Assembly (NCBI GenBank): GCA_020832135.1
Contig: JAFIFG010000111.1
Location: 62,001 to 126,000, forward strand
DNA from: Clostridiaceae bacterium
GTDB taxonomy: Bacteria > Bacillota > Clostridia > Peptostreptococcales > Natronincolaceae
Direction of reading: 5' to 3'
DNA length: 64,000 bases
Numbering within the stretch: position 1 is the stretch's first letter; each line of letters starts with the position of its first letter. Below the pieces are notes generated by a model. That model made no database searches. It was not told the DNA's origin and saw only the letters and a list, made by a program, of their open reading frames with translations. A program made the translations under genes and the position numbers. Below are positions 1 through 64,000 of the stretch, in pieces.

Positions 1-504
1 ATTGATTCTAGCAGCCTTTATGTAATCTACTTCTTCACATGTTCCTGTTAAAGCTAAGATTAATAAGTCAAGCACAAATCCTGGATTAATACCAGTTCCT
101 AATATACTAATGCCATTTTCTTTAGCTATTTTATCCATTTCTTCAGCTAGTTCTGGCTCTTGTGCTTGTGGATACGCCATCTCTTCTGCTGTTGAAATAA
201 TATTTATTTTATGCTCTGCTATAAACTTAATTTTATCAAAAGCACCTTTTGTAAAAGAATCCGTTGCTAATAAAGCTACATCGATACCTTCTTGAGCTAC
301 AACTTCTTCTATTTTATTAGAAATAATTACAGGTTTACGGTCTCCTCTTTCCATTCCTAATACTTCATACATATCTTTTCCAGCTCTTGCTGCATTTCTG
401 TCACAAATTCCTACTATCTCAACACCCTTTTTCTTCAATAGCATCTCTGCCATCCCACTTCCCATTGCACCAAATCCCCATATAATTACTTTAATATTTT
501 CCAT
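1..504 (-). CDS. ord: 2,4-diaminopentanoate dehydrogenase, N-terminal part (runs off window start)
   Basis: The 168 visible codons start at ATG 504 behind a GGAGGG ribosome-binding site and run off the window edge. The N-terminus has a Rossmann nucleotide-binding motif (IIWGFGAMGSGMAEML, residues about 5-20), followed by CDRN, ERGDRKPVI and TGINPGFVLDLL. This pattern matches the NAD(P)-dependent dehydrogenase that oxidises and deaminates 2,4-diaminopentanoate to 2-amino-4-ketopentanoate in oxidative ornithine fermentation. The rest of the pathway (ortAB, oraSE, orr) would be expected beyond the left edge. A sigma-54-type promoter lies about 70 bases upstream. The main uncertainty is exact substrate, since the family also includes dihydrodipicolinate-reductase-like proteins. 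Confidence 0.85.
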   Translation of the reverse strand, partial: MENIKVIIWGFGAMGSGMAEMLLKKKGVEIVGICDRNAARAGKDMYEVLGMERGDRKPVIISNKIEEVVAQEGIDVALLATDSFTKGAFDKIKFIAEHKINIISTAEEMAYPQAQEPELAEEMDKIAKENGISILGTGINPGFVLDLLILALTGTCEEVDYIKAARIN

Positions 505-793
505 GTAAATCCCTCCATATTTTTATATTTATTTTATATTTGAAAATAATTTATTTCACACTAGTATTCTTATGCAAGATTATTGCCATCTTGTTATTTT
601 ATCTTCATGATTTGTTGATTTTTATTTTTTAATATTCATGCACTTTTTAGAAATTTATGCATGTATCAGTGGTCCTCAACCTTTCTTTATCGAATAATGT
701 CTAAAAACTTCAGTTTATATAAAAGTTATATATATGCACCATTTTACAATATTGCTTATACCCTAAATATATTATTCTAAAATTATTTTGAAT
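505..793. other. intergenic region upstream of ord
   Basis: This AT-rich stretch carries no credible gene. It contains the ord leader, the sigma-54-type element at 574-588 and the CATGCA/TGCATG inverted repeat at 637-663. Nothing else was recognised before the glyA terminator. Confidence 0.6.
574..588 (-). promoter_or_regulatory. sigma-54 (RpoN) type -24/-12 promoter for ord
   Basis: On the minus strand the element reads TGGCAATAATCTTGC. It has GG and GC dinucleotides separated by exactly 10 bases, as in the sigma-54 consensus TGGCAC-N5-TTGC. A start about 12 bases downstream would give a leader of nearly 60 bases before the ord ATG. An inverted repeat CATGCA-N15-TGCATG at 637-663 lies upstream and could be an enhancer-binding-protein site. 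Both roles are inferred from sequence. Confidence 0.6.
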
Positions 794-856
794 AAAAAGC
801 GAAAACAGCAAATTTAATTGCATGTTAGTGCAAAAAAAATTGCTGTTTTGCTTTTT
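794..856 (-). terminator. terminator after glyA
   Basis: Two 17-base arms (794-811 and 840-856) pair with one bulged base around CAGCAA/TTGCTG, with A/T runs on both outer flanks. It immediately follows the glyA stop and could work in both directions. Confidence 0.8.
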
Positions 857-2085
857 TAATATATTCTAAAGTTATGGCTAACCTCTTTTACCATGGATGA
901 AGCTTCTGTATTTTTTAGAGGATCATTGATAATGGTTGCTATAATTTCTGCAATTTTTACCATTTCTTCTTCCTTCATTCCCTTCGTTGTCACAGCAGCA
1001 GTTCCTATTCTAATACCACTTGTTACAAAGGGTCCTTCAGGATCATAAGGAATAGTATTTTTATTTACGGTTACACCAATTTCATCTAGTAATTTCTCTG
1101 CATCTTTACCTGTAATATTTTTATTCCTTAGGTCTATCAATAATAAATGATTATCTGTTCCTCCTGAAACTAAATTAAAACCTCTATTTTGTAATTCTTC
1201 TCCTAACTTTTTAGCATTTTTTATAACTTGCTTTTGATATTCTTTGAATTCAGGACTTAGGGCCTCTTTAAATGCAACTGCTTTAGCTGCAATAACATGC
1301 ATCAATGGTCCACCTTGTATTCCTGGGAAAATAGATTTATCTATGATCTTTGCATACTTTTCCTTGCAAAGAATTGCTCCGCCCCTTGGTCCACGTAAAG
1401 TTTTATGCGTTGTAGTTGTAACAAAATCTGCATATTCACATGGGTTTTGATGAAGACCAGCAGCTATTAATCCTGCTATATGTGCCATATCCACCATTAA
1501 ATAGGCTCCAATTTCGTCAGCAATTTCTTTAAACTTTTTAAAGTCTATTTTTCTCGGATAAGCACTGGCTCCAGCTACAATAAGCTTAGGTTTTTCTGCC
1601 ACTGCAATTTTTCTAACTTCTTCATAATCAATTAGTTGTGTATCTTTATCTACACCATACTCTACAAAGTTGTAGTACACACCAGATATATTCACAGGAC
1701 TACCATGTGTTAAATGGCCCCCATGGGACAAATTCATACCTAATACTTTATCTCCAGGTTGTAGAATAGCAAAGTATACTCCAATATTAGCATTAGCCCC
1801 TGAATGGGGTTGTACATTTACATGATCTGCATTAAATAATTTTTTCAATCTATCTCTTGCTAAGTCCTCAGCTATATCAACTTCCTCGCATCCACCATAA
1901 TATCTTTTCCCTGGATATCCTTCTGCATATTTGTTAGTTAAGTAACTTCCCATTGCCTCCATAACCGACTTAGTAACGAAATTTTCAGAAGCGATCAGTT
2001 CTATTTTTGTCTCCTGTCTTTCTTTTTCTTTTTGAATAACCTCATATATTTCTGAATCAGCTGTCTTTAATGTTCTAAACTCCAT
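856..2085 (-). CDS. glyA: serine hydroxymethyltransferase
   Basis: This PLP enzyme interconverts serine and glycine with tetrahydrofolate and is the main source of one-carbon units. The 409-residue length is normal. The PLP lysine lies in [14 protein letters not shown], and the N-terminal [24 protein letters not shown] and QPHSGANAN motifs are intact. Start: an in-frame ATG six codons upstream (2103) reads through the ribosome-binding site itself. ATG 2085, eight bases after GGAG, is the better choice and gives MEFRTLK. A promoter TTGTTA-N17-TATAAT is at 2129-2157 and a terminator follows, so it looks monocistronic. Confidence 0.96.
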
Positions 2086-2128
2086 GTAATGTTCTCCTTT
2101 CATTGAATATAAATTTGCCTACAGGTTT

Positions 2129-2157
2129 ATTATAGATATAATGTGAATATTTAACAA
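2129..2157 (-). promoter_or_regulatory. sigma-A promoter for glyA
   Basis: On the minus strand TTGTTA (2157-2152), a 17-base spacer and a perfect TATAAT (2134-2129) precede glyA by about 45 bases. Confidence 0.7.
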
Positions 2158-2317
2158 GCATATAAGATAATAAAATAACTAAATTTATATCTTTACTTCT
2201 TGTATCATTTTGTCTTCAATTATGATTTTTAGTGCAGTAGAACTTTCTGTGAATAAAGTCTTATATTTATATAGTATTTTATTATAATAAATTTTCATGT
2301 ATCTTTTCAAAATCTCA

Positions 2318-2346
2318 TTACTATTTTTATATATATTTGGTATAAT
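2318..2346 (+). promoter_or_regulatory. sigma-A promoter for the ThrE-type exporter pair
   Basis: TTACTA (2318-2323), a 17-base spacer and TATAAT (2341-2346) lie just before the GGAGG site of the gene at 2370. The -10 box is perfect and the -35 box is weak. Confidence 0.6.
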
Positions 2347-2369
2347 AGTATTATTTTGGAGGTGTTAGG

Positions 2370-3161
2370 ATGTTTAATGGTAATAAGAAAAAAATATTGA
2401 TTTTAGCTCTTTATGCTGGAGAAATAATTTTGAAAAACGGTGGAGAAACCTATAGAGTTGAAGATACAATAATAAGATTATGTAAATCTAGGGGCCTTTC
2501 TTATGTAGAATCTTTCGTTACACCTACAGGTATTTTTGTATCTGTTGATAATAAAAGTGAAGATGAAAATGAAATGATCTCCTTTATTAAAAGGATTAAG
2601 TCTAGAAAGATTGATTTAAGTAAGGTTGCTAAAGTTAATGACTTTTCACGGAGATTTGTTGAAAGCGATATGTCTACTGATGAAGCTATGAAGCTTCTAA
2701 AAATAATTGATATCACTCCTCCTTACCCTTCCTATATTAAAGCAGGCTTTGGAGGGTTAGCCAGTGCCTTTTTTTCACTGATGTTAGGAGCTAATGCATT
2801 AGAATTTTTTAGTGCATTTATAACAAGCATTTTTGTAACATATACACTAAAAGCTTTAATTGATGTTGATTTCCCACCTTTTCTCACTCATATTTCTGGT
2901 GGTGCTGTAGCAGTTATTATGGCTATTATTTTTTCTAGTTTTCATCCCTCTATCAATATGGACTTAATTATAATAGGTGCTATTATGGTAATGGTACCAG
3001 GTGTAGCAATCACAAATGCTGTTAGAGATTCTATAGCTGGAGATTTGATATCAGGCTTAGCACGGGCAGGAGAAGCATTAATCGTCGCTACTTCCATTGC
3101 CTTTGGTGTAGGTTTTGTCTTAAAAATCTGGACATTTATTTCTGGAGGAACATTAATATGA
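2370..3161 (+). CDS. ThrE-type threonine/serine exporter, large subunit (YjjP/DUF1212 family)
   Basis: The 263-residue protein has a soluble N-terminal domain with the family signature KNGGETYRVEDTI (residues about 18-30). About five hydrophobic segments follow from residue 120. In Corynebacterium ThrE the two halves are fused and export threonine and serine. Here the second half is the next gene, which overlaps by four bases (ATGA), so the pair probably forms one inner-membrane complex. GGAGG lies seven bases before the start. Substrate is inferred only from the family. Its place beside glyA could fit serine/glycine homeostasis. Confidence 0.8.
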   Translation: MFNGNKKKILILALYAGEIILKNGGETYRVEDTIIRLCKSRGLSYVESFVTPTGIFVSVDNKSEDENEMISFIKRIKSRKIDLSKVAKVNDFSRRFVESDMSTDEAMKLLKIIDITPPYPSYIKAGFGGLASAFFSLMLGANALEFFSAFITSIFVTYTLKALIDVDFPPFLTHISGGAVAVIMAIIFSSFHPSINMDLIIIGAIMVMVPGVAITNAVRDSIAGDLISGLARAGEALIVATSIAFGVGFVLKIWTFISGGTLI

Positions 3162-3598
3162 TGTATCTATATAATTTTATTTATGCTTTCATATCTACTA
3201 TAGGATTTGCTATCATCTTCAATGTTCCAAAGGCTTCTTTAGTAAAATCAGGTTTTGGAGGAGCACTAGGTTGGACTGTTTTTGTCTTGATTAACAATCA
3301 TTTTGATACAGTAATAGTATCTACTTTTATTGCTTCATTAATTATAGCCTTTATCGGGGAGATATTCGCCATATTAGACAGACAGCCTATCACAGTATAT
3401 ATCATCCCAGGAATCGTACCCCTAGTTCCAGGATTTGGACTATATTATACAATGCTTTATATACTGGAAGAAAATTATCCACTAGCAGCTCAATATGGAA
3501 GTGAATCTATTTTAATTGCTGTTTCTATTTCTGGTGCTCTAACCATCGTCTTATCTTTAAACTCTTATAGAAAACAAAGGCAAAAAAAGAAGATCTAA
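3158..3598 (+). CDS. ThrE-type exporter, small membrane subunit (YjjB/DUF3815 family)
   Basis: This 146-residue, almost wholly hydrophobic protein has four to five membrane segments and the family-type stretch YIIPGIVPLVPGFGLYYTM. It corresponds to the C-terminal half of ThrE and is translationally coupled to the upstream gene by ATGA overlap. It ends in a basic tail (RKQRQKKKI) on the likely cytoplasmic side. The stop codon lies inside a palindrome shared with the converging rseC gene. Confidence 0.78.
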   Translation: MMYLYNFIYAFISTIGFAIIFNVPKASLVKSGFGGALGWTVFVLINNHFDTVIVSTFIASLIIAFIGEIFAILDRQPITVYIIPGIVPLVPGFGLYYTMLYILEENYPLAAQYGSESILIAVSISGALTIVLSLNSYRKQRQKKKI

Positions 3599-3613
3599 AT
3601 ATTTAGATCTTCT
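3588..3613. terminator. bidirectional terminator palindrome between convergent genes
   Basis: The arms GAAGATCTAAAT (3589-3600) and ATTTAGATCTTC (3601-3612) form a perfect 24-base palindrome that contains both converging stop codons. On the minus strand it is followed by seven T residues, so it should end the tcdA-rseC transcript efficiently. On the plus strand the T tract (TCTTCTTTAT) is weaker. Confidence 0.75.
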
Positions 3614-4043
3614 CTTCTTTATCAATTATTGCGGTAATAACAGGTGTGAAATTTTTATTTGATTTAATATTTTTTTCCTTCATTTTAATCCCTACAAATG
3701 CTAATGTCATAAATATAAATCCTATAACAGCTGCATATATCTCTATATGATCTCCTTCTAGAAAAATAGATAGGATAGCATTACCTAAAACAAGTCCAAT
3801 AACCAACATGATTAATGGTATAACATAGACAATGAACGCAGCTTTTAATACATGTTGTCCCTCCATATCTAGTTCCACTCGATCTCCTACCTTAGCATTT
3901 ATTTGATTAAGTGCATCTACTTCCATCTTCATGTCTTCGTGGCCCATTTTACATGCCGTACAACTACCGCAGCTAGAATTTCTTTCTATTATTACTTTCC
4001 CAAAATTTTTATTGATTTTGGTTACTGTACCACATTGTCTCAC
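3603..4043 (-). CDS. rseC: SoxR-reducing/RseC-type membrane protein
   Basis: The 146-residue protein has an N-terminal cysteine cluster (CGSCTACKM, residues about 25-33, plus Cys4) followed by two membrane helices at about 68-120. That layout is typical of RseC/MucC, linked in other bacteria to SoxR reduction and electron-transfer (Rnf) complexes. In Gram-positives the function is not well established. Start is GTG 4043 with a weak GGTGAG site. It lies 23 bases after tcdA and is probably cotranscribed. Confidence 0.75.
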   Translation of the reverse strand: MRQCGTVTKINKNFGKVIIERNSSCGSCTACKMGHEDMKMEVDALNQINAKVGDRVELDMEGQHVLKAAFIVYVIPLIMLVIGLVLGNAILSIFLEGDHIEIYAAVIGFIFMTLAFVGIKMKEKNIKSNKNFTPVITAIIDKEEKI

Positions 4044-4066
4044 TTTATCTCACCCCTACAATTATA

Positions 4067-4822
4067 TTATTGATAGTTAATTATATCCCTTACAACTACA
4101 GATGCAATAATTAAACCTACAACTGATGGGACAAAAGCTACACTTCCAGGAATTTGGTGTCTTACGGTGCATGTGCGATCTTTATTGGGACATATACAAT
4201 CAGTTTTGCAATCACTATCAATTTTTAAAGGTGTCATAGGTTCTTCTTTAGAATACACTACCTTTAAATCTTCCACTCCTCTTTTTCTTAACTCTTTACG
4301 AATCACCTTCGCTAAAGGACAAATAGAGGTTTTATAAATATCAGTAACTTCAAATTTAGTAGGGTCCAATTTATTTCCTGCCCCCATACTACTAATAATG
4401 GGTATGTTTTTTTCTTTACATCTTACAGCTAAATCTATTTTTGAACTCACCATATCAATAGCATCAACAACATAATCATAATCTTCTGCTAATAACCTCT
4501 CGGCACTTTCACTATTATACAACTCTTTAAAAACAGTTACTTCAGCCTTTGGATTAATGTCTTTAATTCTATCCTTCATCACTTCTACCTTTGATTTTCC
4601 TACAGTAGAACGGGTAGCATGAATCTGCCTATTAATATTAGTTAAACATATATCATCGTCATCCACCAATATAAACTTACCCACTCCTGTTCGAGCCAAA
4701 GCCTCCACTGCAAAGGTTCCTACTCCACCTATGCCAAAAATGGCTACTGTACTTTCTTTTAATTTGTTTAACCCTTCTGTTCCAATTAATAATTCCGATC
4801 TAGAAAAAGGATGTAGTGCCAT
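4067..4822 (-). CDS. tcdA: tRNA threonylcarbamoyladenosine dehydratase
   Basis: This E1-like, ATP-dependent enzyme cyclises t6A37 to ct6A in ANN-decoding tRNAs. The 251-residue protein shows the nucleotide-binding GIGGVGTFAVEALARTGVG (residues about 30-48) and the DDDDICLTNINRQ motif. It also has a Cys-rich segment (CKTDCICPNKDRTCTV, about 205-220) and a hydrophobic C-terminal helix. AGGAG lies just upstream of ATG 4822. Position next to 6S RNA and aspS matches the Bacillus yrvM locus, which supports the assignment. Confidence 0.92.
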   Translation of the reverse strand: MALHPFSRSELLIGTEGLNKLKESTVAIFGIGGVGTFAVEALARTGVGKFILVDDDDICLTNINRQIHATRSTVGKSKVEVMKDRIKDINPKAEVTVFKELYNSESAERLLAEDYDYVVDAIDMVSSKIDLAVRCKEKNIPIISSMGAGNKLDPTKFEVTDIYKTSICPLAKVIRKELRKRGVEDLKVVYSKEEPMTPLKIDSDCKTDCICPNKDRTCTVRHQIPGSVAFVPSVVGLIIASVVVRDIINYQ

Positions 4823-4877
4823 TTTTCTCCTCCTAATGCTGTATTTTTCATATTCTTGTATTATAAGCTAAAGTTAT

Positions 4878-4906
4878 ATGATATCTAAAAAGTTTTTTTC
4901 TGTCAA
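4878..4906 (-). promoter_or_regulatory. sigma-A promoter for tcdA-rseC
   Basis: Minus-strand TTGACA (4906-4901), a 17-base spacer and TATCAT (4883-4878) lie about 55 bases upstream of tcdA, directly downstream of the 6S terminator. Confidence 0.65.
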
Positions 4907-4924
4907 CCTAATGAATTTCTTCAT

Positions 4925-4953
4925 AAAAAAATCCTAATTATTGAAATATTAGG
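4925..4953 (-). terminator. terminator after 6S RNA
   Basis: CCTAAT and ATTAGG (4933-4938 and 4948-4953) form a short stem. Read on the minus strand it is followed by a run of seven T residues. Confidence 0.7.
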
Positions 4954-4974
4954 AAGTGTACATTAAGATATTTA

Positions 4975-5155
4975 AATTTAACCCGCCATGCCGTTATCCG
5001 ATTGTTTTGAAACCTGCTAAGCAGGTGGGTGTCTTGTTATTTACTTCATAAGTCCTTAATCTAACAAGGCATTTATTACATAAATAAACTTCAAACTCCC
5101 AATGTAATTGTGTTGGCTCAAAACGTTTCGAATTGACGAACACAGCAGGTGATTA
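4975..5155 (-). ncRNA. ssrS: 6S RNA, sigma-A RNA polymerase regulator
   Basis: The roughly 180-base non-coding stretch has terminal sequences that pair over about 11 positions: CCUGCUGUGUU at the 5' end (about 5149) with the segment ending GGCAUGGCGGG at the 3' end (about 4982), several pairs being G-U. The AU-rich centre would form the open bubble that mimics a melted promoter. Its place between aspS and tcdA is the same as Bacillus subtilis bsrA (6S-1). A promoter (5161-5189) and a terminator (4925-4953) bracket it. Exact ends are estimates. 6S RNA binds housekeeping RNA polymerase and dampens transcription in slow growth. Confidence 0.85.
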
Positions 5156-5160
5156 ATATT

Positions 5161-5189
5161 ATAATACCATAGTTTACAACATATTTCAA
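5161..5189 (-). promoter_or_regulatory. promoter for 6S RNA
   Basis: Minus-strand TTGAAA (5189-5184), a 17-base spacer and TATTAT (5166-5161) precede the 6S start. An overlapping TATAAT at 5163-5158 is an alternative -10. The promoter abuts the 3' end of the broken DUF2325 gene. Confidence 0.6.
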
Positions 5190-5442
5190 TTAATTGTTTG
5201 ACTTTTCACATAAATTACAGTCTATACATTGTAGAAGATTTCTATGAAGGTCACTACAAGCCCTTTTAGAAAATACACAGGGAACTTTGTTTTGTTTAGC
5301 CTTTTCCTTTATAATCTTAGTTATATTATGCTCAATAAAGTCGTAAAATATGATAATAGTGTATATATTCCTTCACACCATGATTTTCTAGAGTTGTAGG
5401 TATATTGCCTAATCTGTCGGCACCAACTAATAATGCTTTCAT
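5190..5442 (-). pseudogene. broken DUF2325-family gene
   Basis: From ATG 5442 (GGAGG eight bases upstream) the first frame reads MKALLVGADRLGNIPTTLEN HGVKEYI and soon meets a TGA after 36 codons. A second frame resumes with TIIIFYDFIEHNITKIIKEK and ends with VPCVFSKRACSDLHRN, CIDC and CEKSNN before TAA 5190. The two halves look like the start and end of one DUF2325 protein (small Cys-containing domain). A middle segment of perhaps 20-25 codons appears lost, together with a frameshift. Promoter, Fur-like operator and ribosome-binding site are still intact, so the decay looks recent. A sequencing error cannot explain a missing middle. Confidence 0.7.
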
Positions 5443-5464
5443 CCTTTCATCCTCCCTGCTAATT

Positions 5465-5483
5465 GAAAATCGTTATCATTATT
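5465..5483 (-). promoter_or_regulatory. Fur-box-like operator before the broken DUF2325 gene
   Basis: The minus-strand 19-mer AATAATGATAACGATTTTC matches the classical Fur box at 15 of 19 positions. It sits on the probable transcription start of the promoter at 5488-5516, a position suited to repression by iron-loaded Fur. A Fur-family gene is present at 31756-32208, but which metal it senses cannot be told here. Confidence 0.6.
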
Positions 5484-5487
5484 AATA

Positions 5488-5516
5488 ATTTTAATCTATT
5501 TTCTTTATGAAGTCAA
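5488..5516 (-). promoter_or_regulatory. promoter of the broken DUF2325 gene
   Basis: Minus-strand TTGACT (5516-5511), a 17-base spacer and TAAAAT (5493-5488) directly follow the aspS end hairpin and run into the Fur-box-like site. Confidence 0.6.
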
Positions 5517-5550
5517 GAAGAAAGAGAATCCTTAGGACTCTCTTTCTTCT
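5516..5550 (-). terminator. hairpin at the end of aspS
   Basis: Arms 5516-5531 and 5535-5550 pair over 16 positions with one mismatch around a three-base loop, and the aspS stop lies inside. The downstream U tract is poor, so termination may be partial and some read-through into the DUF2325 promoter region is possible. Confidence 0.55.
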
Positions 5551-7310
5551 GTAACTTGTATATTTAATTCATTTAATTGTTTTTCATCAGCGATTGCAGG
5601 TGCATTTGTCATAGGACAGGTGGCATTTTGTGTTTTAGGGAATGCTATAACCTGACGAATATTCTCTTCTTTCGTTAAAAGCATTACTAGTCGGTCTAAT
5701 CCATAGGCTATTCCACCATGTGGAGGTGTACCATATTTAAATGCTTCTAGTAGGAAGCCAAATTTTTCCCATGCCTCTTCTTCACTAAATCCTAAAGTTG
5801 TGAACATTTTTTGTTGAAGGTCAGAGGAGTAAATTCTCATACTACCTCCTCCAATTTCATGACCATTTAATACAATATCATAGGCCTTTGCTCTAACTTT
5901 TTCAGGAGCTGTATCTAATAGATCTATATCTTCATCCATAGGCGCTGTAAAGGGATGGTGTTTAGCTACATATCTATTTTCTTCTTCAGCATATTCTAAT
6001 AATGGGAATTCAGTTACCCACAATAGTTTATATTGGTCATTACTCACTAGTTGTAGTCGTTTTGCTATTTCCAGTCTTAAATGACCTAGGGCATCATGAA
6101 CAACATTTGTTTTATCCGCTACAAATAATAATAGGTCTCCAGCTGTAGCATCGCCTAGTTTAATAATAGTATTAACTTCTTCTTCAGTGAAAAACTTTGC
6201 AATAGGTGATGTAACACCCTCTTCAGTGATTTTCATCCATGCGAGTCCTTTAGCACCATAGGTCTTGACATATTCCTCAAGATTAGTAATATCTTTTCTA
6301 CTAAACTTTTCTCCATGACCCTTTACATTAATGGCCTGTACAGAACCTCCATTTTCTACGGCAGACGAGAATACTTTAAAGCCACTTTCTTTTACTACCT
6401 GGGACATGTCGATAAGCTCTAAACCAAATCTAGTGTCGGGTTTATCAGAACCATACCTTGCCATAGCTTCCTTGTAAGTAATTCTTTCTATCGGTAGTTG
6501 TAAGTTAATATTTAGTGTTTCTTTAAAAACTTTCTCTAGTAATCTCTCGTTTATCTTCATTACATCTTCAATATCAACAAAGGACATTTCACAATCTACC
6601 TGAGTAAATTCCGGTTGCCTATCAGCTCTTAGATCTTCATCTCTAAAGCATTTTACTATTTGGAAGTACCTTTCCATCCCTGACACCATTAACAATTGTT
6701 TAAACAACTGTGGTGACTGCGGTAAGGCGAAAAACTTTCCATGATTCACTCTACTGGGAACTAAATAATCTCTAGCTCCTTCTGGAGTTGGTTTTGTTAA
6801 CATTGGTGTTTCCACCTCTATAAAATCTTCTTCAGATAAGAAATTCCTTATAATATTAGCCACCTGAGATCTAAAGATTAAGTTTTTCTGCATTGAAGGT
6901 TTTCTTAAATCTAAGTAGCGATATTTCAGTCTTAAATTCTCTGATACATCGTCATCATCTTTAATATAAATTGGTGTAGTTTCTGCAGTATTTAGGATCT
7001 CAAGTTCCTCAGCGAAAATTTCTATTTCTCCAGTAGGCATATTAGGATTAATAGAATGTCTCTTATAAACCTTTCCACTTACTGAAATAACATATTCTGA
7101 ACCTAGTGACTCAGCTTTAGTAAATGCATCTACGGATATATCTTTATCAAAAACAATTTGAACTAATCCTGATCTGTCCCTCAAATCCACAAAAATAAGT
7201 CCACCTAAATCTCTTCTTTTTTGTACCCATCCAGTTAGGATAACTTCGTCCTTTATATTTACAGAAGTTAATGTTCCACACATATGACTTCTTTTCAAAG
7301 TTGATGTCAT
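5532..7310 (-). CDS. aspS: aspartyl-tRNA synthetase
   Basis: This class II synthetase charges tRNA-Asp, and possibly tRNA-Asn in organisms using the transamidation route. The 592-residue length fits the bacterial type with its GAD insertion. Visible features are the N-terminal OB fold ([20 protein letters not shown], residues about 27-46), motif 2 ([19 protein letters not shown], about 218) and the C-terminal motif 3 [13 protein letters not shown]. It follows hisS by 28 bases, and the hisS-aspS order is the usual Firmicutes operon. Whether it is discriminating cannot be settled by eye. Confidence 0.97.
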
Positions 7311-7338
7311 TCTCCCATCTCCTCATTGAAAGTATTCT

Positions 7339-8598
7339 TTAGCATTTTTCCTTTAGTACTTGGATAATATTTTCTATGGAAATTTCCTCCTGCTCTCCCA
7401 TCTCCATATTTTTCAAAGTAACCATTCCTTTGTTAAGTTCATCATCACCAATTACAATAGTATAAGTGGCTTTCTTTTTATTGGCATATTTAAATTGTGC
7501 CTTTATACTTCTAGATATGTGATCTTGATCTGCTTTTATGCCAAGCTCTCGTAATTCATTTAACAATCTAAAGCCCCGTAACTTAGCTTTGTCCCCCATG
7601 GTTACAATAAATACGTCAAACCCTTCAGGTTCAGGGATGTCTATCCCTTGGGTTTCTAAAGATAATATAGCTCTCTCTAACCCCATACCGAAGCCCACAC
7701 CAGGGGTTGAAGGTCCACCACAATCTTCTACTAATTTGTCGTATCTTCCACCACCACACAGGGTTCCTTTTTTGCCAGCTTCATCCGTAATAATTTCAAA
7801 GGCAGTTTTTGTATAATAATCTAGCCCTCTAACGATTCTTGGATCTATAATATATGGAATTTTAGCAGCTTCTAAGTGACTTTTAAGTCCTTCAAAATGT
7901 TCATCACATTCTTCACAAATATAGTCTATCATTAATGGTACTTCCTGTAATTGTTCTTGGCAACTGTCAGATTTACAGTCAATAATCCTCATTGGATTTC
8001 TATCAAACCTACTTTGGCAGGTTGTACATAAGTTTCCTAATCTTGCACTGAGATATTTCTTTAAGGCTTCATGATAAGTTTTTCTGCAGGTGGGGCATCC
8101 AATGTTATTGATTCGCAACTCAAGTTTTTTGATCCCCATTGTTTTATATATCATCATAGCCATATGTATAACCTCTGCATCGACTGACGGGTTTGATGCA
8201 CCAAACACCTCGACCCCAAATTGGTGATGCTCTCTATATCTTCCTGCTTGTGGCTTTTCATATCGAAATACAGGAATAAGATAATATAGTTTTGTAGGTT
8301 GTGGTTCTGCATATAGTTTATGCTCTATAACAGATCTTACTACTGGGGCAGTCCCTTCTGGTTTTAAGGTGATACTTCTGCCACTACGATCCTCAAAAGT
8401 GTACATTTCCTTCTCTACAACATCTGTTGTATCTCCTATTCCCCTTATAAAGAGTTCAGTATGTTCAAATACCGGTGTTCTTATTTCCTGAAATCCATAA
8501 TTATCAGCAACTTCTCTTACTATGTTCTCAATATAATGCCATTTATAGACATCTATAGGTAAAACATCCTGCGTTCCTCGAGGAGTTTTGATCGACAT
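7339..8598 (-). CDS. hisS: histidyl-tRNA synthetase
   Basis: This class II synthetase of 419 residues attaches histidine to tRNA-His. It begins with TPRGTQDVLP and shows motif 2 (FRYEKPQAGRYREHHQFGVE, residues about 112-131). The histidine-specific RGLDYYTKTAFE (about 258) and motif 3 (GVGFGMGLERAILSLE) are also present. The insertion domain carries paired cysteines (CPTC, CTTC, CEEC), which may bind zinc. GGGAGG precedes ATG 8598. A promoter with TTGACA and TATAAT overlaps the end of hemZ upstream. No T-box was seen. Confidence 0.97.
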   Translation of the reverse strand: MSIKTPRGTQDVLPIDVYKWHYIENIVREVADNYGFQEIRTPVFEHTELFIRGIGDTTDVVEKEMYTFEDRSGRSITLKPEGTAPVVRSVIEHKLYAEPQPTKLYYLIPVFRYEKPQAGRYREHHQFGVEVFGASNPSVDAEVIHMAMMIYKTMGIKKLELRINNIGCPTCRKTYHEALKKYLSARLGNLCTTCQSRFDRNPMRIIDCKSDSCQEQLQEVPLMIDYICEECDEHFEGLKSHLEAAKIPYIIDPRIVRGLDYYTKTAFEIITDEAGKKGTLCGGGRYDKLVEDCGGPSTPGVGFGMGLERAILSLETQGIDIPEPEGFDVFIVTMGDKAKLRGFRLLNELRELGIKADQDHISRSIKAQFKYANKKKATYTIVIGDDELNKGMVTLKNMEMGEQEEISIENIIQVLKEKC

Positions 8599-8688
8599 AT
8601 TTATCCTCCCTTTCCTCTTTTAAAAATTTAAAAAACCCCTATACCCAAAAGGAGATCTCAAAAGAATATACCTTCTAGTTTTTGGAAC

Positions 8689-8718
8689 ATTATAAAACTA
8701 TTAAAGCCCCTTTGTCAA
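8689..8718 (-). promoter_or_regulatory. sigma-A promoter for hisS-aspS
   Basis: Minus-strand consensus TTGACA (8718-8713), an 18-base spacer and consensus TATAAT (8694-8689). It lies just before and beyond the hemZ stop and leaves a leader of about 85 bases before hisS. Confidence 0.75.
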
Positions 8719-8723
8719 CTGTT

Positions 8724-10205
8724 TTATAGAAGTTTTTCTTTTCTTTCTATCATTTCTTCCGCTCGTGTTAAGTATTGTTGTAGATCTTTTACATTGGGAA
8801 TTCGTTCTAATCTATTTTCTTCAGGGTATACAAATTTAGAGACAGCCCCAGCCCCTAGGCCAATAATAGTTTGCTTTTCCTCCATAATTTGTATATTATA
8901 TATACATTCATATCCAGGTTTTGCATAACCTACATTTTCTAAATTCCCAACCATATGTTTTTGTCTGTACATATAATAAGGTCTTAAACCCATTCTAGAT
9001 GCATATTCTGCCGCAACCCTCAACATGTCCATAACTTCGAAATCCTTTGCATTTCCATCATATTGTTGTCCTTTTAATCCAGATGCATTTTTTATAGCTA
9101 GTGTATGTACGGTTAAATTACTGGGAGCTAGTTTTTCAATTTCCTTCATTGTATGTAATACCATTTGTAAATTCTCACCAGGCAATCCAATAATAATGTC
9201 CAAATTAATATTACTAAACCCTGCTTCTGTAGCTAATTGATAGGCTTCTATCGTTTCTTTTACTGTATGATTTCTTCCGATCTCCATCAATGTACAATCG
9301 TTCATAGTTTGAGGATTAATACTTATTCGTGTTACCCCTCGATTTTTTAGATTCTTTAATTTTTCTATATCAATAGTGTCAGGTCGGCCTGCTTCAACTG
9401 TAAATTCTTTCAAGTTGGAAACATCAAAATAAGTATAAATAATATCAAACAATCTATTGAATTCCTCCACATTTAATGTAGTTGGTGTTCCTCCGCCAAT
9501 ATAGATGCTTTCTATAACCTTTCCCTTTTCTTGCAACAATTGTCCTATTCCTTTAATCTCACTGCTTAAGCAATCAATATATTCATTTATATATTTCCCC
9601 CATTTTTTTAAGGGATTTGATGGAAAAGAACAATAGACACATCTTGTAGGACAAAATGGAATACTTATATAGACACTGACTTTATTTTTATCTATTGGAT
9701 AAATGTATTTATGCTCTGTTTTAGCTACTTCTAAAAGTAATAGAGCCTTTTCTTTAGAAATATAATACTTTTCTACTAAATGATTAATAATAGTATCGTC
9801 CTGAAGGTCTTTTGCTATTAATTCATGTGCAATTTTAGTAGGGCGAATACCTGTTAACATACCCCAGGGTATGTTAACAGGTATGTATTGCTTTAGTAAT
9901 TTAAAAATATTTGCCTTTACATGATATTTACTTTTCTTTTTAATTTCTTGACGACTTCCACTTATACTGTAGTAATTTTCAGTGCTATTTTTTGCACCCT
10001 TGATGGAACTATTTGTGGTAACTATCACTTGGCTCTTTTCTACCTGCAACTTACTTATTATATAGTCCTGATTTTTAAAATCAAAATTTAAGTGAAGATC
10101 TTCATCTTCACAGTAGATTTCAATATCCTGTGCATTTAAAAAAAGCTTCAATAGCTCCTTTATTTCATATTCATAGTTATGACCTATTAATATTACTTTT
10201 ATCAT
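8724..10205 (-). CDS. hemZ: HemZ-type oxygen-independent coproporphyrinogen III oxidase-like radical-SAM protein
   Basis: The 493-residue protein has an N-terminal extension typical of HemZ and the motif PWGMLTGIRPTK near residue 118. The radical-SAM cluster motif CPTRCVYCSF is near residue 190, followed by YIGGGTPTTLNVEEF. HemN enzymes decarboxylate coproporphyrinogen anaerobically; the activity of HemZ proteins is less certain, and some relatives move haem. The C-terminal HemN domain carries YYMYRQKHMVGN. An 18-base perfect inverted repeat (9847-9884) lies within the PWGMLTGI coding segment. It is part of the recJ-to-hemZ run. Confidence 0.88.
   Translation of the reverse strand: MIKVILIGHNYEYEIKELLKLFLNAQDIEIYCEDEDLHLNFDFKNQDYIISKLQVEKSQVIVTTNSSIKGAKNSTENYYSISGSRQEIKKKSKYHVKANIFKLLKQYIPVNIPWGMLTGIRPTKIAHELIAKDLQDDTIINHLVEKYYISKEKALLLLEVAKTEHKYIYPIDKNKVSVYISIPFCPTRCVYCSFPSNPLKKWGKYINEYIDCLSSEIKGIGQLLQEKGKVIESIYIGGGTPTTLNVEEFNRLFDIIYTYFDVSNLKEFTVEAGRPDTIDIEKLKNLKNRGVTRISINPQTMNDCTLMEIGRNHTVKETIEAYQLATEAGFSNINLDIIIGLPGENLQMVLHTMKEIEKLAPSNLTVHTLAIKNASGLKGQQYDGNAKDFEVMDMLRVAAEYASRMGLRPYYMYRQKHMVGNLENVGYAKPGYECIYNIQIMEEKQTIIGLGAGAVSKFVYPEENRLERIPNVKDLQQYLTRAEEMIERKEKLL
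9847..9884. repeat. 38-base perfect inverted repeat inside hemZ
   Basis: Left arm ATACCTGTTAACATACCC (9847-9864) and right arm GGGTATGTTAACAGGTAT (9867-9884) are exact reverse complements separated by CA. The arms encode the conserved peptide IPVNIPWGMLTGI, so the symmetry is superimposed on a constrained coding segment. In RNA it would form a long stable hairpin. Confidence 0.9.
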
Positions 10206-10219
10206 ATAAATAACTCCTG

Positions 10220-10399
10220 TTAGTAATCTTTATGGAATTGATTCTTTATGTTTTTCACATATCTATAATCAACACCTAATTCCTTTGCTATTTCTTGGTC
10301 TGATAGACCCCTATAGTTCATTTCTAGGAAATCTTCTGCTTCAATATCAGTGGATTGTGTATCGTTAAAGTTGAATTTATAATCTTTTTCTTTTTTCAT
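10220..10399 (-). CDS. 59-residue helix-turn-helix protein of unknown function
   Basis: The short frame starts at ATG 10399 with GGGAGG seven bases upstream and ends at TAA 10220, fourteen bases before hemZ. The N-terminus is charged and Lys-rich (MKKEKDYKFNFND). Residues about 31-54 (GLSDQEIAKELGVDYRYVKN) read as a helix-turn-helix resembling sigma-factor region 4 or a small DNA-binding anchor. The strong ribosome-binding site and tight fit in the operon support a real gene. No function can be assigned; it may regulate or tune the operon. Confidence 0.75.
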   Translation of the reverse strand: MKKEKDYKFNFNDTQSTDIEAEDFLEMNYRGLSDQEIAKELGVDYRYVKNIKNQFHKDY

Positions 10400-10463
10400 A
10401 AAATAACCTCCCAGAAAATTATTTTGAAATAGTATTCCCTTAATTTTCTAGGAGTATACTTTA

Positions 10464-11084
10464 TTATTTAATATAGGGGTTGGTGGTCTTTTCTATACCT
10501 ATTTTACTAGCGGGGCCATGTCCAGGAAATACAGTAGTATCATCACGTAATCCCATTAGTTTTTCCTTTATAGATTGAATGATTTGTTGGTAATCACCGC
10601 CGTCCAGGTCAGTTCTACCTATAGAATTAGCAAACAAAGTATCTCCTGTAAACAACATATTTTCTACATGAATACAAATTCCACCCTGACTATGGCCGGG
10701 AGTGTGAATAATCTTAAGTTCAATATCCCCTAGTTGTAGTACATCTCCATCTTCTAAAAAATGCTCTGTTGTCATCTCTATAACTGGACCACCCATTCGG
10801 GAGGAAAAGTTTTTGTCTTTATCTTCTAATAAATATAAGTCATTTTTATGGATATATATAAGAGCATCTGTTTCATCCTTTAATTCCTGTAATCCTCCAA
10901 TATGATCTCCATGTCCATGAGTTAATAGGATATACTTTAACTGCATTTCATTGTTTCTCAATACCTTCAGTATTTCGCCGGCATCTCCACCAGGATCAAT
11001 TACCATTGCTTCATTTGTATTTTCATCACCTATTATATAGCAATTGGCTCCATACACTCCTACCGCCATTCTTTCTAAAAACAT
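10464..11084 (-). CDS. MBL-fold metallo-hydrolase (glyoxalase II-like)
   Basis: The 206-residue protein carries the metallo-beta-lactamase signature THGHGDHIGG (residues about 55-64), plus HTPGHSQGG, FTGDTLF and FPGHGP, which complete a two-metal site. It lacks the C-terminal substrate domain of true glyoxalase II and resembles the YqgX/YcbL group. In this operon position (dtd, relA upstream) such genes are commonly found in Clostridia. Substrate is unknown; a thioester or persulfide are possible. Confidence 0.85.
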   Translation of the reverse strand: MFLERMAVGVYGANCYIIGDENTNEAMVIDPGGDAGEILKVLRNNEMQLKYILLTHGHGDHIGGLQELKDETDALIYIHKNDLYLLEDKDKNFSSRMGGPVIEMTTEHFLEDGDVLQLGDIELKIIHTPGHSQGGICIHVENMLFTGDTLFANSIGRTDLDGGDYQQIIQSIKEKLMGLRDDTTVFPGHGPASKIGIEKTTNPYIK

Positions 11085-11098
11085 AATTACCCTCCTCT

Positions 11099-11548
11099 TT
11101 AAAAAACCTTCTTACTATCTATTAACATTGTAACGGGACCGTCGTTAACTGCATCCACCATCATATGGGCTTGGAATACTCCAGTAGCTACATTTATACC
11201 CAAGCCTCTACAGTGACTTACAAATACTTCATATAATGATTCAGCATACTGTGGCTTGGCAGCCTCTGTGAAATTAGGTCTTCTTCCTTTTCTACAGTCC
11301 CCCATAAGGGTAAACTGTGATACCACCAGCATTTCACCGTCAATATCTAGTAAAGATAAGTTCATTTTTTCCTCTTCATCTTCAAAAATTCTTAAATTAC
11401 TTATTTTTTGTACCATATACTTAATATCTTCTACAGTGTCTTCATGTCCTACTCCTAGATAAACTAAAAGTCCCTTTTTGATTTCTCCGGTAGTCTCCTG
11501 GTCTACGACCACCTTGCCTTCTTTTATTCTTTGTATTATTGCCCTCAT
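11099..11548 (-). CDS. dtd: D-aminoacyl-tRNA deacylase
   Basis: DTD hydrolyses D-amino acids (and misplaced glycine) from tRNA. The 149-residue length is standard. The two active-site motifs are present: [17 protein letters not shown] (residues about 78-94) and the Gly-cisPro motif [10 protein letters not shown] near the C-terminus. It lies 15 bases downstream of relA and 14 upstream of the MBL gene. The order relA-dtd is widely conserved in Firmicutes. Confidence 0.96.
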
Positions 11549-11563
11549 AACTTCCTCCTTCTA

Positions 11564-13741
11564 TTAGGTAGTTACTCTAAAGACATCCATTACACCCTTA
11601 ACATGCTTTAGTCTGTCCTTTAATTTGTTCAAATCATCTATACTACTTATTTCTAGCACAAGATTAAGTACTGCTAATTTCTCTTTATTGGTTCTAGCAT
11701 TCAAAGCACTTACAGTAACCTTTGATTCCGCCAATATTTGAGTTAATTCCGTCAGTAAACCTTTACGGTCTGTGGCCTTCACTTGAATCTCTGCTTTAAA
11801 GGAAATAGGTTTACCAATATCCCATTCCACATCTATAAATCTTTCTGTAATTTCACTATTATCTATTATATTAGGGCAATCTTCTCTATGAATAGACACA
11901 CCTCTGCCTCTAGTGATATATCCTATGATATCATCCCCCGGGACAGGATTACAGCATCGTGAGAAACGAACCATAATATTATCTATACCTTTTACCTTCA
12001 CTCCTTGACTAGGCTTAGAAGATGCCTTGTTGTCTAGTTTTTTATTTACAATAGGTAATTCCTTCTCTATCACTTCATGAGTTTGAGGGATTTCCTTTTT
12101 TATAAACTCTTTTATTTTAGGTATTACTTGAGTAAGTGTTATACCTCCGTAGCCAACAGTTGCATATAAATCTTCCTCACTGCTTAAACTTAGTTTTTTA
12201 GCTACATTCGTTAATACTTTTGCTTGTAATGCTTCTGAAGGATTTAAGCCTTGACGCTTCACTTCTCTTTCTAAAACATCTTTTCCTCTACTTATGTTTT
12301 CTTCTCTTCTTTCTTTTTTAAACCATTGTTTAATTTTGGTTTTGGCTTGGGAACTTTTTACAGCTTTGAGCCAATCCCTACTAGGGCCATTGCTATTACT
12401 TGATGTTAATATCTCCACAATATTACCATTCTTAAGTTTATAGTCAATAGGCACAATACGTCCATCTACCTTTGCTCCTACACATTTATTCCCAATGTCT
12501 GAATGAATTTTATATGCAAAATCAACAGGTGTAGCTCCAGTAGGTAAGCTTATTACCTTTCCCTTGGGAGTAAAAACGAAAACTTCATTGGTAAAAAGAT
12601 CTATTTTTAGCGACTCCATAAATTCCTTAGGATCCTTTGTCTCTTTTTCCCATTCTAGCATTTGTCTTAACCAAGATAGTTTGTCGTCCATATCATATTG
12701 TTTTATAGAGGTATCATTTTCTTTGTATTTCCAGTGGGCAGCGATACCGTATTCAGCAATTTGATGCATTTCCCATGTTCTAATTTGTATTTCGAAGGGT
12801 TCTCCCTTTGGACCAATTACCGTCGTATGTAGCGACTGGTACATATTAGGTTTTGGCATAGCGATATAATCTTTGAATCTACCAGGTATTGGTTTCCACA
12901 TTGTATGTACCACACCTAATACACCATAGCAATCCTTTACGGTGTCCACCAATACCCTTACAGCAAGAAAATCAAATATTTCATCAAAAGATTTTCCTTG
13001 ATAGGTCATTTTTCTATAAATGCTATAAAAGTGTTTTGGCCTTCCAAAAATTTCACTTTCAATATTAAAATTAATCAATTTATCCTTTAGTTGTTCAATA
13101 ACCGCATTAATAAAGTCTTCACGTTCATTCCTTTTCTTAGCTACCTTTTCTACTAAGTCATAATATCCATCTGGATCAATATGTCTTAGACATAAATCTT
13201 CTAGCTCCCATTTCATCCTTGAGATACCTAACCGATGAGCTACAGGAGCAAAAATTTCCAAGGTTTCCAAAGCCTTCTCTTTCTTTTTTTCGTCACTTTG
13301 GTATTTTAATGTACGCATATTGTGAAGCCTGTCCGCCAGTTTTATAAGAATAACTCTGATATCCTTGGCCATGGCTATAAACATTTTCCTTAGATTTTCC
13401 GCCTGTCTTTCTTCCTTAGATTCAAAAGTAAGACGACTTAGCTTTGTGACTCCCTCTACTAGTTCTGCTATTTCCTCACCAAATTCACTTTTAATTTTGT
13501 CATAACTATGTTGAGTATCTTCGATTACATCATGCAGTAAGCCAGCAGCAATGGTTTTGCTATCCATTTGCAACTCTACTAAGATTTTAGCTACTTCTAC
13601 AGGATGAATAAAGTACCTTTCACCAGATTTCCTATATTGTCCCACATGGGAATTTTCAGCAAAGTTATATGCCCTAATGATAAGTTCAACATCACATTGA
13701 GGGTTATATTCTTCTATCATAGTTATTAAGTTTTCTAACAC
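11564..13741 (-). CDS. relA: bifunctional (p)ppGpp synthetase/hydrolase
   Basis: This long RSH enzyme of 725 residues makes and degrades the stringent-response alarmone. The N-terminal hydrolase domain keeps the HD motif (GLLHDVIEDT, about residue 68) and its metal-binding partners (ADRLHNMRTL). The synthetase domain contains KPKHFYSIYRKM-type residues (GRPKHFYSIYRKM, about 237) and YQSLHTTV. TGS (VFVFTPKGKVISLPTGATPVDFAYKIH region), the conserved-Cys domain (RFSRCCNPVPGD) and a C-terminal ACT domain follow. It lies 50 bases after apt. Confidence 0.96.
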   Translation of the reverse strand: MLENLITMIEEYNPQCDVELIIRAYNFAENSHVGQYRKSGERYFIHPVEVAKILVELQMDSKTIAAGLLHDVIEDTQHSYDKIKSEFGEEIAELVEGVTKLSRLTFESKEERQAENLRKMFIAMAKDIRVILIKLADRLHNMRTLKYQSDEKKKEKALETLEIFAPVAHRLGISRMKWELEDLCLRHIDPDGYYDLVEKVAKKRNEREDFINAVIEQLKDKLINFNIESEIFGRPKHFYSIYRKMTYQGKSFDEIFDFLAVRVLVDTVKDCYGVLGVVHTMWKPIPGRFKDYIAMPKPNMYQSLHTTVIGPKGEPFEIQIRTWEMHQIAEYGIAAHWKYKENDTSIKQYDMDDKLSWLRQMLEWEKETKDPKEFMESLKIDLFTNEVFVFTPKGKVISLPTGATPVDFAYKIHSDIGNKCVGAKVDGRIVPIDYKLKNGNIVEILTSSNSNGPSRDWLKAVKSSQAKTKIKQWFKKERREENISRGKDVLEREVKRQGLNPSEALQAKVLTNVAKKLSLSSEEDLYATVGYGGITLTQVIPKIKEFIKKEIPQTHEVIEKELPIVNKKLDNKASSKPSQGVKVKGIDNIMVRFSRCCNPVPGDDIIGYITRGRGVSIHREDCPNIIDNSEITERFIDVEWDIGKPISFKAEIQVKATDRKGLLTELTQILAESKVTVSALNARTNKEKLAVLNLVLEISSIDDLNKLKDRLKHVKGVMDVFRVTT

Positions 13742-13791
13742 TTTTCATCACCCTCTTCAGTAACATAACATCAACTTTTTGAAATTTCTAT

Positions 13792-14310
13792 TTATTCATA
13801 TGTGATTAATGCTTTGGAATTATAATTTTTTAGTACATCTCTACCATTTAGAAAAGCTAACTCTATTAAAAAGTTCATAGATACAACTTCTCCACCTAAT
13901 GCTTCTATTAATTTTGCAGTAGCCAACATCGTACCTCCAGTAGCTAATAGATCATCTAAAATAGCCACTCTTTGTCCTGGTTGAATAGCATCTTTGTGGA
14001 TCTCTAAAGCATCGGTACCATACTCTAACTCATATTCGTGTCTTATAAACTCTGCAGGCAGTTTCCCTGGTTTTCTTACAGGAACAAATCCTGCACCTAT
14101 TTTATATGCAACCGGAGCTCCAACCAAAAATCCCCTTGATTCTGGACCTACTACAATATCTATATCAAGGTCAAATAATTGCTCAGCTAATTGATCAACC
14201 ATATATTTAAATGCTTCTTTATCCTTCAGTAGAGTTGTAATGTCCTTGAAGTTTATTCCTTCCTTTGGGAAATTCTCTACTTCTCTTATTTTTTTAGTTA
14301 AATCCATCAT
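13792..14310 (-). CDS. apt: adenine phosphoribosyltransferase
   Basis: It salvages adenine to AMP using PRPP. The 172-residue protein has the PRPP-binding motif [14 protein letters not shown] (residues about 121-134) and the family start [18 protein letters not shown]. The gene overlaps the 3' end of recJ by 17 bases, and its GGAGG site lies inside recJ, which suggests coupled translation. ATG 14310 or the adjacent ATG 14307 could be used. The recJ-apt-relA order is common in Firmicutes and places purine salvage beside ppGpp metabolism. Confidence 0.96.
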
Positions 14311-16846
14311 TATTTCCTCCTCTTATATAACTTACTAATTCTTTTTTTAAATTAGTAAATTGGTGATATATATTCATACATTTTTTATATGTATTAACAC
14401 ATTCTATATCTACTTTTTCTTTTGTTGGTAAAATTTCCAATAAATAGCTGTTGTCTTCTACGGTGCATTTCATTATATTTGCTTCTTCAAATATAGAAAT
14501 TGCACTTTTTAAAAGTTTTCCATTGGTATTTATTTTAAAATCTTTATTTATAGAATCAACAAGATCCTCCAATGATGTTGATTTCTTATGATAATTAACT
14601 TTTAGGATTTTGTAAAGAACAACTAATAATTTCCTTGTAGGGATTATAGTTTTGAGGATCTTTTCATTTAAGTTCTCTTCGCCACTAGAATATAATATTA
14701 AGCTGTTAACATCATTATTAGCATCTAAAAAACTATTATAATCTCTTCTGGTGAAAAACATATCATATAGAATAATATTATTATATAGTTTAAACTTAAT
14801 TTTATCAATATTAGGATTAATAACAATATGTACCTCTTGATCTAAACACAGTGTGGGCCCTTCTTTAAAAAAGCTCTTAAAATAAGTGTTGGAATGTTTT
14901 TCTTGAATTTCTAAGGCCTTTAATAGGTTGTAGACATTAAATAAGTTGTTTATTAAAATGATTGATTTGTTTTGTAATTTTAATTCTTTGACTATATAAT
15001 CCTCTTTATTTTCTATGCAAACTACTGGTATCTTCTTAAACTTTTCACTGTCTATAGGACATAATTCTTCTGAATCATCTTGTAAATCTAAGGTGTTATA
15101 ATAATCTTTAGCTAAAGAATTTCGTAACATATCGTTGTGCTTCATAATCTTAATATCTTTTATGTTTAATTGAATTTTTTTAGTACCATTAAATTCATTA
15201 AACTCTGGTGAAAATACAATACCTACTTCATCATTATTGGTCATTGAATTTGCATATTGACCTAAATTAAATCCAATAGTATCGAATGTTTTTTTTCTTT
15301 CTTGAATAGTCATTTTAAGATGCTTACCTTCATTACCAACAGGTTTTAAATTCCCAGGCATTAACTTTAAACCTATAAATTTAGGCGACATATTTCCTAA
15401 GCCATGGGGTTCTAAGTTTTGCAATTCATATAAAAGATCACTATCGATTTCCTCTAAAGATAGTTTCCCATCACATGCTATTTGTGGTACTAAATCGTCC
15501 TCAGTTAGTACCTTATCTGCAATACTATTTATTTTTTTACGGAAGGCTTCTATATTGTCCGCACCTAAAGATAATCCTGCTGCCTGTTCATGTCCACCAA
15601 ACTTCTGAAACATAATTTTACAGGAACTCATAGCTTCAAATAAATTGAATTTAGGTATACTTCTAGCGGATCCTTTTGCCATTGTGTCGTCTATAGCTAA
15701 TACAATAGTAGGTTTATAATATTTTTCTACAATTCTGGAGGCTACTATTCCAATTACTCCATGATGCCAATTCTCTCCATATACTACCAAAATCTTTTCC
15801 TCTTTATATCGAGGATCTAGTTCTATCTTAGCAATAGCTTCCTTAAGGATTTCCATTTCTATCTCTTGTCTATTTTGATTTTCTTCATTTAATAATTTGG
15901 CTAATTTTTTTGCTTCATCATTATTTTCTGTTGTTAATAGCTTAACCCCTAGATCAGCAGAACTAATCCGTCCAGCTGCATTAATTCTAGGAGCAATTCC
16001 AAAACCTATATGCCCAGCATTTAATTTCTTGCCTTTAAGGTTACATACATCCAGCAAAGCATCAATGCCTATATTGTTGGTTTCCATCATATATTCTAAC
16101 CCATTTTTAACGAAAATTCTATTTTCATCTACCAAAGGTACGATATCAGCCACAGTTGCAATGGCAACAATATCTAAATAATCATATACACTTGTTTTAA
16201 ATTTCTCCTCAGGAGTTAGAGCTTGAATAAGCTTTAGTGCCAATCCACAACCACAAATCATATCAAAAGGGTAATTACAGTCTTCTTGCTTAGGATTGAT
16301 AATGGCACGAGCCTTTGGCAGTTCCTCTTGACAATGATGGTGATCGGTAATAATCATGGTAATACCTAGATCATTAGCATAATCTACTTCTTCTATAGAG
16401 GTTATACCACAGTCAACAGTAATAATTAAATTGCCGCCATCTTCTGTAATTTTTTTTATGGCATTTTTATTTAAACCATAGCCTTCTTCCATTCTATCTG
16501 GAATATAGTAGTTTACAGGATAGTTTATGGATTTAAAATATTTCAACATGATGGAAACGCTAGAAACTCCATCAACGTCGTAATCACCATATATCCAAAT
16601 AGATTGATTTTCTTTTATAGTATTTTTTATGCACTCTACTCCTTCATCCATATTCTTTAATAAAAAAGGATCATAGAGGTCTTCTAGTGTTGCATCTAAA
16701 AATTTCCTTGCACTTGTATCTTTACTTATTCCCCTATTCAGCAATAACTGTGCTGTTGTTTTTTTTATATCTAAAGCATCGGCTAAAAGTTTAACTTTAT
16801 TTTCATCCTGGTTAGTATAGATCCAGTTTCTTTTTTGAATTGTCAT
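14294..16846 (-). CDS. recJ: single-stranded-DNA-specific exonuclease RecJ
   Basis: This 5'-3' single-strand exonuclease acts in recombination and repair. The 850-residue protein shows the DHH-family motifs [11 protein letters not shown] (residues about 84-94), ITVDCGITS and TDHHHCQ. The DHHA1 portion contains [16 protein letters not shown] and [10 protein letters not shown], and an OB-type region follows. The C-terminal extension of about 250 residues beyond the core is the usual longer Firmicutes form and is Lys/Asn/Ile-rich. It heads the run with apt and relA. Confidence 0.95.
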
Positions 16847-16941
16847 GCTGTTTCACCTACTAAATTAATTTTTAAACTATAGAATAAACATAGTGTACTG
16901 ACATTATTCAACAAATATTTTAATAACCCTCTTTACTTGAA

Positions 16942-18612
16942 CTATTTTTTTCTCCAATAGCTTAATAATATTGAAATAATTAGACCTAGGCCTAATATAC
17001 TTGCCGCTAAGTACCCAACAATAGCAAATATCGAAATACCTCCCATCATTGGCCCACTGGTGTTCTGTAAAATTAAAGAAGACCCTACAATTAATGCGGA
17101 ACTAATTAAGCTTAAGGATAGTTTATTTGTCATGCGATTTAATTCATCCTGTAACTTTTCAAACCCTATTTGCTCTAGTTGAATTTTTACATTGTTACTT
17201 TCTATTCTTTTTAATAAATTCCTTATTTGCTTAGGTAAATACCTTATATCATATAAAATCTCTTCAGAATACTCCCTAGTTGCTTCAAATATGTTTTTGG
17301 GGCTATATTTATGTAAATATAGTTTAGCAGCAAAATCTTTGGCAATATTAGATAGACTTACTTCTGGATTTAAAAACTTCATACTCCCTTCAAAGGTTAC
17401 AATAGCCTTCAATAGGACTGTAAACTGAGAGGGAAGTTTTACTTTATTAGTATAAGCAGTTTCCATTAATTTCTTTAAAGCCTCTCCCAAGTTAAGTTTA
17501 TTCAATGGTACATTGTAATATAAATTAATTAAAAAAGATATATCTTCCTTTAATCTCCTAACATTAGTTTCCATACTTATGGCATCTATTTCTATTAAAA
17601 TGTCAATTATCTTATCTACATCACGTCTAGTGGCTGCTGTAAATAAATCCGTAATAAATTTCATGGTTCCTTTATCTAAATACCCTACAACACCAAAATC
17701 TACAAAAGCGATCTTTGAAGGTCCTACTATAAAGATGTTACCAGGGTGAGGGTCTCCATGAAAAAAGCCATAGAGAAGTACTTGTTTCATAAAACATTCC
17801 GTACTTAATCCAGCGATATGTTTTAAATCCCATTTCTTTCTAACTAGATTTTTATGGTCTACTACCTTTAAACCATATATTCTTTCCATCGTCAGTACTT
17901 TCTTGGTGGTATAGTCCCAGTAAACCTGAGGAGTATGTATATTAGCATCCTTCTTAAAATGTGCATGGAACCGTTCTAAATTTTTCCCTTCTAAAGAATA
18001 GTCTAGTTCCCTAGTAATTACGTGGCTAAACTCTTCAACAATTTCAATCAATTTATAGGGTTTTTCTTTATCTAGATGATCGTCTAAAAGCTTAGCTAAA
18101 TTAAATAATATATCTAAATCAGTAGCAATTATTTTTTTAATATAGGGTCTTTGTACCTTTACAACAACCTTTTGGCCATTATTTAAAGTAGCCTTATATA
18201 CTTGGCCTATTGAAGCAGAAGCAATAGGGATAGGATCAAAATTTTTAAAGCTATCTTCAAGGTTGGTATTCAGCTCAGCTTCAACTAATTCCTTTGCCAC
18301 TTCAAAATGAAAGGGTTTAACATCATCCTGAAGCTTAGATAATTCACTTACTATCTCTTCAGGAAAAATATCTCTCCTGGTACTCATAATCTGTCCTAAT
18401 TTAATAAAGGTGGGGCCCAATTCTTCGCATGCCATCCTTACCCTTTCACCGTGAGTTAGTTGTTGTCGCTGCTTTATTTTTAGTACAAATTTAGGTATAT
18501 ATCCTTTTTCATTTAACTTTTCTGCAGCTAAAGTAAATCCATACTTCATTAATACTTCCCCTATTTTTTTATACCTCTTTAAGTTTTTATACCTTGTTCC
18601 TATTCCACCCAT
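16942..18612 (-). CDS. ABC1/UbiB-family atypical kinase
   Basis: The 556-residue protein has the UbiB-family signatures KLGQIMSTRRDIFP (residues about 71-84), SIGQVYKATLNNGQKVVVKVQ and HGDPHPGNIFI. These provide the KxGQ loop and kinase catalytic residues. Two C-terminal membrane helices (about 500-550) anchor it. In Proteobacteria UbiB supports ubiquinone synthesis; in anaerobic Clostridia the lipid partner is unknown, so no gene symbol is given. The nearest upstream signal is the secDF terminator at 18666-18696. Confidence 0.85.
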   Translation of the reverse strand: MGGIGTRYKNLKRYKKIGEVLMKYGFTLAAEKLNEKGYIPKFVLKIKQRQQLTHGERVRMACEELGPTFIKLGQIMSTRRDIFPEEIVSELSKLQDDVKPFHFEVAKELVEAELNTNLEDSFKNFDPIPIASASIGQVYKATLNNGQKVVVKVQRPYIKKIIATDLDILFNLAKLLDDHLDKEKPYKLIEIVEEFSHVITRELDYSLEGKNLERFHAHFKKDANIHTPQVYWDYTTKKVLTMERIYGLKVVDHKNLVRKKWDLKHIAGLSTECFMKQVLLYGFFHGDPHPGNIFIVGPSKIAFVDFGVVGYLDKGTMKFITDLFTAATRRDVDKIIDILIEIDAISMETNVRRLKEDISFLINLYYNVPLNKLNLGEALKKLMETAYTNKVKLPSQFTVLLKAIVTFEGSMKFLNPEVSLSNIAKDFAAKLYLHKYSPKNIFEATREYSEEILYDIRYLPKQIRNLLKRIESNNVKIQLEQIGFEKLQDELNRMTNKLSLSLISSALIVGSSLILQNTSGPMMGGISIFAIVGYLAASILGLGLIISILLSYWRKK

Positions 18613-18665
18613 TCCATCAACTCCGATTTTTTATTACATTTTACATTTGTACATAGTAAAAAAAG

Positions 18666-18696
18666 GGTAATAATACCTGTTAACTGTATTATTACC
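18666..18696 (-). terminator. terminator after secDF
   Basis: GGTAATAATAC (18666-18676) and GTATTATTACC (18686-18696) pair perfectly. On the minus strand they are followed by C and seven T residues, ending the secD-secF transcript. Confidence 0.85.
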
Positions 18697-18760
18697 ACAA
18701 TAAATGCTAAACTTAATCTATTTGTTATGAATATTTATAATTAATTCTTTAAAAATAATT

Positions 18761-19636
18761 TTATCTGTGTGCAAACTTTTTGTTTTGTTTTTCCTTAAGC
18801 ATTACCCAAACTGGTGATGCAATAAAGATGGAAGAATATGTCCCACTTAACACCCCTGCAATTAACGGTAATGCAAATACTTGAATCTGTTCTACACCTA
18901 AAACATATAAAGCTACTATTGTTATTAGTGTTGTCACAGACGTATTAATAGAACGTACTATGGTTTGTGCAATACTATCATTAGCTACCTGTTCAAAATT
19001 AGACTTTTTCATAAACTTTAGGTTTTCTCTAATTCTATCAAATACAACAATAGTATCATTAATGGAATACCCTAGTATCGTAAGCATAGCAGCAACAAAT
19101 GGACTATTTACAGGTATCCTCAAAATAGAATACACCGCTAGTACGATTAATATATCATGTATCAATGCTGCAATTGCTGCTAGTCCAAATCTAAATTCAA
19201 ATCTAAAGGTAATATAAATCAACATACCTATTGCTGAAATAATAATAGCAATCAAGGCTCTATTTTGAATTTCTTGTCCAATTGCTGGGCCAAATTGTTC
19301 TACTCTTAAAGGTTGATTTTCTGGTAGGTCATACTTATCTTTAAATTGATTAAATATCTCTCTACGTACTTCACTATTAAAATCTTCTGTGGTCCTCATT
19401 TGGAAAACAGTTCTATCTTCACCTAATAGGTTGATACTTGCATTAGAGTCATATTGATCGGTAATTTCTCTTATAGCTGCAGTTTCTACATATTGGTGCA
19501 GCTCAATTTCCATTAAAGTTCCACCAGTAAAATCAATTCCTGTATTGTAACCTCTTGTCATACCTAATAACAGACCTATAATTATAATTATGCCTGATAT
19601 TGAAAACCATATTTTCCTTTTCTCTACAATATTCAT
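18761..19636 (-). CDS. secF: protein translocase subunit SecF
   Basis: This membrane partner of SecD in the proton-driven complex assists late steps of Sec export. The 291-residue protein has six hydrophobic segments, the start motif RKIWFSISGIIIIIGLL and the signature GIDFTGGT (residues about 33-40). The SecD/F motifs DTIVVFDRIRENL and NTSVTTLITI are also present. It follows secD by 14 bases. Confidence 0.96.
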   Translation of the reverse strand: MNIVEKRKIWFSISGIIIIIGLLLGMTRGYNTGIDFTGGTLMEIELHQYVETAAIREITDQYDSNASINLLGEDRTVFQMRTTEDFNSEVRREIFNQFKDKYDLPENQPLRVEQFGPAIGQEIQNRALIAIIISAIGMLIYITFRFEFRFGLAAIAALIHDILIVLAVYSILRIPVNSPFVAAMLTILGYSINDTIVVFDRIRENLKFMKKSNFEQVANDSIAQTIVRSINTSVTTLITIVALYVLGVEQIQVFALPLIAGVLSGTYSSIFIASPVWVMLKEKQNKKFAHR

Positions 19637-19650
19637 TATATTCCCCCCCT

Positions 19651-20889
19651 TTATGCTCCAAATAACTTACTGTTTTTAGTTAAATTCATTCCTACAATTA
19701 GCTTTAGTAATAGTTTAGTAACAACTATGGCAGTAAACATACTTACTACGATACCTATAATTAAGGTTATAGCAAATCCTCTAATTGGACCTGTACCAAA
19801 CTGATACAATACAACACCTGCAATAAGGGTAGTAATATTTGAATCTAAAATAGTTCTAGTAGCTCTTCTAAAAGCAGAGTCTATAGCTGCTCTTACTGTT
19901 TTGCCTACTCTTAATTCTTCTTTTAATCTTTCAAAAATAATTACATTGGCATCAACCGCCATACCTACAGATAAGATTAAAGCAGCAATTCCAGGTAATG
20001 TTAAGGTGGCATTTAGAACCACTAATATTGCTAATACTAATAAAATATATATAGTTAAAGCTATATTTGCCACAAAACCAGGTATCCTATAACTAATTAG
20101 CATGAATAAAAGTACAATGGCTATACCAATTTGAGCTGCTCTTACACTTCTTTGTAATGCATTTTCACCCAAAGTAGCGGTTATGGTTGATGTTTGAACT
20201 TCTCTTAAGTCAACTGGTAGTGCACCTGCACGAATTAAGTTTGCTAAATTAGCTGCTTCTTCCACTGTAAATTCTCCAGTAATAGTAGCTACTCCATTAG
20301 GTATTACACCTTTTACTAGCGGACTAGAAATTACTTCATCATCTAAAATAATATAAATAGGTTGTCCTATAAATTTTCTTGTGGCCTCTGCAAATCTTGT
20401 AGTTCCCTCTCCATCAAGTTCTAACCTTACCATGGGATTTGCTTCTCCAGCTTCATATACTACTCCTGTATCCCTTACATTATTTCCTGTTAGTATTACT
20501 TCCTCATCCGGTGTCACAAATCTTAATTGAGCAGTTTGTCCAATTACATCTAATGCCTCTTGAGTATTTTCGACTCCCGGTAGTTCTACACGGATTCTAT
20601 TATCACCTTCTCTAACAATAGAAGGCTCTGTAAGTCCCATAGCATCTACCCTACGTCTAAATACTTGTATCGTTTGATTCATAAGTCGATCTAGTTCTGC
20701 ACCAGTTACATCTGTTTCGGCTTCATATACAACGTATACTCCGCCTCTTAAATCTAAACCTTGGTTAATAGATTCTCCGATCGATCTTACAGAAAAACCA
20801 CCTACTTCAATGCCGTTAAAGGCAGTAAAAGTAGACAAAGCTACAATTGCTATTATTACAATAAATAATAATATGCTTTTCATCTTCAT
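19651..20889 (-). CDS. secD: protein translocase subunit SecD
   Basis: The 412-residue protein has an N-terminal membrane helix, the periplasm-side P1 domain with GLDLRGGVYVVYEAE, and DEVISSPLVKG. A block of five membrane helices carries GMAVDANVIIFERLKEEL, whose Asp is needed for proton flow. Start: the frame is open ten codons further upstream, but GGGGG lies seven bases before ATG 20889, giving MKMKSILLF. It is the first gene of the secDF pair. Confidence 0.95.
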   Translation of the reverse strand: MKMKSILLFIVIIAIVALSTFTAFNGIEVGGFSVRSIGESINQGLDLRGGVYVVYEAETDVTGAELDRLMNQTIQVFRRRVDAMGLTEPSIVREGDNRIRVELPGVENTQEALDVIGQTAQLRFVTPDEEVILTGNNVRDTGVVYEAGEANPMVRLELDGEGTTRFAEATRKFIGQPIYIILDDEVISSPLVKGVIPNGVATITGEFTVEEAANLANLIRAGALPVDLREVQTSTITATLGENALQRSVRAAQIGIAIVLLFMLISYRIPGFVANIALTIYILLVLAILVVLNATLTLPGIAALILSVGMAVDANVIIFERLKEELRVGKTVRAAIDSAFRRATRTILDSNITTLIAGVVLYQFGTGPIRGFAITLIIGIVVSMFTAIVVTKLLLKLIVGMNLTKNSKLFGA

Positions 20890-21032
20890 TTTATCTTCCC
20901 CCTTACTTAATAACTTCACCTATTATATAGCTTTACTAGCTACAGGTCAATAGTTTCCGATTTAAATAGGCACATAGCTTTATTATACTATCTTCATGTT
21001 TAATATGCTTCAAGTAAAATTATGCTATTTAC

Positions 21033-21536
21033 CTATTTTTTGTGTTCATTTGCATATTTTACATATGATTTTGCAGAGGATAGAAGTCCTTCTTTCTCTT
21101 CTTCCGTTAACTCCCTTATAACTTTAGCCGGTGACCCTACTGCTAAAACCCCTGCTGGTATTTTCTTTCCTGGGGGGACTAAGCTACCAGCTCCAATGAT
21201 AGTATTATCCCCAACTTCGGCACCGTCAAGTATAATAGCAGCCATGCCAATTAATGTGTTATTTCCAATAGTACAGGCATGTACTACTGCATTATGTCCT
21301 ACTGTTACATTGTTTCCAATAATAGTAGGGTACTTCTCACTTATATGCACTACTGAATTATCTTGAATATTAGTATTCTTACCTATTTTTATATAGTTTC
21401 CATCTCCCCTAACTACAGCCTTGTACCAAATATTAGCATTTTCTTCAAGGGTAACATCTCCTATTATGTCAGCAGTTTCAGCTATGAAGCAACTTTCATG
21501 TGCTTTTACAATTTTATCTTGTAAATTTTTAATCAT
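21033..21536 (-). CDS. gamma-class carbonic anhydrase-like hexapeptide-repeat protein
   Basis: The 167-residue protein is a left-handed beta-helix built from hexapeptide repeats (IGDVTL, NVTVGH, TLIGMA). Three histidines placed as zinc ligands are visible in VVHIS and VGHNAVVH. It resembles the YrdA/PaaY group, some of which hydrate CO2 or act on acyl-CoA compounds; the substrate here is unknown. It starts three bases after the SCIFF maturase ends, so the two are likely cotranscribed, which is a recurrent neighbourhood in Clostridia. Confidence 0.85.
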   Translation of the reverse strand: MIKNLQDKIVKAHESCFIAETADIIGDVTLEENANIWYKAVVRGDGNYIKIGKNTNIQDNSVVHISEKYPTIIGNNVTVGHNAVVHACTIGNNTLIGMAAIILDGAEVGDNTIIGAGSLVPPGKKIPAGVLAVGSPAKVIRELTEEEKEGLLSSAKSYVKYANEHKK

Positions 21537-21539
21537 AGG

Positions 21540-22895
21540 TTATTCCTCCTCCATAAGCTTAGCTTGAATCATTAATGCACACTCGATTCGCTTTTTCTCC
21601 ATTTCACACCCAATTTTATAAGGTTCATAGATATTATTATTAAAGTTATAAGCATTAGCATGACATCCCCCACTACAATAGAATTTCGCCCAACACTCAT
21701 TACAACTTTCCTTATTATAGACATGAGCATTAGCAAATTCATTATGCATAGACATATCAAGAGAACCTTCTATAACGCTACCCAACTTGAACTTATCATT
21801 CCCTACAAATTGATGACAAGGATAAAGCTCTCCTTCTGGTGTAACGGCTAAATATTCAGCCCCGGCTCCACAACCTAATAACCTTTTAATGACACATGGC
21901 CCTTGATTTAGATCAATCATAAAATGGAAGAAGTTAAACTCTTTTCCTTCTTTCTTTCTACTAATACATTGTTCTGCTAAATACTCGTATTGTCTAGCTA
22001 CGATTTGCAGGTCTTCTTCTTTTATGGCATAATCGTGTTCATCAGTGGCTACCACAGGCTCTACTGATATCTGTTTAAACCCTAAATCGGCTAAATGTAG
22101 TACATCTTCTGCAAAATCTAAATTATGTTTTGTAAAGGTTCCCCTTACATAATAATTTTCATGATTTCTTAATTCTGCCATCTTAAAAAGCTTAGGCAGA
22201 ATAACATCATAGGTTCCTTCTCCATTTACTGTATAACGCATATAATCATTTATTTCTTTTCTACCATCTATACTTAATACCACATTGTGCATATTTTCAT
22301 TAATATATTTCATATTGTCATCATTTAATGCAACCCCATTAGTGGTCATGGTAAACCTTATGTTTTTCCCATATTCTTTTTCTTTTTCTCTACCATATGC
22401 AACTATTTCTTTTACAACATCAAAATTCATTAAAGGTTCTCCACCAAAAAAATCTACCTCTAGGTTCCTTCTGTTTCCTGATTTATTTAATAAAAAGTCA
22501 ATAGCCTTTTTACCTACATCTGCCGACATCATGGTTCTTTCTCCTTTGAAATCCCCTTGAGAAGCAAAACAATATCTACATCTAATATTGCAGTCATGAG
22601 CTATATGTAAACATAGTGCCTTCACTACGGTTTCTTTGTTTTTAAATGCTTCATGCTCTAAATATTTTTCTTTAGAATATAGCAAGCCTTGTCCTATTAA
22701 TTGATCTATTTCCCCTATGACTTCCATAATTTCTTCGGATTTATACTTCCCTTGCAACAAGCTGGCAGTTTGGTGTTTATCCTTTTCAGGATAAAAATCC
22801 AACACATCATAAACCAACTGATCTACCGTATGTACTGCACCACTATTTACATCTAAAACCATATTGATATTTCCCTGTGAAAATTTATGAATCAT
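21540..22895 (-). CDS. scfB: SCIFF peptide thioether maturase (radical SAM/SPASM)
   Basis: This enzyme installs a Cys-to-Thr thioether in the SCIFF peptide. The 451-residue protein begins with a PqqD-like peptide-binding region (residues about 1-80) and has the radical-SAM motif CNIRCRYCF (about 98-106). It ends with a SPASM domain rich in cysteines (CGAGAEYLAVTPEGELYPCH, CNECWAKFYCSGGCHA) that holds auxiliary Fe-S clusters. The substrate gene scfA lies immediately upstream (23025-23165), which makes the identification firm. A terminator between the two would set a higher peptide-to-enzyme ratio. Confidence 0.95.
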   Translation of the reverse strand: MIHKFSQGNINMVLDVNSGAVHTVDQLVYDVLDFYPEKDKHQTASLLQGKYKSEEIMEVIGEIDQLIGQGLLYSKEKYLEHEAFKNKETVVKALCLHIAHDCNIRCRYCFASQGDFKGERTMMSADVGKKAIDFLLNKSGNRRNLEVDFFGGEPLMNFDVVKEIVAYGREKEKEYGKNIRFTMTTNGVALNDDNMKYINENMHNVVLSIDGRKEINDYMRYTVNGEGTYDVILPKLFKMAELRNHENYYVRGTFTKHNLDFAEDVLHLADLGFKQISVEPVVATDEHDYAIKEEDLQIVARQYEYLAEQCISRKKEGKEFNFFHFMIDLNQGPCVIKRLLGCGAGAEYLAVTPEGELYPCHQFVGNDKFKLGSVIEGSLDMSMHNEFANAHVYNKESCNECWAKFYCSGGCHANAYNFNNNIYEPYKIGCEMEKKRIECALMIQAKLMEEE

Positions 22896-22972
22896 TATAA
22901 TAAAATGCCCCTCTCTCTTATAACCTAATCATACATATGTTTATTCTACAGAATTTATTAAAAGCATTCAAG

Positions 22973-22998
22973 AAAAAACAGCAGTTAATATACTGCTG
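22973..22998 (-). terminator. terminator between scfA and scfB
   Basis: CAGCAGT-ATATTA-ACTGCTG (minus strand, 22998-22979) is followed by six T residues. It would end most scfA transcripts, with read-through supplying scfB. Confidence 0.85.
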
Positions 22999-23024
22999 CT
23001 TCCTTTATGTATTTTAGTTTAGTT

Positions 23025-23165
23025 TTATTTATTTTCACATTGTTGGTTAGCAACTGTACAAGACGTCTTACAGGCAGATTGACAAGATGTTTGACATTCA
23101 CCACAACCACCCTTTACTGCACTATTAGCTAAATTAGCACCAGTTAATGTTTTGATATGCTTCAT
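23025..23165 (-). CDS. scfA: SCIFF precursor peptide (six cysteines in forty-five)
   Basis: The 46-residue ribosomal peptide starts MKHIKTLTGANLANSAVKGG, the family leader. Six cysteines follow in the core, at residues 21, 24, 28, 32, 36 and 43, with Thr and Ser between them as cross-link acceptors. SCIFF is nearly universal in Clostridia and is modified by the maturase encoded just downstream. Its biological role is not established. The frame ends at TAA 23025. Confidence 0.96.
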   Translation of the reverse strand: MKHIKTLTGANLANSAVKGGCGECQTSCQSACKTSCTVANQQCENK

Positions 23166-23243
23166 GTTGAAGGCTCCTTTCCCATATAATGTCTATAAAT
23201 ATACCTTAAAATTATAACACAACCTAACTAAAAAAAAAAGGAA

Positions 23244-23642
23244 TTATTTGATATTAATACCTATCATACCACCTATAACCCCCGTTACAACACTGGTTAT
23301 GATTCTATAATATACAGCGGCAGTTATTGTGTAGTCAGTAATAAATAGTTTGCTTAAAATAATTAAAATAACTATATAAATCATCCCAATAAAAGCCCCA
23401 TGGAGCCATCCTCTTTTTTTAGTATGGATTGCCGCATATATAGAAGCATATGCTATGCTCAGTACCATGATTCCTGATGTTATTATAGGCAAAATAGTCT
23501 CACTTAACCCTGTATAGGTAATTAACAATGCCCCTATTAAAAATAACACTAAAGACAATAGATACCCCCTCATTAAACCTTTACCATAAATCCATATATT
23601 AAAACCTCCACCACTTCTCTTGTTTATTAAGTTACCCTTCAT
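23244..23642 (-). CDS. TIGR04086-family membrane protein
   Basis: The 132-residue protein has four predicted membrane helices (about 22-42, 47-68, 80-100 and 106-130) after a short basic N-terminus. The family is found in Clostridia next to yajC and SCIFF, as here, but its role is unknown. Start: GGAGG lies seven bases before ATG 23642; a GTG two codons earlier is too close to that site. Confidence 0.78.
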   Translation of the reverse strand: MKGNLINKRSGGGFNIWIYGKGLMRGYLLSLVLFLIGALLITYTGLSETILPIITSGIMVLSIAYASIYAAIHTKKRGWLHGAFIGMIYIVILIILSKLFITDYTITAAVYYRIITSVVTGVIGGMIGINIK

Positions 23643-23725
23643 ACCCACACCTCCATATCTATTTTTAATTAATAAATATGCATATATTAGGTAAATATTC
23701 CCCTGCTTCTTTAAAATATATAAAA

Positions 23726-23767
23726 ATACACAAAGTAGCGATGTTTATTTACCACTACTTTGTGTAT
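23726..23767 (-). terminator. terminator after yajC
   Basis: The 13-base perfect arms ATACACAAAGTAG (23726-23738) and CTACTTTGTGTAT (23755-23767) are followed on the minus strand by TTTTATAT. Confidence 0.85.
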
Positions 23768-23784
23768 TTAATAGAAAACTATTT

Positions 23785-24057
23785 TTATTTACTTTCATTT
23801 ACAACATTACCAATAGCCCATTTTGCTATGGATAATTTTACCTTGTCAGCACCTACTTCAATAGTTATCATATCATCTTTTATCTTCATGATACTACCAT
23901 GTATGCCTCCTATAGTAACAACTTCATCCCCTACTTTAAGGTTATTTCGCATTTCCTTTGTTTTCTTTTCCCTTTTCTGTTGGGGACGAATAATTAAAAA
24001 GTAGAAAATTGCTAAAAACCCTATGGGTATAATTAAACCACCTAGATTTTCATACAT
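23785..24057 (-). CDS. yajC: preprotein translocase subunit YajC
   Basis: The 90-residue protein has one N-terminal membrane helix (residues about 6-24) followed by the signature IIRPQQKREKK and the loop LKVGDEVVTIGGIHG. YajC binds SecDF. The frame is open 15 codons upstream, but the GGGGG site lies just before ATG 24057, giving the normal start MYENLGG. It sits downstream of tgt, the usual queA-tgt-yajC order, and ends in a strong terminator. Confidence 0.94.
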   Translation of the reverse strand: MYENLGGLIIPIGFLAIFYFLIIRPQQKREKKTKEMRNNLKVGDEVVTIGGIHGSIMKIKDDMITIEVGADKVKLSIAKWAIGNVVNESK

Positions 24058-24175
24058 TGTCTTTCCCCCTCTCATCTTACTACCTAATAAAGTATTCAAC
24101 ATTTATACTTGATTTCCTTTTTTTTTACTAAATTAATTTGTTTTTATACTATTAATTTAAACAAAGTTTATTTTC

Positions 24176-25300
<1,125 letters not shown>

Positions 25301-25316
25301 TTACCTACCTTTCTTT

Positions 25317-26342
25317 TTACTTTATAAGCATTGCATCTCCAAAACTAAAGAACCTATATTTTTCTTTTACTGCTATTTCATAGGCATTCATAATTATCTC
25401 TTTGCTACTTAAAGCACTTACTAACATAATCAATGTTGACTCTGGCAAATGAAAATTTGTTATCAATGCATCTACTATTTTAAAACTATACCCTGGATAG
25501 ATAAAAATGTCTGTCCAGCCATTAGATGCTTTAACCTTTCCATCCACCAATGCAGCTGACTCCAATGTTCTGCAACTCGTAGTTCCAACCGCAATTACCT
25601 TTCCACCTCGAGATTTGGTTTCATTAATAGTTTTTGCTGTATCTTCATCCATCATAAAATACTCTGCATGCATTTTATGATTTGTGACATCATCCACCTT
25701 TACTGGTCTAAAGGTACCTAAACCTACATGTAGGGTTATATATGCAATGTTTATACCCTTATCAGCAATATCCTGTAATAATTTTTCAGTAAAGTGTAAA
25801 CCTGCAGTAGGTGCAGCTGCTGAACCTTCATGTTTCGAATAAACAGTTTGGTATCTTTCTCTATCCTGTAGCTCTTCAGTAATATAGGGGGGCAGAGGCA
25901 TTTTCCCTAGTTGATCTAGAACATCTTCAAAAACTCCTCTATATTCAAATCTTATAATTCTAGAGCCTTCGTCCCCAATATCTATTACTTCTGCCCTCAG
26001 TAATCCTCCCCCAAACTGAAATTTGCTACCTATTTTAGCCTTTTTTCCAGGCTTCACTAGAGTTTCCCAAGTGTTTAATTCTATTCTTTTAAGTAGTAAA
26101 AACTCTACTTTCCCTCCAGTGCCTTCTTTTTCTCCTATTAGTCTAGCAGGTAAAACTCTAGTATTATTTAAAACAAGACAATCTCCTGGTTCTAAAAGAT
26201 CTACTATATTATAAAAATAATTGTGATCTATTTTTCCAGTATCTTTGTCAACAACCATTAAACGGGATTCATCTCTGTTAGCCAGTGGTGTTTGTGCTAT
26301 TAACTCCTCTGGTAAATCAAAATAAAAATCTTTTGTCTTCAT
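25317..26342 (-). CDS. queA: S-adenosylmethionine:tRNA ribosyltransferase-isomerase
   Basis: QueA converts preQ1-tRNA to epoxyqueuosine-tRNA using the ribosyl part of SAM. The 341-residue protein starts [20 protein letters not shown] and contains [12 protein letters not shown] (about residue 177), THVGLGTF-type [11 protein letters not shown] and [10 protein letters not shown]. It follows the SpoIID-type gene by five bases and precedes tgt. Confidence 0.97.
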
Positions 26343-26347
26343 GTATT

Positions 26348-27997
26348 TTATTCCACCTTTACTCCAGTATAATAGTGCTCTAATATTTCTTTAAAGCTAA
26401 AACCATCTTCCGCCATTTTTTTTGCACCATATTGACTCATGCCTAGTCCATGGCCAAAACCCTTTCCATTAAATATAAAATAATCTACATCTTGTCTATC
26501 TATACCTTTATAGTTTTTTCCATTATACATTTTTATATTAGAAAGATTTGTAATTTTACTTATACCCGTTGAAGAAATAACAGCTTTATTTTGTAAACTA
26601 GTGCTATCAAAGCTGCCATTGCTACTTCTTAAAACAATACTCTTTTCTCCGCCTCCATCTACTGTAAACCACGTGCTTCTTAATCCAAAAATCCATCTAC
26701 TTCTTTCCTTTGCTAGAGTTTCTTTGCCTTCAGTACCATAGATAGTTAAGTTTAAAACTCTTCCAAATTCCGAAGTGGCTTCAACCCTTATATCTATGAT
26801 TTCTCCAATAGATATATTGTTTTTTTGTAATAAGCTCTTTACTTCTTGCTTAGTAAATGCTTCGCTCCAAGTAGAGTTAGGCGCATTTATAGAATATTTA
26901 TCCTCTACACCTTTAATATAAGGAATTGGTTGTGACCATATGTTCTCACTGTTTTCTGTATGCCCACCACTGTTAGAGTGATAAAAGGCACTAATTAACT
27001 TTCCATCATGGGTTACTACTGTGGACTTTGTTTCTTCAACAGCACGATTACTATTGGCATGCTCTCGATCATAACCACTGTACACCTGTGATGTTGTAGT
27101 ATTACAAATATCGAACCCTGATTTTCTAAATCTATTCATATTAGCTAATGCATAGCTCCTTGCCACCACGGCTTGTGCTTTTAAAGCCTCTACAGGCCAC
27201 AAGGCAGGCATTTCTCTAGGTACTACACCATATAAGTATTCTTCTAGTGGTAATTTATTTACAATAGACATATCACTGTTCTGCAGTCGTTTTGCAGTAA
27301 TAGCACCTCTATAACGATTACCCTCAACTTCTATTAAGGATGGAAGTCCTTTGTCTTCTATTCCTTTGAAGTAAATATTATCACTAGAATCAAAAAAAAG
27401 CATAGGATTCCCTTCAAAGTCAAGAGCTTGCACTCTCGTGGGGGAAGGTTGTACTATTTTTGTTTCATCTTGTGTCTTCTCTTTAATAGATTTAGCTTTT
27501 AAGCTAGCCTCTTCCTCACTAATATATTGTCCCATGAAAACCTTCCACTTACCTTCATAGGCTAAATGTAAATGATCATGGACCACATTAAGAGACTGCA
27601 TATATTCATAAGCGGTTCTATGGCTATCAAATGCCTCTCCTACCTGTACATGATAGGGACCTTGTATATTTAATTGGTTGTCTATGTTCTTAACATCCCC
27701 TGTATATTCAACAAAATTTCCCCTCTGTCCAATATAGTAAGCATCCTTTCTTAAGATAATCTCCTGGTAATCTAATAAATCTACAAGAGCAACAAACTCA
27801 TTGTCATAAAATACACCTACTTCAAATCCATTTATAGATTTTAAATGCAGTGTAGATTTGGCAGTATTACTGTGAAAAAGTCCAATTTCAATATAGCTAG
27901 GAATTTGTGCCTTGTTAAAGGCAAAACTAGTATGAAAGTTAGTAACTATAAATGTTAAGATGAAGATTATCATTAGAATAGACTTAGTTTTTTTCAT
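26348..27997 (-). CDS. SpoIID/LytB-domain sporulation protein
   Basis: The 549-residue protein begins with a signal or anchor helix (residues about 5-26). A middle part resembles a SPOR-like domain ([16 protein letters not shown], about 150). The SpoIID/LytB domain follows, with [31 protein letters not shown] and [20 protein letters not shown] near the C-terminus. SpoIID proteins are peptidoglycan lytic transglycosylases that drive engulfment. This longer protein may be a paralogue rather than SpoIID itself, so no symbol is given. It starts a transcript with queA and tgt after the DUF2905 terminator. Confidence 0.85.
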
Positions 27998-28107
27998 TCT
28001 TCATTCGTCCCCCTATATTTCTTTAGTATAAATTTTAAAATTCGACATTTTTCCTATATTCCCTTTTAGTAATTTAATTGTAAATCAATTGTAATAATTT
28101 ATAGCAA

Positions 28108-28135
28108 AAAATAAAGACTTCAAAAGAAGCCTTAT
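28108..28135 (-). terminator. terminator after the ruvCAB-DUF2905 transcript
   Basis: Minus-strand AAGGCTTC-TTTT-GAAGTCTT (28133-28114) has one G-U pair and is followed by TATTTTTT. Confidence 0.75.
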
Positions 28136-28344
28136 CTTCTAAATAAAACATTAAGTATTACTGTGAGAAGAATACTTAATATTATACTGGTTACCAACGG
28201 AAAGTAAAAGGTAAAATTACCTCTTTGTAAGAAAATATCACCAGGTAATTTACCTAACCCAAATCTACTTCCAATTAGCAGAATTCCTCCTAATACTACT
28301 ATTATAATTCCAATAGTAATGAGCATTCTTGCAAAGGACTCCAT
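28132..28344 (-). CDS. DUF2905-family small membrane protein
   Basis: The 70-residue protein has two membrane helices (about 7-26 and 46-66). Between them is the family motif GLGKLPGDIFLQRGNFTFYFP. Function is unknown, but the gene regularly follows ruvB in Firmicutes. It starts seven bases after ruvB ends, and a terminator overlaps its stop. Confidence 0.85.
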   Translation of the reverse strand: MESFARMLITIGIIIVVLGGILLIGSRFGLGKLPGDIFLQRGNFTFYFPLVTSIILSILLTVILNVLFRR

Positions 28345-28351
28345 TTTATCA

Positions 28352-29365
28352 CTACTCCTTATTATAGGGTATATTAAAATGCTTATATGCCTTTGGTGAT
28401 ATTACACGTCCTCTAGGTGTACGATTGATAAATCCTATTTGCAGCAAATAGGGCTCATATACATCTTCAATGGTGTTTTTTTCTTCTCCCGTAGAGGCGG
28501 CTAAAGTATCAATGCCAACAGGTCCACCGTTGAAGTTTTCAATAACAGTTTTAATTACTTTTTTATCTACAGCATCTAGACCTAGGGCATCAACTTCTAA
28601 CAAATCCAAAGCCTCATCTGCCACAGCTTCGGTAATTTTTCCAGAAGCCCTTACTTGGGCATAATCCCTAACTCTTTTCAATAGTCTATTTGCAATACGT
28701 GGTGTCCCCCTTGACCTAGAGGCTATCTCTGTAGCACCTTTCTCATCAATCTCTACATTTAATATATTTGCAGATCTTTTGATTATATCCGTTAATTGAT
28801 GGTTATTATATAATTCTAATTTGCAGATGACACCAAAACGGTCTCTCAATGGGGAGGTTAATAATCCAGCTCTTGTGGTTGCTCCTATTAAGGTAAATTT
28901 ATTTAGATCCAACCTAATGGATCTAGCACTCGGCCCTTTACCAATAATAATATCTAAAGCAAAATCCTCCATAGCTGGGTATAGTATTTCTTCAACACTT
29001 CTATTTAATCTATGTATTTCATCAATAAATAACACGTCATTTTCAGAAAGATTAGTAAGTATAGCAGCTAAATCCCCTGGCTTTTCTATGGCAGGTCCTG
29101 AAGTCACCCTTAAATTCACATTCATTTCATTTGCAATAATATTAGATAGAGTGGTTTTACCCAATCCAGGCGGTCCATAGAGAAGAACATGGTCTAATGC
29201 TTCTTGTCTAGCAGTTGCAGCCTCTATGAAAATTTTTAGTTTTTCTTTTACTTTGTCTTGACCTATATAATTATTTAAGGTTTTAGGCCTTAATCCACTT
29301 TCTATCTGTTGATCTTCTTCTGTTGTATTATTTGTTATGATTCTTTCAGCATCTTCTGTCAACAT
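28352..29365 (-). CDS. ruvB: Holliday junction branch-migration ATPase RuvB
   Basis: This hexameric AAA+ motor acts with RuvA. The 337-residue protein shows the start [20 protein letters not shown], Walker [11 protein letters not shown] (about residues 64-73), Walker [10 protein letters not shown] and sensor GATTRAGLL. It ends with a winged-helix domain ([11 protein letters not shown]). It is part of ruvC-ruvA-ruvB. Confidence 0.98.
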
Positions 29366-29381
29366 CAGACTACCCCCCTCC

Positions 29382-29963
29382 TTATTTCATAAGTAGCTTC
29401 AATGCCTCTTTAATAATTTCCTCAGTAGATTTTCCAGCAGGTTTGATTAAATTTACTGACCCTTCTGCTTCTACTCTAGTATAACCTAAGGCCATTAATG
29501 CATCTATCACCTCACTGCTAGGCATATGTACAACAATCTCGTCCTCAATGACATCTATTTCATAACCCTTAACTTTATCCTTTAATTCTAAAACTATCCT
29601 TTCAGCAGTCTTCTTGCCGACTCCAGGGGCTTTGGAAATACTTGTTGTATCTTTATTTAGAATATGCCCCGCTAATTTCCTAGGGGTATAGGTGGATAAT
29701 ATGGCCCCCCCTACCTTAGGCCCCACCTTAGATACAGATATTAGATGTTTAAACATAGTTAACTCATCCCTTGTGATAAATCCATATAAACTTACTTCAT
29801 CTTCTCTTACTACGAAGTGTGTAAATACAGTTACTGTATCACCTACTTCAACATTTGCTGCACTATTGATGCTACTATTAATTCTATAACCTATGCCTCC
29901 TACTTCAACAATTATTTTATCTATCAATATCTCACTTACAGTACCTTTGATGTATTCAAACAA
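29382..29963 (-). CDS. ruvA: Holliday junction DNA-binding protein RuvA
   Basis: The 193-residue protein starts [12 protein letters not shown]. The OB fold is followed by two helix-hairpin-helix motifs ([16 protein letters not shown] and [20 protein letters not shown]). The acidic linker is followed by the C-terminal RuvB-contacting domain ([16 protein letters not shown]). It lies 25 bases after ruvC and 16 before ruvB. Confidence 0.97.
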
Positions 29964-29988
29964 AAAAATCCCTCCATTTATTTAGAAG

Positions 29989-30483
29989 TTATTTAACCTT
30001 AAATAGATCTTGTAAGTTTCCAGAGTGAGCATGGCAAACAGCGACAGCTAAAGCATCTGCAACGTCATCTGGTTTAGGAACCTTATCTAAGTTTAGTATC
30101 ATTTTAATCATCTGTTGAACCTGATTTTTTTCAGCCCTACCATATCCAACTACTCCTTGTTTGACTTGTAGTGGTGTGTATTCATATATAGATTTATTAT
30201 TATTAGCACCGGCCAACACCGCTACACCTCTAGCATGTCCAACCAGTAGAGCTGTTTTAACATTGGTGTTAAAGAAAAGTTCTTCAATGACTACAGCTTC
30301 AGGATCATATTTCTCTATAATTGTAGTTAACTCATCATAAATTATTTTTAGTCTTTGTGGTGTAGGTGTTTTACTATCTGTGGTTATAGCACCATAATCT
30401 AATACTTCAAACCTATTTCCTTTATAGCTTATAACACCATAGCCCATTATAGCAATTCCTGGATCAATACCTAGTATAATCAT
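29989..30483 (-). CDS. ruvC: Holliday junction resolvase RuvC
   Basis: RuvC cuts Holliday junctions symmetrically. The 164-residue protein keeps its acidic active site: Asp7 in [12 protein letters not shown], Glu in EELFF (about 68), and Asp residues in [14 protein letters not shown] near the C-terminus. It heads the ruvCAB genes, after the bofC-like terminator. Confidence 0.97.
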
Positions 30484-30550
30484 TTATGTTCCTCCAATAG
30501 CTTTATCAAATTGCTTTATTAGCTATTTCATAGTTTATCATAATTTCATT

Positions 30551-30587
30551 TAAAAAACGATATGATTTATATATAAATCATATCGTT
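30551..30587 (-). terminator. terminator after the bofC-like gene
   Basis: A perfect 32-base palindrome (30556-30587, arms AACGATATGATTTATA and its complement) is followed on the minus strand by a T run. It separates the bofC-like gene from ruvC. Confidence 0.85.
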
Positions 30588-30620
30588 GCTTTTTATTAAT
30601 CTATAATTTCATTATATTGT

Positions 30621-31286
30621 TTAACTACTATAATCTTCAAGCAAACGATTAACATCGTCTTTTGTCCTTCTTAGTATACCTTTTTTTAGCTTTTGTTGAT
30701 CTACTATAGGTAACATAGCCATTGATATAGAGGTTCTTTCTATAAGTATTTTTTGTCCTCTTTCATTAAATTGATAGATAACAATATGTCCATCTTCTTC
30801 TGTCAACCAATAGTAATTGTAATGTTCTGGGCATACGGTGGTTTTATTTTGTAGTAATATAACTTCTTCTGTAGAAAAATTTTCAATATCAAATAAAAGG
30901 CTATTGAATCTTAAGTATTCCTTAAGTCCATCTTTCGTTAAACCAATCATATCATTAGATGGTGTATCTATTTCTTCTATGCTACTTTCACATATTGTAT
31001 AAAGAGTTTTGTATTTAATTACTGTGCTATCACGAATACCTTCTTCCTGATAAGTTACTTCCGCTCCATGATCCTGGGTATACATATCTTCTTCATCTTC
31101 TTCTAAGTGCTGTTTCCTCACCTGATTTTCTTCTATCTCTACATTGTCTTTATGTGTATAAGGAATTTCCTCTCTTTGAGATGGTGAATAAGTGTTATAT
31201 CCTATAATGAAGCTAATAATAGCAAAACTAAATAAAATTATTCCAAGTACTATTTTAAAAGGAAACCTTTTTCTTTTTCTAAACAT
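30621..31286 (-). CDS. BofC-like forespore signalling protein
   Basis: The 221-residue protein has one N-terminal membrane helix (about 10-30), an acidic linker and a C-terminal domain. That domain resembles the BofC C-terminal fold (LTKDGLKEYL, EDGHIVIYQFNERGQ). In Bacillus, BofC is secreted from the forespore and restrains the SpoIVB protease that triggers sigma-K activation. Bacillus bofC also sits next to ruvAB, which supports the call. SpoIVFA and SpoIVFB homologues are in this window. The leader can fold over the ribosome-binding site (31287-31323). Confidence 0.7.
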   Translation of the reverse strand: MFRKRKRFPFKIVLGIILFSFAIISFIIGYNTYSPSQREEIPYTHKDNVEIEENQVRKQHLEEDEEDMYTQDHGAEVTYQEEGIRDSTVIKYKTLYTICESSIEEIDTPSNDMIGLTKDGLKEYLRFNSLLFDIENFSTEEVILLQNKTTVCPEHYNYYWLTEEDGHIVIYQFNERGQKILIERTSISMAMLPIVDQQKLKKGILRRTKDDVNRLLEDYSS

Positions 31287-31323
31287 AAAATAACCTCCTT
31301 ATTTCTATCTAGGGGGTTATTTT
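31287..31323 (-). promoter_or_regulatory. hairpin that would bury the bofC-like ribosome-binding site
   Basis: On the minus strand AAAATAACCCCCT (31323-31311) can pair with AGGAGGTTATTTT (31299-31287) at 12 of 13 positions around an 11-base loop. The right arm holds the whole AGGAGG site and ends at the base before the ATG. This is readable in sequence; a regulatory role is inferred. Confidence 0.6.
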
Positions 31324-31504
31324 ATCCATATTTTAGAAAATTATACATTGTTCAAATTTAAAATTGCCTTTAATAGGTCCTAAAAATATTTTATCAAATA
31401 GTATTTATTTAGGAACTCTACAAAAATTATTACAATGTATTATTATCTATTAAAAGATGCATAATAGTATTGAAATAAATTTATTTACTTAAGGAGTTGA
31501 TTTA

Positions 31505-31705
31505 GTGGATAGATTGGCTTTAATCTTAGTAATCATAGGTGCATTGAACTGGGGATTAATAGGGTTATTTCAGTTTGATTTAGTTGCATCTCTATTTGGT
31601 GGCCAAGCAGCTCTATTGAGCCGTGCAGTCTACACTTTAGTTGGAATTGCAGGTGCTTATTGTATTAGTCTATTATTTAGAGAAAGAACTACTACTAGAG
31701 AATAG
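31505..31705 (+). CDS. DUF378-family small membrane protein
   Basis: The 66-residue protein starts at GTG 31505 with AAGGAG nine bases upstream. It has two membrane helices (about 4-24 and 38-58) and the family motif GALNWGLIGLFQFDLVASLFGG. DUF378 (YuzA-like) has no known function. It is a single plus-strand gene ending in the terminator at 31723-31757. Confidence 0.85.
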   Translation: MDRLALILVIIGALNWGLIGLFQFDLVASLFGGQAALLSRAVYTLVGIAGAYCISLLFRERTTTRE

Positions 31706-31722
31706 TACAGAATTAGTTTTAA

Positions 31723-31757
31723 AAATGGACATTGCTTGTATACTGCAATGTCCATTT
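31723..31757. terminator. bidirectional terminator between DUF378 and fur-family genes
   Basis: The arms TGGACATTGC (31726-31735) and GCAATGTCCA (31745-31754) pair perfectly. A/T-rich flanks on both sides serve the two converging genes, and the regulator's stop lies at its edge. Confidence 0.8.
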
Positions 31758-32208
31758 ATTTATCTAAAGTAAATTTATTTTGAGTGGTATCTTTACAACT
31801 ACCACAATACCCATAAATCTCTATTTTATGTTCAATAGGTGTGAATTGAGATATTTTCCTAATATTTTTATTAATTTCTTCCATAGGACAATAGGAGATT
31901 GTTTCAGTTTCTCCACATTTTTTACATATTAAATGATGATGGTGCTTATTGTCTATATTTAATTCATAACTATTAACACCATTATCTAAGTTGATCCGCT
32001 TTACAATACCTATTTGAGATAAAATTTCTAAATTTCTATATACAGTAGAAAAGTTAACTGTATTATCATCCTCACTTATTATATGATGTACCTCTTGTGC
32101 TGTCAGTAAGTGTTTATGAGAATTTAAAAAAGCCGTTAAAATTAATTTTCTTTGCTTAGTTATTTTATATCCTTTGTTTTTCAATAATTCTTCTAATAGT
32201 TCCTTCAA
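31756..32208 (-). CDS. Fur-family metal-responsive repressor
   Basis: The 150-residue protein has an N-terminal winged helix (ITKQRKLILTAFLNS; VNFSTVYRNLEILSQIGIV). The dimerisation domain carries HHHHLICKKCGE and CGSC, so a structural zinc site of two CxxC motifs is complete. Fur, PerR and Zur cannot be told apart by eye. It starts at TTG 32208 after GAGAGG. A 16-base inverted repeat at 32231-32246 upstream may be its own operator, and a Fur-box-like site at 5465-5483 is a possible target. Confidence 0.88.
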   Translation of the reverse strand: MKELLEELLKNKGYKITKQRKLILTAFLNSHKHLLTAQEVHHIISEDDNTVNFSTVYRNLEILSQIGIVKRINLDNGVNSYELNIDNKHHHHLICKKCGETETISYCPMEEINKNIRKISQFTPIEHKIEIYGYCGSCKDTTQNKFTLDK

Positions 32209-32230
32209 GTATATCCTCTCCCAAATATAA

Positions 32231-32246
32231 AATGAAAGTTTTCATT
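32231..32246. promoter_or_regulatory. inverted repeat upstream of the Fur-family gene (possible autoregulatory operator)
   Basis: AATGAAAG and TTTTCATT form a 16-base near-perfect inverted repeat 23 bases upstream of the start codon. The half-site spacing differs from a classical Fur box. Confidence 0.4.
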
Positions 32247-32319
32247 ATACAATTAGAGATGGATTTTAATATTATCTTATTAATTTTCATCTCTAGTATT
32301 TTATTTAGCTATAAAAATA

Positions 32320-32365
32320 ACAGGGTGGTAGTGAAGTATCATTAACTTCGGTCTACTGTCCCTGT
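32320..32365 (-). terminator. terminator after tRNA-Sec
   Basis: Minus-strand ACAGGG (32365-32360) pairs with CCCTGT (32325-32320), with further inner pairing between AGTAG and CTAC and between GAAGT and ACTTC. TATTTTT follows. Confidence 0.75.
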
Positions 32366-32382
32366 CCTATAGATATATGTAA

Positions 32383-32479
32383 TGGCGGGAGTACGTGGGA
32401 ATCGAACCCACCCAAGAGGCTACTAACCCCTCGAACTGGTTTTGAAGACCAGAGGACACACCAGCACCCATCTACTCCC
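32383..32479 (-). tRNA. selC: tRNA-Sec (anticodon TCA)
   Basis: The 97-base gene starts GGGAGTAGATGGG and ends CTCCCG plus an encoded CCA. The anticodon loop CTTCAAA within CTGGT...ACCAG gives TCA, which reads UGA. A long extra arm and an extended acceptor/T-arm stack (GTGGGTTCGATTCCCAC) are typical of Sec tRNA. It has its own consensus-like promoter (32508-32536) and terminator. It proves the cell decodes UGA as selenocysteine. Confidence 0.97.
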
Positions 32480-32507
32480 ATATGTTATTGATTGTTGCCA
32501 CTAGTGT

Positions 32508-32536
32508 ATTATAGCATACATGTTTTTTATATTCAA
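32508..32536 (-). promoter_or_regulatory. strong promoter for tRNA-Sec
   Basis: Minus-strand TTGAAT (32536-32531), a 17-base spacer ending TGC (extended -10) and TATAAT (32513-32508), about 28 bases before the tRNA. Confidence 0.75.
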
Positions 32537-32718
32537 CATAAACTTTCTTATTTTTATCGGCATGTGTTTCCATCTTTATGTCATAGTAGAAATAACAAAT
32601 TGAAACTATTCAAATCAAAATTTATATAATTTGCTTAGTTCCTTAATGCAAATTCCAATTTCAAAGTTATTGTTATTCATATCAAGGTTGAGTGAAATCT
32701 AGAAAATAAAAGAATAGA
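32537..32718. other. intergenic region between tRNA-Sec promoter and the 32719 terminator
   Basis: AT-rich sequence with no credible open frame, RNA gene or repeat seen. Confidence 0.5.
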
Positions 32719-32765
32719 AAAAGTATCCCTTTGTAAAATTATAGGTTCTACAACTGGATACTTTT
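32719..32765 (-). terminator. terminator downstream of the 137-residue hypothetical gene
   Basis: AAAAGTATCC (32719-32728) and GGATACTTTT (32756-32765) pair perfectly. On the minus strand a T-rich tail follows. It closes the selA-selB-hypothetical run about 90 bases after the last stop. Confidence 0.75.
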
Positions 32766-32856
32766 ATATTAGTTATAGGAGACATAAATTCCTTTGATTA
32801 TAAACAAGATTAGAATTGATTTCAATTCAAACTCACATAATTGTTTAAACTTTTTA

Positions 32857-33270
32857 CTATGATGCTTTATCTTGAACTACTGTTTTACCCTTAGCATTTT
32901 TTGTTTTTTCCCACTCCTTATACTGATTTAGTAGGGCTAGGGATCTCTTAATTGTTTTATCCTGTACTTCCGAACTATTTTTAAGGATATTTGACATTTG
33001 TACTAATTGGACGTTTAAATATTTAGGATTGTTAAGCTTGGTAGCCAAAGAATTTCCATCCCTTTTGTTTTTTGATGCTGAAAGAGATTCCTTAAAAATC
33101 AGCAGCAGAAAACTATTTTTCTTTTGTTTCGGAACTTGTTTTGCCATCTCATACGTATGATAGAATAATTTCTCTACATTTCGTTTCTTATAATAGTAGA
33201 ATATAATACTCGCTCCAGCCACAACACTAATAAGTATTGCTCCAACAGTAAAGATACTTGAAAAATCCAT
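32857..33270 (-). CDS. hypothetical membrane-anchored protein in the sel cluster
   Basis: The 137-residue protein was not recognised. It has one N-terminal membrane helix (residues about 6-26, with FYYYKKRN following on the cytoplasmic side). The remaining 110 residues are Lys-rich, probably helical, with no cysteines or catalytic motif apparent. GGGG lies eight bases before ATG 33270. It lies 132 bases after selB and before tRNA-Sec, on the same strand as selA-selB. A link to selenium metabolism is suggested only by position. Confidence 0.7.
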   Translation of the reverse strand: MDFSSIFTVGAILISVVAGASIIFYYYKKRNVEKLFYHTYEMAKQVPKQKKNSFLLLIFKESLSASKNKRDGNSLATKLNNPKYLNVQLVQMSNILKNSSEVQDKTIKRSLALLNQYKEWEKTKNAKGKTVVQDKAS

Positions 33271-33402
33271 TGATTTCACCCCTTTAATAAAATATACTTT
33301 TTATTTTACCATGAATCCTTCTCCAGTACATTACTTTTACTGACATAACCAAAAAATAACTATTAATAAAGGCTGCTGTATATAAACCAGAATAACAGAT
33401 AT

Positions 33403-35298
33403 TTAAAATAAAACCCGCTTATCCTCCGTCCTCTTTGTAACCCTATTATTATCGAAATACTCCAAAATTGCTACTGCATACTTTCTACTTGTATTCAATA
33501 GATCTCTAAATTCTCCTAATGTAATAGTACCATTTTCCTTTAGAAAGTCTAATAGTCTATCCTTTATTTCTAAATAAGCATCTTTATAAAGAATAATATC
33601 AGGATTGATTTTTATCAGAGTTTTACCTAGTATAGCCTCTAGGACCGCTTGTACTTCCTTTTCATTATAAGGAATATCCTTTAAAACATCCTCTGTCTTA
33701 GGCGGTGCAAAGCCATAGTCTAAGTATTTTTTCTCTATGAGATTTTTAATTTCATCTTGAAGGGTATTAAATCTAATTTCAAAATCATATAATGCAACAT
33801 ATTTTTCTAGTATTTTAATCATTTTTTCTTCTTCCAGAAACTCCAGTATAATATCCCCTAACTTGCCGCTATTATGAGGTAATAATCTGCTTTTAAATTC
33901 TTCTTTTGATATACCTACTTTCAAAGAATTTTTTTCATGATATTTTTTTAATATCTCAATCCCTTTATCTTTGATGCTTTCATAATAGTTTCTATGTATT
34001 ATTGTAGAATCATTGAGCATTAATATCTTTTGTTTTTCATCTAATTGTTTTATTAAAACTCTAATGTTCTCAATATGTTCTCCAGATATCTTAGCTAAGA
34101 AGGAAATATTAGGGAATTCGCTACTGTATTTGTCAATGTGCTTTTCTAGTAAATCCTGTGGATTTCCCTTCTCCTTTGTCAGCAACTCCTCTATAGTTGT
34201 TTTATCAAATCTTTTATGTTTCTCAGGGTTGCCATCAATTACCACTGCCCCACCAATAGTTTCCATAGGAGAATAGGATCTCACTACGATTCTATCTCCT
34301 TTTTTTACTGCAATAGATTCTTCTAGCCTTAATTGTACTAATGCTAAGTCACCGGCCTGTAGTTTATCTTTTTCTAATATCACAACTCTAGCGAATACTT
34401 CAGTTGAACCATGATATAGTCGGACTCTGGTTCTATTTTCTATTTCTTTTGCCATATCACCTAATACTTTTAACTTTGCGTCAATCATCATAGTAGTTTC
34501 CATGGCTCCTGTTGCAGTTAATACATAACCTCTTTCAATATCCTCTTTTTTAGTATTCGCTAAATTGATAGCCACCCTTTGCCCTGCAAAAGCTCTATCA
34601 ACAGACTTTCCGTGAACCTGTATATTTCTAATTCTTACTTTTATTTTTTCAGGCAAAATTTCCAGTGTATCTTCTATAGCTATTTGTCCCTCCATCAAAG
34701 TTCCTGTAACAACAGTACCAAACCCTGTTACCGTAAACACTCTATCAATAGGCATTCTAGCAGGGGAACTCACATCTCTACTTTCTGTTTCATCTGTCAA
34801 CCTGTCTATAGTTTTAATTAAGTCGTCTATACCAATCCCTTCAACTGAATCCACAGTAAGCAATTCCGCATTTTCAAAAAAGGTACCTTTCACTTTTTCT
34901 CTTATATCCTCTTTTATTAATTCTAACCATTCTCGGTCTACTAAATTGGATTTTGTGATAACAATAACACCTTTTTCTATTTTAAGTAAAGATAGTATAT
35001 CTAAGTGTTCTTTAGTTTGTGGCATAACACCTTCATCAGCAGCAATCACCAACATAACAATGTCCATCCCACCAGCACCTGCCAACATATGTCTAATAAA
35101 TTTTTCGTGTCCTGGCACATCTATAATGCCTGCCCTTCTACCACTTGGTAAATCGAAATACGTGAAACCTAATTCTATGGAGATACCCCTTTTCTTTTCT
35201 TCTTTCAATCTATCAGTTTCTCTTCCTGTTAATGCCTTTATTAGGGTAGTTTTACCATGATCAATATGTCCTGCTGTTCCTATAACTATGTTTTTCAA
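33403..35298 (-). CDS. selB: selenocysteine-specific translation elongation factor SelB
   Basis: SelB is a GTPase that carries Sec-tRNA to UGA codons marked by a SECIS hairpin. The 631-residue protein has the G motifs GTAGHIDHGKTTL (about residues 5-17), DVPGHEKF and TKSN, then EF-Tu-like domains. The C-terminal winged helices that bind SECIS RNA end with ILEYFDNNRVTKR. Start: TTG 35298 lies seven bases after GGGG and yields MKNIVIGTAGHIDHG; a GTG three codons upstream overlaps that site. It follows selA by 19 bases. Confidence 0.97.
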   Translation of the reverse strand: MKNIVIGTAGHIDHGKTTLIKALTGRETDRLKEEKKRGISIELGFTYFDLPSGRRAGIIDVPGHEKFIRHMLAGAGGMDIVMLVIAADEGVMPQTKEHLDILSLLKIEKGVIVITKSNLVDREWLELIKEDIREKVKGTFFENAELLTVDSVEGIGIDDLIKTIDRLTDETESRDVSSPARMPIDRVFTVTGFGTVVTGTLMEGQIAIEDTLEILPEKIKVRIRNIQVHGKSVDRAFAGQRVAINLANTKKEDIERGYVLTATGAMETTMMIDAKLKVLGDMAKEIENRTRVRLYHGSTEVFARVVILEKDKLQAGDLALVQLRLEESIAVKKGDRIVVRSYSPMETIGGAVVIDGNPEKHKRFDKTTIEELLTKEKGNPQDLLEKHIDKYSSEFPNISFLAKISGEHIENIRVLIKQLDEKQKILMLNDSTIIHRNYYESIKDKGIEILKKYHEKNSLKVGISKEEFKSRLLPHNSGKLGDIILEFLEEEKMIKILEKYVALYDFEIRFNTLQDEIKNLIEKKYLDYGFAPPKTEDVLKDIPYNEKEVQAVLEAILGKTLIKINPDIILYKDAYLEIKDRLLDFLKENGTITLGEFRDLLNTSRKYAVAILEYFDNNRVTKRTEDKRVLF

Positions 35299-35317
35299 TA
35301 TAAGCACCCCTTTATAC

Positions 35318-36718
35318 TCAACTAATGTCTGTTAAAGCCTCTTTTATCTCATTAAACTGCTGATTTTTTATCGTTCTTAAATCCAATATTAGTTGTTCAT
35401 CTTGGATTCTTGCTATTATTGGTACTCTGTTATACCTTAACTTTTGTTCTAATTTTGCTGCCGACATACATTTAGCTTGTATTGCTATAACCTTTGTAGG
35501 TAATTTTTCTAAAGGTAAAGACCCGCCTCCTACCTGTGAAAAATCATCTTTAATTTTACAATTTATATCTATATTAGCATCTAGTAGTAAATTATAAAGT
35601 TCCTTCGCTCTTTCTTCAATAGATTCAAGTGTTTCTGTTAGCATCCTTAAGGTTGGTATCTTGTTTATCATTTCATCTTCATCTAAGTATAACTTTAAGG
35701 TAGCTTCTAAGGCTGCCATAGTTAGTTTGTCTATTCTAAAGGCTCTCGTAAGAGGATTTTTCTTCATTTTGTCAATCCACTCTTTATTTCCAACAATTAT
35801 TCCAGCTTGCGGTCCTCCTAAGAGCTTGTCTCCACTGAAGGTAACAATATCTGTTCCTAATGCAACACTTTCTTGTACCGTAGGCTCATGGATCAATCCA
35901 TATTTTTTAAAATCTATTAAAACACCACTTCCTAAATCTTCAATAACAGGTATATTATTCCTTTTCCCAACATTGATCAAATCTTTTAGATCCACTTCTT
36001 CTGTAAAGCCTAAAATTTTATAATTACTTGTATGTACTTTGAGTAGTGCAGCTGTATTCTCCCCTATGGCTTCTTCATAGTCCCACAAATGAGTCTTATT
36101 AGTGGTCCCTACATCCACTAATTTTGCACCACTTTGTTCCATAACATCTGGCACTCTAAAAGAACCACCGATTTCCACCAACTGGCCTCTAGAAACGATT
36201 ATTTCCTTATCCTTAGCAACAGTGCTCAATACTAGCATTACAGCAGCAGCATTGTTATTGACAACCAAGGCATCCTCTGCACCTGTTAAAAATTTTATAA
36301 TGTCTACTACATGGCTATATCTACTTCCCCTTTTTCCTGTATGAATATTTAATTCTAAATTAGAATATCCAGAAGCTACTGACCAAATTTCTTCCTTTAT
36401 TGAATCACTTAAAAGTGCTCTCCCTAAATTCGTATGTAAAACAACACCAGTGGCATTAATAACTTCTTTTAAATTCATTTCTAGGAAACTTTTGCTTTTT
36501 TTAATAATTTCTTGTATTAACAACTCATGTTCTATTACATAAGACTCTACCTGTTTTTCTTTCATTGTTAAAATTTTAGTTCTATGATTTTGAATACAGT
36601 GCCTTATATTTTCTATAACAACTTTTCGCGGTACTTCTTTCATTAAATTTTTAATTAGACTATTGTTTAAAAATTCATCTACTGATGGCAATGAGCTTAA
36701 TATCATTTTTTTATTCAT
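35318..36718 (-). CDS. selA: L-seryl-tRNA(Sec) selenium transferase
   Basis: This PLP enzyme converts Ser-tRNA-Sec to Sec-tRNA-Sec with selenophosphate. The 466-residue protein has the N-terminal tRNA-binding part, INATGVVLHTNLGRALLS (about residues 87-104) and the PLP-lysine region SGDKLLGGPQAGIIVG (about 293-308). It heads selA-selB. A promoter TTGGAG-N17-TATAAT is at 36772-36800. Confidence 0.97.
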   Translation of the reverse strand: MNKKMILSSLPSVDEFLNNSLIKNLMKEVPRKVVIENIRHCIQNHRTKILTMKEKQVESYVIEHELLIQEIIKKSKSFLEMNLKEVINATGVVLHTNLGRALLSDSIKEEIWSVASGYSNLELNIHTGKRGSRYSHVVDIIKFLTGAEDALVVNNNAAAVMLVLSTVAKDKEIIVSRGQLVEIGGSFRVPDVMEQSGAKLVDVGTTNKTHLWDYEEAIGENTAALLKVHTSNYKILGFTEEVDLKDLINVGKRNNIPVIEDLGSGVLIDFKKYGLIHEPTVQESVALGTDIVTFSGDKLLGGPQAGIIVGNKEWIDKMKKNPLTRAFRIDKLTMAALEATLKLYLDEDEMINKIPTLRMLTETLESIEERAKELYNLLLDANIDINCKIKDDFSQVGGGSLPLEKLPTKVIAIQAKCMSAAKLEQKLRYNRVPIIARIQDEQLILDLRTIKNQQFNEIKEALTDIS

Positions 36719-36771
36719 AATAAATTAACCACTCCCAAATTTCATCTTTATTTAATTATAGCTTTATCATT

Positions 36772-36800
36772 ATTATAATATACTCCTAGAGAAACTCCAA
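36772..36800 (-). promoter_or_regulatory. promoter for selA-selB
   Basis: Minus-strand TTGGAG (36800-36795), a 17-base spacer and a perfect TATAAT (36777-36772). Confidence 0.65.
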
Positions 36801-36952
36801 CATTGTTAAATAATGCACAATATTTTAAATTGTTTAAAAATTTATTCCATTTTCCCATAAGTTATGTTACAATTAATTTATATTGAGATTTAATTAAAAA
36901 CTTCATACTGGTGGATGAAGATAATAGGATGTATTTAGACTGTTATCGGACC

Positions 36953-37032
36953 AGCCTCTCGAGAGACTCAAATGAGCGCCGAAGGGGAAAGCCAATCTTA
37001 TTGGTGAAACTCTCAGGTAAAAGGATAGAGGA
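36953..37032 (+). promoter_or_regulatory. glycine riboswitch (single aptamer)
   Basis: The stretch contains the conserved glycine-aptamer blocks: CTCTCGAGAGACTC, GCGCCGAAGGGG and CTCTCAGGTAAAAGGATAGAGG. P1 is closed by CCTCT (36955-36959) and AGAGG (37027-37031). A second full aptamer was not seen, though the 50 bases upstream (with hairpin CTTCAT/ATGAAG at 36901-36920) may supply supporting structure. The downstream terminator at 37121-37148 can compete with P1. The controlled gene is the symporter at 37359. Confidence 0.93.
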
Positions 37033-37120
37033 TTTTATATAAAGAAAATATTCATACCTATATTATTTTTTTCTTTTGTATAGATAGTATATTTTCTTTG
37101 AAATAAAATCTTGTGTAGTT

Positions 37121-37148
37121 AAGAGGCTAAATTTTTATTTAGCCTCTT
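37121..37148 (+). terminator. riboswitch-controlled terminator
   Basis: AAGAGGCTAAAT and ATTTAGCCTCTT form a 12-base perfect stem with a four-base loop, followed by TCTTGTG. The AGCCTCT of its right arm also occurs in the 5' strand of the aptamer's P1 (36953-36959). The left arm can therefore pair with either. Confidence 0.85.
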
Positions 37149-37254
37149 TCTTGTGTCTAAGTGACTTATCCTTCCTAAAGCTTTATTGTATTTTAATCAA
37201 ATTTAAATGAATCTATCTATTTAATTAAATCTTAATAAGAAAGCTTGTTCTATT

Positions 37255-37283
37255 TTTACATTTTTATATGAAAAATTTATTAA
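37255..37283 (+). promoter_or_regulatory. possible second promoter for the symporter, downstream of the riboswitch
   Basis: TTTACA (37255-37260), a 17-base spacer and TATTAA (37278-37283) would start transcripts lacking the riboswitch. Confidence 0.45.
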
Positions 37284-37305
37284 ATAAAAAAGGAGGATAG
37301 AAGCT

Positions 37306-37319
37306 TTAAACCGGTTTAA
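37306..37319. promoter_or_regulatory. palindrome TTAAACCGGTTTAA, possible repressor site
   Basis: A perfect 14-base palindrome with a central CCGG, of the kind bound by LacI-family repressors, lies 20-odd bases after the possible second promoter and 39 bases before the symporter start. No regulator gene is adjacent. Confidence 0.4.
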
Positions 37320-37358
37320 GTACTATTAAAATTTTACTATTATAAAGGGGGTTTGTTT

Positions 37359-38720
37359 ATGTTTGCTTTTGTAAACACTATTGAAAGCATTAATAATACT
37401 ATTAATGGTCTTGTTTGGGGTCCTTATATGTTGATACTCCTAGTAGGTACTGGTGCCTACTTCTCCTTCAAAACTAATTTCCTACAGGTTAGAGAATTTG
37501 TTTTTACTATGAAGGAAACTTTAATGAAAATTTTTGATAAACCAGAAGCAACTGAAGAGGGAGATATCACTCCTTTCCAGGCACTCTCTACTGCCTTAGC
37601 AGCAACCATAGGTACAGGTAATATTGCAGGGGTTGCTACAGCTATTGCTATTGGAGGACCTGGTGCAATATTTTGGATGTGGGTATCTGCATTCTTTGGT
37701 ATGATGACCAAATTTGCTGAAGTTGTACTTGCTATTCAATATCGTGAGAAAAATGCCGAAGGTAGTTGGGTAGGAGGTCCTATGTACTACCTAGAAAAAG
37801 GTCTAGGTTTAAAATGGTTAGCGGTATTATTTTCAATTTTCGGTGCATTTGCTGCCTTTGGTATAGGTAATATGGTGCAGTCAAACTCTGTTGCAGCTGC
37901 TATGTCTACTTATGGTATTCCTCCTGTTTTTACAGGCATCGCTTTAGCTGTTGGTGCTGCTCTAGTTATCCTAGGTGGTATAAAGAGAATTGCGTCTGTT
38001 ACTGAAAGAGTTGTTCCAATTATGGCAGTGTTTTATATTATAGGTGCAGTTATTATTTTAATTACTCATATTACTCATATCCCGGCTGCTTTTGGTTTAA
38101 TCTTTAAGCATGCATTTACTCCTACTTCTGCAGTTGGTGGCTTTGCCGGAGCTGTAGTAATGCAATCTATTCGTTTTGGTGTAGCACGTGGTGTATTCTC
38201 TAATGAGGCTGGTTTAGGTAGTGCTCCTATCGCCCATGCTGCTGCTAAAACAGATCATCCAGTTAGACAAGGTCTTTGGGGTATTTTTGAAGTATTTGCT
38301 GATACCTTAGTAATATGTACATTAACCGCAGTAACTATTATTTCAACAGGTGTTTGGAATAGTGGTTTAACAGGAGCGGAACTAACAACACAAGCCTTTA
38401 ATAAAGGATTACCAGGACCTGGAGGAATTATCATCGCTATTGGTATTTTATTCTTTGCCTTCTCTACTATATTAAGTTGGTCTTATTATGGAGAGAAATG
38501 TGCTGAGTATTTATTTGGATCTGGAATAAATAAATTTTATAGAATTGTATGGTTACCGCTAATCTTTGTAGGTGCGGTGGGTAACTTAGACCTTATTTGG
38601 AATATTGCTGATACCTTAAATGGTCTAATGGCAATACCAAACTTAGTTGGTATGCTAGGCTTAGCTGCTGTTGTTATTAAACTAACCAAAGAATTCTTCA
38701 CAGAGAAACTAGAGAGATAA
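37359..38720 (+). CDS. sodium:alanine/glycine symporter (AgcS family)
   Basis: The 453-residue protein has about eleven membrane helices. AgcS signatures are GTGNIAGVATAIAIGGPGA (about residues 82-100), GGPMYYLEKGLG and SNEAGLGSAPIAHAAAKT (about 282-299). These transporters import alanine or glycine with sodium. The glycine riboswitch upstream points to glycine as the relevant substrate or signal. Start: ATG 37359 is seven bases after GGGGG; a TTG two codons earlier is too close. It ends in a shared terminator with selD. Confidence 0.93.
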   Translation: MFAFVNTIESINNTINGLVWGPYMLILLVGTGAYFSFKTNFLQVREFVFTMKETLMKIFDKPEATEEGDITPFQALSTALAATIGTGNIAGVATAIAIGGPGAIFWMWVSAFFGMMTKFAEVVLAIQYREKNAEGSWVGGPMYYLEKGLGLKWLAVLFSIFGAFAAFGIGNMVQSNSVAAAMSTYGIPPVFTGIALAVGAALVILGGIKRIASVTERVVPIMAVFYIIGAVIILITHITHIPAAFGLIFKHAFTPTSAVGGFAGAVVMQSIRFGVARGVFSNEAGLGSAPIAHAAAKTDHPVRQGLWGIFEVFADTLVICTLTAVTIISTGVWNSGLTGAELTTQAFNKGLPGPGGIIIAIGILFFAFSTILSWSYYGEKCAEYLFGSGINKFYRIVWLPLIFVGAVGNLDLIWNIADTLNGLMAIPNLVGMLGLAAVVIKLTKEFFTEKLER

Positions 38721-38737
38721 TAAACAATATATTATAA

Positions 38738-38779
38738 CACATAAAATAAGACGGGTTCATTCCCGTCTTATTTTATGTG
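38738..38779. terminator. bidirectional terminator between symporter and selD
   Basis: Two 18-base perfectly complementary arms (38738-38755 and 38762-38779) contain CACATAAAATAAGACGGG and its complement around a six-base loop. The last codons and stop of selD form one arm. Confidence 0.9.
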
Positions 38780-39808
38780 TATAGCATAATTATCTTTTTT
38801 AATTACTCTACCTACTACAGCATAGTCATTTTGTCCCTTTACTTGTAACCTTTCTAATGCACTTTCAATATCATCTGGGTCAATGGCCAACAGAAGACCT
38901 CCCGAGGTTTGTGGATCATATAATGTATCTTCTAAAGCAACTTTAATTGGAGTGATGATTTTAACTCTATCTTCAATATACTTCTTATTTGCGTACATAC
39001 CTGCAGGAATAATACCCATCTCAGCAAATTCTAATGCCCCCTTGATTAAAGGTACTTTATCACTAAATATTTCTAAAGTAATATTACTAGCTTTTGCCAT
39101 TTCATAACTGTGGCCTAAAAATCCAAATCCTGTAATGTCAGTGCATGCAGAAATCCTTAAATCCTCTACAGCTTCAAAGGCATATTTATTTAAAGTTACC
39201 ATGGTTTTAATTGCTGCATTATATTGTTCCTCAGATGTTAAATCAGCTTTAATCGCTGTATTTAATATTCCAGTCCCTAAAGGTTTTGTTAAAAGTAAAT
39301 AATCCCCTTCTTTGGCCCCACTATTAGCTAAGACTTTCTGAGGATGGATAATACCCGTGACGGATAATCCATATTTAGGTTCATTGTCCTCTACGGTATG
39401 TCCTCCTACTAATAATGCACCTGCCTCAATAACTTTATCTGCACCACCTTTTAATATTTCTTTCAACACATCAATTTCTAGGCAATTGGGGAAACACACA
39501 ATATTCATAGCAGTTAAAGGTTTTCCTCCCATGGCATAGACATCACTTAGAGAATTAGCAGCAGCTATTTGACCATAGATATAAGGGTCATCAACCACTG
39601 GTGTAAAAAAATCTAAGGTTTGTATTAAAGCAGTTTTATCATTTAATTTATATACAGCAGCATCATCAGCAGTGTCTAAAGAAACTAACAAATTGTCATT
39701 TTCTACTTTCGGCAAATGGCACAGTACCTGTGCCAGGACATCAGGTCCTATTTTAGCCGCTCAGCCACCACTTTGTGTCAGTTCAGTAAGTCTTTTGAAA
39801 GTTGTCAA
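38768..39808 (-). CDS. selD: selenide, water dikinase SelD, itself a selenoprotein (TGA = Sec16)
   Basis: SelD makes selenophosphate, the selenium donor for SelA. The coding region is 346 residues and runs through an in-frame TGA at 39761-39763. The N-terminus reads [15 protein letters not shown]-Sec-AAKIGP, placing Sec at the usual catalytic Cys/Sec position three residues before the essential Lys. Start is TTG 39808, seven bases after AGGAGG. A conventional call would begin at 39715 and lose the active site. Downstream of the TGA, GGCACAG-GTA-CTGTGCC (39734-39718) forms a perfect seven-pair hairpin with a G-first loop, suitable as a bacterial SECIS. It follows the comEA-like gene by 35 bases. 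Confidence 0.95.
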
Positions 39809-39843
39809 ATTCAACTCCTCCTATCTTTATTCGAGCCTCTTAT

Positions 39844-40449
39844 TTATCTAGCTACAATTTTATCTTTTATATCATTAAATTTAGCTTCTCCTATTCCACT
39901 GACCCTCTGTATTTCTTCAATAGATTTAAATGGTCCTTCTGTATTTCTATAGTCTACAATCCTATTGGCCAATGTGCTACCAATTCCTGTCAAAGTCTCT
40001 AATTCGCTTTGACTTGCTTTATTGATGTTTATTTTAGTATAATTTTGATTCATAGCATCTGCAGTATAAATGACTGGCATATTTTCATCCTCTTTAGAAG
40101 GGATATAGATAAATTCTTCATCAAAAATTTTTTTTGCTAGATTTACTTTGCTTCTATCTGCAGTGTTTTTCAAACCTCCTGCAACTTCAACTGCATCAAA
40201 AATCCTTGCATCTTTTTGTAATTTATAAATGCCTGGGTGTATTATTTCTCCTTCTATATGAATTATTATCTTATTATCCAATACAGCTGTTTCTGCTTGC
40301 ACTTGCACTTTTTTAATTTCTTTCTCTTGTGTATCACTTAAAATATATATCTCTTTTTTATCATTTATATAGCTTCTGAAAGAAATGGCTATCATCACTG
40401 TGATTGCAAAAACCACTAAAATAAGCTTTTGTTTTAAAGTAATTCTCAT
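39844..40449 (-). CDS. comEA: ComEA-like DNA-binding protein
   Basis: The 201-residue protein has an N-terminal membrane helix (about 8-26). An SLBB-type domain follows (IIHIEGEIIHPGIYKL, VEVAGGLKNTADRS), then two C-terminal helix-hairpin-helix motifs (ININKASQSELETLTGIGST, EEIQRVSGIGEAKFNDIKD). ComEA binds external DNA for uptake in competent Gram-positives. Without comEC nearby, natural competence cannot be claimed. GGAGG precedes ATG 40449. Confidence 0.88.
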   Translation of the reverse strand: MRITLKQKLILVVFAITVMIAISFRSYINDKKEIYILSDTQEKEIKKVQVQAETAVLDNKIIIHIEGEIIHPGIYKLQKDARIFDAVEVAGGLKNTADRSKVNLAKKIFDEEFIYIPSKEDENMPVIYTADAMNQNYTKININKASQSELETLTGIGSTLANRIVDYRNTEGPFKSIEEIQRVSGIGEAKFNDIKDKIVAR

Positions 40450-40561
40450 GTTTTATATCCTCCCTTTATAACATATAATTCATATCTTTGCAATAAAAGT
40501 GTTTCAATTAAACTAGTTCTATTATTTTGTTATTTTTTCCTCTAATTTTATAAATTTTCTC

Positions 40562-40590
40562 TTAAAATTTATAAAATTATCTGTTATACT
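40562..40590 (+). promoter_or_regulatory. promoter for dacF
   Basis: TTAAAA (40562-40567), a 17-base spacer and TATACT (40585-40590) precede the gene by about 38 bases. No clear forespore-sigma site was recognised. Confidence 0.45.
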
Positions 40591-40627
40591 AATAAAGTGA
40601 CGAAATGTACTAATCTTAAGGCTGGTG

Positions 40628-41974
40628 ATGATAATGTCAAGGAAGGTAATTATTGTAAGTTTTTTATTTATTCTGCTTTTTTCCTATGTAAATCTACTTA
40701 TAACTAATGCCGAACCTACTGTTACTGCTCCAAATGCAGTTTTAATTGATTATAAAACCGGTGAGGTGCTTTATGAAAAAAATGCCCATGAAATAACCTT
40801 TCCTGCCAGTACTACAAAGGTTATGACGGCGATTTTAGCTTTAGAAAATGCTGATTTGAATGATGTTATAGAAATTGACTATGATATACATGTAGGCGGA
40901 GCTGGAATGTATTTATTAAAGGGAGAAACCTTTACTGTTGAAGAATTTTTAAATGCTTTAATGATTAGATCTGCCAATGATGTTGCTGAAGCCTTAGCCA
41001 TTCATATTTCTGGTTCTGTTGAGGAGTTTGCTAGCTTAATGAATAAAAGGGCCAAAGAATTGGGGGCTTTTAATACTAATTTCACTAATCCCCATGGTAT
41101 GCCTGACGAGGACCATGTGACCACTGCCTACGATTTAGCTATGATAGGCCGTCATGCAATGACCTTTGATTTATTAAGGGAAATTGCCGCTAACGGTGAT
41201 ACTATAACATTTGAACCTACAGAGTTCACACCGGAGACAAGGTATTACAGAAATACTAATAGGTTTTTGTGGGGCACAGGTGCTGGTAACCAAATGTTAT
41301 ACAATGGAAGTTACACAAATATTAAATACGACATTATTGATGGCTTAAAAACTGGCTATACTAGAGCCGCAGGAAATTGTCTTATCTCCTCTGCCTATAA
41401 AGATGGTCATAGGCTTATTGGAGTTGTGTTAGGAGCACAAGGTGTAAATGTATATTCTGATACTAGAAGTATTATAGATTATGGTTATGACAACTATCAA
41501 TTACTTGATATCATAACTGAAGGAAGTTTTAAATTAGATGCTAATGTCAAAAATGGCATAGCAAATACCGTACCTCTTCATACAGCCACGGACCTTTCTG
41601 CCGCCTTACCTGCTTCTATGAATACTGCCGGGATAAATAAAGAAATTATACTCTCAGAAGATATTACAGCCCCTGTTTTACAAGGGGATGCTTTAGGAAA
41701 AGTTGTTTATTCTATCGGTGATGAAGTCCTAGGAGAAATAGATTTAATAGCGGGAGTTTCAATAGGGTCTATGTCACTAGTAAGAAGGGCTATGCAGCCT
41801 AGTATTATTATAGTTACCTTCATCATTTTATTTTTATTGTGGCAGTTATTAGTAATTTGTTTACGATTAAAAAAGAAAAAAATCAGAAGCTTTAGTATGA
41901 GGACACGTAACCGCTCTTATAGATTTAGTAACAGTCTTCTAAAAAGTGAATCCATCTATAAAAAAAGAAAGTAG
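40628..41974 (+). CDS. dacF: D-alanyl-D-alanine carboxypeptidase (peptidase S11)
   Basis: This penicillin-binding enzyme trims the terminal D-Ala of peptidoglycan stem peptides. It has about 448 residues: a signal segment (about 5-28), SxxK motif PASTTKVM (about 60), SxN motif RSANDVAEA and KTG motif DGLKTGYTRAAGN. A C-terminal PBP5 domain, a membrane anchor (about 394-415) and a basic tail follow. ATG 40628 is seven bases after AAGG; ATG 40634 is also possible. The dacF symbol is by type; other S11 paralogues are possible. Confidence 0.9.
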   Translation: MIMSRKVIIVSFLFILLFSYVNLLITNAEPTVTAPNAVLIDYKTGEVLYEKNAHEITFPASTTKVMTAILALENADLNDVIEIDYDIHVGGAGMYLLKGETFTVEEFLNALMIRSANDVAEALAIHISGSVEEFASLMNKRAKELGAFNTNFTNPHGMPDEDHVTTAYDLAMIGRHAMTFDLLREIAANGDTITFEPTEFTPETRYYRNTNRFLWGTGAGNQMLYNGSYTNIKYDIIDGLKTGYTRAAGNCLISSAYKDGHRLIGVVLGAQGVNVYSDTRSIIDYGYDNYQLLDIITEGSFKLDANVKNGIANTVPLHTATDLSAALPASMNTAGINKEIILSEDITAPVLQGDALGKVVYSIGDEVLGEIDLIAGVSIGSMSLVRRAMQPSIIIVTFIILFLLWQLLVICLRLKKKKIRSFSMRTRNRSYRFSNSLLKSESIYKKRK

Positions 41975-41975
41975 A

Positions 41976-42869
41976 TTATCTACTTTCTTTTTTGTTACCA
42001 AAAATTTCTTCCTTTAATCTTCTACCTGTAGGTGTATCTGCCAATCCTCCTAAAGCTGTCTCTCTAAGCTCCATTGGCAAGCTTCGTCCTACTTTGTACA
42101 TGGTGTCTACTACTTCATCAAAAGGAATTAAACTCGTTACTCCTGCTAAAGCTATTTCAGCAGATATTAATGCATTTGCAGCACCAAGTGCATTTCTATT
42201 TTCACAAGGAGATTCCACCAGGCCTGCTATAGGATCACACACCAAACCTAATATATTTTTTATACACATAGCTGCTGCATGTAAAGATGCCTCTGGTGAC
42301 CCACCCATTAATTCCACTGTTACCGCCGCTGCCATAGCAGCAGCAGAGCCAGTTTCCGCTTGACATCCACCTTCTGCACCAGCTACTGTAGCATTTTTTG
42401 AAATAATCATTCCTACTGCACTGGCGGTTATAAGACCTTCAATTAATCTTTCATCATCAATATTAAATTCCTCTGCCAATGTAATCAATGTACCGGGGAT
42501 GATACCAGAGGACCCTGCTGTAGGTGCTGCTACAATTTTCCCCATAGCGGCATTTACCTCCAATACTGCCATAGATCTACTTATAGCTTTACTCATGATA
42601 GATCCACAAACAGGTTGTCTTACTTTTTCTCTTCTATCCTCTAGTTTTTTAGCAGCTCCCCCGATTAATCCACTAACTGATTTTATATTTTCTGTTAGAC
42701 CTTTATTAACAGAAGCCTTCATAATTTCTAAGCTTTCCCTCATTGCTGCCTTTATCTCTTCTTCCGTAGTGCCTGATATAATTTTCTCTCTTTCTATCAT
42801 TATTTCATATATTTTTTTATTATGCTCTTTACATAAATCTAATAATTCATGCCCTTTAGAAAAATTCAT
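41976..42869 (-). CDS. sdaAA: L-serine dehydratase, iron-sulfur-dependent, alpha subunit
   Basis: This oxygen-sensitive [4Fe-4S] enzyme deaminates L-serine to pyruvate. The 297-residue protein carries the cluster cysteines in PVCGSIMSKA, MCIKNILGLVCDPIAG and VESPCENRN, plus the family stretch PTAGSSGIIPGTLITLAEE. It starts 21 bases after the beta subunit ends. Split alpha and beta subunits are the Firmicutes form. Its end abuts the converging dacF gene. Confidence 0.96.
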   Translation of the reverse strand: MNFSKGHELLDLCKEHNKKIYEIMIEREKIISGTTEEEIKAAMRESLEIMKASVNKGLTENIKSVSGLIGGAAKKLEDRREKVRQPVCGSIMSKAISRSMAVLEVNAAMGKIVAAPTAGSSGIIPGTLITLAEEFNIDDERLIEGLITASAVGMIISKNATVAGAEGGCQAETGSAAAMAAAVTVELMGGSPEASLHAAAMCIKNILGLVCDPIAGLVESPCENRNALGAANALISAEIALAGVTSLIPFDEVVDTMYKVGRSLPMELRETALGGLADTPTGRRLKEEIFGNKKESR

Positions 42870-42890
42870 TCCTTAGCACCAACCTTATCG

Positions 42891-43559
42891 TTATTTAATA
42901 CTTACTAAGTAAGCATTAGCTATATTCTCTGTATTTATTACACTTTTTACTGCTTCATCACTAATCATATCATCTGTCTCGATAATCATAAAGGCATTTT
43001 GTCCTCTATTATGCCTATATACCCGCATAAAGGCTATATTAATAGCATACTCAGCTAAAATAGCAGAAACTTTTGCTATAACTCCTGGTCTATCAGTATG
43101 GGCTATAATTAAGGTAACATACTCACCAGTAAACTCTAATTCTAAACCATTTATTTCTGTCACTACTATACTGCCTCCACCAATAGAGGAGCCTAAAATT
43201 TCAATTTTACTTCCATCGAACTTTTCTATAAGAACCTTTGCTGTATTAGGGTGAACATCTCCCAAATCTTCCTCTATAAATTCGAAATCCAACCCCTGTT
43301 TTTTAGCTAAGTCGAAGGAAAATTTTATCTTCTCATCATCAGGATCAAAACCTAAAATACCACCAAGTATAGCTTTGTCTGTGCCATGTCCTTTATAGGT
43401 TTTCCCAAAGGAACCATGAAGTAAAAATGTTACTTTCTTTATATCTCCTCCCGAAATTTTATAAGCCACCTTTCCAATTCTACAAGCACCTGCTGTATGG
43501 GAACTAGATGGTCCAATCATATTGGGTCCTACAATGTCAAACATACTAAAATCCTTCAT
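42891..43559 (-). CDS. sdaAB: L-serine dehydratase, iron-sulfur-dependent, beta subunit
   Basis: The 222-residue subunit begins MKDFSMFDIVGPNMIGPSSSHTAGA, the family signature, and ends with an ACT domain (YVTLIIAHTDRPGVIAKVSAI) that may sense an amino acid. It forms the active dehydratase with SdaAA downstream. It is separated from ridA by a terminator at 43606-43640, so it should have its own promoter. Confidence 0.96.
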   Translation of the reverse strand: MKDFSMFDIVGPNMIGPSSSHTAGACRIGKVAYKISGGDIKKVTFLLHGSFGKTYKGHGTDKAILGGILGFDPDDEKIKFSFDLAKKQGLDFEFIEEDLGDVHPNTAKVLIEKFDGSKIEILGSSIGGGSIVVTEINGLELEFTGEYVTLIIAHTDRPGVIAKVSAILAEYAINIAFMRVYRHNRGQNAFMIIETDDMISDEAVKSVINTENIANAYLVSIK

Positions 43560-43605
43560 TATAACATACTCCTTTAAAATATATTTAGAGGTATTGCAAA
43601 AACTT

Positions 43606-43640
43606 AAATAAAGTGGTCATTTTACATGGCCACTTTATTT
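43606..43640 (-). terminator. terminator between ridA and sdaAB
   Basis: Arms AAATAAAGTGG (43606-43616) and CCACTTTATTT (43630-43640) pair perfectly. A second partial copy of the right arm follows at about 43647. The minus-strand downstream U tract is weak, so read-through to sdaAB is possible. Confidence 0.7.
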
Positions 43641-43658
43641 AGTATTCCACTTTATTTA

Positions 43659-44045
43659 CTATTCTACTACAGCTATAGCTTCAATTTCAACCCCTACATC
43701 TTTGGGTAACCTTGCTACTTCTACACAAGCTCTAGCAGGTTTATTTTCATTAAAATACTCACTATAAACTTCATTTATAAGGGAGAACTCATCCATATTT
43801 TTTATGAACACCGTTGTCTTTGCAACATTTTTAAAGGTAAGTCCTTCTTCTTGCAATATAGCCTTCAAGTTTTCTAAAGCTTGCTTTGTTTGTTCTTTAA
43901 TATCCTGAGAAACAATTTCCATACTCTTTGGATCCATAGGTAACTGACCCGATATAAACATTAGATTTCCAACCTTCACAGCTTGTGAATACGGTCCAAT
44001 GGCGGCGGGAGCTTTTTCAGTATTAATTGATTTTATCATTGTCAT
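43659..44045 (-). CDS. ridA: RidA-family enamine/imine deaminase
   Basis: RidA hydrolyses reactive 2-aminoacrylate and related imines. The 128-residue protein has [20 protein letters not shown] (residues about 6-25), GQLPMDP, and the catalytic-Arg region [15 protein letters not shown], all expected of archetypal RidA. It lies 16 bases after the YheO-type regulator and just before the serine dehydratase genes. Serine dehydration releases 2-aminoacrylate, so the neighbourhood makes biochemical sense. Confidence 0.94.
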
Positions 44046-44061
44046 TCATCCTCCTCTTAAA

Positions 44062-44712
44062 TTAATTCCCTACTCTAATTTCGTCTAAATAATTGTATAT
44101 AGTATATCGAGAAACACATAGAATTTTCGCTACATAATCAATAGCTCCTTTAATTAAAAATGCTCCTTGTTCATCTAGCTTCTTAACGATATTTACTTTT
44201 TCTTCTTTATTCATATAGGAGACTGGTTTACCATAGGCATCTAAAGTTCCTGCAACAATATTCATTAATACATCATTAACATTGTTGTTTAGAGAATCAC
44301 TAGGTGGATTCACATCTTCCCTTGTATCTGTTTGTAAAAGTTCCTCAAATACTTTTTGGGCCACCACAAACTCAGAAACATCAATGTTTATACATAAACA
44401 CCCAATAATTTTACTGTTTTCATCTCTAACAAACATAGTGGAAGATTTTAAAGCTCTACCATCTGAACTTTTATTTTTATAATTTAATATATTATCAGCA
44501 TCATTCCCTTTTCTAATAGCCTCAACTCCTACGTCTAACATAGGACTACCTACTGACCTTCCAGTAATGTGTCCATTATATATTGACACAATAGACTTCT
44601 TAGAATCTTTTATTTCGTGTAAAACAACTTCACAGTGCTTCCCAAATGTTTTAGCAATTCCTTCAACCAAGGGAATCATACTCTTTAATACAGGGTGCAG
44701 TTTGTTATCCAT
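44062..44712 (-). CDS. YheO-type PAS/HTH transcriptional regulator
   Basis: The 216-residue protein has an N-terminal YheO-like PAS domain (MIPLVEGIAKTFGKHCEVVL, residues about 13-32; GCLCINID). A C-terminal HTH_22 helix-turn-helix follows (AIDYVAKILCVSRYTIYNYL, about 190-209). Relatives such as DauR control amino-acid catabolism genes. Its position directly before ridA and near sdaAB-sdaAA suggests it controls them in response to an amino acid or imine, which is inference. Confidence 0.85.
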   Translation of the reverse strand: MDNKLHPVLKSMIPLVEGIAKTFGKHCEVVLHEIKDSKKSIVSIYNGHITGRSVGSPMLDVGVEAIRKGNDADNILNYKNKSSDGRALKSSTMFVRDENSKIIGCLCINIDVSEFVVAQKVFEELLQTDTREDVNPPSDSLNNNVNDVLMNIVAGTLDAYGKPVSYMNKEEKVNIVKKLDEQGAFLIKGAIDYVAKILCVSRYTIYNYLDEIRVGN

Positions 44713-44728
44713 AGTCTCCTCCTTTACT

Positions 44729-47194
44729 TTACTTTACAACAATATTAACTAACTTTTTAGGTACAGCAATGATCTTCTTAATTTCCTTCTCTTCTATTGA
44801 TTGTTGTACCTTTTGGTTTTCAAGAGCTATTTTTTCCATTTCCTCCTTTGTAGTATTAGATGGCACCATTAATTTTTCCTTCACTTTTCCATTTACTTGT
44901 ATAACAATTTCAATTTCATCCTGTACGATAGCTTTAGGGTCATATTGTGGCCACTCACTTAAATAAACATTTGTACTTTTACATAACTTCTCCCAAAGCT
45001 CTTCTGTTACATGAGGTGCGAAAGGAGATAATAGTAGAACTACTGTCTCAATAGCCTCTCTGAATAACTCACCATTAATATTTTCTCTATCTATCTCCTT
45101 ATACTTATATAATTCATTTACTAACTCCATAATACCACTTACAGCAGTATTAAAGTTAAATCTTTCTTCTATATCCTCCGTTACTCTTTTAACGGTTTTG
45201 TGAATCATATAATGAATAGCTTTATCTTGTTTTGTCATCCCAGCCACTGTATTATCAAACATATTATTTTGTAAAGCTTCATCTACAAGACGCCATACAC
45301 GATTTAAAAATCTAAAGCAACCTTCTACACCTTGATCACTCCACTCTAAATCCCTTTCAGGTGGTGCTGCAAATAATACAAATAATCTAGCAGTATCTGC
45401 TCCGTATTTTTCAATAATCTCCCCAGGACTTACTGTATTACCTTTAGATTTTGACATTTTTGCTCCATCTTTCAAGACCATTCCTTGGGTCAATAGATTG
45501 CTAAATGGTTCATCTATATCTATTAAATCTAGATCCCTTAGTACCTTAGTAAAAAATCTGGAGTATAACAAGTGTAGGATAGCATGTTCTACACCACCGA
45601 TATACTGATCAACAGACATCCAGTAATTACCCTTTTCTTTATCAAAAGGTAATTTAGTATTCTTAGGATCTGTATACCTTAAGAAGTACCATGATGAATC
45701 CACAAATGTATCCATTGTATCAGTTTCTCTTTGTGCTAATTCGCCACATTTAGGACATTCAGTATGCATAAATGCTTCACTTGTTGTTAAAGGTGAAAGT
45801 CCCTCACCTTTAAATTGAACATCCACAGGAAGTTCTACAGGTAAATTCTCTTCCTCCACTGGTACAATACCACAGGTATCACAGTATACTATGGGAATAG
45901 GTGTACCCCAGTATCTCTGTCTAGACAACAACCAATCCCTCAGTCTATAGCTATCAGTTCTTTTGCCAGCACCATTTTTTTCAATCATTTCACTAATCTT
46001 AGTAAAGGCCTCTTTGCTGGAAAGTCCATCAAATTCTCCTGAATTTATCATAATACCATCATCACTGTAGGCTATGTCTTCAAGGACAAAATCTTCTTCT
46101 CCAGTAGGCTTAATAACAGGCACTACATCAATATTGTATTTTCTTGCAAAATCTAAGTCTCTTTGGTCATGGGCTGGAACTGCCATAATAGCTCCTGTTC
46201 CATAATCAGCTAAAACATAATTTGCTATATAGATAGGTGTTTTTCTTCCTGATATCGGATTAATACAATATTGACCTATAAATAAGCCCTCTTTTTCTGC
46301 ATCATTAGATGTTCTTTCTATATCAGAAATATGTTGAAGTTTATTTACAAATTCATTAACAGATATTTCATACTCAGTTCCTTTAGTTAGTTCTTCAACA
46401 TAAGGATGTTCAGGTGCTAATACCATATAGGTAGCACCAAATATTGTATCAGGACGAGTAGTAAATACCTTTAAGGAGTTAGAGAAATTCTCAATTTTAA
46501 ATTCTATTTCTGCACCTGTACTTTTGCCTATCCAGTTTTCCTGCATAAGTTTTACTTTATTAGGCCAACCTTCTAATAATTTTATATCTTCCAATAACGT
46601 ATCTGCATATTCTGTTATTTTGAAGTACCATTGGTTTAGCTTCTTTTTCCCAACATTACTATCACATCTTTCACATTGTCCACCGACAACTTGTTCGTTG
46701 GCTAGTACGGTTTCACAAGAAGGGCACCAATTTACCCTTGATTCCTTTTTATAGGCTAGTCCTTTATTATAGAACTGTAGAAATAACCACTGTGTCCACT
46801 TATAATAGTCTTGGTTGCAGGTAGCAACTTCCCGACTCCAATCATAGCTTAAACCCAATGTGCTAAGTTGCTCCTTCATATCTTTAATATTTTCTTGTGT
46901 CCAGCTATCAGGGTGTATCCCATGTTTAATGGCAGCATTTTCAGCCGGTAATCCAAAAGCATCCCAACCCATAGGGTGTAATACATTGAAACCTTTCATT
47001 TTTTTATACCTTGCCACTACATCTCCTATGGAATAATTCCTCACATGTCCCATATGTATTTTTCCTGATGGATAAGGAAACATCTCTAAGACATAATATT
47101 TAGGTTGATCTTCATGGGTAGATGCAAATATTTCTTTTTCCTCCCACTGATTTTGCCACTTTTGTTCTATTTTTTTAAAATCATAATTACTCAT
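44729..47194 (-). CDS. leuS: leucyl-tRNA synthetase
   Basis: This class I synthetase of 821 residues charges tRNA-Leu. The HIGH motif is HMGHVRNY (about residue 47) and KMSKS is KMSKSKGN (about 580). The CP1 editing domain includes [12 protein letters not shown] and [15 protein letters not shown]. Zinc-binding cysteines are in CPSCETV and CERC. A T-box riboswitch with a Leu (CUU) specifier lies upstream. The gene ends 16 bases before the YheO-type regulator, so read-through is likely. Confidence 0.97.
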
Positions 47195-47238
47195 GTATGC
47201 AATTTTCCTCCTTCAAATAGTAATTTTCTTAAGTAAGC

Positions 47239-47440
47239 AAAAAAACTTTCATGTCTATTTAGGGACGGATTAAATTCCGCGGTACCACCCTAATTGACAG
47301 AAAGTCCTCTTCAATGGTTTATAAAGGGAACCACCCTAATAGCTTTAACTTTTAAGTAAGGCAAGTTCAACAATATACTTTATTGATTTTCACCAACCAT
47401 CAACTCTCTAAAAAAGTATATATACGTTTACTACTCCTTA
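47239..47440 (-). promoter_or_regulatory. T-box riboswitch for leuS
   Basis: The leader carries the T-box sequence AGGGTGGTACCGCGG (47291-47277). A stem I region has AGAGAGTTGATGG and GGTGAAAATCAAT, and GAACTTGCC holds a CTT specifier at 47365-47363, matching leucine. The terminator uses CTTTCTGTCAATTAGGG and CCCTAAATAGACATGAAAG followed by seven T residues. Uncharged tRNA-Leu should stabilise the antiterminator and turn leuS on. A second ATTAGGGTGGT copy lies upstream at 47340-47330. Confidence 0.93.
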
Positions 47441-47515
47441 TACTATTTAACATATAATTAAATTTTATTCTATTCTTTTAATAATTAAAAAATATTATGT
47501 ATATATAATAGTAAA

Positions 47516-47896
47516 TTATACACCATCTTCAATTATTTTGTCAATATTTATAATTGTTGCATCTTTCCAAATTCCTTCTATATTATAAAACTCTCTATCT
47601 TCTTTTGAAAATATATGTATAATTATATCTCCATAGTCAAGTAAAATCCATCCTCCACTATTATAACCTTCTTTATGTGACGGATATATTTCTTCTTCCT
47701 GCAGTTTGTTTTTGACATCATCTGCAAGAGATTTCGCTTGTCTAATGGAAGAAGCACTAGTAATCACAAAATAATCACACAAAGTTGATATATTATTTAA
47801 ATCTAATACGACTATGTCGCTACCTAATTTATCATCAATGGTTTTAACTGCTTTAGATACTATTTCGAATGTTGTATTGTTCATTTCATTATTCAT
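47516..47896 (-). CDS. rsfS: ribosomal silencing factor RsfS
   Basis: The 126-residue protein has the family stretch VLDLNNISTLCDYFVITSA (about residues 31-49), then GYNSGGWILLDYGDIIIHIF. RsfS binds L14 and blocks subunit joining in starvation. AGGAGG lies six bases before ATG 47896. It is part of the nadD-yqeK-LCP-rsfS neighbourhood, here with a cation exchanger inserted. Confidence 0.95.
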   Translation of the reverse strand: MNNEMNNTTFEIVSKAVKTIDDKLGSDIVVLDLNNISTLCDYFVITSASSIRQAKSLADDVKNKLQEEEIYPSHKEGYNSGGWILLDYGDIIIHIFSKEDREFYNIEGIWKDATIINIDKIIEDGV

Positions 47897-47918
47897 TTCA
47901 TTCCTCCTAATAGTTCAC

Positions 47919-48920
47919 TTAAATAAATAATTTAGCTAGTATGCCCATATACATGATATACATGGCCAAAATAGTAAACCCTACTGGTCTACCGATTCTA
48001 CCTTTAAACATACCTCCATATACTAGTACCATCATCATTAATAAAGCTACGGGAATATCTAGATAAAGAGCTTGAGGTATATTATATATATTAGCACCTA
48101 ACATAACATTTTGGTAACTTATTACCATACCGCTATCCCCTATTTTAGAGGATACTCCAAGTACCATAACAATGTCAAGTATATTGGCCCCTAAAATATT
48201 CCCTACAGATATTCCTTCATGGCGTTTTATTACAGAGCTAATAGCAGTGGTAAGCTCTGGAAGAGATGTACCTAGAGCGATTAATGTTAAACTAATAATT
48301 TGCTCTGGAACACCTATTATTTCTGCAATTGCTACTCCATTGTTTACTAAAAGCCTAGCTCCTAATACAATAAAAGCTGCACCTAATATGAATTTAATGA
48401 CATTTGTTTTAATATCATCACTATCTTTATTACTAGAAACATCTTCTATAACTTGCTGTCTTCCGCTGCTTTTAAATTCTATTATATTTATTATAATATA
48501 TACTAAAAATAATAGAATTAAAATGTTTCCTTCACCTGAAGTAATAATTGTATCTTTTGATAAAAATAAAAGAACTATGCCACATAACACCATAAAATTG
48601 CCTTTAATTGCAAAGTTAACAGGTTGTAGCTTTATAGGTGCCAATACAGCGGTTAATCCTAATATAAGTCCTGTATTGCAAACCATGGAGCCCACTACAT
48701 TCCCTATAGCTACATCATAATATTGTTGATATGTTGCTATAGAAGAAACAAGTAATTCTGGTAAAGTTGTTGCTACACTAACAACCGTGGCCCCTATTAA
48801 TACATTAGGCACACCTGTAACTTTAGCCATCCATACAGCTGATTCTACAAACCAGTCTCCACCTTTAATAATTACTGCAACACCCAATATAAAAAGCAAA
48901 ACAATCCCTAGGTTTCCCAT
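47919..48920 (-). CDS. calcium/sodium antiporter-type cation exchanger (CaCA family)
   Basis: The 333-residue protein has about ten to eleven membrane helices in two inverted repeats. Each has its alpha motif: VSVATTLPELLVS with GNVVGSMVCNTG (residues about 47-85), and IALGTSLPELTTAI with GNILGANILDIV (about 210-250). This matches YrbG/CaxA-type exchangers. The ion is not certain. It starts 139 bases after the LCP gene ends and lies 22 bases ahead of rsfS. Confidence 0.9.
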   Translation of the reverse strand: MGNLGIVLLFILGVAVIIKGGDWFVESAVWMAKVTGVPNVLIGATVVSVATTLPELLVSSIATYQQYYDVAIGNVVGSMVCNTGLILGLTAVLAPIKLQPVNFAIKGNFMVLCGIVLLFLSKDTIITSGEGNILILLFLVYIIINIIEFKSSGRQQVIEDVSSNKDSDDIKTNVIKFILGAAFIVLGARLLVNNGVAIAEIIGVPEQIISLTLIALGTSLPELTTAISSVIKRHEGISVGNILGANILDIVMVLGVSSKIGDSGMVISYQNVMLGANIYNIPQALYLDIPVALLMMMVLVYGGMFKGRIGRPVGFTILAMYIMYMGILAKLFI

Positions 48921-49059
48921 ATTTGCCCCCCTATTACCTCAGTACATAACATTACTTGTTATCTGAAATTTAAAATAGACATATCGTTATAATATATTTA
49001 AAATATCTAAATATATGTCAAATTCATAGAACAAAACTACCTTGAACCTCATGTTAGCT

Positions 49060-49983
49060 TTACAGCTTCAAGTAATTTTCCTTTATATGCTCTATGTCTT
49101 TTCTATCAATCACATAATAAGCAATTCTATTGATCATTTTTGGGGAACCTGGTAAAGTTATTTTTTCTATTTCATCAAATGATCCTAAAAGATTTTTTGT
49201 GCCTAAGTAAAACATACTACTTTTAGGCATATTAGTATCTACACTATTATAAAAAATATTAACTAACTTTGGGACTTTTAGAATAATGGATGGAGAAGTA
49301 ACCTTGTCCATCAATGCTTCGGCAAACTGTTGTTGTGCTTGGATTCTGCCTAAATCTTGAGTGGCATACCCACTTCTAAATCTTAAAAAGTGTAAAGCAT
49401 TTGTCCCATCTAGAACTTGAAGTCCTTTTTTTATATCTATATGTAATGGAGGACTATCATAAGGGTCACTATATTTCATGTCCATAGGTACATCTATTTC
49501 TATTCCACCCAAGGCATCTACTATTTCTTCAATAGCTTTATAGTTTACTCTTATATAATAATCTACAGGCATATCAAAAAAAAGTTCAACTGTTTCTTTT
49601 AATAGCTCAATATCACCATAGGCATGTGCATGGTTGATCTTATCATAACCTTTCCTGTTGGGAATCTCAACTTTCGTATCTCTTGGTATAGATAGTAGTG
49701 CTGAATCTTCTCCACTTCTATCTACACTAAATAACATGATAGAGTCAGCCCGCTTTCTTTGGCTTTCCGATGTATTTTGTCCATCCACACCAAAAATCAA
49801 TATATTTATCCTATCATTTTCTTTCCTTAATAAATTAAAAGGATTTAAAGATGTTCTTTCTTTCTTAAGGTTAGTTTCCATTCCACTATTATTACTCATA
49901 GCGAAATTACCTATCATTAAAATTACTAAAGTAAGTATCACAATAGGTTTAAAAAAACTTTTCTTTCGTTGTTTCTTACTCAT
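49060..49983 (-). CDS. LytR-CpsA-Psr (LCP) family cell-wall polymer ligase
   Basis: The 307-residue protein has a basic N-terminus (MSKKQRKKSFFK) and one membrane helix (about 11-29). The extracellular LCP domain follows with ILIFGVDGQN, KRADSIMLFSVD, LLSIPRDTKVEIP and HFLRFRSGYATQDLGRIQAQQ. LCP enzymes attach teichoic or other polymers to peptidoglycan. It lies between yqeK and the cation exchanger, a usual place in Clostridia. Confidence 0.93.
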   Translation of the reverse strand: MSKKQRKKSFFKPIVILTLVILMIGNFAMSNNSGMETNLKKERTSLNPFNLLRKENDRINILIFGVDGQNTSESQRKRADSIMLFSVDRSGEDSALLSIPRDTKVEIPNRKGYDKINHAHAYGDIELLKETVELFFDMPVDYYIRVNYKAIEEIVDALGGIEIDVPMDMKYSDPYDSPPLHIDIKKGLQVLDGTNALHFLRFRSGYATQDLGRIQAQQQFAEALMDKVTSPSIILKVPKLVNIFYNSVDTNMPKSSMFYLGTKNLLGSFDEIEKITLPGSPKMINRIAYYVIDRKDIEHIKENYLKL

Positions 49984-50014
49984 AACCCACCTCTTACATA
50001 ATATTACAAGTATA

Positions 50015-50593
50015 TTATTTATTCATACTTAAAAGCATTTGATTTCTAGCAGCTAATGTGTTAGGGTGTAAAGGTTTCTCTATGCTTATAACATATATAA
50101 TCGTATTATCTAAAGATTGTAATACTCCTTTATCTAGATCATCATCTGCTATTTTCCTTAATTTATCTACACCGGGATAGTTTCTGCCCTTCTCAATAAA
50201 ATCTGATAAATAAATGATCTTTTCAAGCTTACTCATATTCATTCTACCAGTGGTATGATACTTTATAGCATTTAATATATCTGTATTGTTAATATTAAAT
50301 CGTTTTTCTCCTATGATAGCTGCTACTTCACCATGTAACAACTCATGGGCATTTGTCATGATAGTATCTGGTTTAATATTGTATTTATTTATATAATCCA
50401 TTAATTCTTGTCTATTAAATCCTTTAGCAAAGTCATGCATCAAAGCAGCTATCTCAGCATTTAAATAGTCTTCATTATACCGTTTTGCTAGATAAATAGC
50501 TGATTCAACAACACCCATAGTGTGGGTATATCGTTTTTCATCTATGTTTTGTAAAAGACCCCTCTTAATATCTTTAATTAATTGCTCACTCAT
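50015..50593 (-). CDS. yqeK: YqeK-type HD-domain Ap4A hydrolase
   Basis: The 192-residue HD protein has RYTHTMGVVESAIYLAKRY, ALMHDFAKG (HD metal motif, about residues 48-56), HELLHGEVAA and AIKYHTTG. YqeK enzymes symmetrically cleave diadenosine tetraphosphate. It follows nadD by about 70 bases, the conserved nadD-yqeK-rsfS order. Confidence 0.93.
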   Translation of the reverse strand: MSEQLIKDIKRGLLQNIDEKRYTHTMGVVESAIYLAKRYNEDYLNAEIAALMHDFAKGFNRQELMDYINKYNIKPDTIMTNAHELLHGEVAAIIGEKRFNINNTDILNAIKYHTTGRMNMSKLEKIIYLSDFIEKGRNYPGVDKLRKIADDDLDKGVLQSLDNTIIYVISIEKPLHPNTLAARNQMLLSMNK

Positions 50594-50661
50594 TCAAAGC
50601 ACTCCCATATTAAGATTTTAAGTGCAACAAATAACTTTACATAAGTAAAACTATAACATGT

Positions 50662-51267
50662 TTATATGTACAAATAATTTTTTTGAATATATCTTTCTAC
50701 ATCCTCTGTTACCATATATTTTATAGATCTTTCTTCTTTTATCCTATTTCTCAAGTCACTAGAAGAAATTTCTAAATTTGGTATACTCATCTTAATAACT
50801 TCAGCAGAATAAGTTTCTTTTAAATAATTTATTTTATCATTTAACTCTTCATTGTCATATCCAGCCCTAGTGGTGACTACAAATTTAATTAGATGAAATA
50901 ACTCTATGTAATTCTTCCACGTTTCAATTTCTACAAATGCATCAGAGCCAATAATGAAGTGAAATTCAGTAGGTTCTTTATGCTGTTTAAGCATATACTT
51001 TATTGTATCAATAGTATAGGAATCTCCACTTCTATTTATTTCTATATCAGATAAATAGAATTTTTCGTTACTATTTATCGCCATGGATGTCATCACTAAT
51101 CTATGATATCCATCAGTAATAAGTCGATGATATTTATGGGGTGGAGTCCCTGTAGGGACAAAAATAATTTTATCCAATTGAACTTCCCTTAATGCTGTTT
51201 CAGCAATAAATAGATGGCCTAAATGTATAGGGTCAAAGGTACCACCCATTATTCCATATTTTTTCAT
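50662..51267 (-). CDS. nadD: nicotinate-nucleotide adenylyltransferase
   Basis: NadD makes deamido-NAD from nicotinate mononucleotide and ATP. The 201-residue protein has GGTFDPIHLGHLFIAE with the GxFxPxHxGH motif (residues about 8-23), FVPTGTPPHK and the ISSSDLRNRI phosphate motif near the C-terminus. It starts just upstream of the divergent selenoprotein gene at 51358, leaving about 90 bases between them. Confidence 0.96.
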   Translation of the reverse strand: MKKYGIMGGTFDPIHLGHLFIAETALREVQLDKIIFVPTGTPPHKYHRLITDGYHRLVMTSMAINSNEKFYLSDIEINRSGDSYTIDTIKYMLKQHKEPTEFHFIIGSDAFVEIETWKNYIELFHLIKFVVTTRAGYDNEELNDKINYLKETYSAEVIKMSIPNLEISSSDLRNRIKEERSIKYMVTEDVERYIQKNYLYI

Positions 51268-51328
51268 TATCTACACCTCTTTTTAGAGCAGCATGTTTAA
51301 TTATGCTATTTTTAATATTAAAATTTTA

Positions 51329-51337
51329 TGCTATAGT
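51329..51337 (+). promoter_or_regulatory. extended -10 promoter of the MerT-like selenoprotein gene
   Basis: TGC-TATAGT is an extended -10 box with its TATAGT at 51332-51337, about 20 bases before the start codon. A clear -35 box was not seen. AGGAGG lies eight bases before ATG 51358. Confidence 0.5.
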
Positions 51338-51357
51338 ATTGATAGGAGGTTATAATT

Positions 51358-51660
51358 ATGAAAGAAAAAATGTTAAGTATATTTTCAATTTTTCCAGCTC
51401 TATTAGCTACACTTTGCTGAGGTGGAGGTCTATTGTTGGCTACCCTAGGTCTAGGGACAGCAGGATTTGCTTTTTTATCAAACATAGCCCCCTACAGAAA
51501 CGTATTTTTATTTCTATCCTTCTTAACTCTTTTTCTATCATACAATATGGTAGAGAAAAAGAATAGTAAAAAATCTAACAAAATAATATTTAGTATATCT
51601 GCTACGTTAGTAGTTATAATACTTTATGCACCCTTTTTATTAAGACTCATTACAAGATAG
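51358..51660 (+). CDS. MerT-like small membrane selenoprotein (TGA = Sec21)
   Basis: Read through TGA at 51418-51420, the gene encodes 100 residues starting MKEKMLSIFSIFPALLATLC followed by Sec and GGGLLLATLGLGTAGFAFLS, then NIAPYRNVFLFLSFLTL. Three membrane helices are predicted. MerT proteins carry a Cys-Cys pair in helix 1, followed by LGLG and later PYR; here the second Cys position is the TGA. AGGAGG lies eight bases before the ATG. A SECIS-like hairpin follows at 51434-51462: upper stem CCCTA/TAGGG, loop GGTC, lower stem TGTTG/CAGCA. No merP, merA or merR is adjacent, so the metal or metalloid is unknown. A nonsense-mutated gene is the alternative, but codons on both sides are intact. 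Confidence 0.85.
51434..51462 (+). promoter_or_regulatory. bacterial SECIS-like hairpin of the MerT-like gene
   Basis: CCCTA (51443-51447) pairs with TAGGG (51452-51456) around the loop GGTC. TGTTG (51434-51438) pairs with CAGCA (51458-51462), leaving an asymmetric internal loop. The apical loop starts 27 bases after the TGA, within the known range for bacterial SECIS, and begins with GG. Confidence 0.7.
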
Positions 51661-51663
51661 TTT

Positions 51664-51695
51664 CAAGGCACCTGTAAAGCTCTATAGGTGCCTTG
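51664..51695. terminator. terminator after the MerT-like gene
   Basis: CAAGGCACCT (51664-51673) and AGGTGCCTTG (51686-51695) pair perfectly three bases after the stop. The trailing plus-strand sequence ATCTTATGTTTC is only moderately T-rich. It can also serve yhbY on the other strand. Confidence 0.75.
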
Positions 51696-51718
51696 ATCTT
51701 ATGTTTCACATATTTTTA

Positions 51719-52012
51719 TTATTTGGGTAGTTCTATCTGCGGCTTGTTTTTAGATTTTCTATACAACACAAATTTGTTTCCAAGAGCTTGAACAAATTCA
51801 GCCTTTAAAGCTTCTGCTACTTCATTAGCAGTATCTTTTGTATCTAATAAACTATTATCTAAGATATTAACCTTTACTATTTCTCTTGCTTCTAAAGCAT
51901 CATTCATTTGTGCTAAAAAACTTTCGGTAACACCAGCTTTACCTATTTGAGCAATAGGTTTTACTCCATTCGCTATGCTTTTAAGATGACTTCTTTCTTT
52001 CCCTGTTAGCAT
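51719..52012 (-). CDS. yhbY: YhbY-type ribosome-assembly RNA-binding protein
   Basis: The 97-residue CRM-domain protein begins MLTGKERSHLKSIANGVKPI and has the GKAGVTESFLAQMNDALEAREIVKVNIL region, cited here as GKAGVTESF and KVNIL. Start: the frame is open 21 codons upstream into obg, but GAGGAG lies about eight bases before ATG 52012, which gives the standard length. It follows obg with a gap of 46 bases. Confidence 0.93.
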   Translation of the reverse strand: MLTGKERSHLKSIANGVKPIAQIGKAGVTESFLAQMNDALEAREIVKVNILDNSLLDTKDTANEVAEALKAEFVQALGNKFVLYRKSKNKPQIELPK

Positions 52013-52058
52013 TTGTATACTCCTCTTCTTAAGTTCTCTTAATTTTCTAAAAGGTTTT

Positions 52059-53345
52059 TTATTCGTAATACTCAAATTCTATATCATGAATTTTTACAGT
52101 ATCTCCTTCTTGAATCCCTAGTGTTTTTAGTTCATCGATTATTCCTCTATTTTTTAAGATTTTTTGGAAATAACTCAACGAATCCATGCTATCAAAATTG
52201 GTAGAGTTAATCAGTCTCTCTAAAAATCTTCCCTCTACTACAAATAAATCTTTTTCTTTGTAAACACTAAATTTATATTTATCTTCTTTTTGTAATTTAT
52301 ATACTTTTTCTTCATTAACTTCCACAGTTTCTTCTATGTAGTTTTCCTCTATCTCTTTAAGCTTTGCTGATACATGTGTAAACAATTGATCTAAACCTTT
52401 ATTTGTTGCAGCAGATATTACAAAAACTTCTATTCCACTTTCTTTTAACTTTTCTTTTACCATTGCAATATTTTCTTCAGATTGAGGAATATCTGCTTTG
52501 TTTGCTGCTACTATTTGAGGTTTTTCAGATAATTTCGGACTATAGAGTTTTAATTCTTCATTTATCTTATGAAAATCCTCTAAAGGATCTCTACCCTCTA
52601 ATGAAGCTATATCTATAACATGAATTAGAAGTTTTGTTCTTTCTACATGTCTTAAAAATTCATGTCCTAAACCTGTTCCTTCATGTGCACCTTCTATAAG
52701 TCCTGGTATATCAGCCAATACAAAACTATCTCCGTGCTTAGTTTTTACAACACCTAAATTAGGTTTAATAGTTGTAAAATGATAATTAGCTACCTTAGGA
52801 TTTGCACTTGTAACAACAGATAAAATAGTCGACTTTCCAACATTAGGGAAGCCTACTAAGCCTACATCTGCTAATAATTTCAATTCTAATATCACCGTTA
52901 ATTCTTCCCCATATTCCCCAGCAGTGGCGAATCTAGGTGCCTGTCTAGTGGCGGTTTTAAAATTAATATTTCCCTTTCCACCTTTTCCACCTTTTGCAAT
53001 GACTTTTCTATCTCCACCCTTGACTAGGTCTGCAATAACTATTCCAGTTTTTTCGTCCTTGACAATAGTTCCTGGAGGTAACTTTAAGATTAAGTCATTA
53101 CCATCTTTTCCAAACATGTTTTTATTTTTTCCATCTTCTCCATTATCAGCGGTATAGTGCTTTTTATACCTGAAGTCCATTAAAGTTCTCATGCCTTCAT
53201 CTACTTCAAATATAATATTTCCACCTTTACCACCATCTCCACCAGCGGGACCTCCTGCTGGAACATATATTTCACGTCTAAAAGCTACAGCACCGTCTCC
53301 GCCTTTACCTGCTTTTAAGTCAATCTTGGCTTTGTCTATAAACAT
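52059..53345 (-). CDS. obg: Obg family GTPase
   Basis: Obg is an essential GTPase in 50S assembly and stress control. The 428-residue protein has the glycine-rich Obg fold (KAGKGGDGAVAFRRE, about residues 10-24), then G1 GFPNVGKST (about 164), DIPGLIEGA and NKAD. A C-terminal OCT domain follows (LKTLGIQEGDTVKIHDIEFEY). ATG 53345 follows GGGTG; a GTG four codons earlier overlaps the site. It has its own promoter at 53419-53446, separated from rpmA by a terminator. Confidence 0.96.
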   Translation of the reverse strand: MFIDKAKIDLKAGKGGDGAVAFRREIYVPAGGPAGGDGGKGGNIIFEVDEGMRTLMDFRYKKHYTADNGEDGKNKNMFGKDGNDLILKLPPGTIVKDEKTGIVIADLVKGGDRKVIAKGGKGGKGNINFKTATRQAPRFATAGEYGEELTVILELKLLADVGLVGFPNVGKSTILSVVTSANPKVANYHFTTIKPNLGVVKTKHGDSFVLADIPGLIEGAHEGTGLGHEFLRHVERTKLLIHVIDIASLEGRDPLEDFHKINEELKLYSPKLSEKPQIVAANKADIPQSEENIAMVKEKLKESGIEVFVISAATNKGLDQLFTHVSAKLKEIEENYIEETVEVNEEKVYKLQKEDKYKFSVYKEKDLFVVEGRFLERLINSTNFDSMDSLSYFQKILKNRGIIDELKTLGIQEGDTVKIHDIEFEYYE

Positions 53346-53418
53346 AGTTAAATTCACCCTTATTTTTTCAAATTATAACCTACTTTATTTTGTATACTCT
53401 CCTAAATCAGTTAATTTT

Positions 53419-53446
53419 ATTATATCAACTAAATTTAGACTGTCAA
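53419..53446 (-). promoter_or_regulatory. promoter for obg-yhbY
   Basis: Minus-strand consensus TTGACA (53446-53441), a 16-base spacer and consensus TATAAT (53424-53419). Confidence 0.75.
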
Positions 53447-53481
53447 CTGTATTTATTATTCCAAAAAAATCATGAAATTAA

Positions 53482-53509
53482 ACTAAAAACCGCCGATTTT
53501 CGGCGGTTT
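53482..53509 (-). terminator. terminator after rpmA
   Basis: The GC-rich stem AAACCGCCG/CGGCGGTTT (53487-53495 and 53501-53509) is followed on the minus strand by TTTTTAGTTT. Confidence 0.9.
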
Positions 53510-53512
53510 AAA

Positions 53513-53794
53513 TTAATTAGCTTCTTGAATACTTACTTGTTTTTTGTCTTTGCCTTTTCTTTCGAATTTAACGATACCATCTACTAAAGCAAATAAAGTA
53601 TCATCTCCACCCTTTCCTACATTTGAACCAGGATGAATTTTAGTACCTCTTTGTCTTACTAAGATGTTTCCTGCAGTAACAAATTGACCATCAGCTCTCT
53701 TAACACCTAGTCTTTTTGCCTTGCTATCTCTACCATTCTTGGAGCTACCTACTCCTTTTTTACTAGCAAACAACTGAAGATTCATTTTTAACAT
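53513..53794 (-). CDS. rpmA: 50S ribosomal protein L27 with N-terminal cleavage signal
   Basis: The 93-residue protein starts [20 protein letters not shown]. The first nine residues match the Firmicutes extension that is removed by Prp after the LQLFA-type motif, exposing the mature L27 N-terminus that reaches the peptidyl-transferase centre. The protease gene prp is four bases upstream. GGAGG lies eight bases before ATG 53794. Confidence 0.96.
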
Positions 53795-53797
53795 GAC

Positions 53798-54130
53798 CTA
53801 CACCTCCTTGTCATGAATATCTATATATTGATTATAATTTTCTTTAACACTTTTCATACCAATAACCATTGTTTCAAGCAATGTATTTACTTTTTCTTTT
53901 TCTTTTGTTGATAGATTCTGTGGCACTTCACAACTTAAGTAACCATCTTCTATTTTATAAGGAGCCTTTATTTTTATTATTTCGTACAAACCTAAAATAA
54001 TAGTTTGACTTAATACTGATACGGCAGCACATACCACATCTTTACCGGGCTCGTCTGCATAGGCATGACCGGAAATAGTAAATTGCATTACTTCTTTTTT
54101 GTTATTTCTTTTAATACTTACTATAATCAT
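53798..54130 (-). CDS. prp: L27-processing cysteine protease Prp
   Basis: The 110-residue protein (YsxB family) has the catalytic His in TISGHAYADEPGKD (about residue 22) and the catalytic Cys in VVCAAVSVLSQT (about 34). It removes the N-terminal extension of L27, whose gene follows. The rplU-prp-rpmA order is conserved in Firmicutes. Confidence 0.95.
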   Translation of the reverse strand: MIIVSIKRNNKKEVMQFTISGHAYADEPGKDVVCAAVSVLSQTIILGLYEIIKIKAPYKIEDGYLSCEVPQNLSTKEKEKVNTLLETMVIGMKSVKENYNQYIDIHDKEV

Positions 54131-54141
54131 AAGCTACGATC

Positions 54142-54453
54142 CTAAGCATTTATTTTTTCAATAACAAGTTTTGTGTAAGGTTGTCTATGACCTTGTTTCT
54201 TTCTAAAGTCTTTTTTAGGCTTATACTTAAATACAATGATTTTTTTGCCTTTGCCTTGCTGAACAACTTTAGCTTCAACCTTAGCTCCCTCAACTATAGG
54301 GTTACCTATAGTTAGATCACCATCTTTAGAAACAGCTAATACATTTTCAATTGTTACCACATCGCCTTCAGTAGCTTCAAGCTTCTCTACGAACAATGTG
54401 TCACCTTCTTGTACTCTGTACTGCTTTCCACCTGTCTCAATAATTGCGTACAT
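54142..54453 (-). CDS. rplU: 50S ribosomal protein L21
   Basis: The 103-residue protein starts [20 protein letters not shown] and ends with [20 protein letters not shown], both standard for L21. It heads rplU-prp-rpmA, with a structured leader at 54475-54530 and a strong promoter at 54537-54565. Confidence 0.97.
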
Positions 54454-54474
54454 TTTTACACCTCCTCAACCCAG

Positions 54475-54530
54475 TCTCGCCGAATACTAGGTACTTTCGT
54501 TTAAAACCCGATTCGTGCGGCTACTTACAA
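54475..54530 (-). promoter_or_regulatory. L21-type ribosomal leader RNA
   Basis: The minus-strand leader between promoter and rplU contains AGTAGCCGCACGAATCGGG, GAAAGTACCTAGTATTCGGC and GAGACTGGG. This resembles the Firmicutes L21 leader, thought to give ribosomal-protein feedback. Recognised from memory of the motif; ends are approximate. Confidence 0.6.
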
Positions 54531-54536
54531 GTCTAT

Positions 54537-54565
54537 ATGGTATCATAGTAGCATAGCTGTGTCAA
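54537..54565 (-). promoter_or_regulatory. promoter for rplU-prp-rpmA
   Basis: Minus-strand consensus TTGACA (54565-54560), a 17-base spacer and TACCAT (54542-54537). Confidence 0.65.
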
Positions 54566-54577
54566 GCTTTTAAGACT

Positions 54578-56071
54578 TTATTCCTTAAATTGATTTTCTA
54601 TAGCATTTAATTTTCCCATAGATCTTATTTTCAAGACGTTATGATGTACTTTTTCTTCAGATTTTATCCTGATTTTCATAGCATACTTTTCTTCAATTTC
54701 TTTAATAATAAATTGATTCCCAATAATTTTTTCATGAACACTAGGATTCACTTCAAAAATCACCGCTTCTGCATTAGTGTGGAGGCTTATTCTTTTCGTC
54801 TCTTTTTCTATTTTATAAAGTATTTCATCTTCAGAAAATACCCTTCCTGTTCCTTCACAGCAAGGACAATTTCTATGTAGTAATGTATCCAAGCTTTCCT
54901 TAGCTTTTTTTCTGGTAATTTCCACTAGACCTAAAGAAGTCATTCCTAAAATCTTGGTTCTTGTTCGATCTTTATACAAGGATTTTTCTAACATATCCAT
55001 TACCTGCTTTATATACTCTTCTTTGGTCATATCAATAAAGTCAACAATGATAATTCCACCTATATCTCTTAGTCTTAACAACTTGGCTATTTCTTGAGCA
55101 GCTTCTATATTCGTATTAAATACCGTCTCTTCCAAATTAATACTTCCTACATATTTGCCGGTATTAACATCAATAACAGTCAAGGCTTCTGTAGGATCAA
55201 TAACAATATAACCACCACTTTTAAGCCACAACTTTCTAGCACTAACTTTTTTAAATTGTGTATCTATGGTGTAATATTGAAAAATTTCCACATCCTCATT
55301 GAATAATTTGATTCTACTCTTCAAAGAAGGTGAAATTAATTCAACCAATTCCAGTGTATTGTTATATTCCTCTTTATCATTTATGATGAAATTATCTATA
55401 TTTTTATTGAATATATCTCTAATGCTTTTATTTATAAGGTCAAAGTCTTTATAAATAACTCTAGGAGCAAATCCCAATTTCTTTTCTTTTTCAATTTTTT
55501 GCCACAATTTTAAAAGAAATTTAATATCGTCATTAAATGCTTCCTTGCTTTTACCTTCAGCCACAGTTCTTATTATAACACCCATATTATCAGGTTTTAT
55601 TTCCTCTACTTCTTCTCTCAATCTGTTTCTTTCCTCTTCACTTGTAATTCTTCTAGAAACTCCTAAATAATCTGTATTAGGCATTAATACTAAATACCTT
55701 CCAGGTAGTGTGATATGGGTAGTTACCCTAGCACCTTTAGATCCCATGGGTTCCTTCACTACTTGTACTATAATTTCCTGTCCCTCTTTTATAATATCTT
55801 TTATAGCTACTTTTTTAGCTGTTTGTAAATCTTCATGATACATATCTTGTGGGATAGCGTCTTTTACATAGAGAAAACTATTTTTTTCCAAACCAATGTC
55901 TACAAAAGCCGCCTGCATACCAGGTAATACATTAGCGACCCTTCCTTTATAAATATTTCCTACGATTCTTTTATTATTTTTTCTTTCAATGTATAGCTCT
56001 ACTAATTCTCCTTCTTCCAATAACCCTAAGCGAGTTTCAGTAACTCCTACATCTACAATGATTTGATTCAT
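54578..56071 (-). CDS. rng: ribonuclease G/E family endonuclease
   Basis: The 497-residue protein has an S1 RNA-binding insertion (GNIYKGRVANVLPGMQAAFV, residues about 38-57). The catalytic Asp sites are in TVIDVNTGKYVG (about 299) and IIIVDFIDM (about 342). A zinc-link motif CPCCEGTGRV (about 404) follows. The size fits RNase G rather than the much longer RNase E. It is followed by the rplU promoter and is 30 bases downstream of the TIGR03936 gene. Confidence 0.94.
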   Translation of the reverse strand: MNQIIVDVGVTETRLGLLEEGELVELYIERKNNKRIVGNIYKGRVANVLPGMQAAFVDIGLEKNSFLYVKDAIPQDMYHEDLQTAKKVAIKDIIKEGQEIIVQVVKEPMGSKGARVTTHITLPGRYLVLMPNTDYLGVSRRITSEEERNRLREEVEEIKPDNMGVIIRTVAEGKSKEAFNDDIKFLLKLWQKIEKEKKLGFAPRVIYKDFDLINKSIRDIFNKNIDNFIINDKEEYNNTLELVELISPSLKSRIKLFNEDVEIFQYYTIDTQFKKVSARKLWLKSGGYIVIDPTEALTVIDVNTGKYVGSINLEETVFNTNIEAAQEIAKLLRLRDIGGIIIVDFIDMTKEEYIKQVMDMLEKSLYKDRTRTKILGMTSLGLVEITRKKAKESLDTLLHRNCPCCEGTGRVFSEDEILYKIEKETKRISLHTNAEAVIFEVNPSVHEKIIGNQFIIKEIEEKYAMKIRIKSEEKVHHNVLKIRSMGKLNAIENQFKE

Positions 56072-56101
56072 GTAACCATCTCCTAATTTAAAACAAACTT
56101 T

Positions 56102-56827
56102 TTATACATCTATATCTAAAGGAGTTAAATGCTGTGGATTTAAATCAGTCAATAGTTCCAACCTTTGTACCCTTACCTCCTGCAGTTCGATAGGCATACC
56201 ATTTATTTCTTTGAACTTCTCTACTACAATCTCAGGTTTTAAGTTTCCATTACTCCCCGCTGCTAACGTCATCTTTAATATAGCTTCCTTCTCTTCTACT
56301 TGTACAATTTCTATATCTACAATTGAGTTTCTAATATTTACTTCCTTCGTTTTGGGCTGTTTAAACCTATGCTTCTTTTTCTGTTCTTTTACTTGTATAA
56401 TTTCCTCTAGTTTTGTAAACTCCTCTAATCTATTCTTTAGCTCTTCAACTCCAACTTCTTCTGTGAAGGGTAGTTTTACTAAATAAATAGAATAGTTAAT
56501 AACAGACATTAATGATTCAGCTTTTTTGGAGATGTACTTACTCGTAATAATTTTCAAGCCTTCAGGTAAAGCTTGATTTAATCTCCCCATAAAATCTTCA
56601 AGAGGAATTTCCTTTTCCACTTCTATATCTATATACTCCCCTTCACTAGAGATACCTACACCTAGTGCTGTAGCAAAAGCCATAATAGGATGAGGATTAT
56701 AACCTTGTGTATAAGCCATAGGTATGTTTGCTCTTCTAAAAGCCCTCTCAAGCACCCTAACTAAGTCTAGGTGGGAAATAAACACCATATCTCCCTTCTT
56801 ATAAAATCTTGATCGTATTTTATACAT
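56102..56827 (-). CDS. TIGR03936 radical-SAM-linked protein
   Basis: The protein of about 241 residues starts MYKIRSRFYKKGDMVFISHL and contains DLVRVLERAFRRANIPMAYT and QGYNPHPIMAFA, the family signature (DUF2344). Its ATG shares one base with the stop of the upstream TIGR03960 gene (TAATG), so translation is coupled and the two proteins probably work together, perhaps in RNA modification. In some genomes they are fused. Function is not established. Confidence 0.88.
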   Translation of the reverse strand: MYKIRSRFYKKGDMVFISHLDLVRVLERAFRRANIPMAYTQGYNPHPIMAFATALGVGISSEGEYIDIEVEKEIPLEDFMGRLNQALPEGLKIITSKYISKKAESLMSVINYSIYLVKLPFTEEVGVEELKNRLEEFTKLEEIIQVKEQKKKHRFKQPKTKEVNIRNSIVDIEIVQVEEKEAILKMTLAAGSNGNLKPEIVVEKFKEINGMPIELQEVRVQRLELLTDLNPQHLTPLDIDV

Positions 56828-58665
56828 TAGCAAATTCCTCCTATAAATCCTTGGTTAATTCCACATCCAGAACAATTGGTTCTACAATCTTGAGTAAGTT
56901 CTCCCTTTTGTGCTTTTTCATTTTCTCTTATAAGGAAGTCTTTGGTAACTCCAGCATCAATATGATCCCATGGTAACAATTCATCATATTCTCTTTTCCT
57001 GCTGGCATAGAAAGCTGGGTCAATTCCTGCTTTCTCAAATACACCCATCCATTTATCAAAATCAAAGTGTTCTGCCCATCCATCAAATTTGCACCCTTCT
57101 TCAAGAGCTATAGCTAATACCTTTGATAGTTTTCTATCTCCTCTAGCAAATACAGCCTCCAATAAGCTAGTTTTTGCATCATGATAATTATAAGTTATAT
57201 TTTTACGCCTTAACTTATCTTTTAGCATTGATTGTTTAGCGGAAGTTTCTTCAAGTTTAATTTGAGGCTCCCATTGAAAAGGAGTAAATGGTTTCGGTAT
57301 AAAAGTGGAAGTACTTACCGTTACATTTAAACCTTTGCCTCTTTGTTCCTTAGGTATGCTGTGATAAATATCTACTACCTTAAAGGCTAAATCTTTAATT
57401 CCTACTAAATCCTCCTCTGTTTCTGTTGGTAAACCAATCATAAAGTAAAGCTTCACACTGCTCCAACCAGATTCAAAAGCCTTTTCTGTGGCATTCATTA
57501 GATCTTCCTCTGTCAATCCTTTATTTACTACATCTCGTAATCGTTGGCTACCTGCTTCTGGAGCAAAGGTTAATCCCGTCTTTCTAACCTTCTGAATCTC
57601 TTTAATTAACTCTAAAGAAAAATTATCAAGTCTAAGAGAAGGTAAGGATATGCCTACTTTGTCGTTACTATATTTATCAATCAATCCTCTTACGAAGTCC
57701 TGTAGCCCAGAATAATCGCTTGTGCTTAAAGATGCCAATGAGATTTCTTCATATCCAGTAGAAGCTAAGAGATTTTCCGCTAAATTAGATAGTCTTTCTA
57801 CAGATTTCTCCCTTACAGGCCTATAGATCATTCCCGCTTGACAAAAACGACAACCTCTTGTGCATCCTCTAAATATTTCCAAAGCAACACGGTCATGTAC
57901 AACATTTAAATAAGGTACTATAATAGATTCTGGATAAAAAGCTTTATCTAAATCCTTTATAATTCTTTTTGTAATCTTAGAGGGTATTCCCTCCACACGA
58001 GGTTTGAAATCTTCAATAATACCATCTTCTTTATAGGTTACTTCATATAAAGCGGGTATATAGATACCTTGAATCTTTGCAGCCTCCTGTAAAAATTTAT
58101 CCTTCTTGTATCCCTGTTTTTTAAAATCTTTGTATAACTCCAACAGTTCTATCTGAACTTCTTCTGCTTCTCCTAAAACAATAATGTCGGCAAAGTCAGC
58201 AATAGGCTCCGGATTATATGCACAAGGCCCCCCTAATATAACAAGAGGGTGATCTTCAGCTCTTTCTTTACTATAGATAGGTATTTCAGCTAAATCCAGC
58301 ATATTTAATATATTGGTATAACTTAGCTCGTATTGTAAAGTAAATCCTACAAAATCAAAATGTTTTATAGGTTGTCTACTTTCAAGGCCAAAGAGAGGAA
58401 TATTATGCTTTCTCATTTCCTCCTCCATATCTATTGCAGGTGCAAAGACTCTTTCACAAAATACATTCTCCTCATTATTAATTAGGTGATATAAAATTTG
58501 CATTCCTAGATGACTCATTCCCACCTCATAAATATCTGGAAAACAAAAAGCATATCTAATGGTGCTTTCATTGATTGTTTTATGTATACTATTTAATTCA
58601 TTTCCTAAATATCTAGCAGGTTTTTCTACTTTATATAATATATCTTGAATTTCTATTTTTTCCAT
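56827..58665 (-). CDS. TIGR03960 B12-binding-domain radical-SAM protein
   Basis: The 612-residue protein has an N-terminal cobalamin-binding-like region (YEVGMSHLGMQILYHLINN, about residues 48-66; VILGGPCAYNPEP). The radical-SAM motif CTRGCRFCQAG is near residue 265. A C-terminal cysteine cluster follows (CRTNCSGCGINQGF). Start: GGAGG is five bases before ATG 58665; the frame is open four codons further to a TTG inside that site. The reaction is unknown. Confidence 0.88.
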   Translation of the reverse strand: MEKIEIQDILYKVEKPARYLGNELNSIHKTINESTIRYAFCFPDIYEVGMSHLGMQILYHLINNEENVFCERVFAPAIDMEEEMRKHNIPLFGLESRQPIKHFDFVGFTLQYELSYTNILNMLDLAEIPIYSKERAEDHPLVILGGPCAYNPEPIADFADIIVLGEAEEVQIELLELYKDFKKQGYKKDKFLQEAAKIQGIYIPALYEVTYKEDGIIEDFKPRVEGIPSKITKRIIKDLDKAFYPESIIVPYLNVVHDRVALEIFRGCTRGCRFCQAGMIYRPVREKSVERLSNLAENLLASTGYEEISLASLSTSDYSGLQDFVRGLIDKYSNDKVGISLPSLRLDNFSLELIKEIQKVRKTGLTFAPEAGSQRLRDVVNKGLTEEDLMNATEKAFESGWSSVKLYFMIGLPTETEEDLVGIKDLAFKVVDIYHSIPKEQRGKGLNVTVSTSTFIPKPFTPFQWEPQIKLEETSAKQSMLKDKLRRKNITYNYHDAKTSLLEAVFARGDRKLSKVLAIALEEGCKFDGWAEHFDFDKWMGVFEKAGIDPAFYASRKREYDELLPWDHIDAGVTKDFLIRENEKAQKGELTQDCRTNCSGCGINQGFIGGIC

Positions 58666-58716
58666 AGTTTCCTCCAATCTATTTTTCTTTTGCTATAAAA
58701 TGATAATACCTTCTAT

Positions 58717-58763
58717 AAGTATATGATAACATAAGAAATTTGCAAGCCTGTTATCATATACTT
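58717..58763. terminator. long hairpin between spoIVFB and the TIGR03960 gene
   Basis: AAGTATATGATAAC (58717-58730) and GTTATCATATACTT (58750-58763) are perfectly complementary. On the minus strand the sequence after the stem (ATAGAAGG) is not T-rich, so it may be a weak terminator, a processing site or a stabilising 3' end for spoIVFB. Confidence 0.5.
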
Positions 58764-59652
58764 ATTTATTTTTTTTTCTTTTTTTCACTATTATACCTAG
58801 TGTTACATTGTGTCCTTCTTCCATTATAGCATCTAATATCTCGTTTTCTGTTAATTGTGCCACTATCTCACCTTTATTATTTATAACTGTAATAAAATGA
58901 TACTTATAGAATACAAATTCATATAATATTTTTTTTAATGTTATACTTTCTAGTGCAGTTAAACACTTTACTTCCATAATCTCTTTATCTATTACATATC
59001 TTTTTTTGTTTATAATTTGATAGACAAAAGCATATGCCAATCTCTCTTTTTCTATATTAATTCTAGTATATAAAAATACAGCTATCGTACTTAGTAATAA
59101 GCTTTCTAAAGTATTTATACTTAAAGTTATACCAATAAAAAAAATTAAAATACTTAAAACCTTACTTATTTTTATCACTAAGTCTGTTGCTTTTTTAAAT
59201 CCAAATTTAATAGTGATATATGCCCTTAATATCCTTCCCCCATCCAATGGTAAAATAGGCAACAAATTAAACAGTGCAATTGTTAGGTTAGCTAATATAA
59301 AAAAAGAAAATATATGCATAGTTACTGCTGCATAGTGTGAGATAGCAAGTGCAATAAACAACATAATAAAATTTGCTATGGGTCCAGCAATAGCTATTAT
59401 CATTTCCTTCATAGGATCTAATTCTAAATAGCCTTCTGTTTTCGCTACACCACCAAAGGGAAATAACTCAATTTCCAATATGTTTATCCCATAATATTTA
59501 GAAGTAAAAGCATGGGCTAATTCATGAATTGTGATGACAATCAAAGTAGTAATGACTTTATGAAAGAAACCAAAATAAAAACTAAAAACAAGTATAGGTA
59601 ATAACAGATGATTTATTTTGATTGTAACTCCTATAATTTTAAATTTTTTCAT
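58762..59652 (-). CDS. spoIVFB: SpoIVFB-type intramembrane site-2 protease
   Basis: The 296-residue membrane protein has the zinc motif TIHELAHAF (about residues 41-49), with GPIANFIM and the third-ligand motif LLPILPLDGGRILRAY (about 130-145). A C-terminal CBS-like domain follows (KYHFITVINNKGEIVAQLTE). In Bacillus SpoIVFB cuts pro-sigma-K in the mother cell. The SpoIVFA partner gene is directly upstream (24-base gap), which supports the assignment over a generic M50 protease. Confidence 0.9.
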   Translation of the reverse strand: MKKFKIIGVTIKINHLLLPILVFSFYFGFFHKVITTLIVITIHELAHAFTSKYYGINILEIELFPFGGVAKTEGYLELDPMKEMIIAIAGPIANFIMLFIALAISHYAAVTMHIFSFFILANLTIALFNLLPILPLDGGRILRAYITIKFGFKKATDLVIKISKVLSILIFFIGITLSINTLESLLLSTIAVFLYTRINIEKERLAYAFVYQIINKKRYVIDKEIMEVKCLTALESITLKKILYEFVFYKYHFITVINNKGEIVAQLTENEILDAIMEEGHNVTLGIIVKKRKKNK

Positions 59653-59676
59653 ATATGAGCCTACCTTAGTTAGTTT

Positions 59677-60378
59677 CTACAGACTTTTGGCATTATGATT
59701 AATATATTGCAAAGGATTTACTGGCCGCTTTTCATGCCATACTTCAAACTGTAATTTGCCCGAGCTCTTTCCAATAACTTCTCCAATTAAAATCTTTTGA
59801 TTTTTTCGAACTAAGTTTTCCTGAAGATTTTTATAGACAGATAAAAGTTCCCCTCTATGCTTAACGATGATATAGTTTCCTACCGATTGATTTGTACCTA
59901 GTTCTATAACTACCCCCTCCTGTACAGCTAATACATTTGCTCCTACTTCTCCTTCGATTACAATACCCTTAGAAAGTGAATCTGTCTGTTGAAGTTCATC
60001 ATTAAAGCCTATTGTTATATTTCCAGTTTTAGGTTTTATAAACTGTTGTTCTTCTACTGTGCCAAAATTCATTGTCTTTAGGGCCCTATTACTTCTTTCA
60101 GTAAATTCTTTCGCAGCAATCTTCATTTTATGATAACTATCATTAATATGAAAATTTTCATGGATTCTACATTCTATCTCACTTATTATGTAATTTGTTG
60201 GCTTTGTATTAATAGAGCTTATAGCAAGGATAACTACTATAATAATGATTGCTATAACTAATCTAATGAAGGTTCTTCTAAGCCATAATTCAAAATCTAG
60301 AGCTAAAAAGTCATTATTATTTTTATGCATTCCCTTATTAAAAATTCCCATTGGCACAAGTTGATTGTTTTTTTTCAT
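59677..60378 (-). CDS. spoIVFA: SpoIVFA-like protein with degenerate LytM (M23) domain
   Basis: The 233-residue protein has one membrane helix (about 35-55) and a C-terminal M23 fold (VLAVQEGVVIELGTNQSVGN; SGKLQFEVWHEKRPVNPLQY). The zinc ligands of active LytM enzymes are not conserved: the first HxxxD motif is absent and the last HxH-type motif reads LQF. It is therefore probably a scaffold, as SpoIVFA is. In Bacillus SpoIVFA holds SpoIVFB and BofA until SpoIVB cleaves it. The neighbouring spoIVFB makes the call credible. Confidence 0.85.
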   Translation of the reverse strand: MKKNNQLVPMGIFNKGMHKNNNDFLALDFELWLRRTFIRLVIAIIIIVVILAISSINTKPTNYIISEIECRIHENFHINDSYHKMKIAAKEFTERSNRALKTMNFGTVEEQQFIKPKTGNITIGFNDELQQTDSLSKGIVIEGEVGANVLAVQEGVVIELGTNQSVGNYIIVKHRGELLSVYKNLQENLVRKNQKILIGEVIGKSSGKLQFEVWHEKRPVNPLQYINHNAKSL

Positions 60379-60469
60379 TATACCTTTAATCCCTCCTTTG
60401 TTTAGGTAATTTAGTATAAATATATTGTTTTCTACCCTTATTTATTACTTGTGTATGGTTTATCTCCTC

Positions 60470-60511
60470 AAAAAAAGACTATTGATTTTAAAAATCAATA
60501 GTCTTTTTTTT
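60470..60511 (-). terminator. terminator after minCDE-mgsA
   Basis: AAAAGACTATTGATTTT (60473-60489) and AAAATCAATAGTCTTTT (60491-60507) are perfectly complementary, with T runs on both strands. Confidence 0.9.
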
Positions 60512-60517
60512 ATATTA

Positions 60518-60916
60518 TTATTTTTTTACTAGATTTCTCCAGCCTAAATCCCCGCGTTCCAAAGCCTTTATTAAAATCTCTGCACTAGCAATGTTGGTAG
60601 CCATCGGTATCATATGAACATCGCATAATCGTATTAATGCTTGTATGTCTGGTTCATGGGGTTGAGCTGTTAAAGGGTCTCTAAAGAATATCACTATGTC
60701 CATTCTGTTATTTGCTATTTCAGCCCCTATTTGTTGGTCTCCACCCTGTGGACCGGATTGATATCTATGCACTTTTAAATTAGTTGCCTCCATTATTTTC
60801 TTACCGGTTGTCCCAGTTGCACATAAATTATGTTTGCTAAGTATATTTTCATAAGCAATGACAAAATTGATCATCATTTCTTTTTTCATGTCATGTGCTA
60901 TAAGTGCAATATTCAT
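60518..60916 (-). CDS. mgsA: methylglyoxal synthase
   Basis: It converts dihydroxyacetone phosphate to methylglyoxal, a bypass when phosphate is low. The 132-residue protein has [29 protein letters not shown] (the catalytic Asp) and [14 protein letters not shown] with the active-site His. It is 18 bases after minE; mgsA at the end of the min operon is common in Clostridia. Confidence 0.96.
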
Positions 60917-60934
60917 AGATTTCCTCCTGTCTTA

Positions 60935-61219
60935 TTATGCATTCCTTTTATCTTTCATTTTCTTTATTGGAATATTTGCCACCAGTGCTGGCACTAAAGT
61001 ATCATCAATGTCTCGTTTAGTTTTCGTTATTTTTATATCCAATCCATCTTCATCCACTTCAATATAATCTGATATAACCTTTATGATATCTCCCTTTACC
61101 ATATCAAGAAAATGAGGAGAGCAATTCGTTCTGTCGTGAACCAATACTAATTTTAATCGTTCCTTTGCAACGTTTTTACTTGTACCATTATCTTTGTTGA
61201 AAAATTTTAAAAAATCCAT
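60935..61219 (-). CDS. minE: cell-division topological specificity factor MinE
   Basis: The 94-residue protein starts MDFLKFFNKDN, a membrane-targeting amphipathic segment. It has the MinD-activating stretch AKERLKLVLVHDR (about residues 18-30), then the dimerisation half (DIIKVISDYIEVDEDGLDIK). Presence of MinE shows the oscillating Min type rather than the Bacillus DivIVA type. It follows minD by 19 bases. Confidence 0.96.
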   Translation of the reverse strand: MDFLKFFNKDNGTSKNVAKERLKLVLVHDRTNCSPHFLDMVKGDIIKVISDYIEVDEDGLDIKITKTKRDIDDTLVPALVANIPIKKMKDKRNA

Positions 61220-61238
61220 TGTTTTCCCCCTTTCTCAA

Positions 61239-62036
61239 TTATTTTGCAAAGCCTAATATTTTTCTTAAACGACTCACAAAACCCTCATTGCTTTCCATAT
61301 TAACAAATGGAACTTTCTCTCCCGTAATTCGTTGTGCTATATTTCTATAGGCTTGTCCTGCTACAGAGGTTTTATCTGTTACAGCTGGTTCTCCTTTATT
61401 AGTAGCTATAACAATAGATTCATCATCAGGAACTACACCCAACAGATCAATAGCTAAGATATCAATCATATCTTCAATATTCATCATATCTCCTCTTTTT
61501 ACCATATCAATTTTAATACGATTAATGATTAAAAGAGGGTCATTTAACTCAGCAGCCTCTAATAGTCCTATTATCCTATCTGCATCTCTTACAGCAGATA
61601 TTTCTGGTGTTGTAACAACGATAGATCTATCCGCACCTGCAATAGCATTTTTAAAACCTTGCTCAATTCCTGCAGGACAGTCTACTAAAACATAGTCAAA
61701 CATTTCCTTTAAGTCATGACATAGTTTTTGTATCTGTTCAGGTGAAACAGCATTTTTATCTTTTGTTTGTGCTGCTGGCAATAAATATAAGCCTTCATAC
61801 CTTTTATCTTTAATAAGAGCTTGCTTTAACCTGCACACTCCCTCTACGACATCAACTAAATCATATACAATACGATTTTCTAATCCCATAACAACATCTA
61901 AGTTTCTTAATCCAATATCAGCATCAATTACAGCTACCTTGTATCCTAATTGAGACAGTCCTGTCCCCAAATTAGCTGTAGTAGTGGTTTTTCCTACACC
62001 ACCTTTTCCTGATGTAATGACTATCACTTCTCCCAT
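61239..62036 (-). CDS. minD: septum-site-determining ATPase MinD
   Basis: The 265-residue protein has the deviant Walker A motif GKGGVGKTTTTANLG (residues about 10-24), AVIDADIGLRNLD, VLVDCPAGIEQG, and a C-terminal amphipathic helix FVSRLRKILGFAK that binds membrane. With MinC it blocks FtsZ rings near the poles, and MinE displaces it. Confidence 0.97.
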   Translation of the reverse strand: MGEVIVITSGKGGVGKTTTTANLGTGLSQLGYKVAVIDADIGLRNLDVVMGLENRIVYDLVDVVEGVCRLKQALIKDKRYEGLYLLPAAQTKDKNAVSPEQIQKLCHDLKEMFDYVLVDCPAGIEQGFKNAIAGADRSIVVTTPEISAVRDADRIIGLLEAAELNDPLLIINRIKIDMVKRGDMMNIEDMIDILAIDLLGVVPDDESIVIATNKGEPAVTDKTSVAGQAYRNIAQRITGEKVPFVNMESNEGFVSRLRKILGFAK

Positions 62037-62140
62037 TTTATTAATTACCCCCTGTTCATTTGTTTTATCTTCAGTTATTATTAATAATAATTTCTACTAT
62101 AATTTAGAGTAATAAAACTCTCTTTGTATTGAGTATTATT

Positions 62141-62773
62141 TTATTTCTTGGTTAGATACGGTTCTATATATACCTTATTATCACGTATTCTTGCCAGTTC
62201 TGGACTATTGGGTTTCTCATAACTACCATCTGGCGCCCTAGCTATAACGTCTGCTATTCTTAGTTGAGCAGGGTCTAGATACAAAGCTGCTACACAAGCA
62301 TCTTGGTTGCCATTTGAGCCAGCATGAGCTATTCCCCTTAGACTCCCCATAATAATAATGTTACCTTCTGCAATAACTTGTGCCCCCGGATTTACATCTC
62401 CTAGTATAACCAAATTTCCACCATACTCAATCCTTTGTCCAGACCTTATGGTACCCTTTAAAAATTTGGTACTTCCTTCATCAATACCCTGAAATACTTC
62501 ATTTTTAATATTAATATCCTGCAATATTTCTCTATCTTTCTCAATATGCATTTTATATCGAGTTGCCATAATATCCTCTAATTCTTTCTTTTCTTCTTCA
62601 GTTAACACATCACATTTAATATCAGAAATCTTTGCTCCTTTAAAAAAGGATTGTGTTTTCTCTAATTTATCAATCAAATGCTTTTTTATGGTCTCAAAGT
62701 CGTGATTTGGTTTAATGTATACAAATAAGCCTTGTTTTGTTCCTTTAAATTCTATAGCATTTTCTTCAGTCAT
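62141..62773 (-). CDS. minC: septum-site-determining protein MinC
   Basis: The 210-residue protein has an N-terminal FtsZ-inhibiting domain. The C-terminal beta-helix has QRIEYGGNLVILGDVNPGA, IIIMGSLRGIAHAG and RIADVIARAPD. Start: GGAGG lies eight bases before ATG 62773; the frame is open five codons further upstream. It is the first of minCDE, separated from PBP2 by a terminator. Confidence 0.96.
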   Translation of the reverse strand: MTEENAIEFKGTKQGLFVYIKPNHDFETIKKHLIDKLEKTQSFFKGAKISDIKCDVLTEEEKKELEDIMATRYKMHIEKDREILQDINIKNEVFQGIDEGSTKFLKGTIRSGQRIEYGGNLVILGDVNPGAQVIAEGNIIIMGSLRGIAHAGSNGNQDACVAALYLDPAQLRIADVIARAPDGSYEKPNSPELARIRDNKVYIEPYLTKK

Positions 62774-62962
62774 GGAACTTACCTCCACTAATGAATTGTA
62801 TTTATGTCTGTTTCAGGGTATCCTATTGAAATTTTAAATTTTCTTCTTCAATTATATTAAATTCTCCATGTATTATTAAATTCCTTCTAAATATTAATAA
62901 AAAATATCAGGGACTATAGAACGAATTACGACAAAACCTTTATTAAGGATAATTCTTATATA

Positions 62963-62996
62963 AAAATAGGTTAGCATTATCTCGCTAGCCTATTTT
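62963..62996 (-). terminator. terminator after the PBP2 gene
   Basis: Minus-strand AAAATAGGCTAGC (62996-62984) pairs with GCTAACCTATTTT (62975-62963) apart from one mismatch. TATATAAG follows, and it overlaps the end of the coding region. Confidence 0.7.
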
Positions 62997-64000
62997 CAAT
63001 AGTAAACTCATTATTAATATTTTCATCGTTAAGTCCCATATATTCAGCTACTATTTCCCTAAATATAGGAGATCCATATCCTCCAGAGCCCCCTTGGAAA
63101 ATCAGGACTGATATAGCAATTTGTGGGTCTTCATAAGGTGCAAATCCTGTAAACCATGCATAGTTATCGTAATCATCTTTATATGCATCAAGGTTTATTC
63201 CAGGCCTCAATCTCCTGATAGCCTCTCTCATAGCAAAACCCTTATCTTGATACCTTGCATTATCTTTATTTTGCTCCATTAATTGTAATGTTTTTTCTTC
63301 TACTACAGCTTCTGCTAATCCCCATCCCCTTAAATGTTGCTTTAGGTATTTCACCTCATCTTGTGGCGGTATTTTACCTGATCTTTGAGCAGTTCCTGTT
63401 TTAGCTGCCACATTAATAGGGAAATTGTTAAAATACCCTCTTGCGGTTCCAAGTGCATTTCCTGGTGCTGTAACTAAGTACATCCCGTAATTAATCTCAT
63501 CAAGATTATTATAATTGTTTAACTTTATACGTTCTACGAACTCAGGTGGATAGTCAACCCTTTCTTCCCTATCAAAGCTTTGACTATTTCTGACTAGACT
63601 TAAATTGTACCTATCTCCTCCATTGGCCAATATAGCCATATAATTTGTCATTTGTAAAGGAGTATAGGAATGTTCTCCTTGCCCGATAGAAAAATTCATT
63701 GTGTCAGCCACACTCCATCTAGCTTGGTTAAAGTAACTATACTTTACAACATCTGTATACACATTGACTTTTTCTTGTCTTACTCCTAATTCTTCTAATC
63801 TATTATATAAAACAGAACGTGAAGGATTCTCCTCAGCCCAACTTACGATTTCTTCTATTATTTCATTTAATAATTCAGGTGTTGGGTCTACCAGTGTGTC
63901 ATCTAAATCTTCTAGCTTCATTTGACGTTTTAAATAATTCCTTAACATAGCTTTGATTGTTCTGACTTTATTTTCTATACTGGGTACACCGCCAGACCTT
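62977..64000 (-). CDS. mrdA: penicillin-binding protein 2, transpeptidase C-terminal part (runs off window end)
   Basis: The visible 340 codons hold the C-terminal transpeptidase domain. SIGQGEHSYTPLQMTNYMAI and the KTG box VAAKTGTAQRSG are clear, followed by WFTGFAPYEDPQIAISVLI. The frame is open through the window edge, reading RSGGVPSIENKVRTIK before the first internal Met. Position before minCDE suggests the mreBCD-mrdA-minCDE cluster for cell elongation. The catalytic Ser lies outside or near the edge and was not confirmed. Confidence 0.9.
   Translation of the reverse strand, partial: RSGGVPSIENKVRTIKAMLRNYLKRQMKLEDLDDTLVDPTPELLNEIIEEIVSWAEENPSRSVLYNRLEELGVRQEKVNVYTDVVKYSYFNQARWSVADTMNFSIGQGEHSYTPLQMTNYMAILANGGDRYNLSLVRNSQSFDREERVDYPPEFVERIKLNNYNNLDEINYGMYLVTAPGNALGTARGYFNNFPINVAAKTGTAQRSGKIPPQDEVKYLKQHLRGWGLAEAVVEEKTLQLMEQNKDNARYQDKGFAMREAIRRLRPGINLDAYKDDYDNYAWFTGFAPYEDPQIAISVLIFQGGSGGYGSPIFREIVAEYMGLNDENINNEFTIENRLAR

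Follow-up and report, generated by a model that had tools for sequence, protein, structure and literature searches.

The analysed window, a stretch of 64,000 nucleotides from a Clostridiaceae bacterium, carries between nadD and yhbY a short MerT-like gene that, judged by comparison with its homologues, is almost certainly a genuine selenoprotein gene. The best explanation, which we regard as likely, is that it encodes a membrane selenoprotein of about 11 kDa from the MerT superfamily, whose Cys20-Sec21 pair would carry a soft metal, most likely mercury. The predicted reading frame, selenocysteine (Sec) codon and RNA hairpin and the presence of the Sec machinery are supported by comparison. Among related anaerobic Bacillota, MerT often takes this selenium form, mostly in genomes without mercuric reductase (MerA) above the cut-off, and a few relatives have mercury-type operons with Sec-type TGA codons in merT and merP and, once, in merB. 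Two questions are raised by this: why a selenolate replaces one thiol of a metal-transfer pair, and what role a mercury-type carrier plays in a cell without mercuric reductase.

Reading frame, locus and conservation of the TGA codon

An earlier, sequence-only reading of the window had described a gene of 100 codons interrupted only by one TGA, with a good ribosome-binding site and a terminator. The coordinates of the gene and its TGA were confirmed by direct reading, as was the ribosome-binding site (Table 1). The terminator also held: a scan of 51200-51800 observed one terminator-like hairpin, where shuffled sequences gave 0.1 on average, and the same scan found no promoter-like site 5' of the gene on its own strand. 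When the TGA is read through as Sec, Sec21 directly follows Cys20. This agrees with the proposal that Sec occupies the second residue of the helix-1 pair, where MerT has Cys, as some of the homologues do.

Table 1. Features of the window discussed in the text (positions count from the first nucleotide of the window)
Feature	Position	Strand	Details and basis
MerT-like selenoprotein gene	51358..51660	+	ATG 51358, stop TAG 51658-51660; 100 residues, predicted Sec at 21
Shine-Dalgarno sequence AGGAGG	51344..51349	+	8 nt 5' of the ATG; direct sequence reading
TGA codon, predicted Sec, second residue of the helix-1 Cys-Sec pair	51418..51420	+	comparison of homologues
SECIS-type hairpin CCCTA-GGTC-TAGGG, inside the coding sequence	51443..51456	+	comparison with homologues
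Terminator-like hairpin	51663..51696	+	scan against shuffled sequences
tRNA-Sec, anticodon TCA	32383..32479	-	RNA search
selB	33403..35307	-	TIGR00475, 385.3 bits
selA	35318..36718	-	TIGR00474, 635.4 bits
selD	38768..39820	-	putative start; in-frame TGA 39761-39763 (GGUAAK); TIGR00476, 367.5 bits (part after the TGA)
6S RNA	4976..5154	-	
Glycine riboswitch	36948..37038	+	
T-box leader	47258..47449	-	upstream of leuS (leuS identified by eye)

The gene and yhbY are convergent, the gene and nadD divergent, and no mer genes were found adjoining it, so that its lone position between these two flanks stands as first described. In the yhbY regions of ten related genomes, nadD adjoins yhbY with a gap of about 80-270 bases in six and about 1.4 kb in one, and lies outside the stretch examined in the other three. 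Because nadD directly adjoins yhbY in most of the relatives compared, the MerT-like gene was probably inserted in the window's own lineage.

Homologues were searched for in 98 genomes, including the window's own. There were 33 genomes with a match at E <= 0.01, and strong homologues (E <= 2.7e-8) were present in 30 genomes at 33 places, all of which were read; three genomes with weaker matches (G066, G076 and G078, E 0.005-0.009) and a weak second place in G015 were left out. A TGA directly follows Cys at the same codon in 31 of the 33 places, the window included, and Cys replaces it in the other two, one in G004 and one in a second copy in G093. The latter copy (L045:8025-8314, minus strand) has an in-frame TAG elsewhere, and the ORFs around it resemble an integrative element. 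At class level, 9 of 393 genomes had matches at E <= 1e-5, of which four had been seen already, four were new TGA forms and one was a new Cys form. At phylum level there were 27 of 398 genomes at the same threshold, where the retrieved loci, rather than every place, were read.

The part of the gene downstream of the TGA is under purifying selection: 3' of the hairpin, dN was lower than dS in 13 of 13 homologue pairs, which overlap and two of which contain few changes. The gene thus has the usual marks of a bacterial selenoprotein at this site, an in-frame TGA within conserved flanks and Cys homologues at the same position. The sequence-only reading had looked for Cys homologues with conserved flanks in its support, and these were found; it had named absence of the site, unrelated stops or an unconserved downstream part as counting against it, and all 33 places carry TGA or Cys, with the flanks and the downstream part conserved.

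The hairpin and the selenocysteine machinery

The hairpin with a GGTC loop that had been pointed out 23 bases past the TGA is present, starting at the 23rd base, and compensatory changes were seen in a sister group of sequences. Folding of the single window sequence was no better than that of shuffled sequences (z -0.56; over 55 nt, z 0.07), so the weight of the hairpin comes from comparison. For this, 35 TGA rows were sorted by eye into 16 in the register of the window, 12 with one base more and 7 that fit either less well; since rows were sorted by fit, the share of paired cells comes partly from selection.

In the 12-row sister group, a 6-bp stem is paired in all cells. One of its pairs is A-U in six rows, G-C in five and G-U in one, and another is G-C in 11 and A-U in one. 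The covariation score of this group, 0.326, was reached by none of 500 shuffles, and versions slid along the alignment scored at most 0.091. Its two pairs with double changes were matched by 18 of 500 shuffles, whereas 491 of 500 had as many pair types. The window's own group gave no covariation, because four of its five pairs (CCCU/AGGG) are invariant and the remaining one does not form in 6 of 15 rows. Sliding this group by two columns gave a higher score (0.206), yet only 40% of the cells were then paired. The Gly codon that forms the hairpin partner is GGG in all 16 window-group rows, compared with 9 of 71 Gly codons elsewhere in these gene parts. When each group was scanned for stems with full pairing across its rows, only the SECIS-type helix was found.

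That tRNA-Sec, SelA, SelB and SelD are all encoded in the window was borne out by RNA and profile searches (Table 1), and the read-through translation of selD suggests that its product, too, is a selenoprotein. A TGA form occurs in 29 of the 98 genomes, and tRNA-Sec scored at least 70 bits in 26 of these; the other three (G036, G063 and G071), in which no tRNA-Sec was above the cut-off, are drafts that are 86, 79 and 63% complete. Two genomes, G004 and G263, each a single contig, were found to have a close Cys form and no TGA form, and their best tRNA-Sec matches (46.4 and 43.9 bits) fall below the cut-off of 47 bits. This cut-off does not separate cleanly: several genomes gave second matches of 47-53 bits that are probably other tRNAs, and it was also passed by 5 of 14 control genomes. 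Two distant Cys forms on long branches (G520 and G806) are from genomes that have tRNA-Sec all the same, which argues against strict tracking.

These results bear on whether a selenoprotein is made at all. If the TGA simply ended translation, had arisen by decay of the gene or coded for Trp, there would be no such product, and the shuffle-level folding of the single hairpin would be in keeping with this. Such a reading is exceedingly improbable given a TGA at one codon in nearly all strong homologues, Cys and not Trp in the other two, dN below dS after the TGA in every pair, a covarying hairpin and the tracking of tRNA-Sec. A chance TGA or a pseudogene was rejected on the conserved codon, the dN and dS values and the covarying hairpin, and a Trp codon because the exceptional homologues carry Cys at the site.

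Protein, relatives and likely function

The similarity to MerT that the sequence-only reading had noticed was confirmed by profile searches with a Cys-form query, at scores under the curated cut-offs. Pfam MerT (PF02411) gave 32.2 bits (E 1.2e-7), just missing its gathering threshold (32.9). In NCBIfam, the models MerT, merT_RC607 and MerT_CopZ_Se gave E 3.8e-9, 2.3e-8 and 9.9e-5. Of five relatives compared with the PF02411 cut-off, three pass (L004, 33.1; L011, as L050, 33.9; L014, 37.8) and two fail (L008, 32.2; L029, 31.5). A PF02411 search of the window's own genome gave no match and was also silent in 14 controls, hence it is uninformative.

In an alignment of 27 rows, in which Sec is written as Cys, the columns of Cys20 and Sec21 are invariant. 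Apart from these two residues the protein has no Cys or Sec, and the second Cys pair of the Tn21/Tn501 type is absent. Its hydropathy is compatible with three membrane helices, which is probably its topology, and the stretch joining the second and third hydrophobic regions is rich in Lys. Two structure models were both poor (pLDDT 65 and 69), the better one having helices at 3-21, 23-30, 33-67 and 72-99. No solved structure matched by sequence, and a fold search with a low-confidence model as query gave a best E of 3.4 and was set aside.

A tree was built from 67 rows, comprising 50 Cys-Sec, 11 CxxU (Cys three residues before Sec) and 6 Cys-Cys forms; L074, L097 and L100 were dropped, and L119 and L122 stand in for L091 and L094. 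It rests on few columns, and 16 of its 63 inner branches are open. The window protein groups with other Cys-Sec forms in a clade of 12 rows (support 100/99) that includes Alkaliphilus and Tissierella records. A Cys-Sec form is the sister of the Cys form of G004 (100/98), as would fit a change from Sec to Cys.

In 31 neighbourhoods, the window's included, which were clustered with only some of the neighbours identified, the genes next to the homologues vary between families. MerA was above the cut-off in only 2 of the 98 genomes (G009 and G037), which do not include the window's. ArsR-like and CopZ-like neighbours are common to two Cys forms (L045 and L066) and one TGA form (L050). The last is from G009, in the window's family, where HMM searches gave the order merB, merT, ArsR, MerA, CopZ-like. 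CopZ-like proteins (NF045877, CU type) flank the mer genes of G009 (L050:5649-6020 and 10651-11022), both with one TGA within the matched frame. This model, CopZ_Nterm_CU, was over its cut-off in 12 of 98 genomes and below it, at 45.7 bits, in the window's.

Among 20 neighbourhoods examined at phylum level, MerR is the next ORF upstream in G470 (170.6 bits, over the cut-off), and ArsR-like ORFs, identified by eye, lie directly upstream in G540 and G683. The G550 locus (L114:1-3335) comprises an ORF judged by eye to be ArsR-like, a ferredoxin-like one, merT, a gene similar to merP (E 1.2e-10 with MerP, CopZ models scoring better) and one similar to merB (E 9.3e-32, under the cut-off). The TGA lies at the metal-binding motif in merT and the merP-like gene (ITUESC), and in the merB-like gene (GCTUPQ) at what we take to be the second active-site Cys of MerB; each of these three genes has a hairpin after its TGA. 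In the CxxU branch, a rhodanese-like ORF was seen by eye just 3' in all eight neighbourhoods read (L112, L113, L116, L120, L122, L124, L125 and L126) of the 11 tree rows. One such ORF was profiled and gave E 9e-18 and 1e-15 with rhodanese-domain models, under their cut-offs.

A plasmid search with the window protein gave no match, and one with L011 gave 19 records, of which two Bacillaceae plasmids, NC_013792.1 (L138:4001-4630) and NZ_CP107028.1 (L139:4001-4627), were examined. Both have the order merR-merF-merT-merP-merA, with merR, merF, merT and merA annotated and merP lying between merT and merA. On both, a TGA is present in merT, where the Cys pair lies, and in merP (GFTUVSC); that of merT is spanned by the RefSeq CDS, and the hairpin after it, of 7-8 bp, includes GGTC near its apex. 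On neither plasmid was a tRNA-Sec found.

In the proposed mechanism, SelB and the in-frame SECIS hairpin would insert Sec at position 21, adjoining Cys20 in helix 1. A selenolate is expected to bind faster and tighter than a thiolate. The thiol-selenol pair would bind a soft metal and could pass it across the membrane by analogy with Cys24-Cys25 of the Tn21/Tn501 MerT; Hg(II) or an organomercurial is the most likely cargo. Since there is neither a second Cys pair nor a MerA above the cut-off, the metal would then go to small thiols, to a protein encoded elsewhere, or outward. According to PMC5715351, the helix-1 pair of MerT is required for Hg(II) transport, and Hg(II) in Tn21/Tn501 is considered to move from MerP to Cys24-Cys25 in helix 1, on to Cys76/Cys82 and finally to MerA. 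The mer contexts of Cys-Sec relatives make a role with mercury or a similar soft metal the best inference, a weaker one for the lone form. Uptake of Hg(II) in the absence of a reductase should harm the cell, which counts against this explanation. So do the lack of mer genes beside the window copy and of a MerA above the cut-off in its genome, the profile scores below the cut-offs, and a protein that offers just one Cys and one Sec.

The same selenoprotein could instead move sulfane sulfur or a selenium species, as the rhodanese-like ORFs of the CxxU branch and the lack of MerA above the cut-off in the window's genome might suggest; a YeeE/YedE thiosulfate-transporter selenoprotein is also listed in a review (PMC13188914). 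We consider this cargo unlikely, as the Cys-Sec members with informative neighbours adjoin MerR, ArsR, MerP, MerB or MerA, and the window gene sits beside nadD and yhbY with no rhodanese. Rated lower still is a membrane redox or sensing protein, in which a selenenylsulfide would serve as a redox switch or the pair as a metal buffer, free of transport. The small size, the single redox-capable pair and the lone gene fit this, and in one review most uncharacterised selenoproteins are considered likely redox proteins (PMC9312934). Against it stand the similarity to a transport protein across most of the length and the fact that no redox family was among the Pfam and NCBIfam matches.

A further reading, put forward tentatively, is that the Cys-Sec MerT, where it stands alone, forms a separate system on the chromosome, free of a mercury operon and with a substrate of its own, which may be another soft metal, an organometal, or a selenium or sulfur species. 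About 30% of the related genomes in the search carry the gene, and the window's genome also encodes a MerB-like lyase, SaoL. SaoL (191.9 bits) is encoded on contig C70 (L137:4291-10142), and by eye its neighbours are like other Sao genes: a permease, a lipoprotein ending in Cys-Cys, substrate-binding proteins, an ABC permease and an ATPase. This region is possibly an organometal system. The MerT-like gene occurs in 3 of the 6 genomes in which SaoL is over its cut-off, against 30 of 98 overall, giving no clear link between the two.

Comparison with known systems

A MerT-type selenoprotein is already known and the window gene adds a further one; the kind is not new because two reviews list such a protein and RefSeq MerT CDSs span such a TGA. 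The former, ABB16073.1, a 'putative mercuric transport protein' of PF02411, reportedly goes back to Zhang and Gladyshev 2007. It is tabulated in PMC9312934 and PMC13188914, the latter giving its motif as C/SxxU. It shares MerT homology and a single Sec with the window protein and differs in its motif, C/SxxU versus TLCU, where Cys is next to Sec. In the homologue of G510 (CITU), Cys precedes Sec by three residues, and a rhodanese-like ORF is its neighbour. Forms like SICU may already be covered by the S of C/SxxU, which would place the Cys-Sec form inside the published family. Selenoproteins named 'putative mercuric transport protein' and 'MerP' are also given from ocean data in PMC2398784. 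The deep-Sep paper makes no mention of MerT, mercury, Alkaliphilus or any name beginning with Tissierell or Peptostreptococc. Our literature search found no study of a lone Cys-Sec MerT, and we do not claim its absence from print.

The RefSeq MerT proteins WP_250634608.1 and WP_250634606.1 of the Bacillaceae plasmids are like the window protein in having about 100 residues, Cys followed by TGA and no other Cys, and their genes have a hairpin with a GGTCT loop; they presumably bear Sec, as their CDS span the TGA. They differ in lying in plasmid merR-merF-merT-merP-merA operons and share only 32% and 31% identity with the window protein. NF045683, a MerT/CopZ fusion-like heavy metal transport selenoprotein, aligns with it through its MerT part (E 9.9e-5); the model is a fusion of 235 positions, whereas the window protein corresponds to the MerT part only and scores 21.9 bits against a cut-off of 375.

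MerT of Tn21/Tn501 (NF010314) shares with the window protein the vicinal pair of helix 1 and resembles it along most of its sequence (E 3.8e-9). It has Cys-Cys in helix 1 and a second pair, Cys76/Cys82 (PMC5715351), whereas the window protein has Cys-Sec and lacks the second pair. This pair is not general to proteins named MerT, as both plasmid mer-operon merT genes lack it. To these systems the present analysis adds the lone Cys-Sec clade and its spread among relatives, the comparison of hairpins, the tracking with tRNA-Sec and the operons with several TGA-bearing mer genes.
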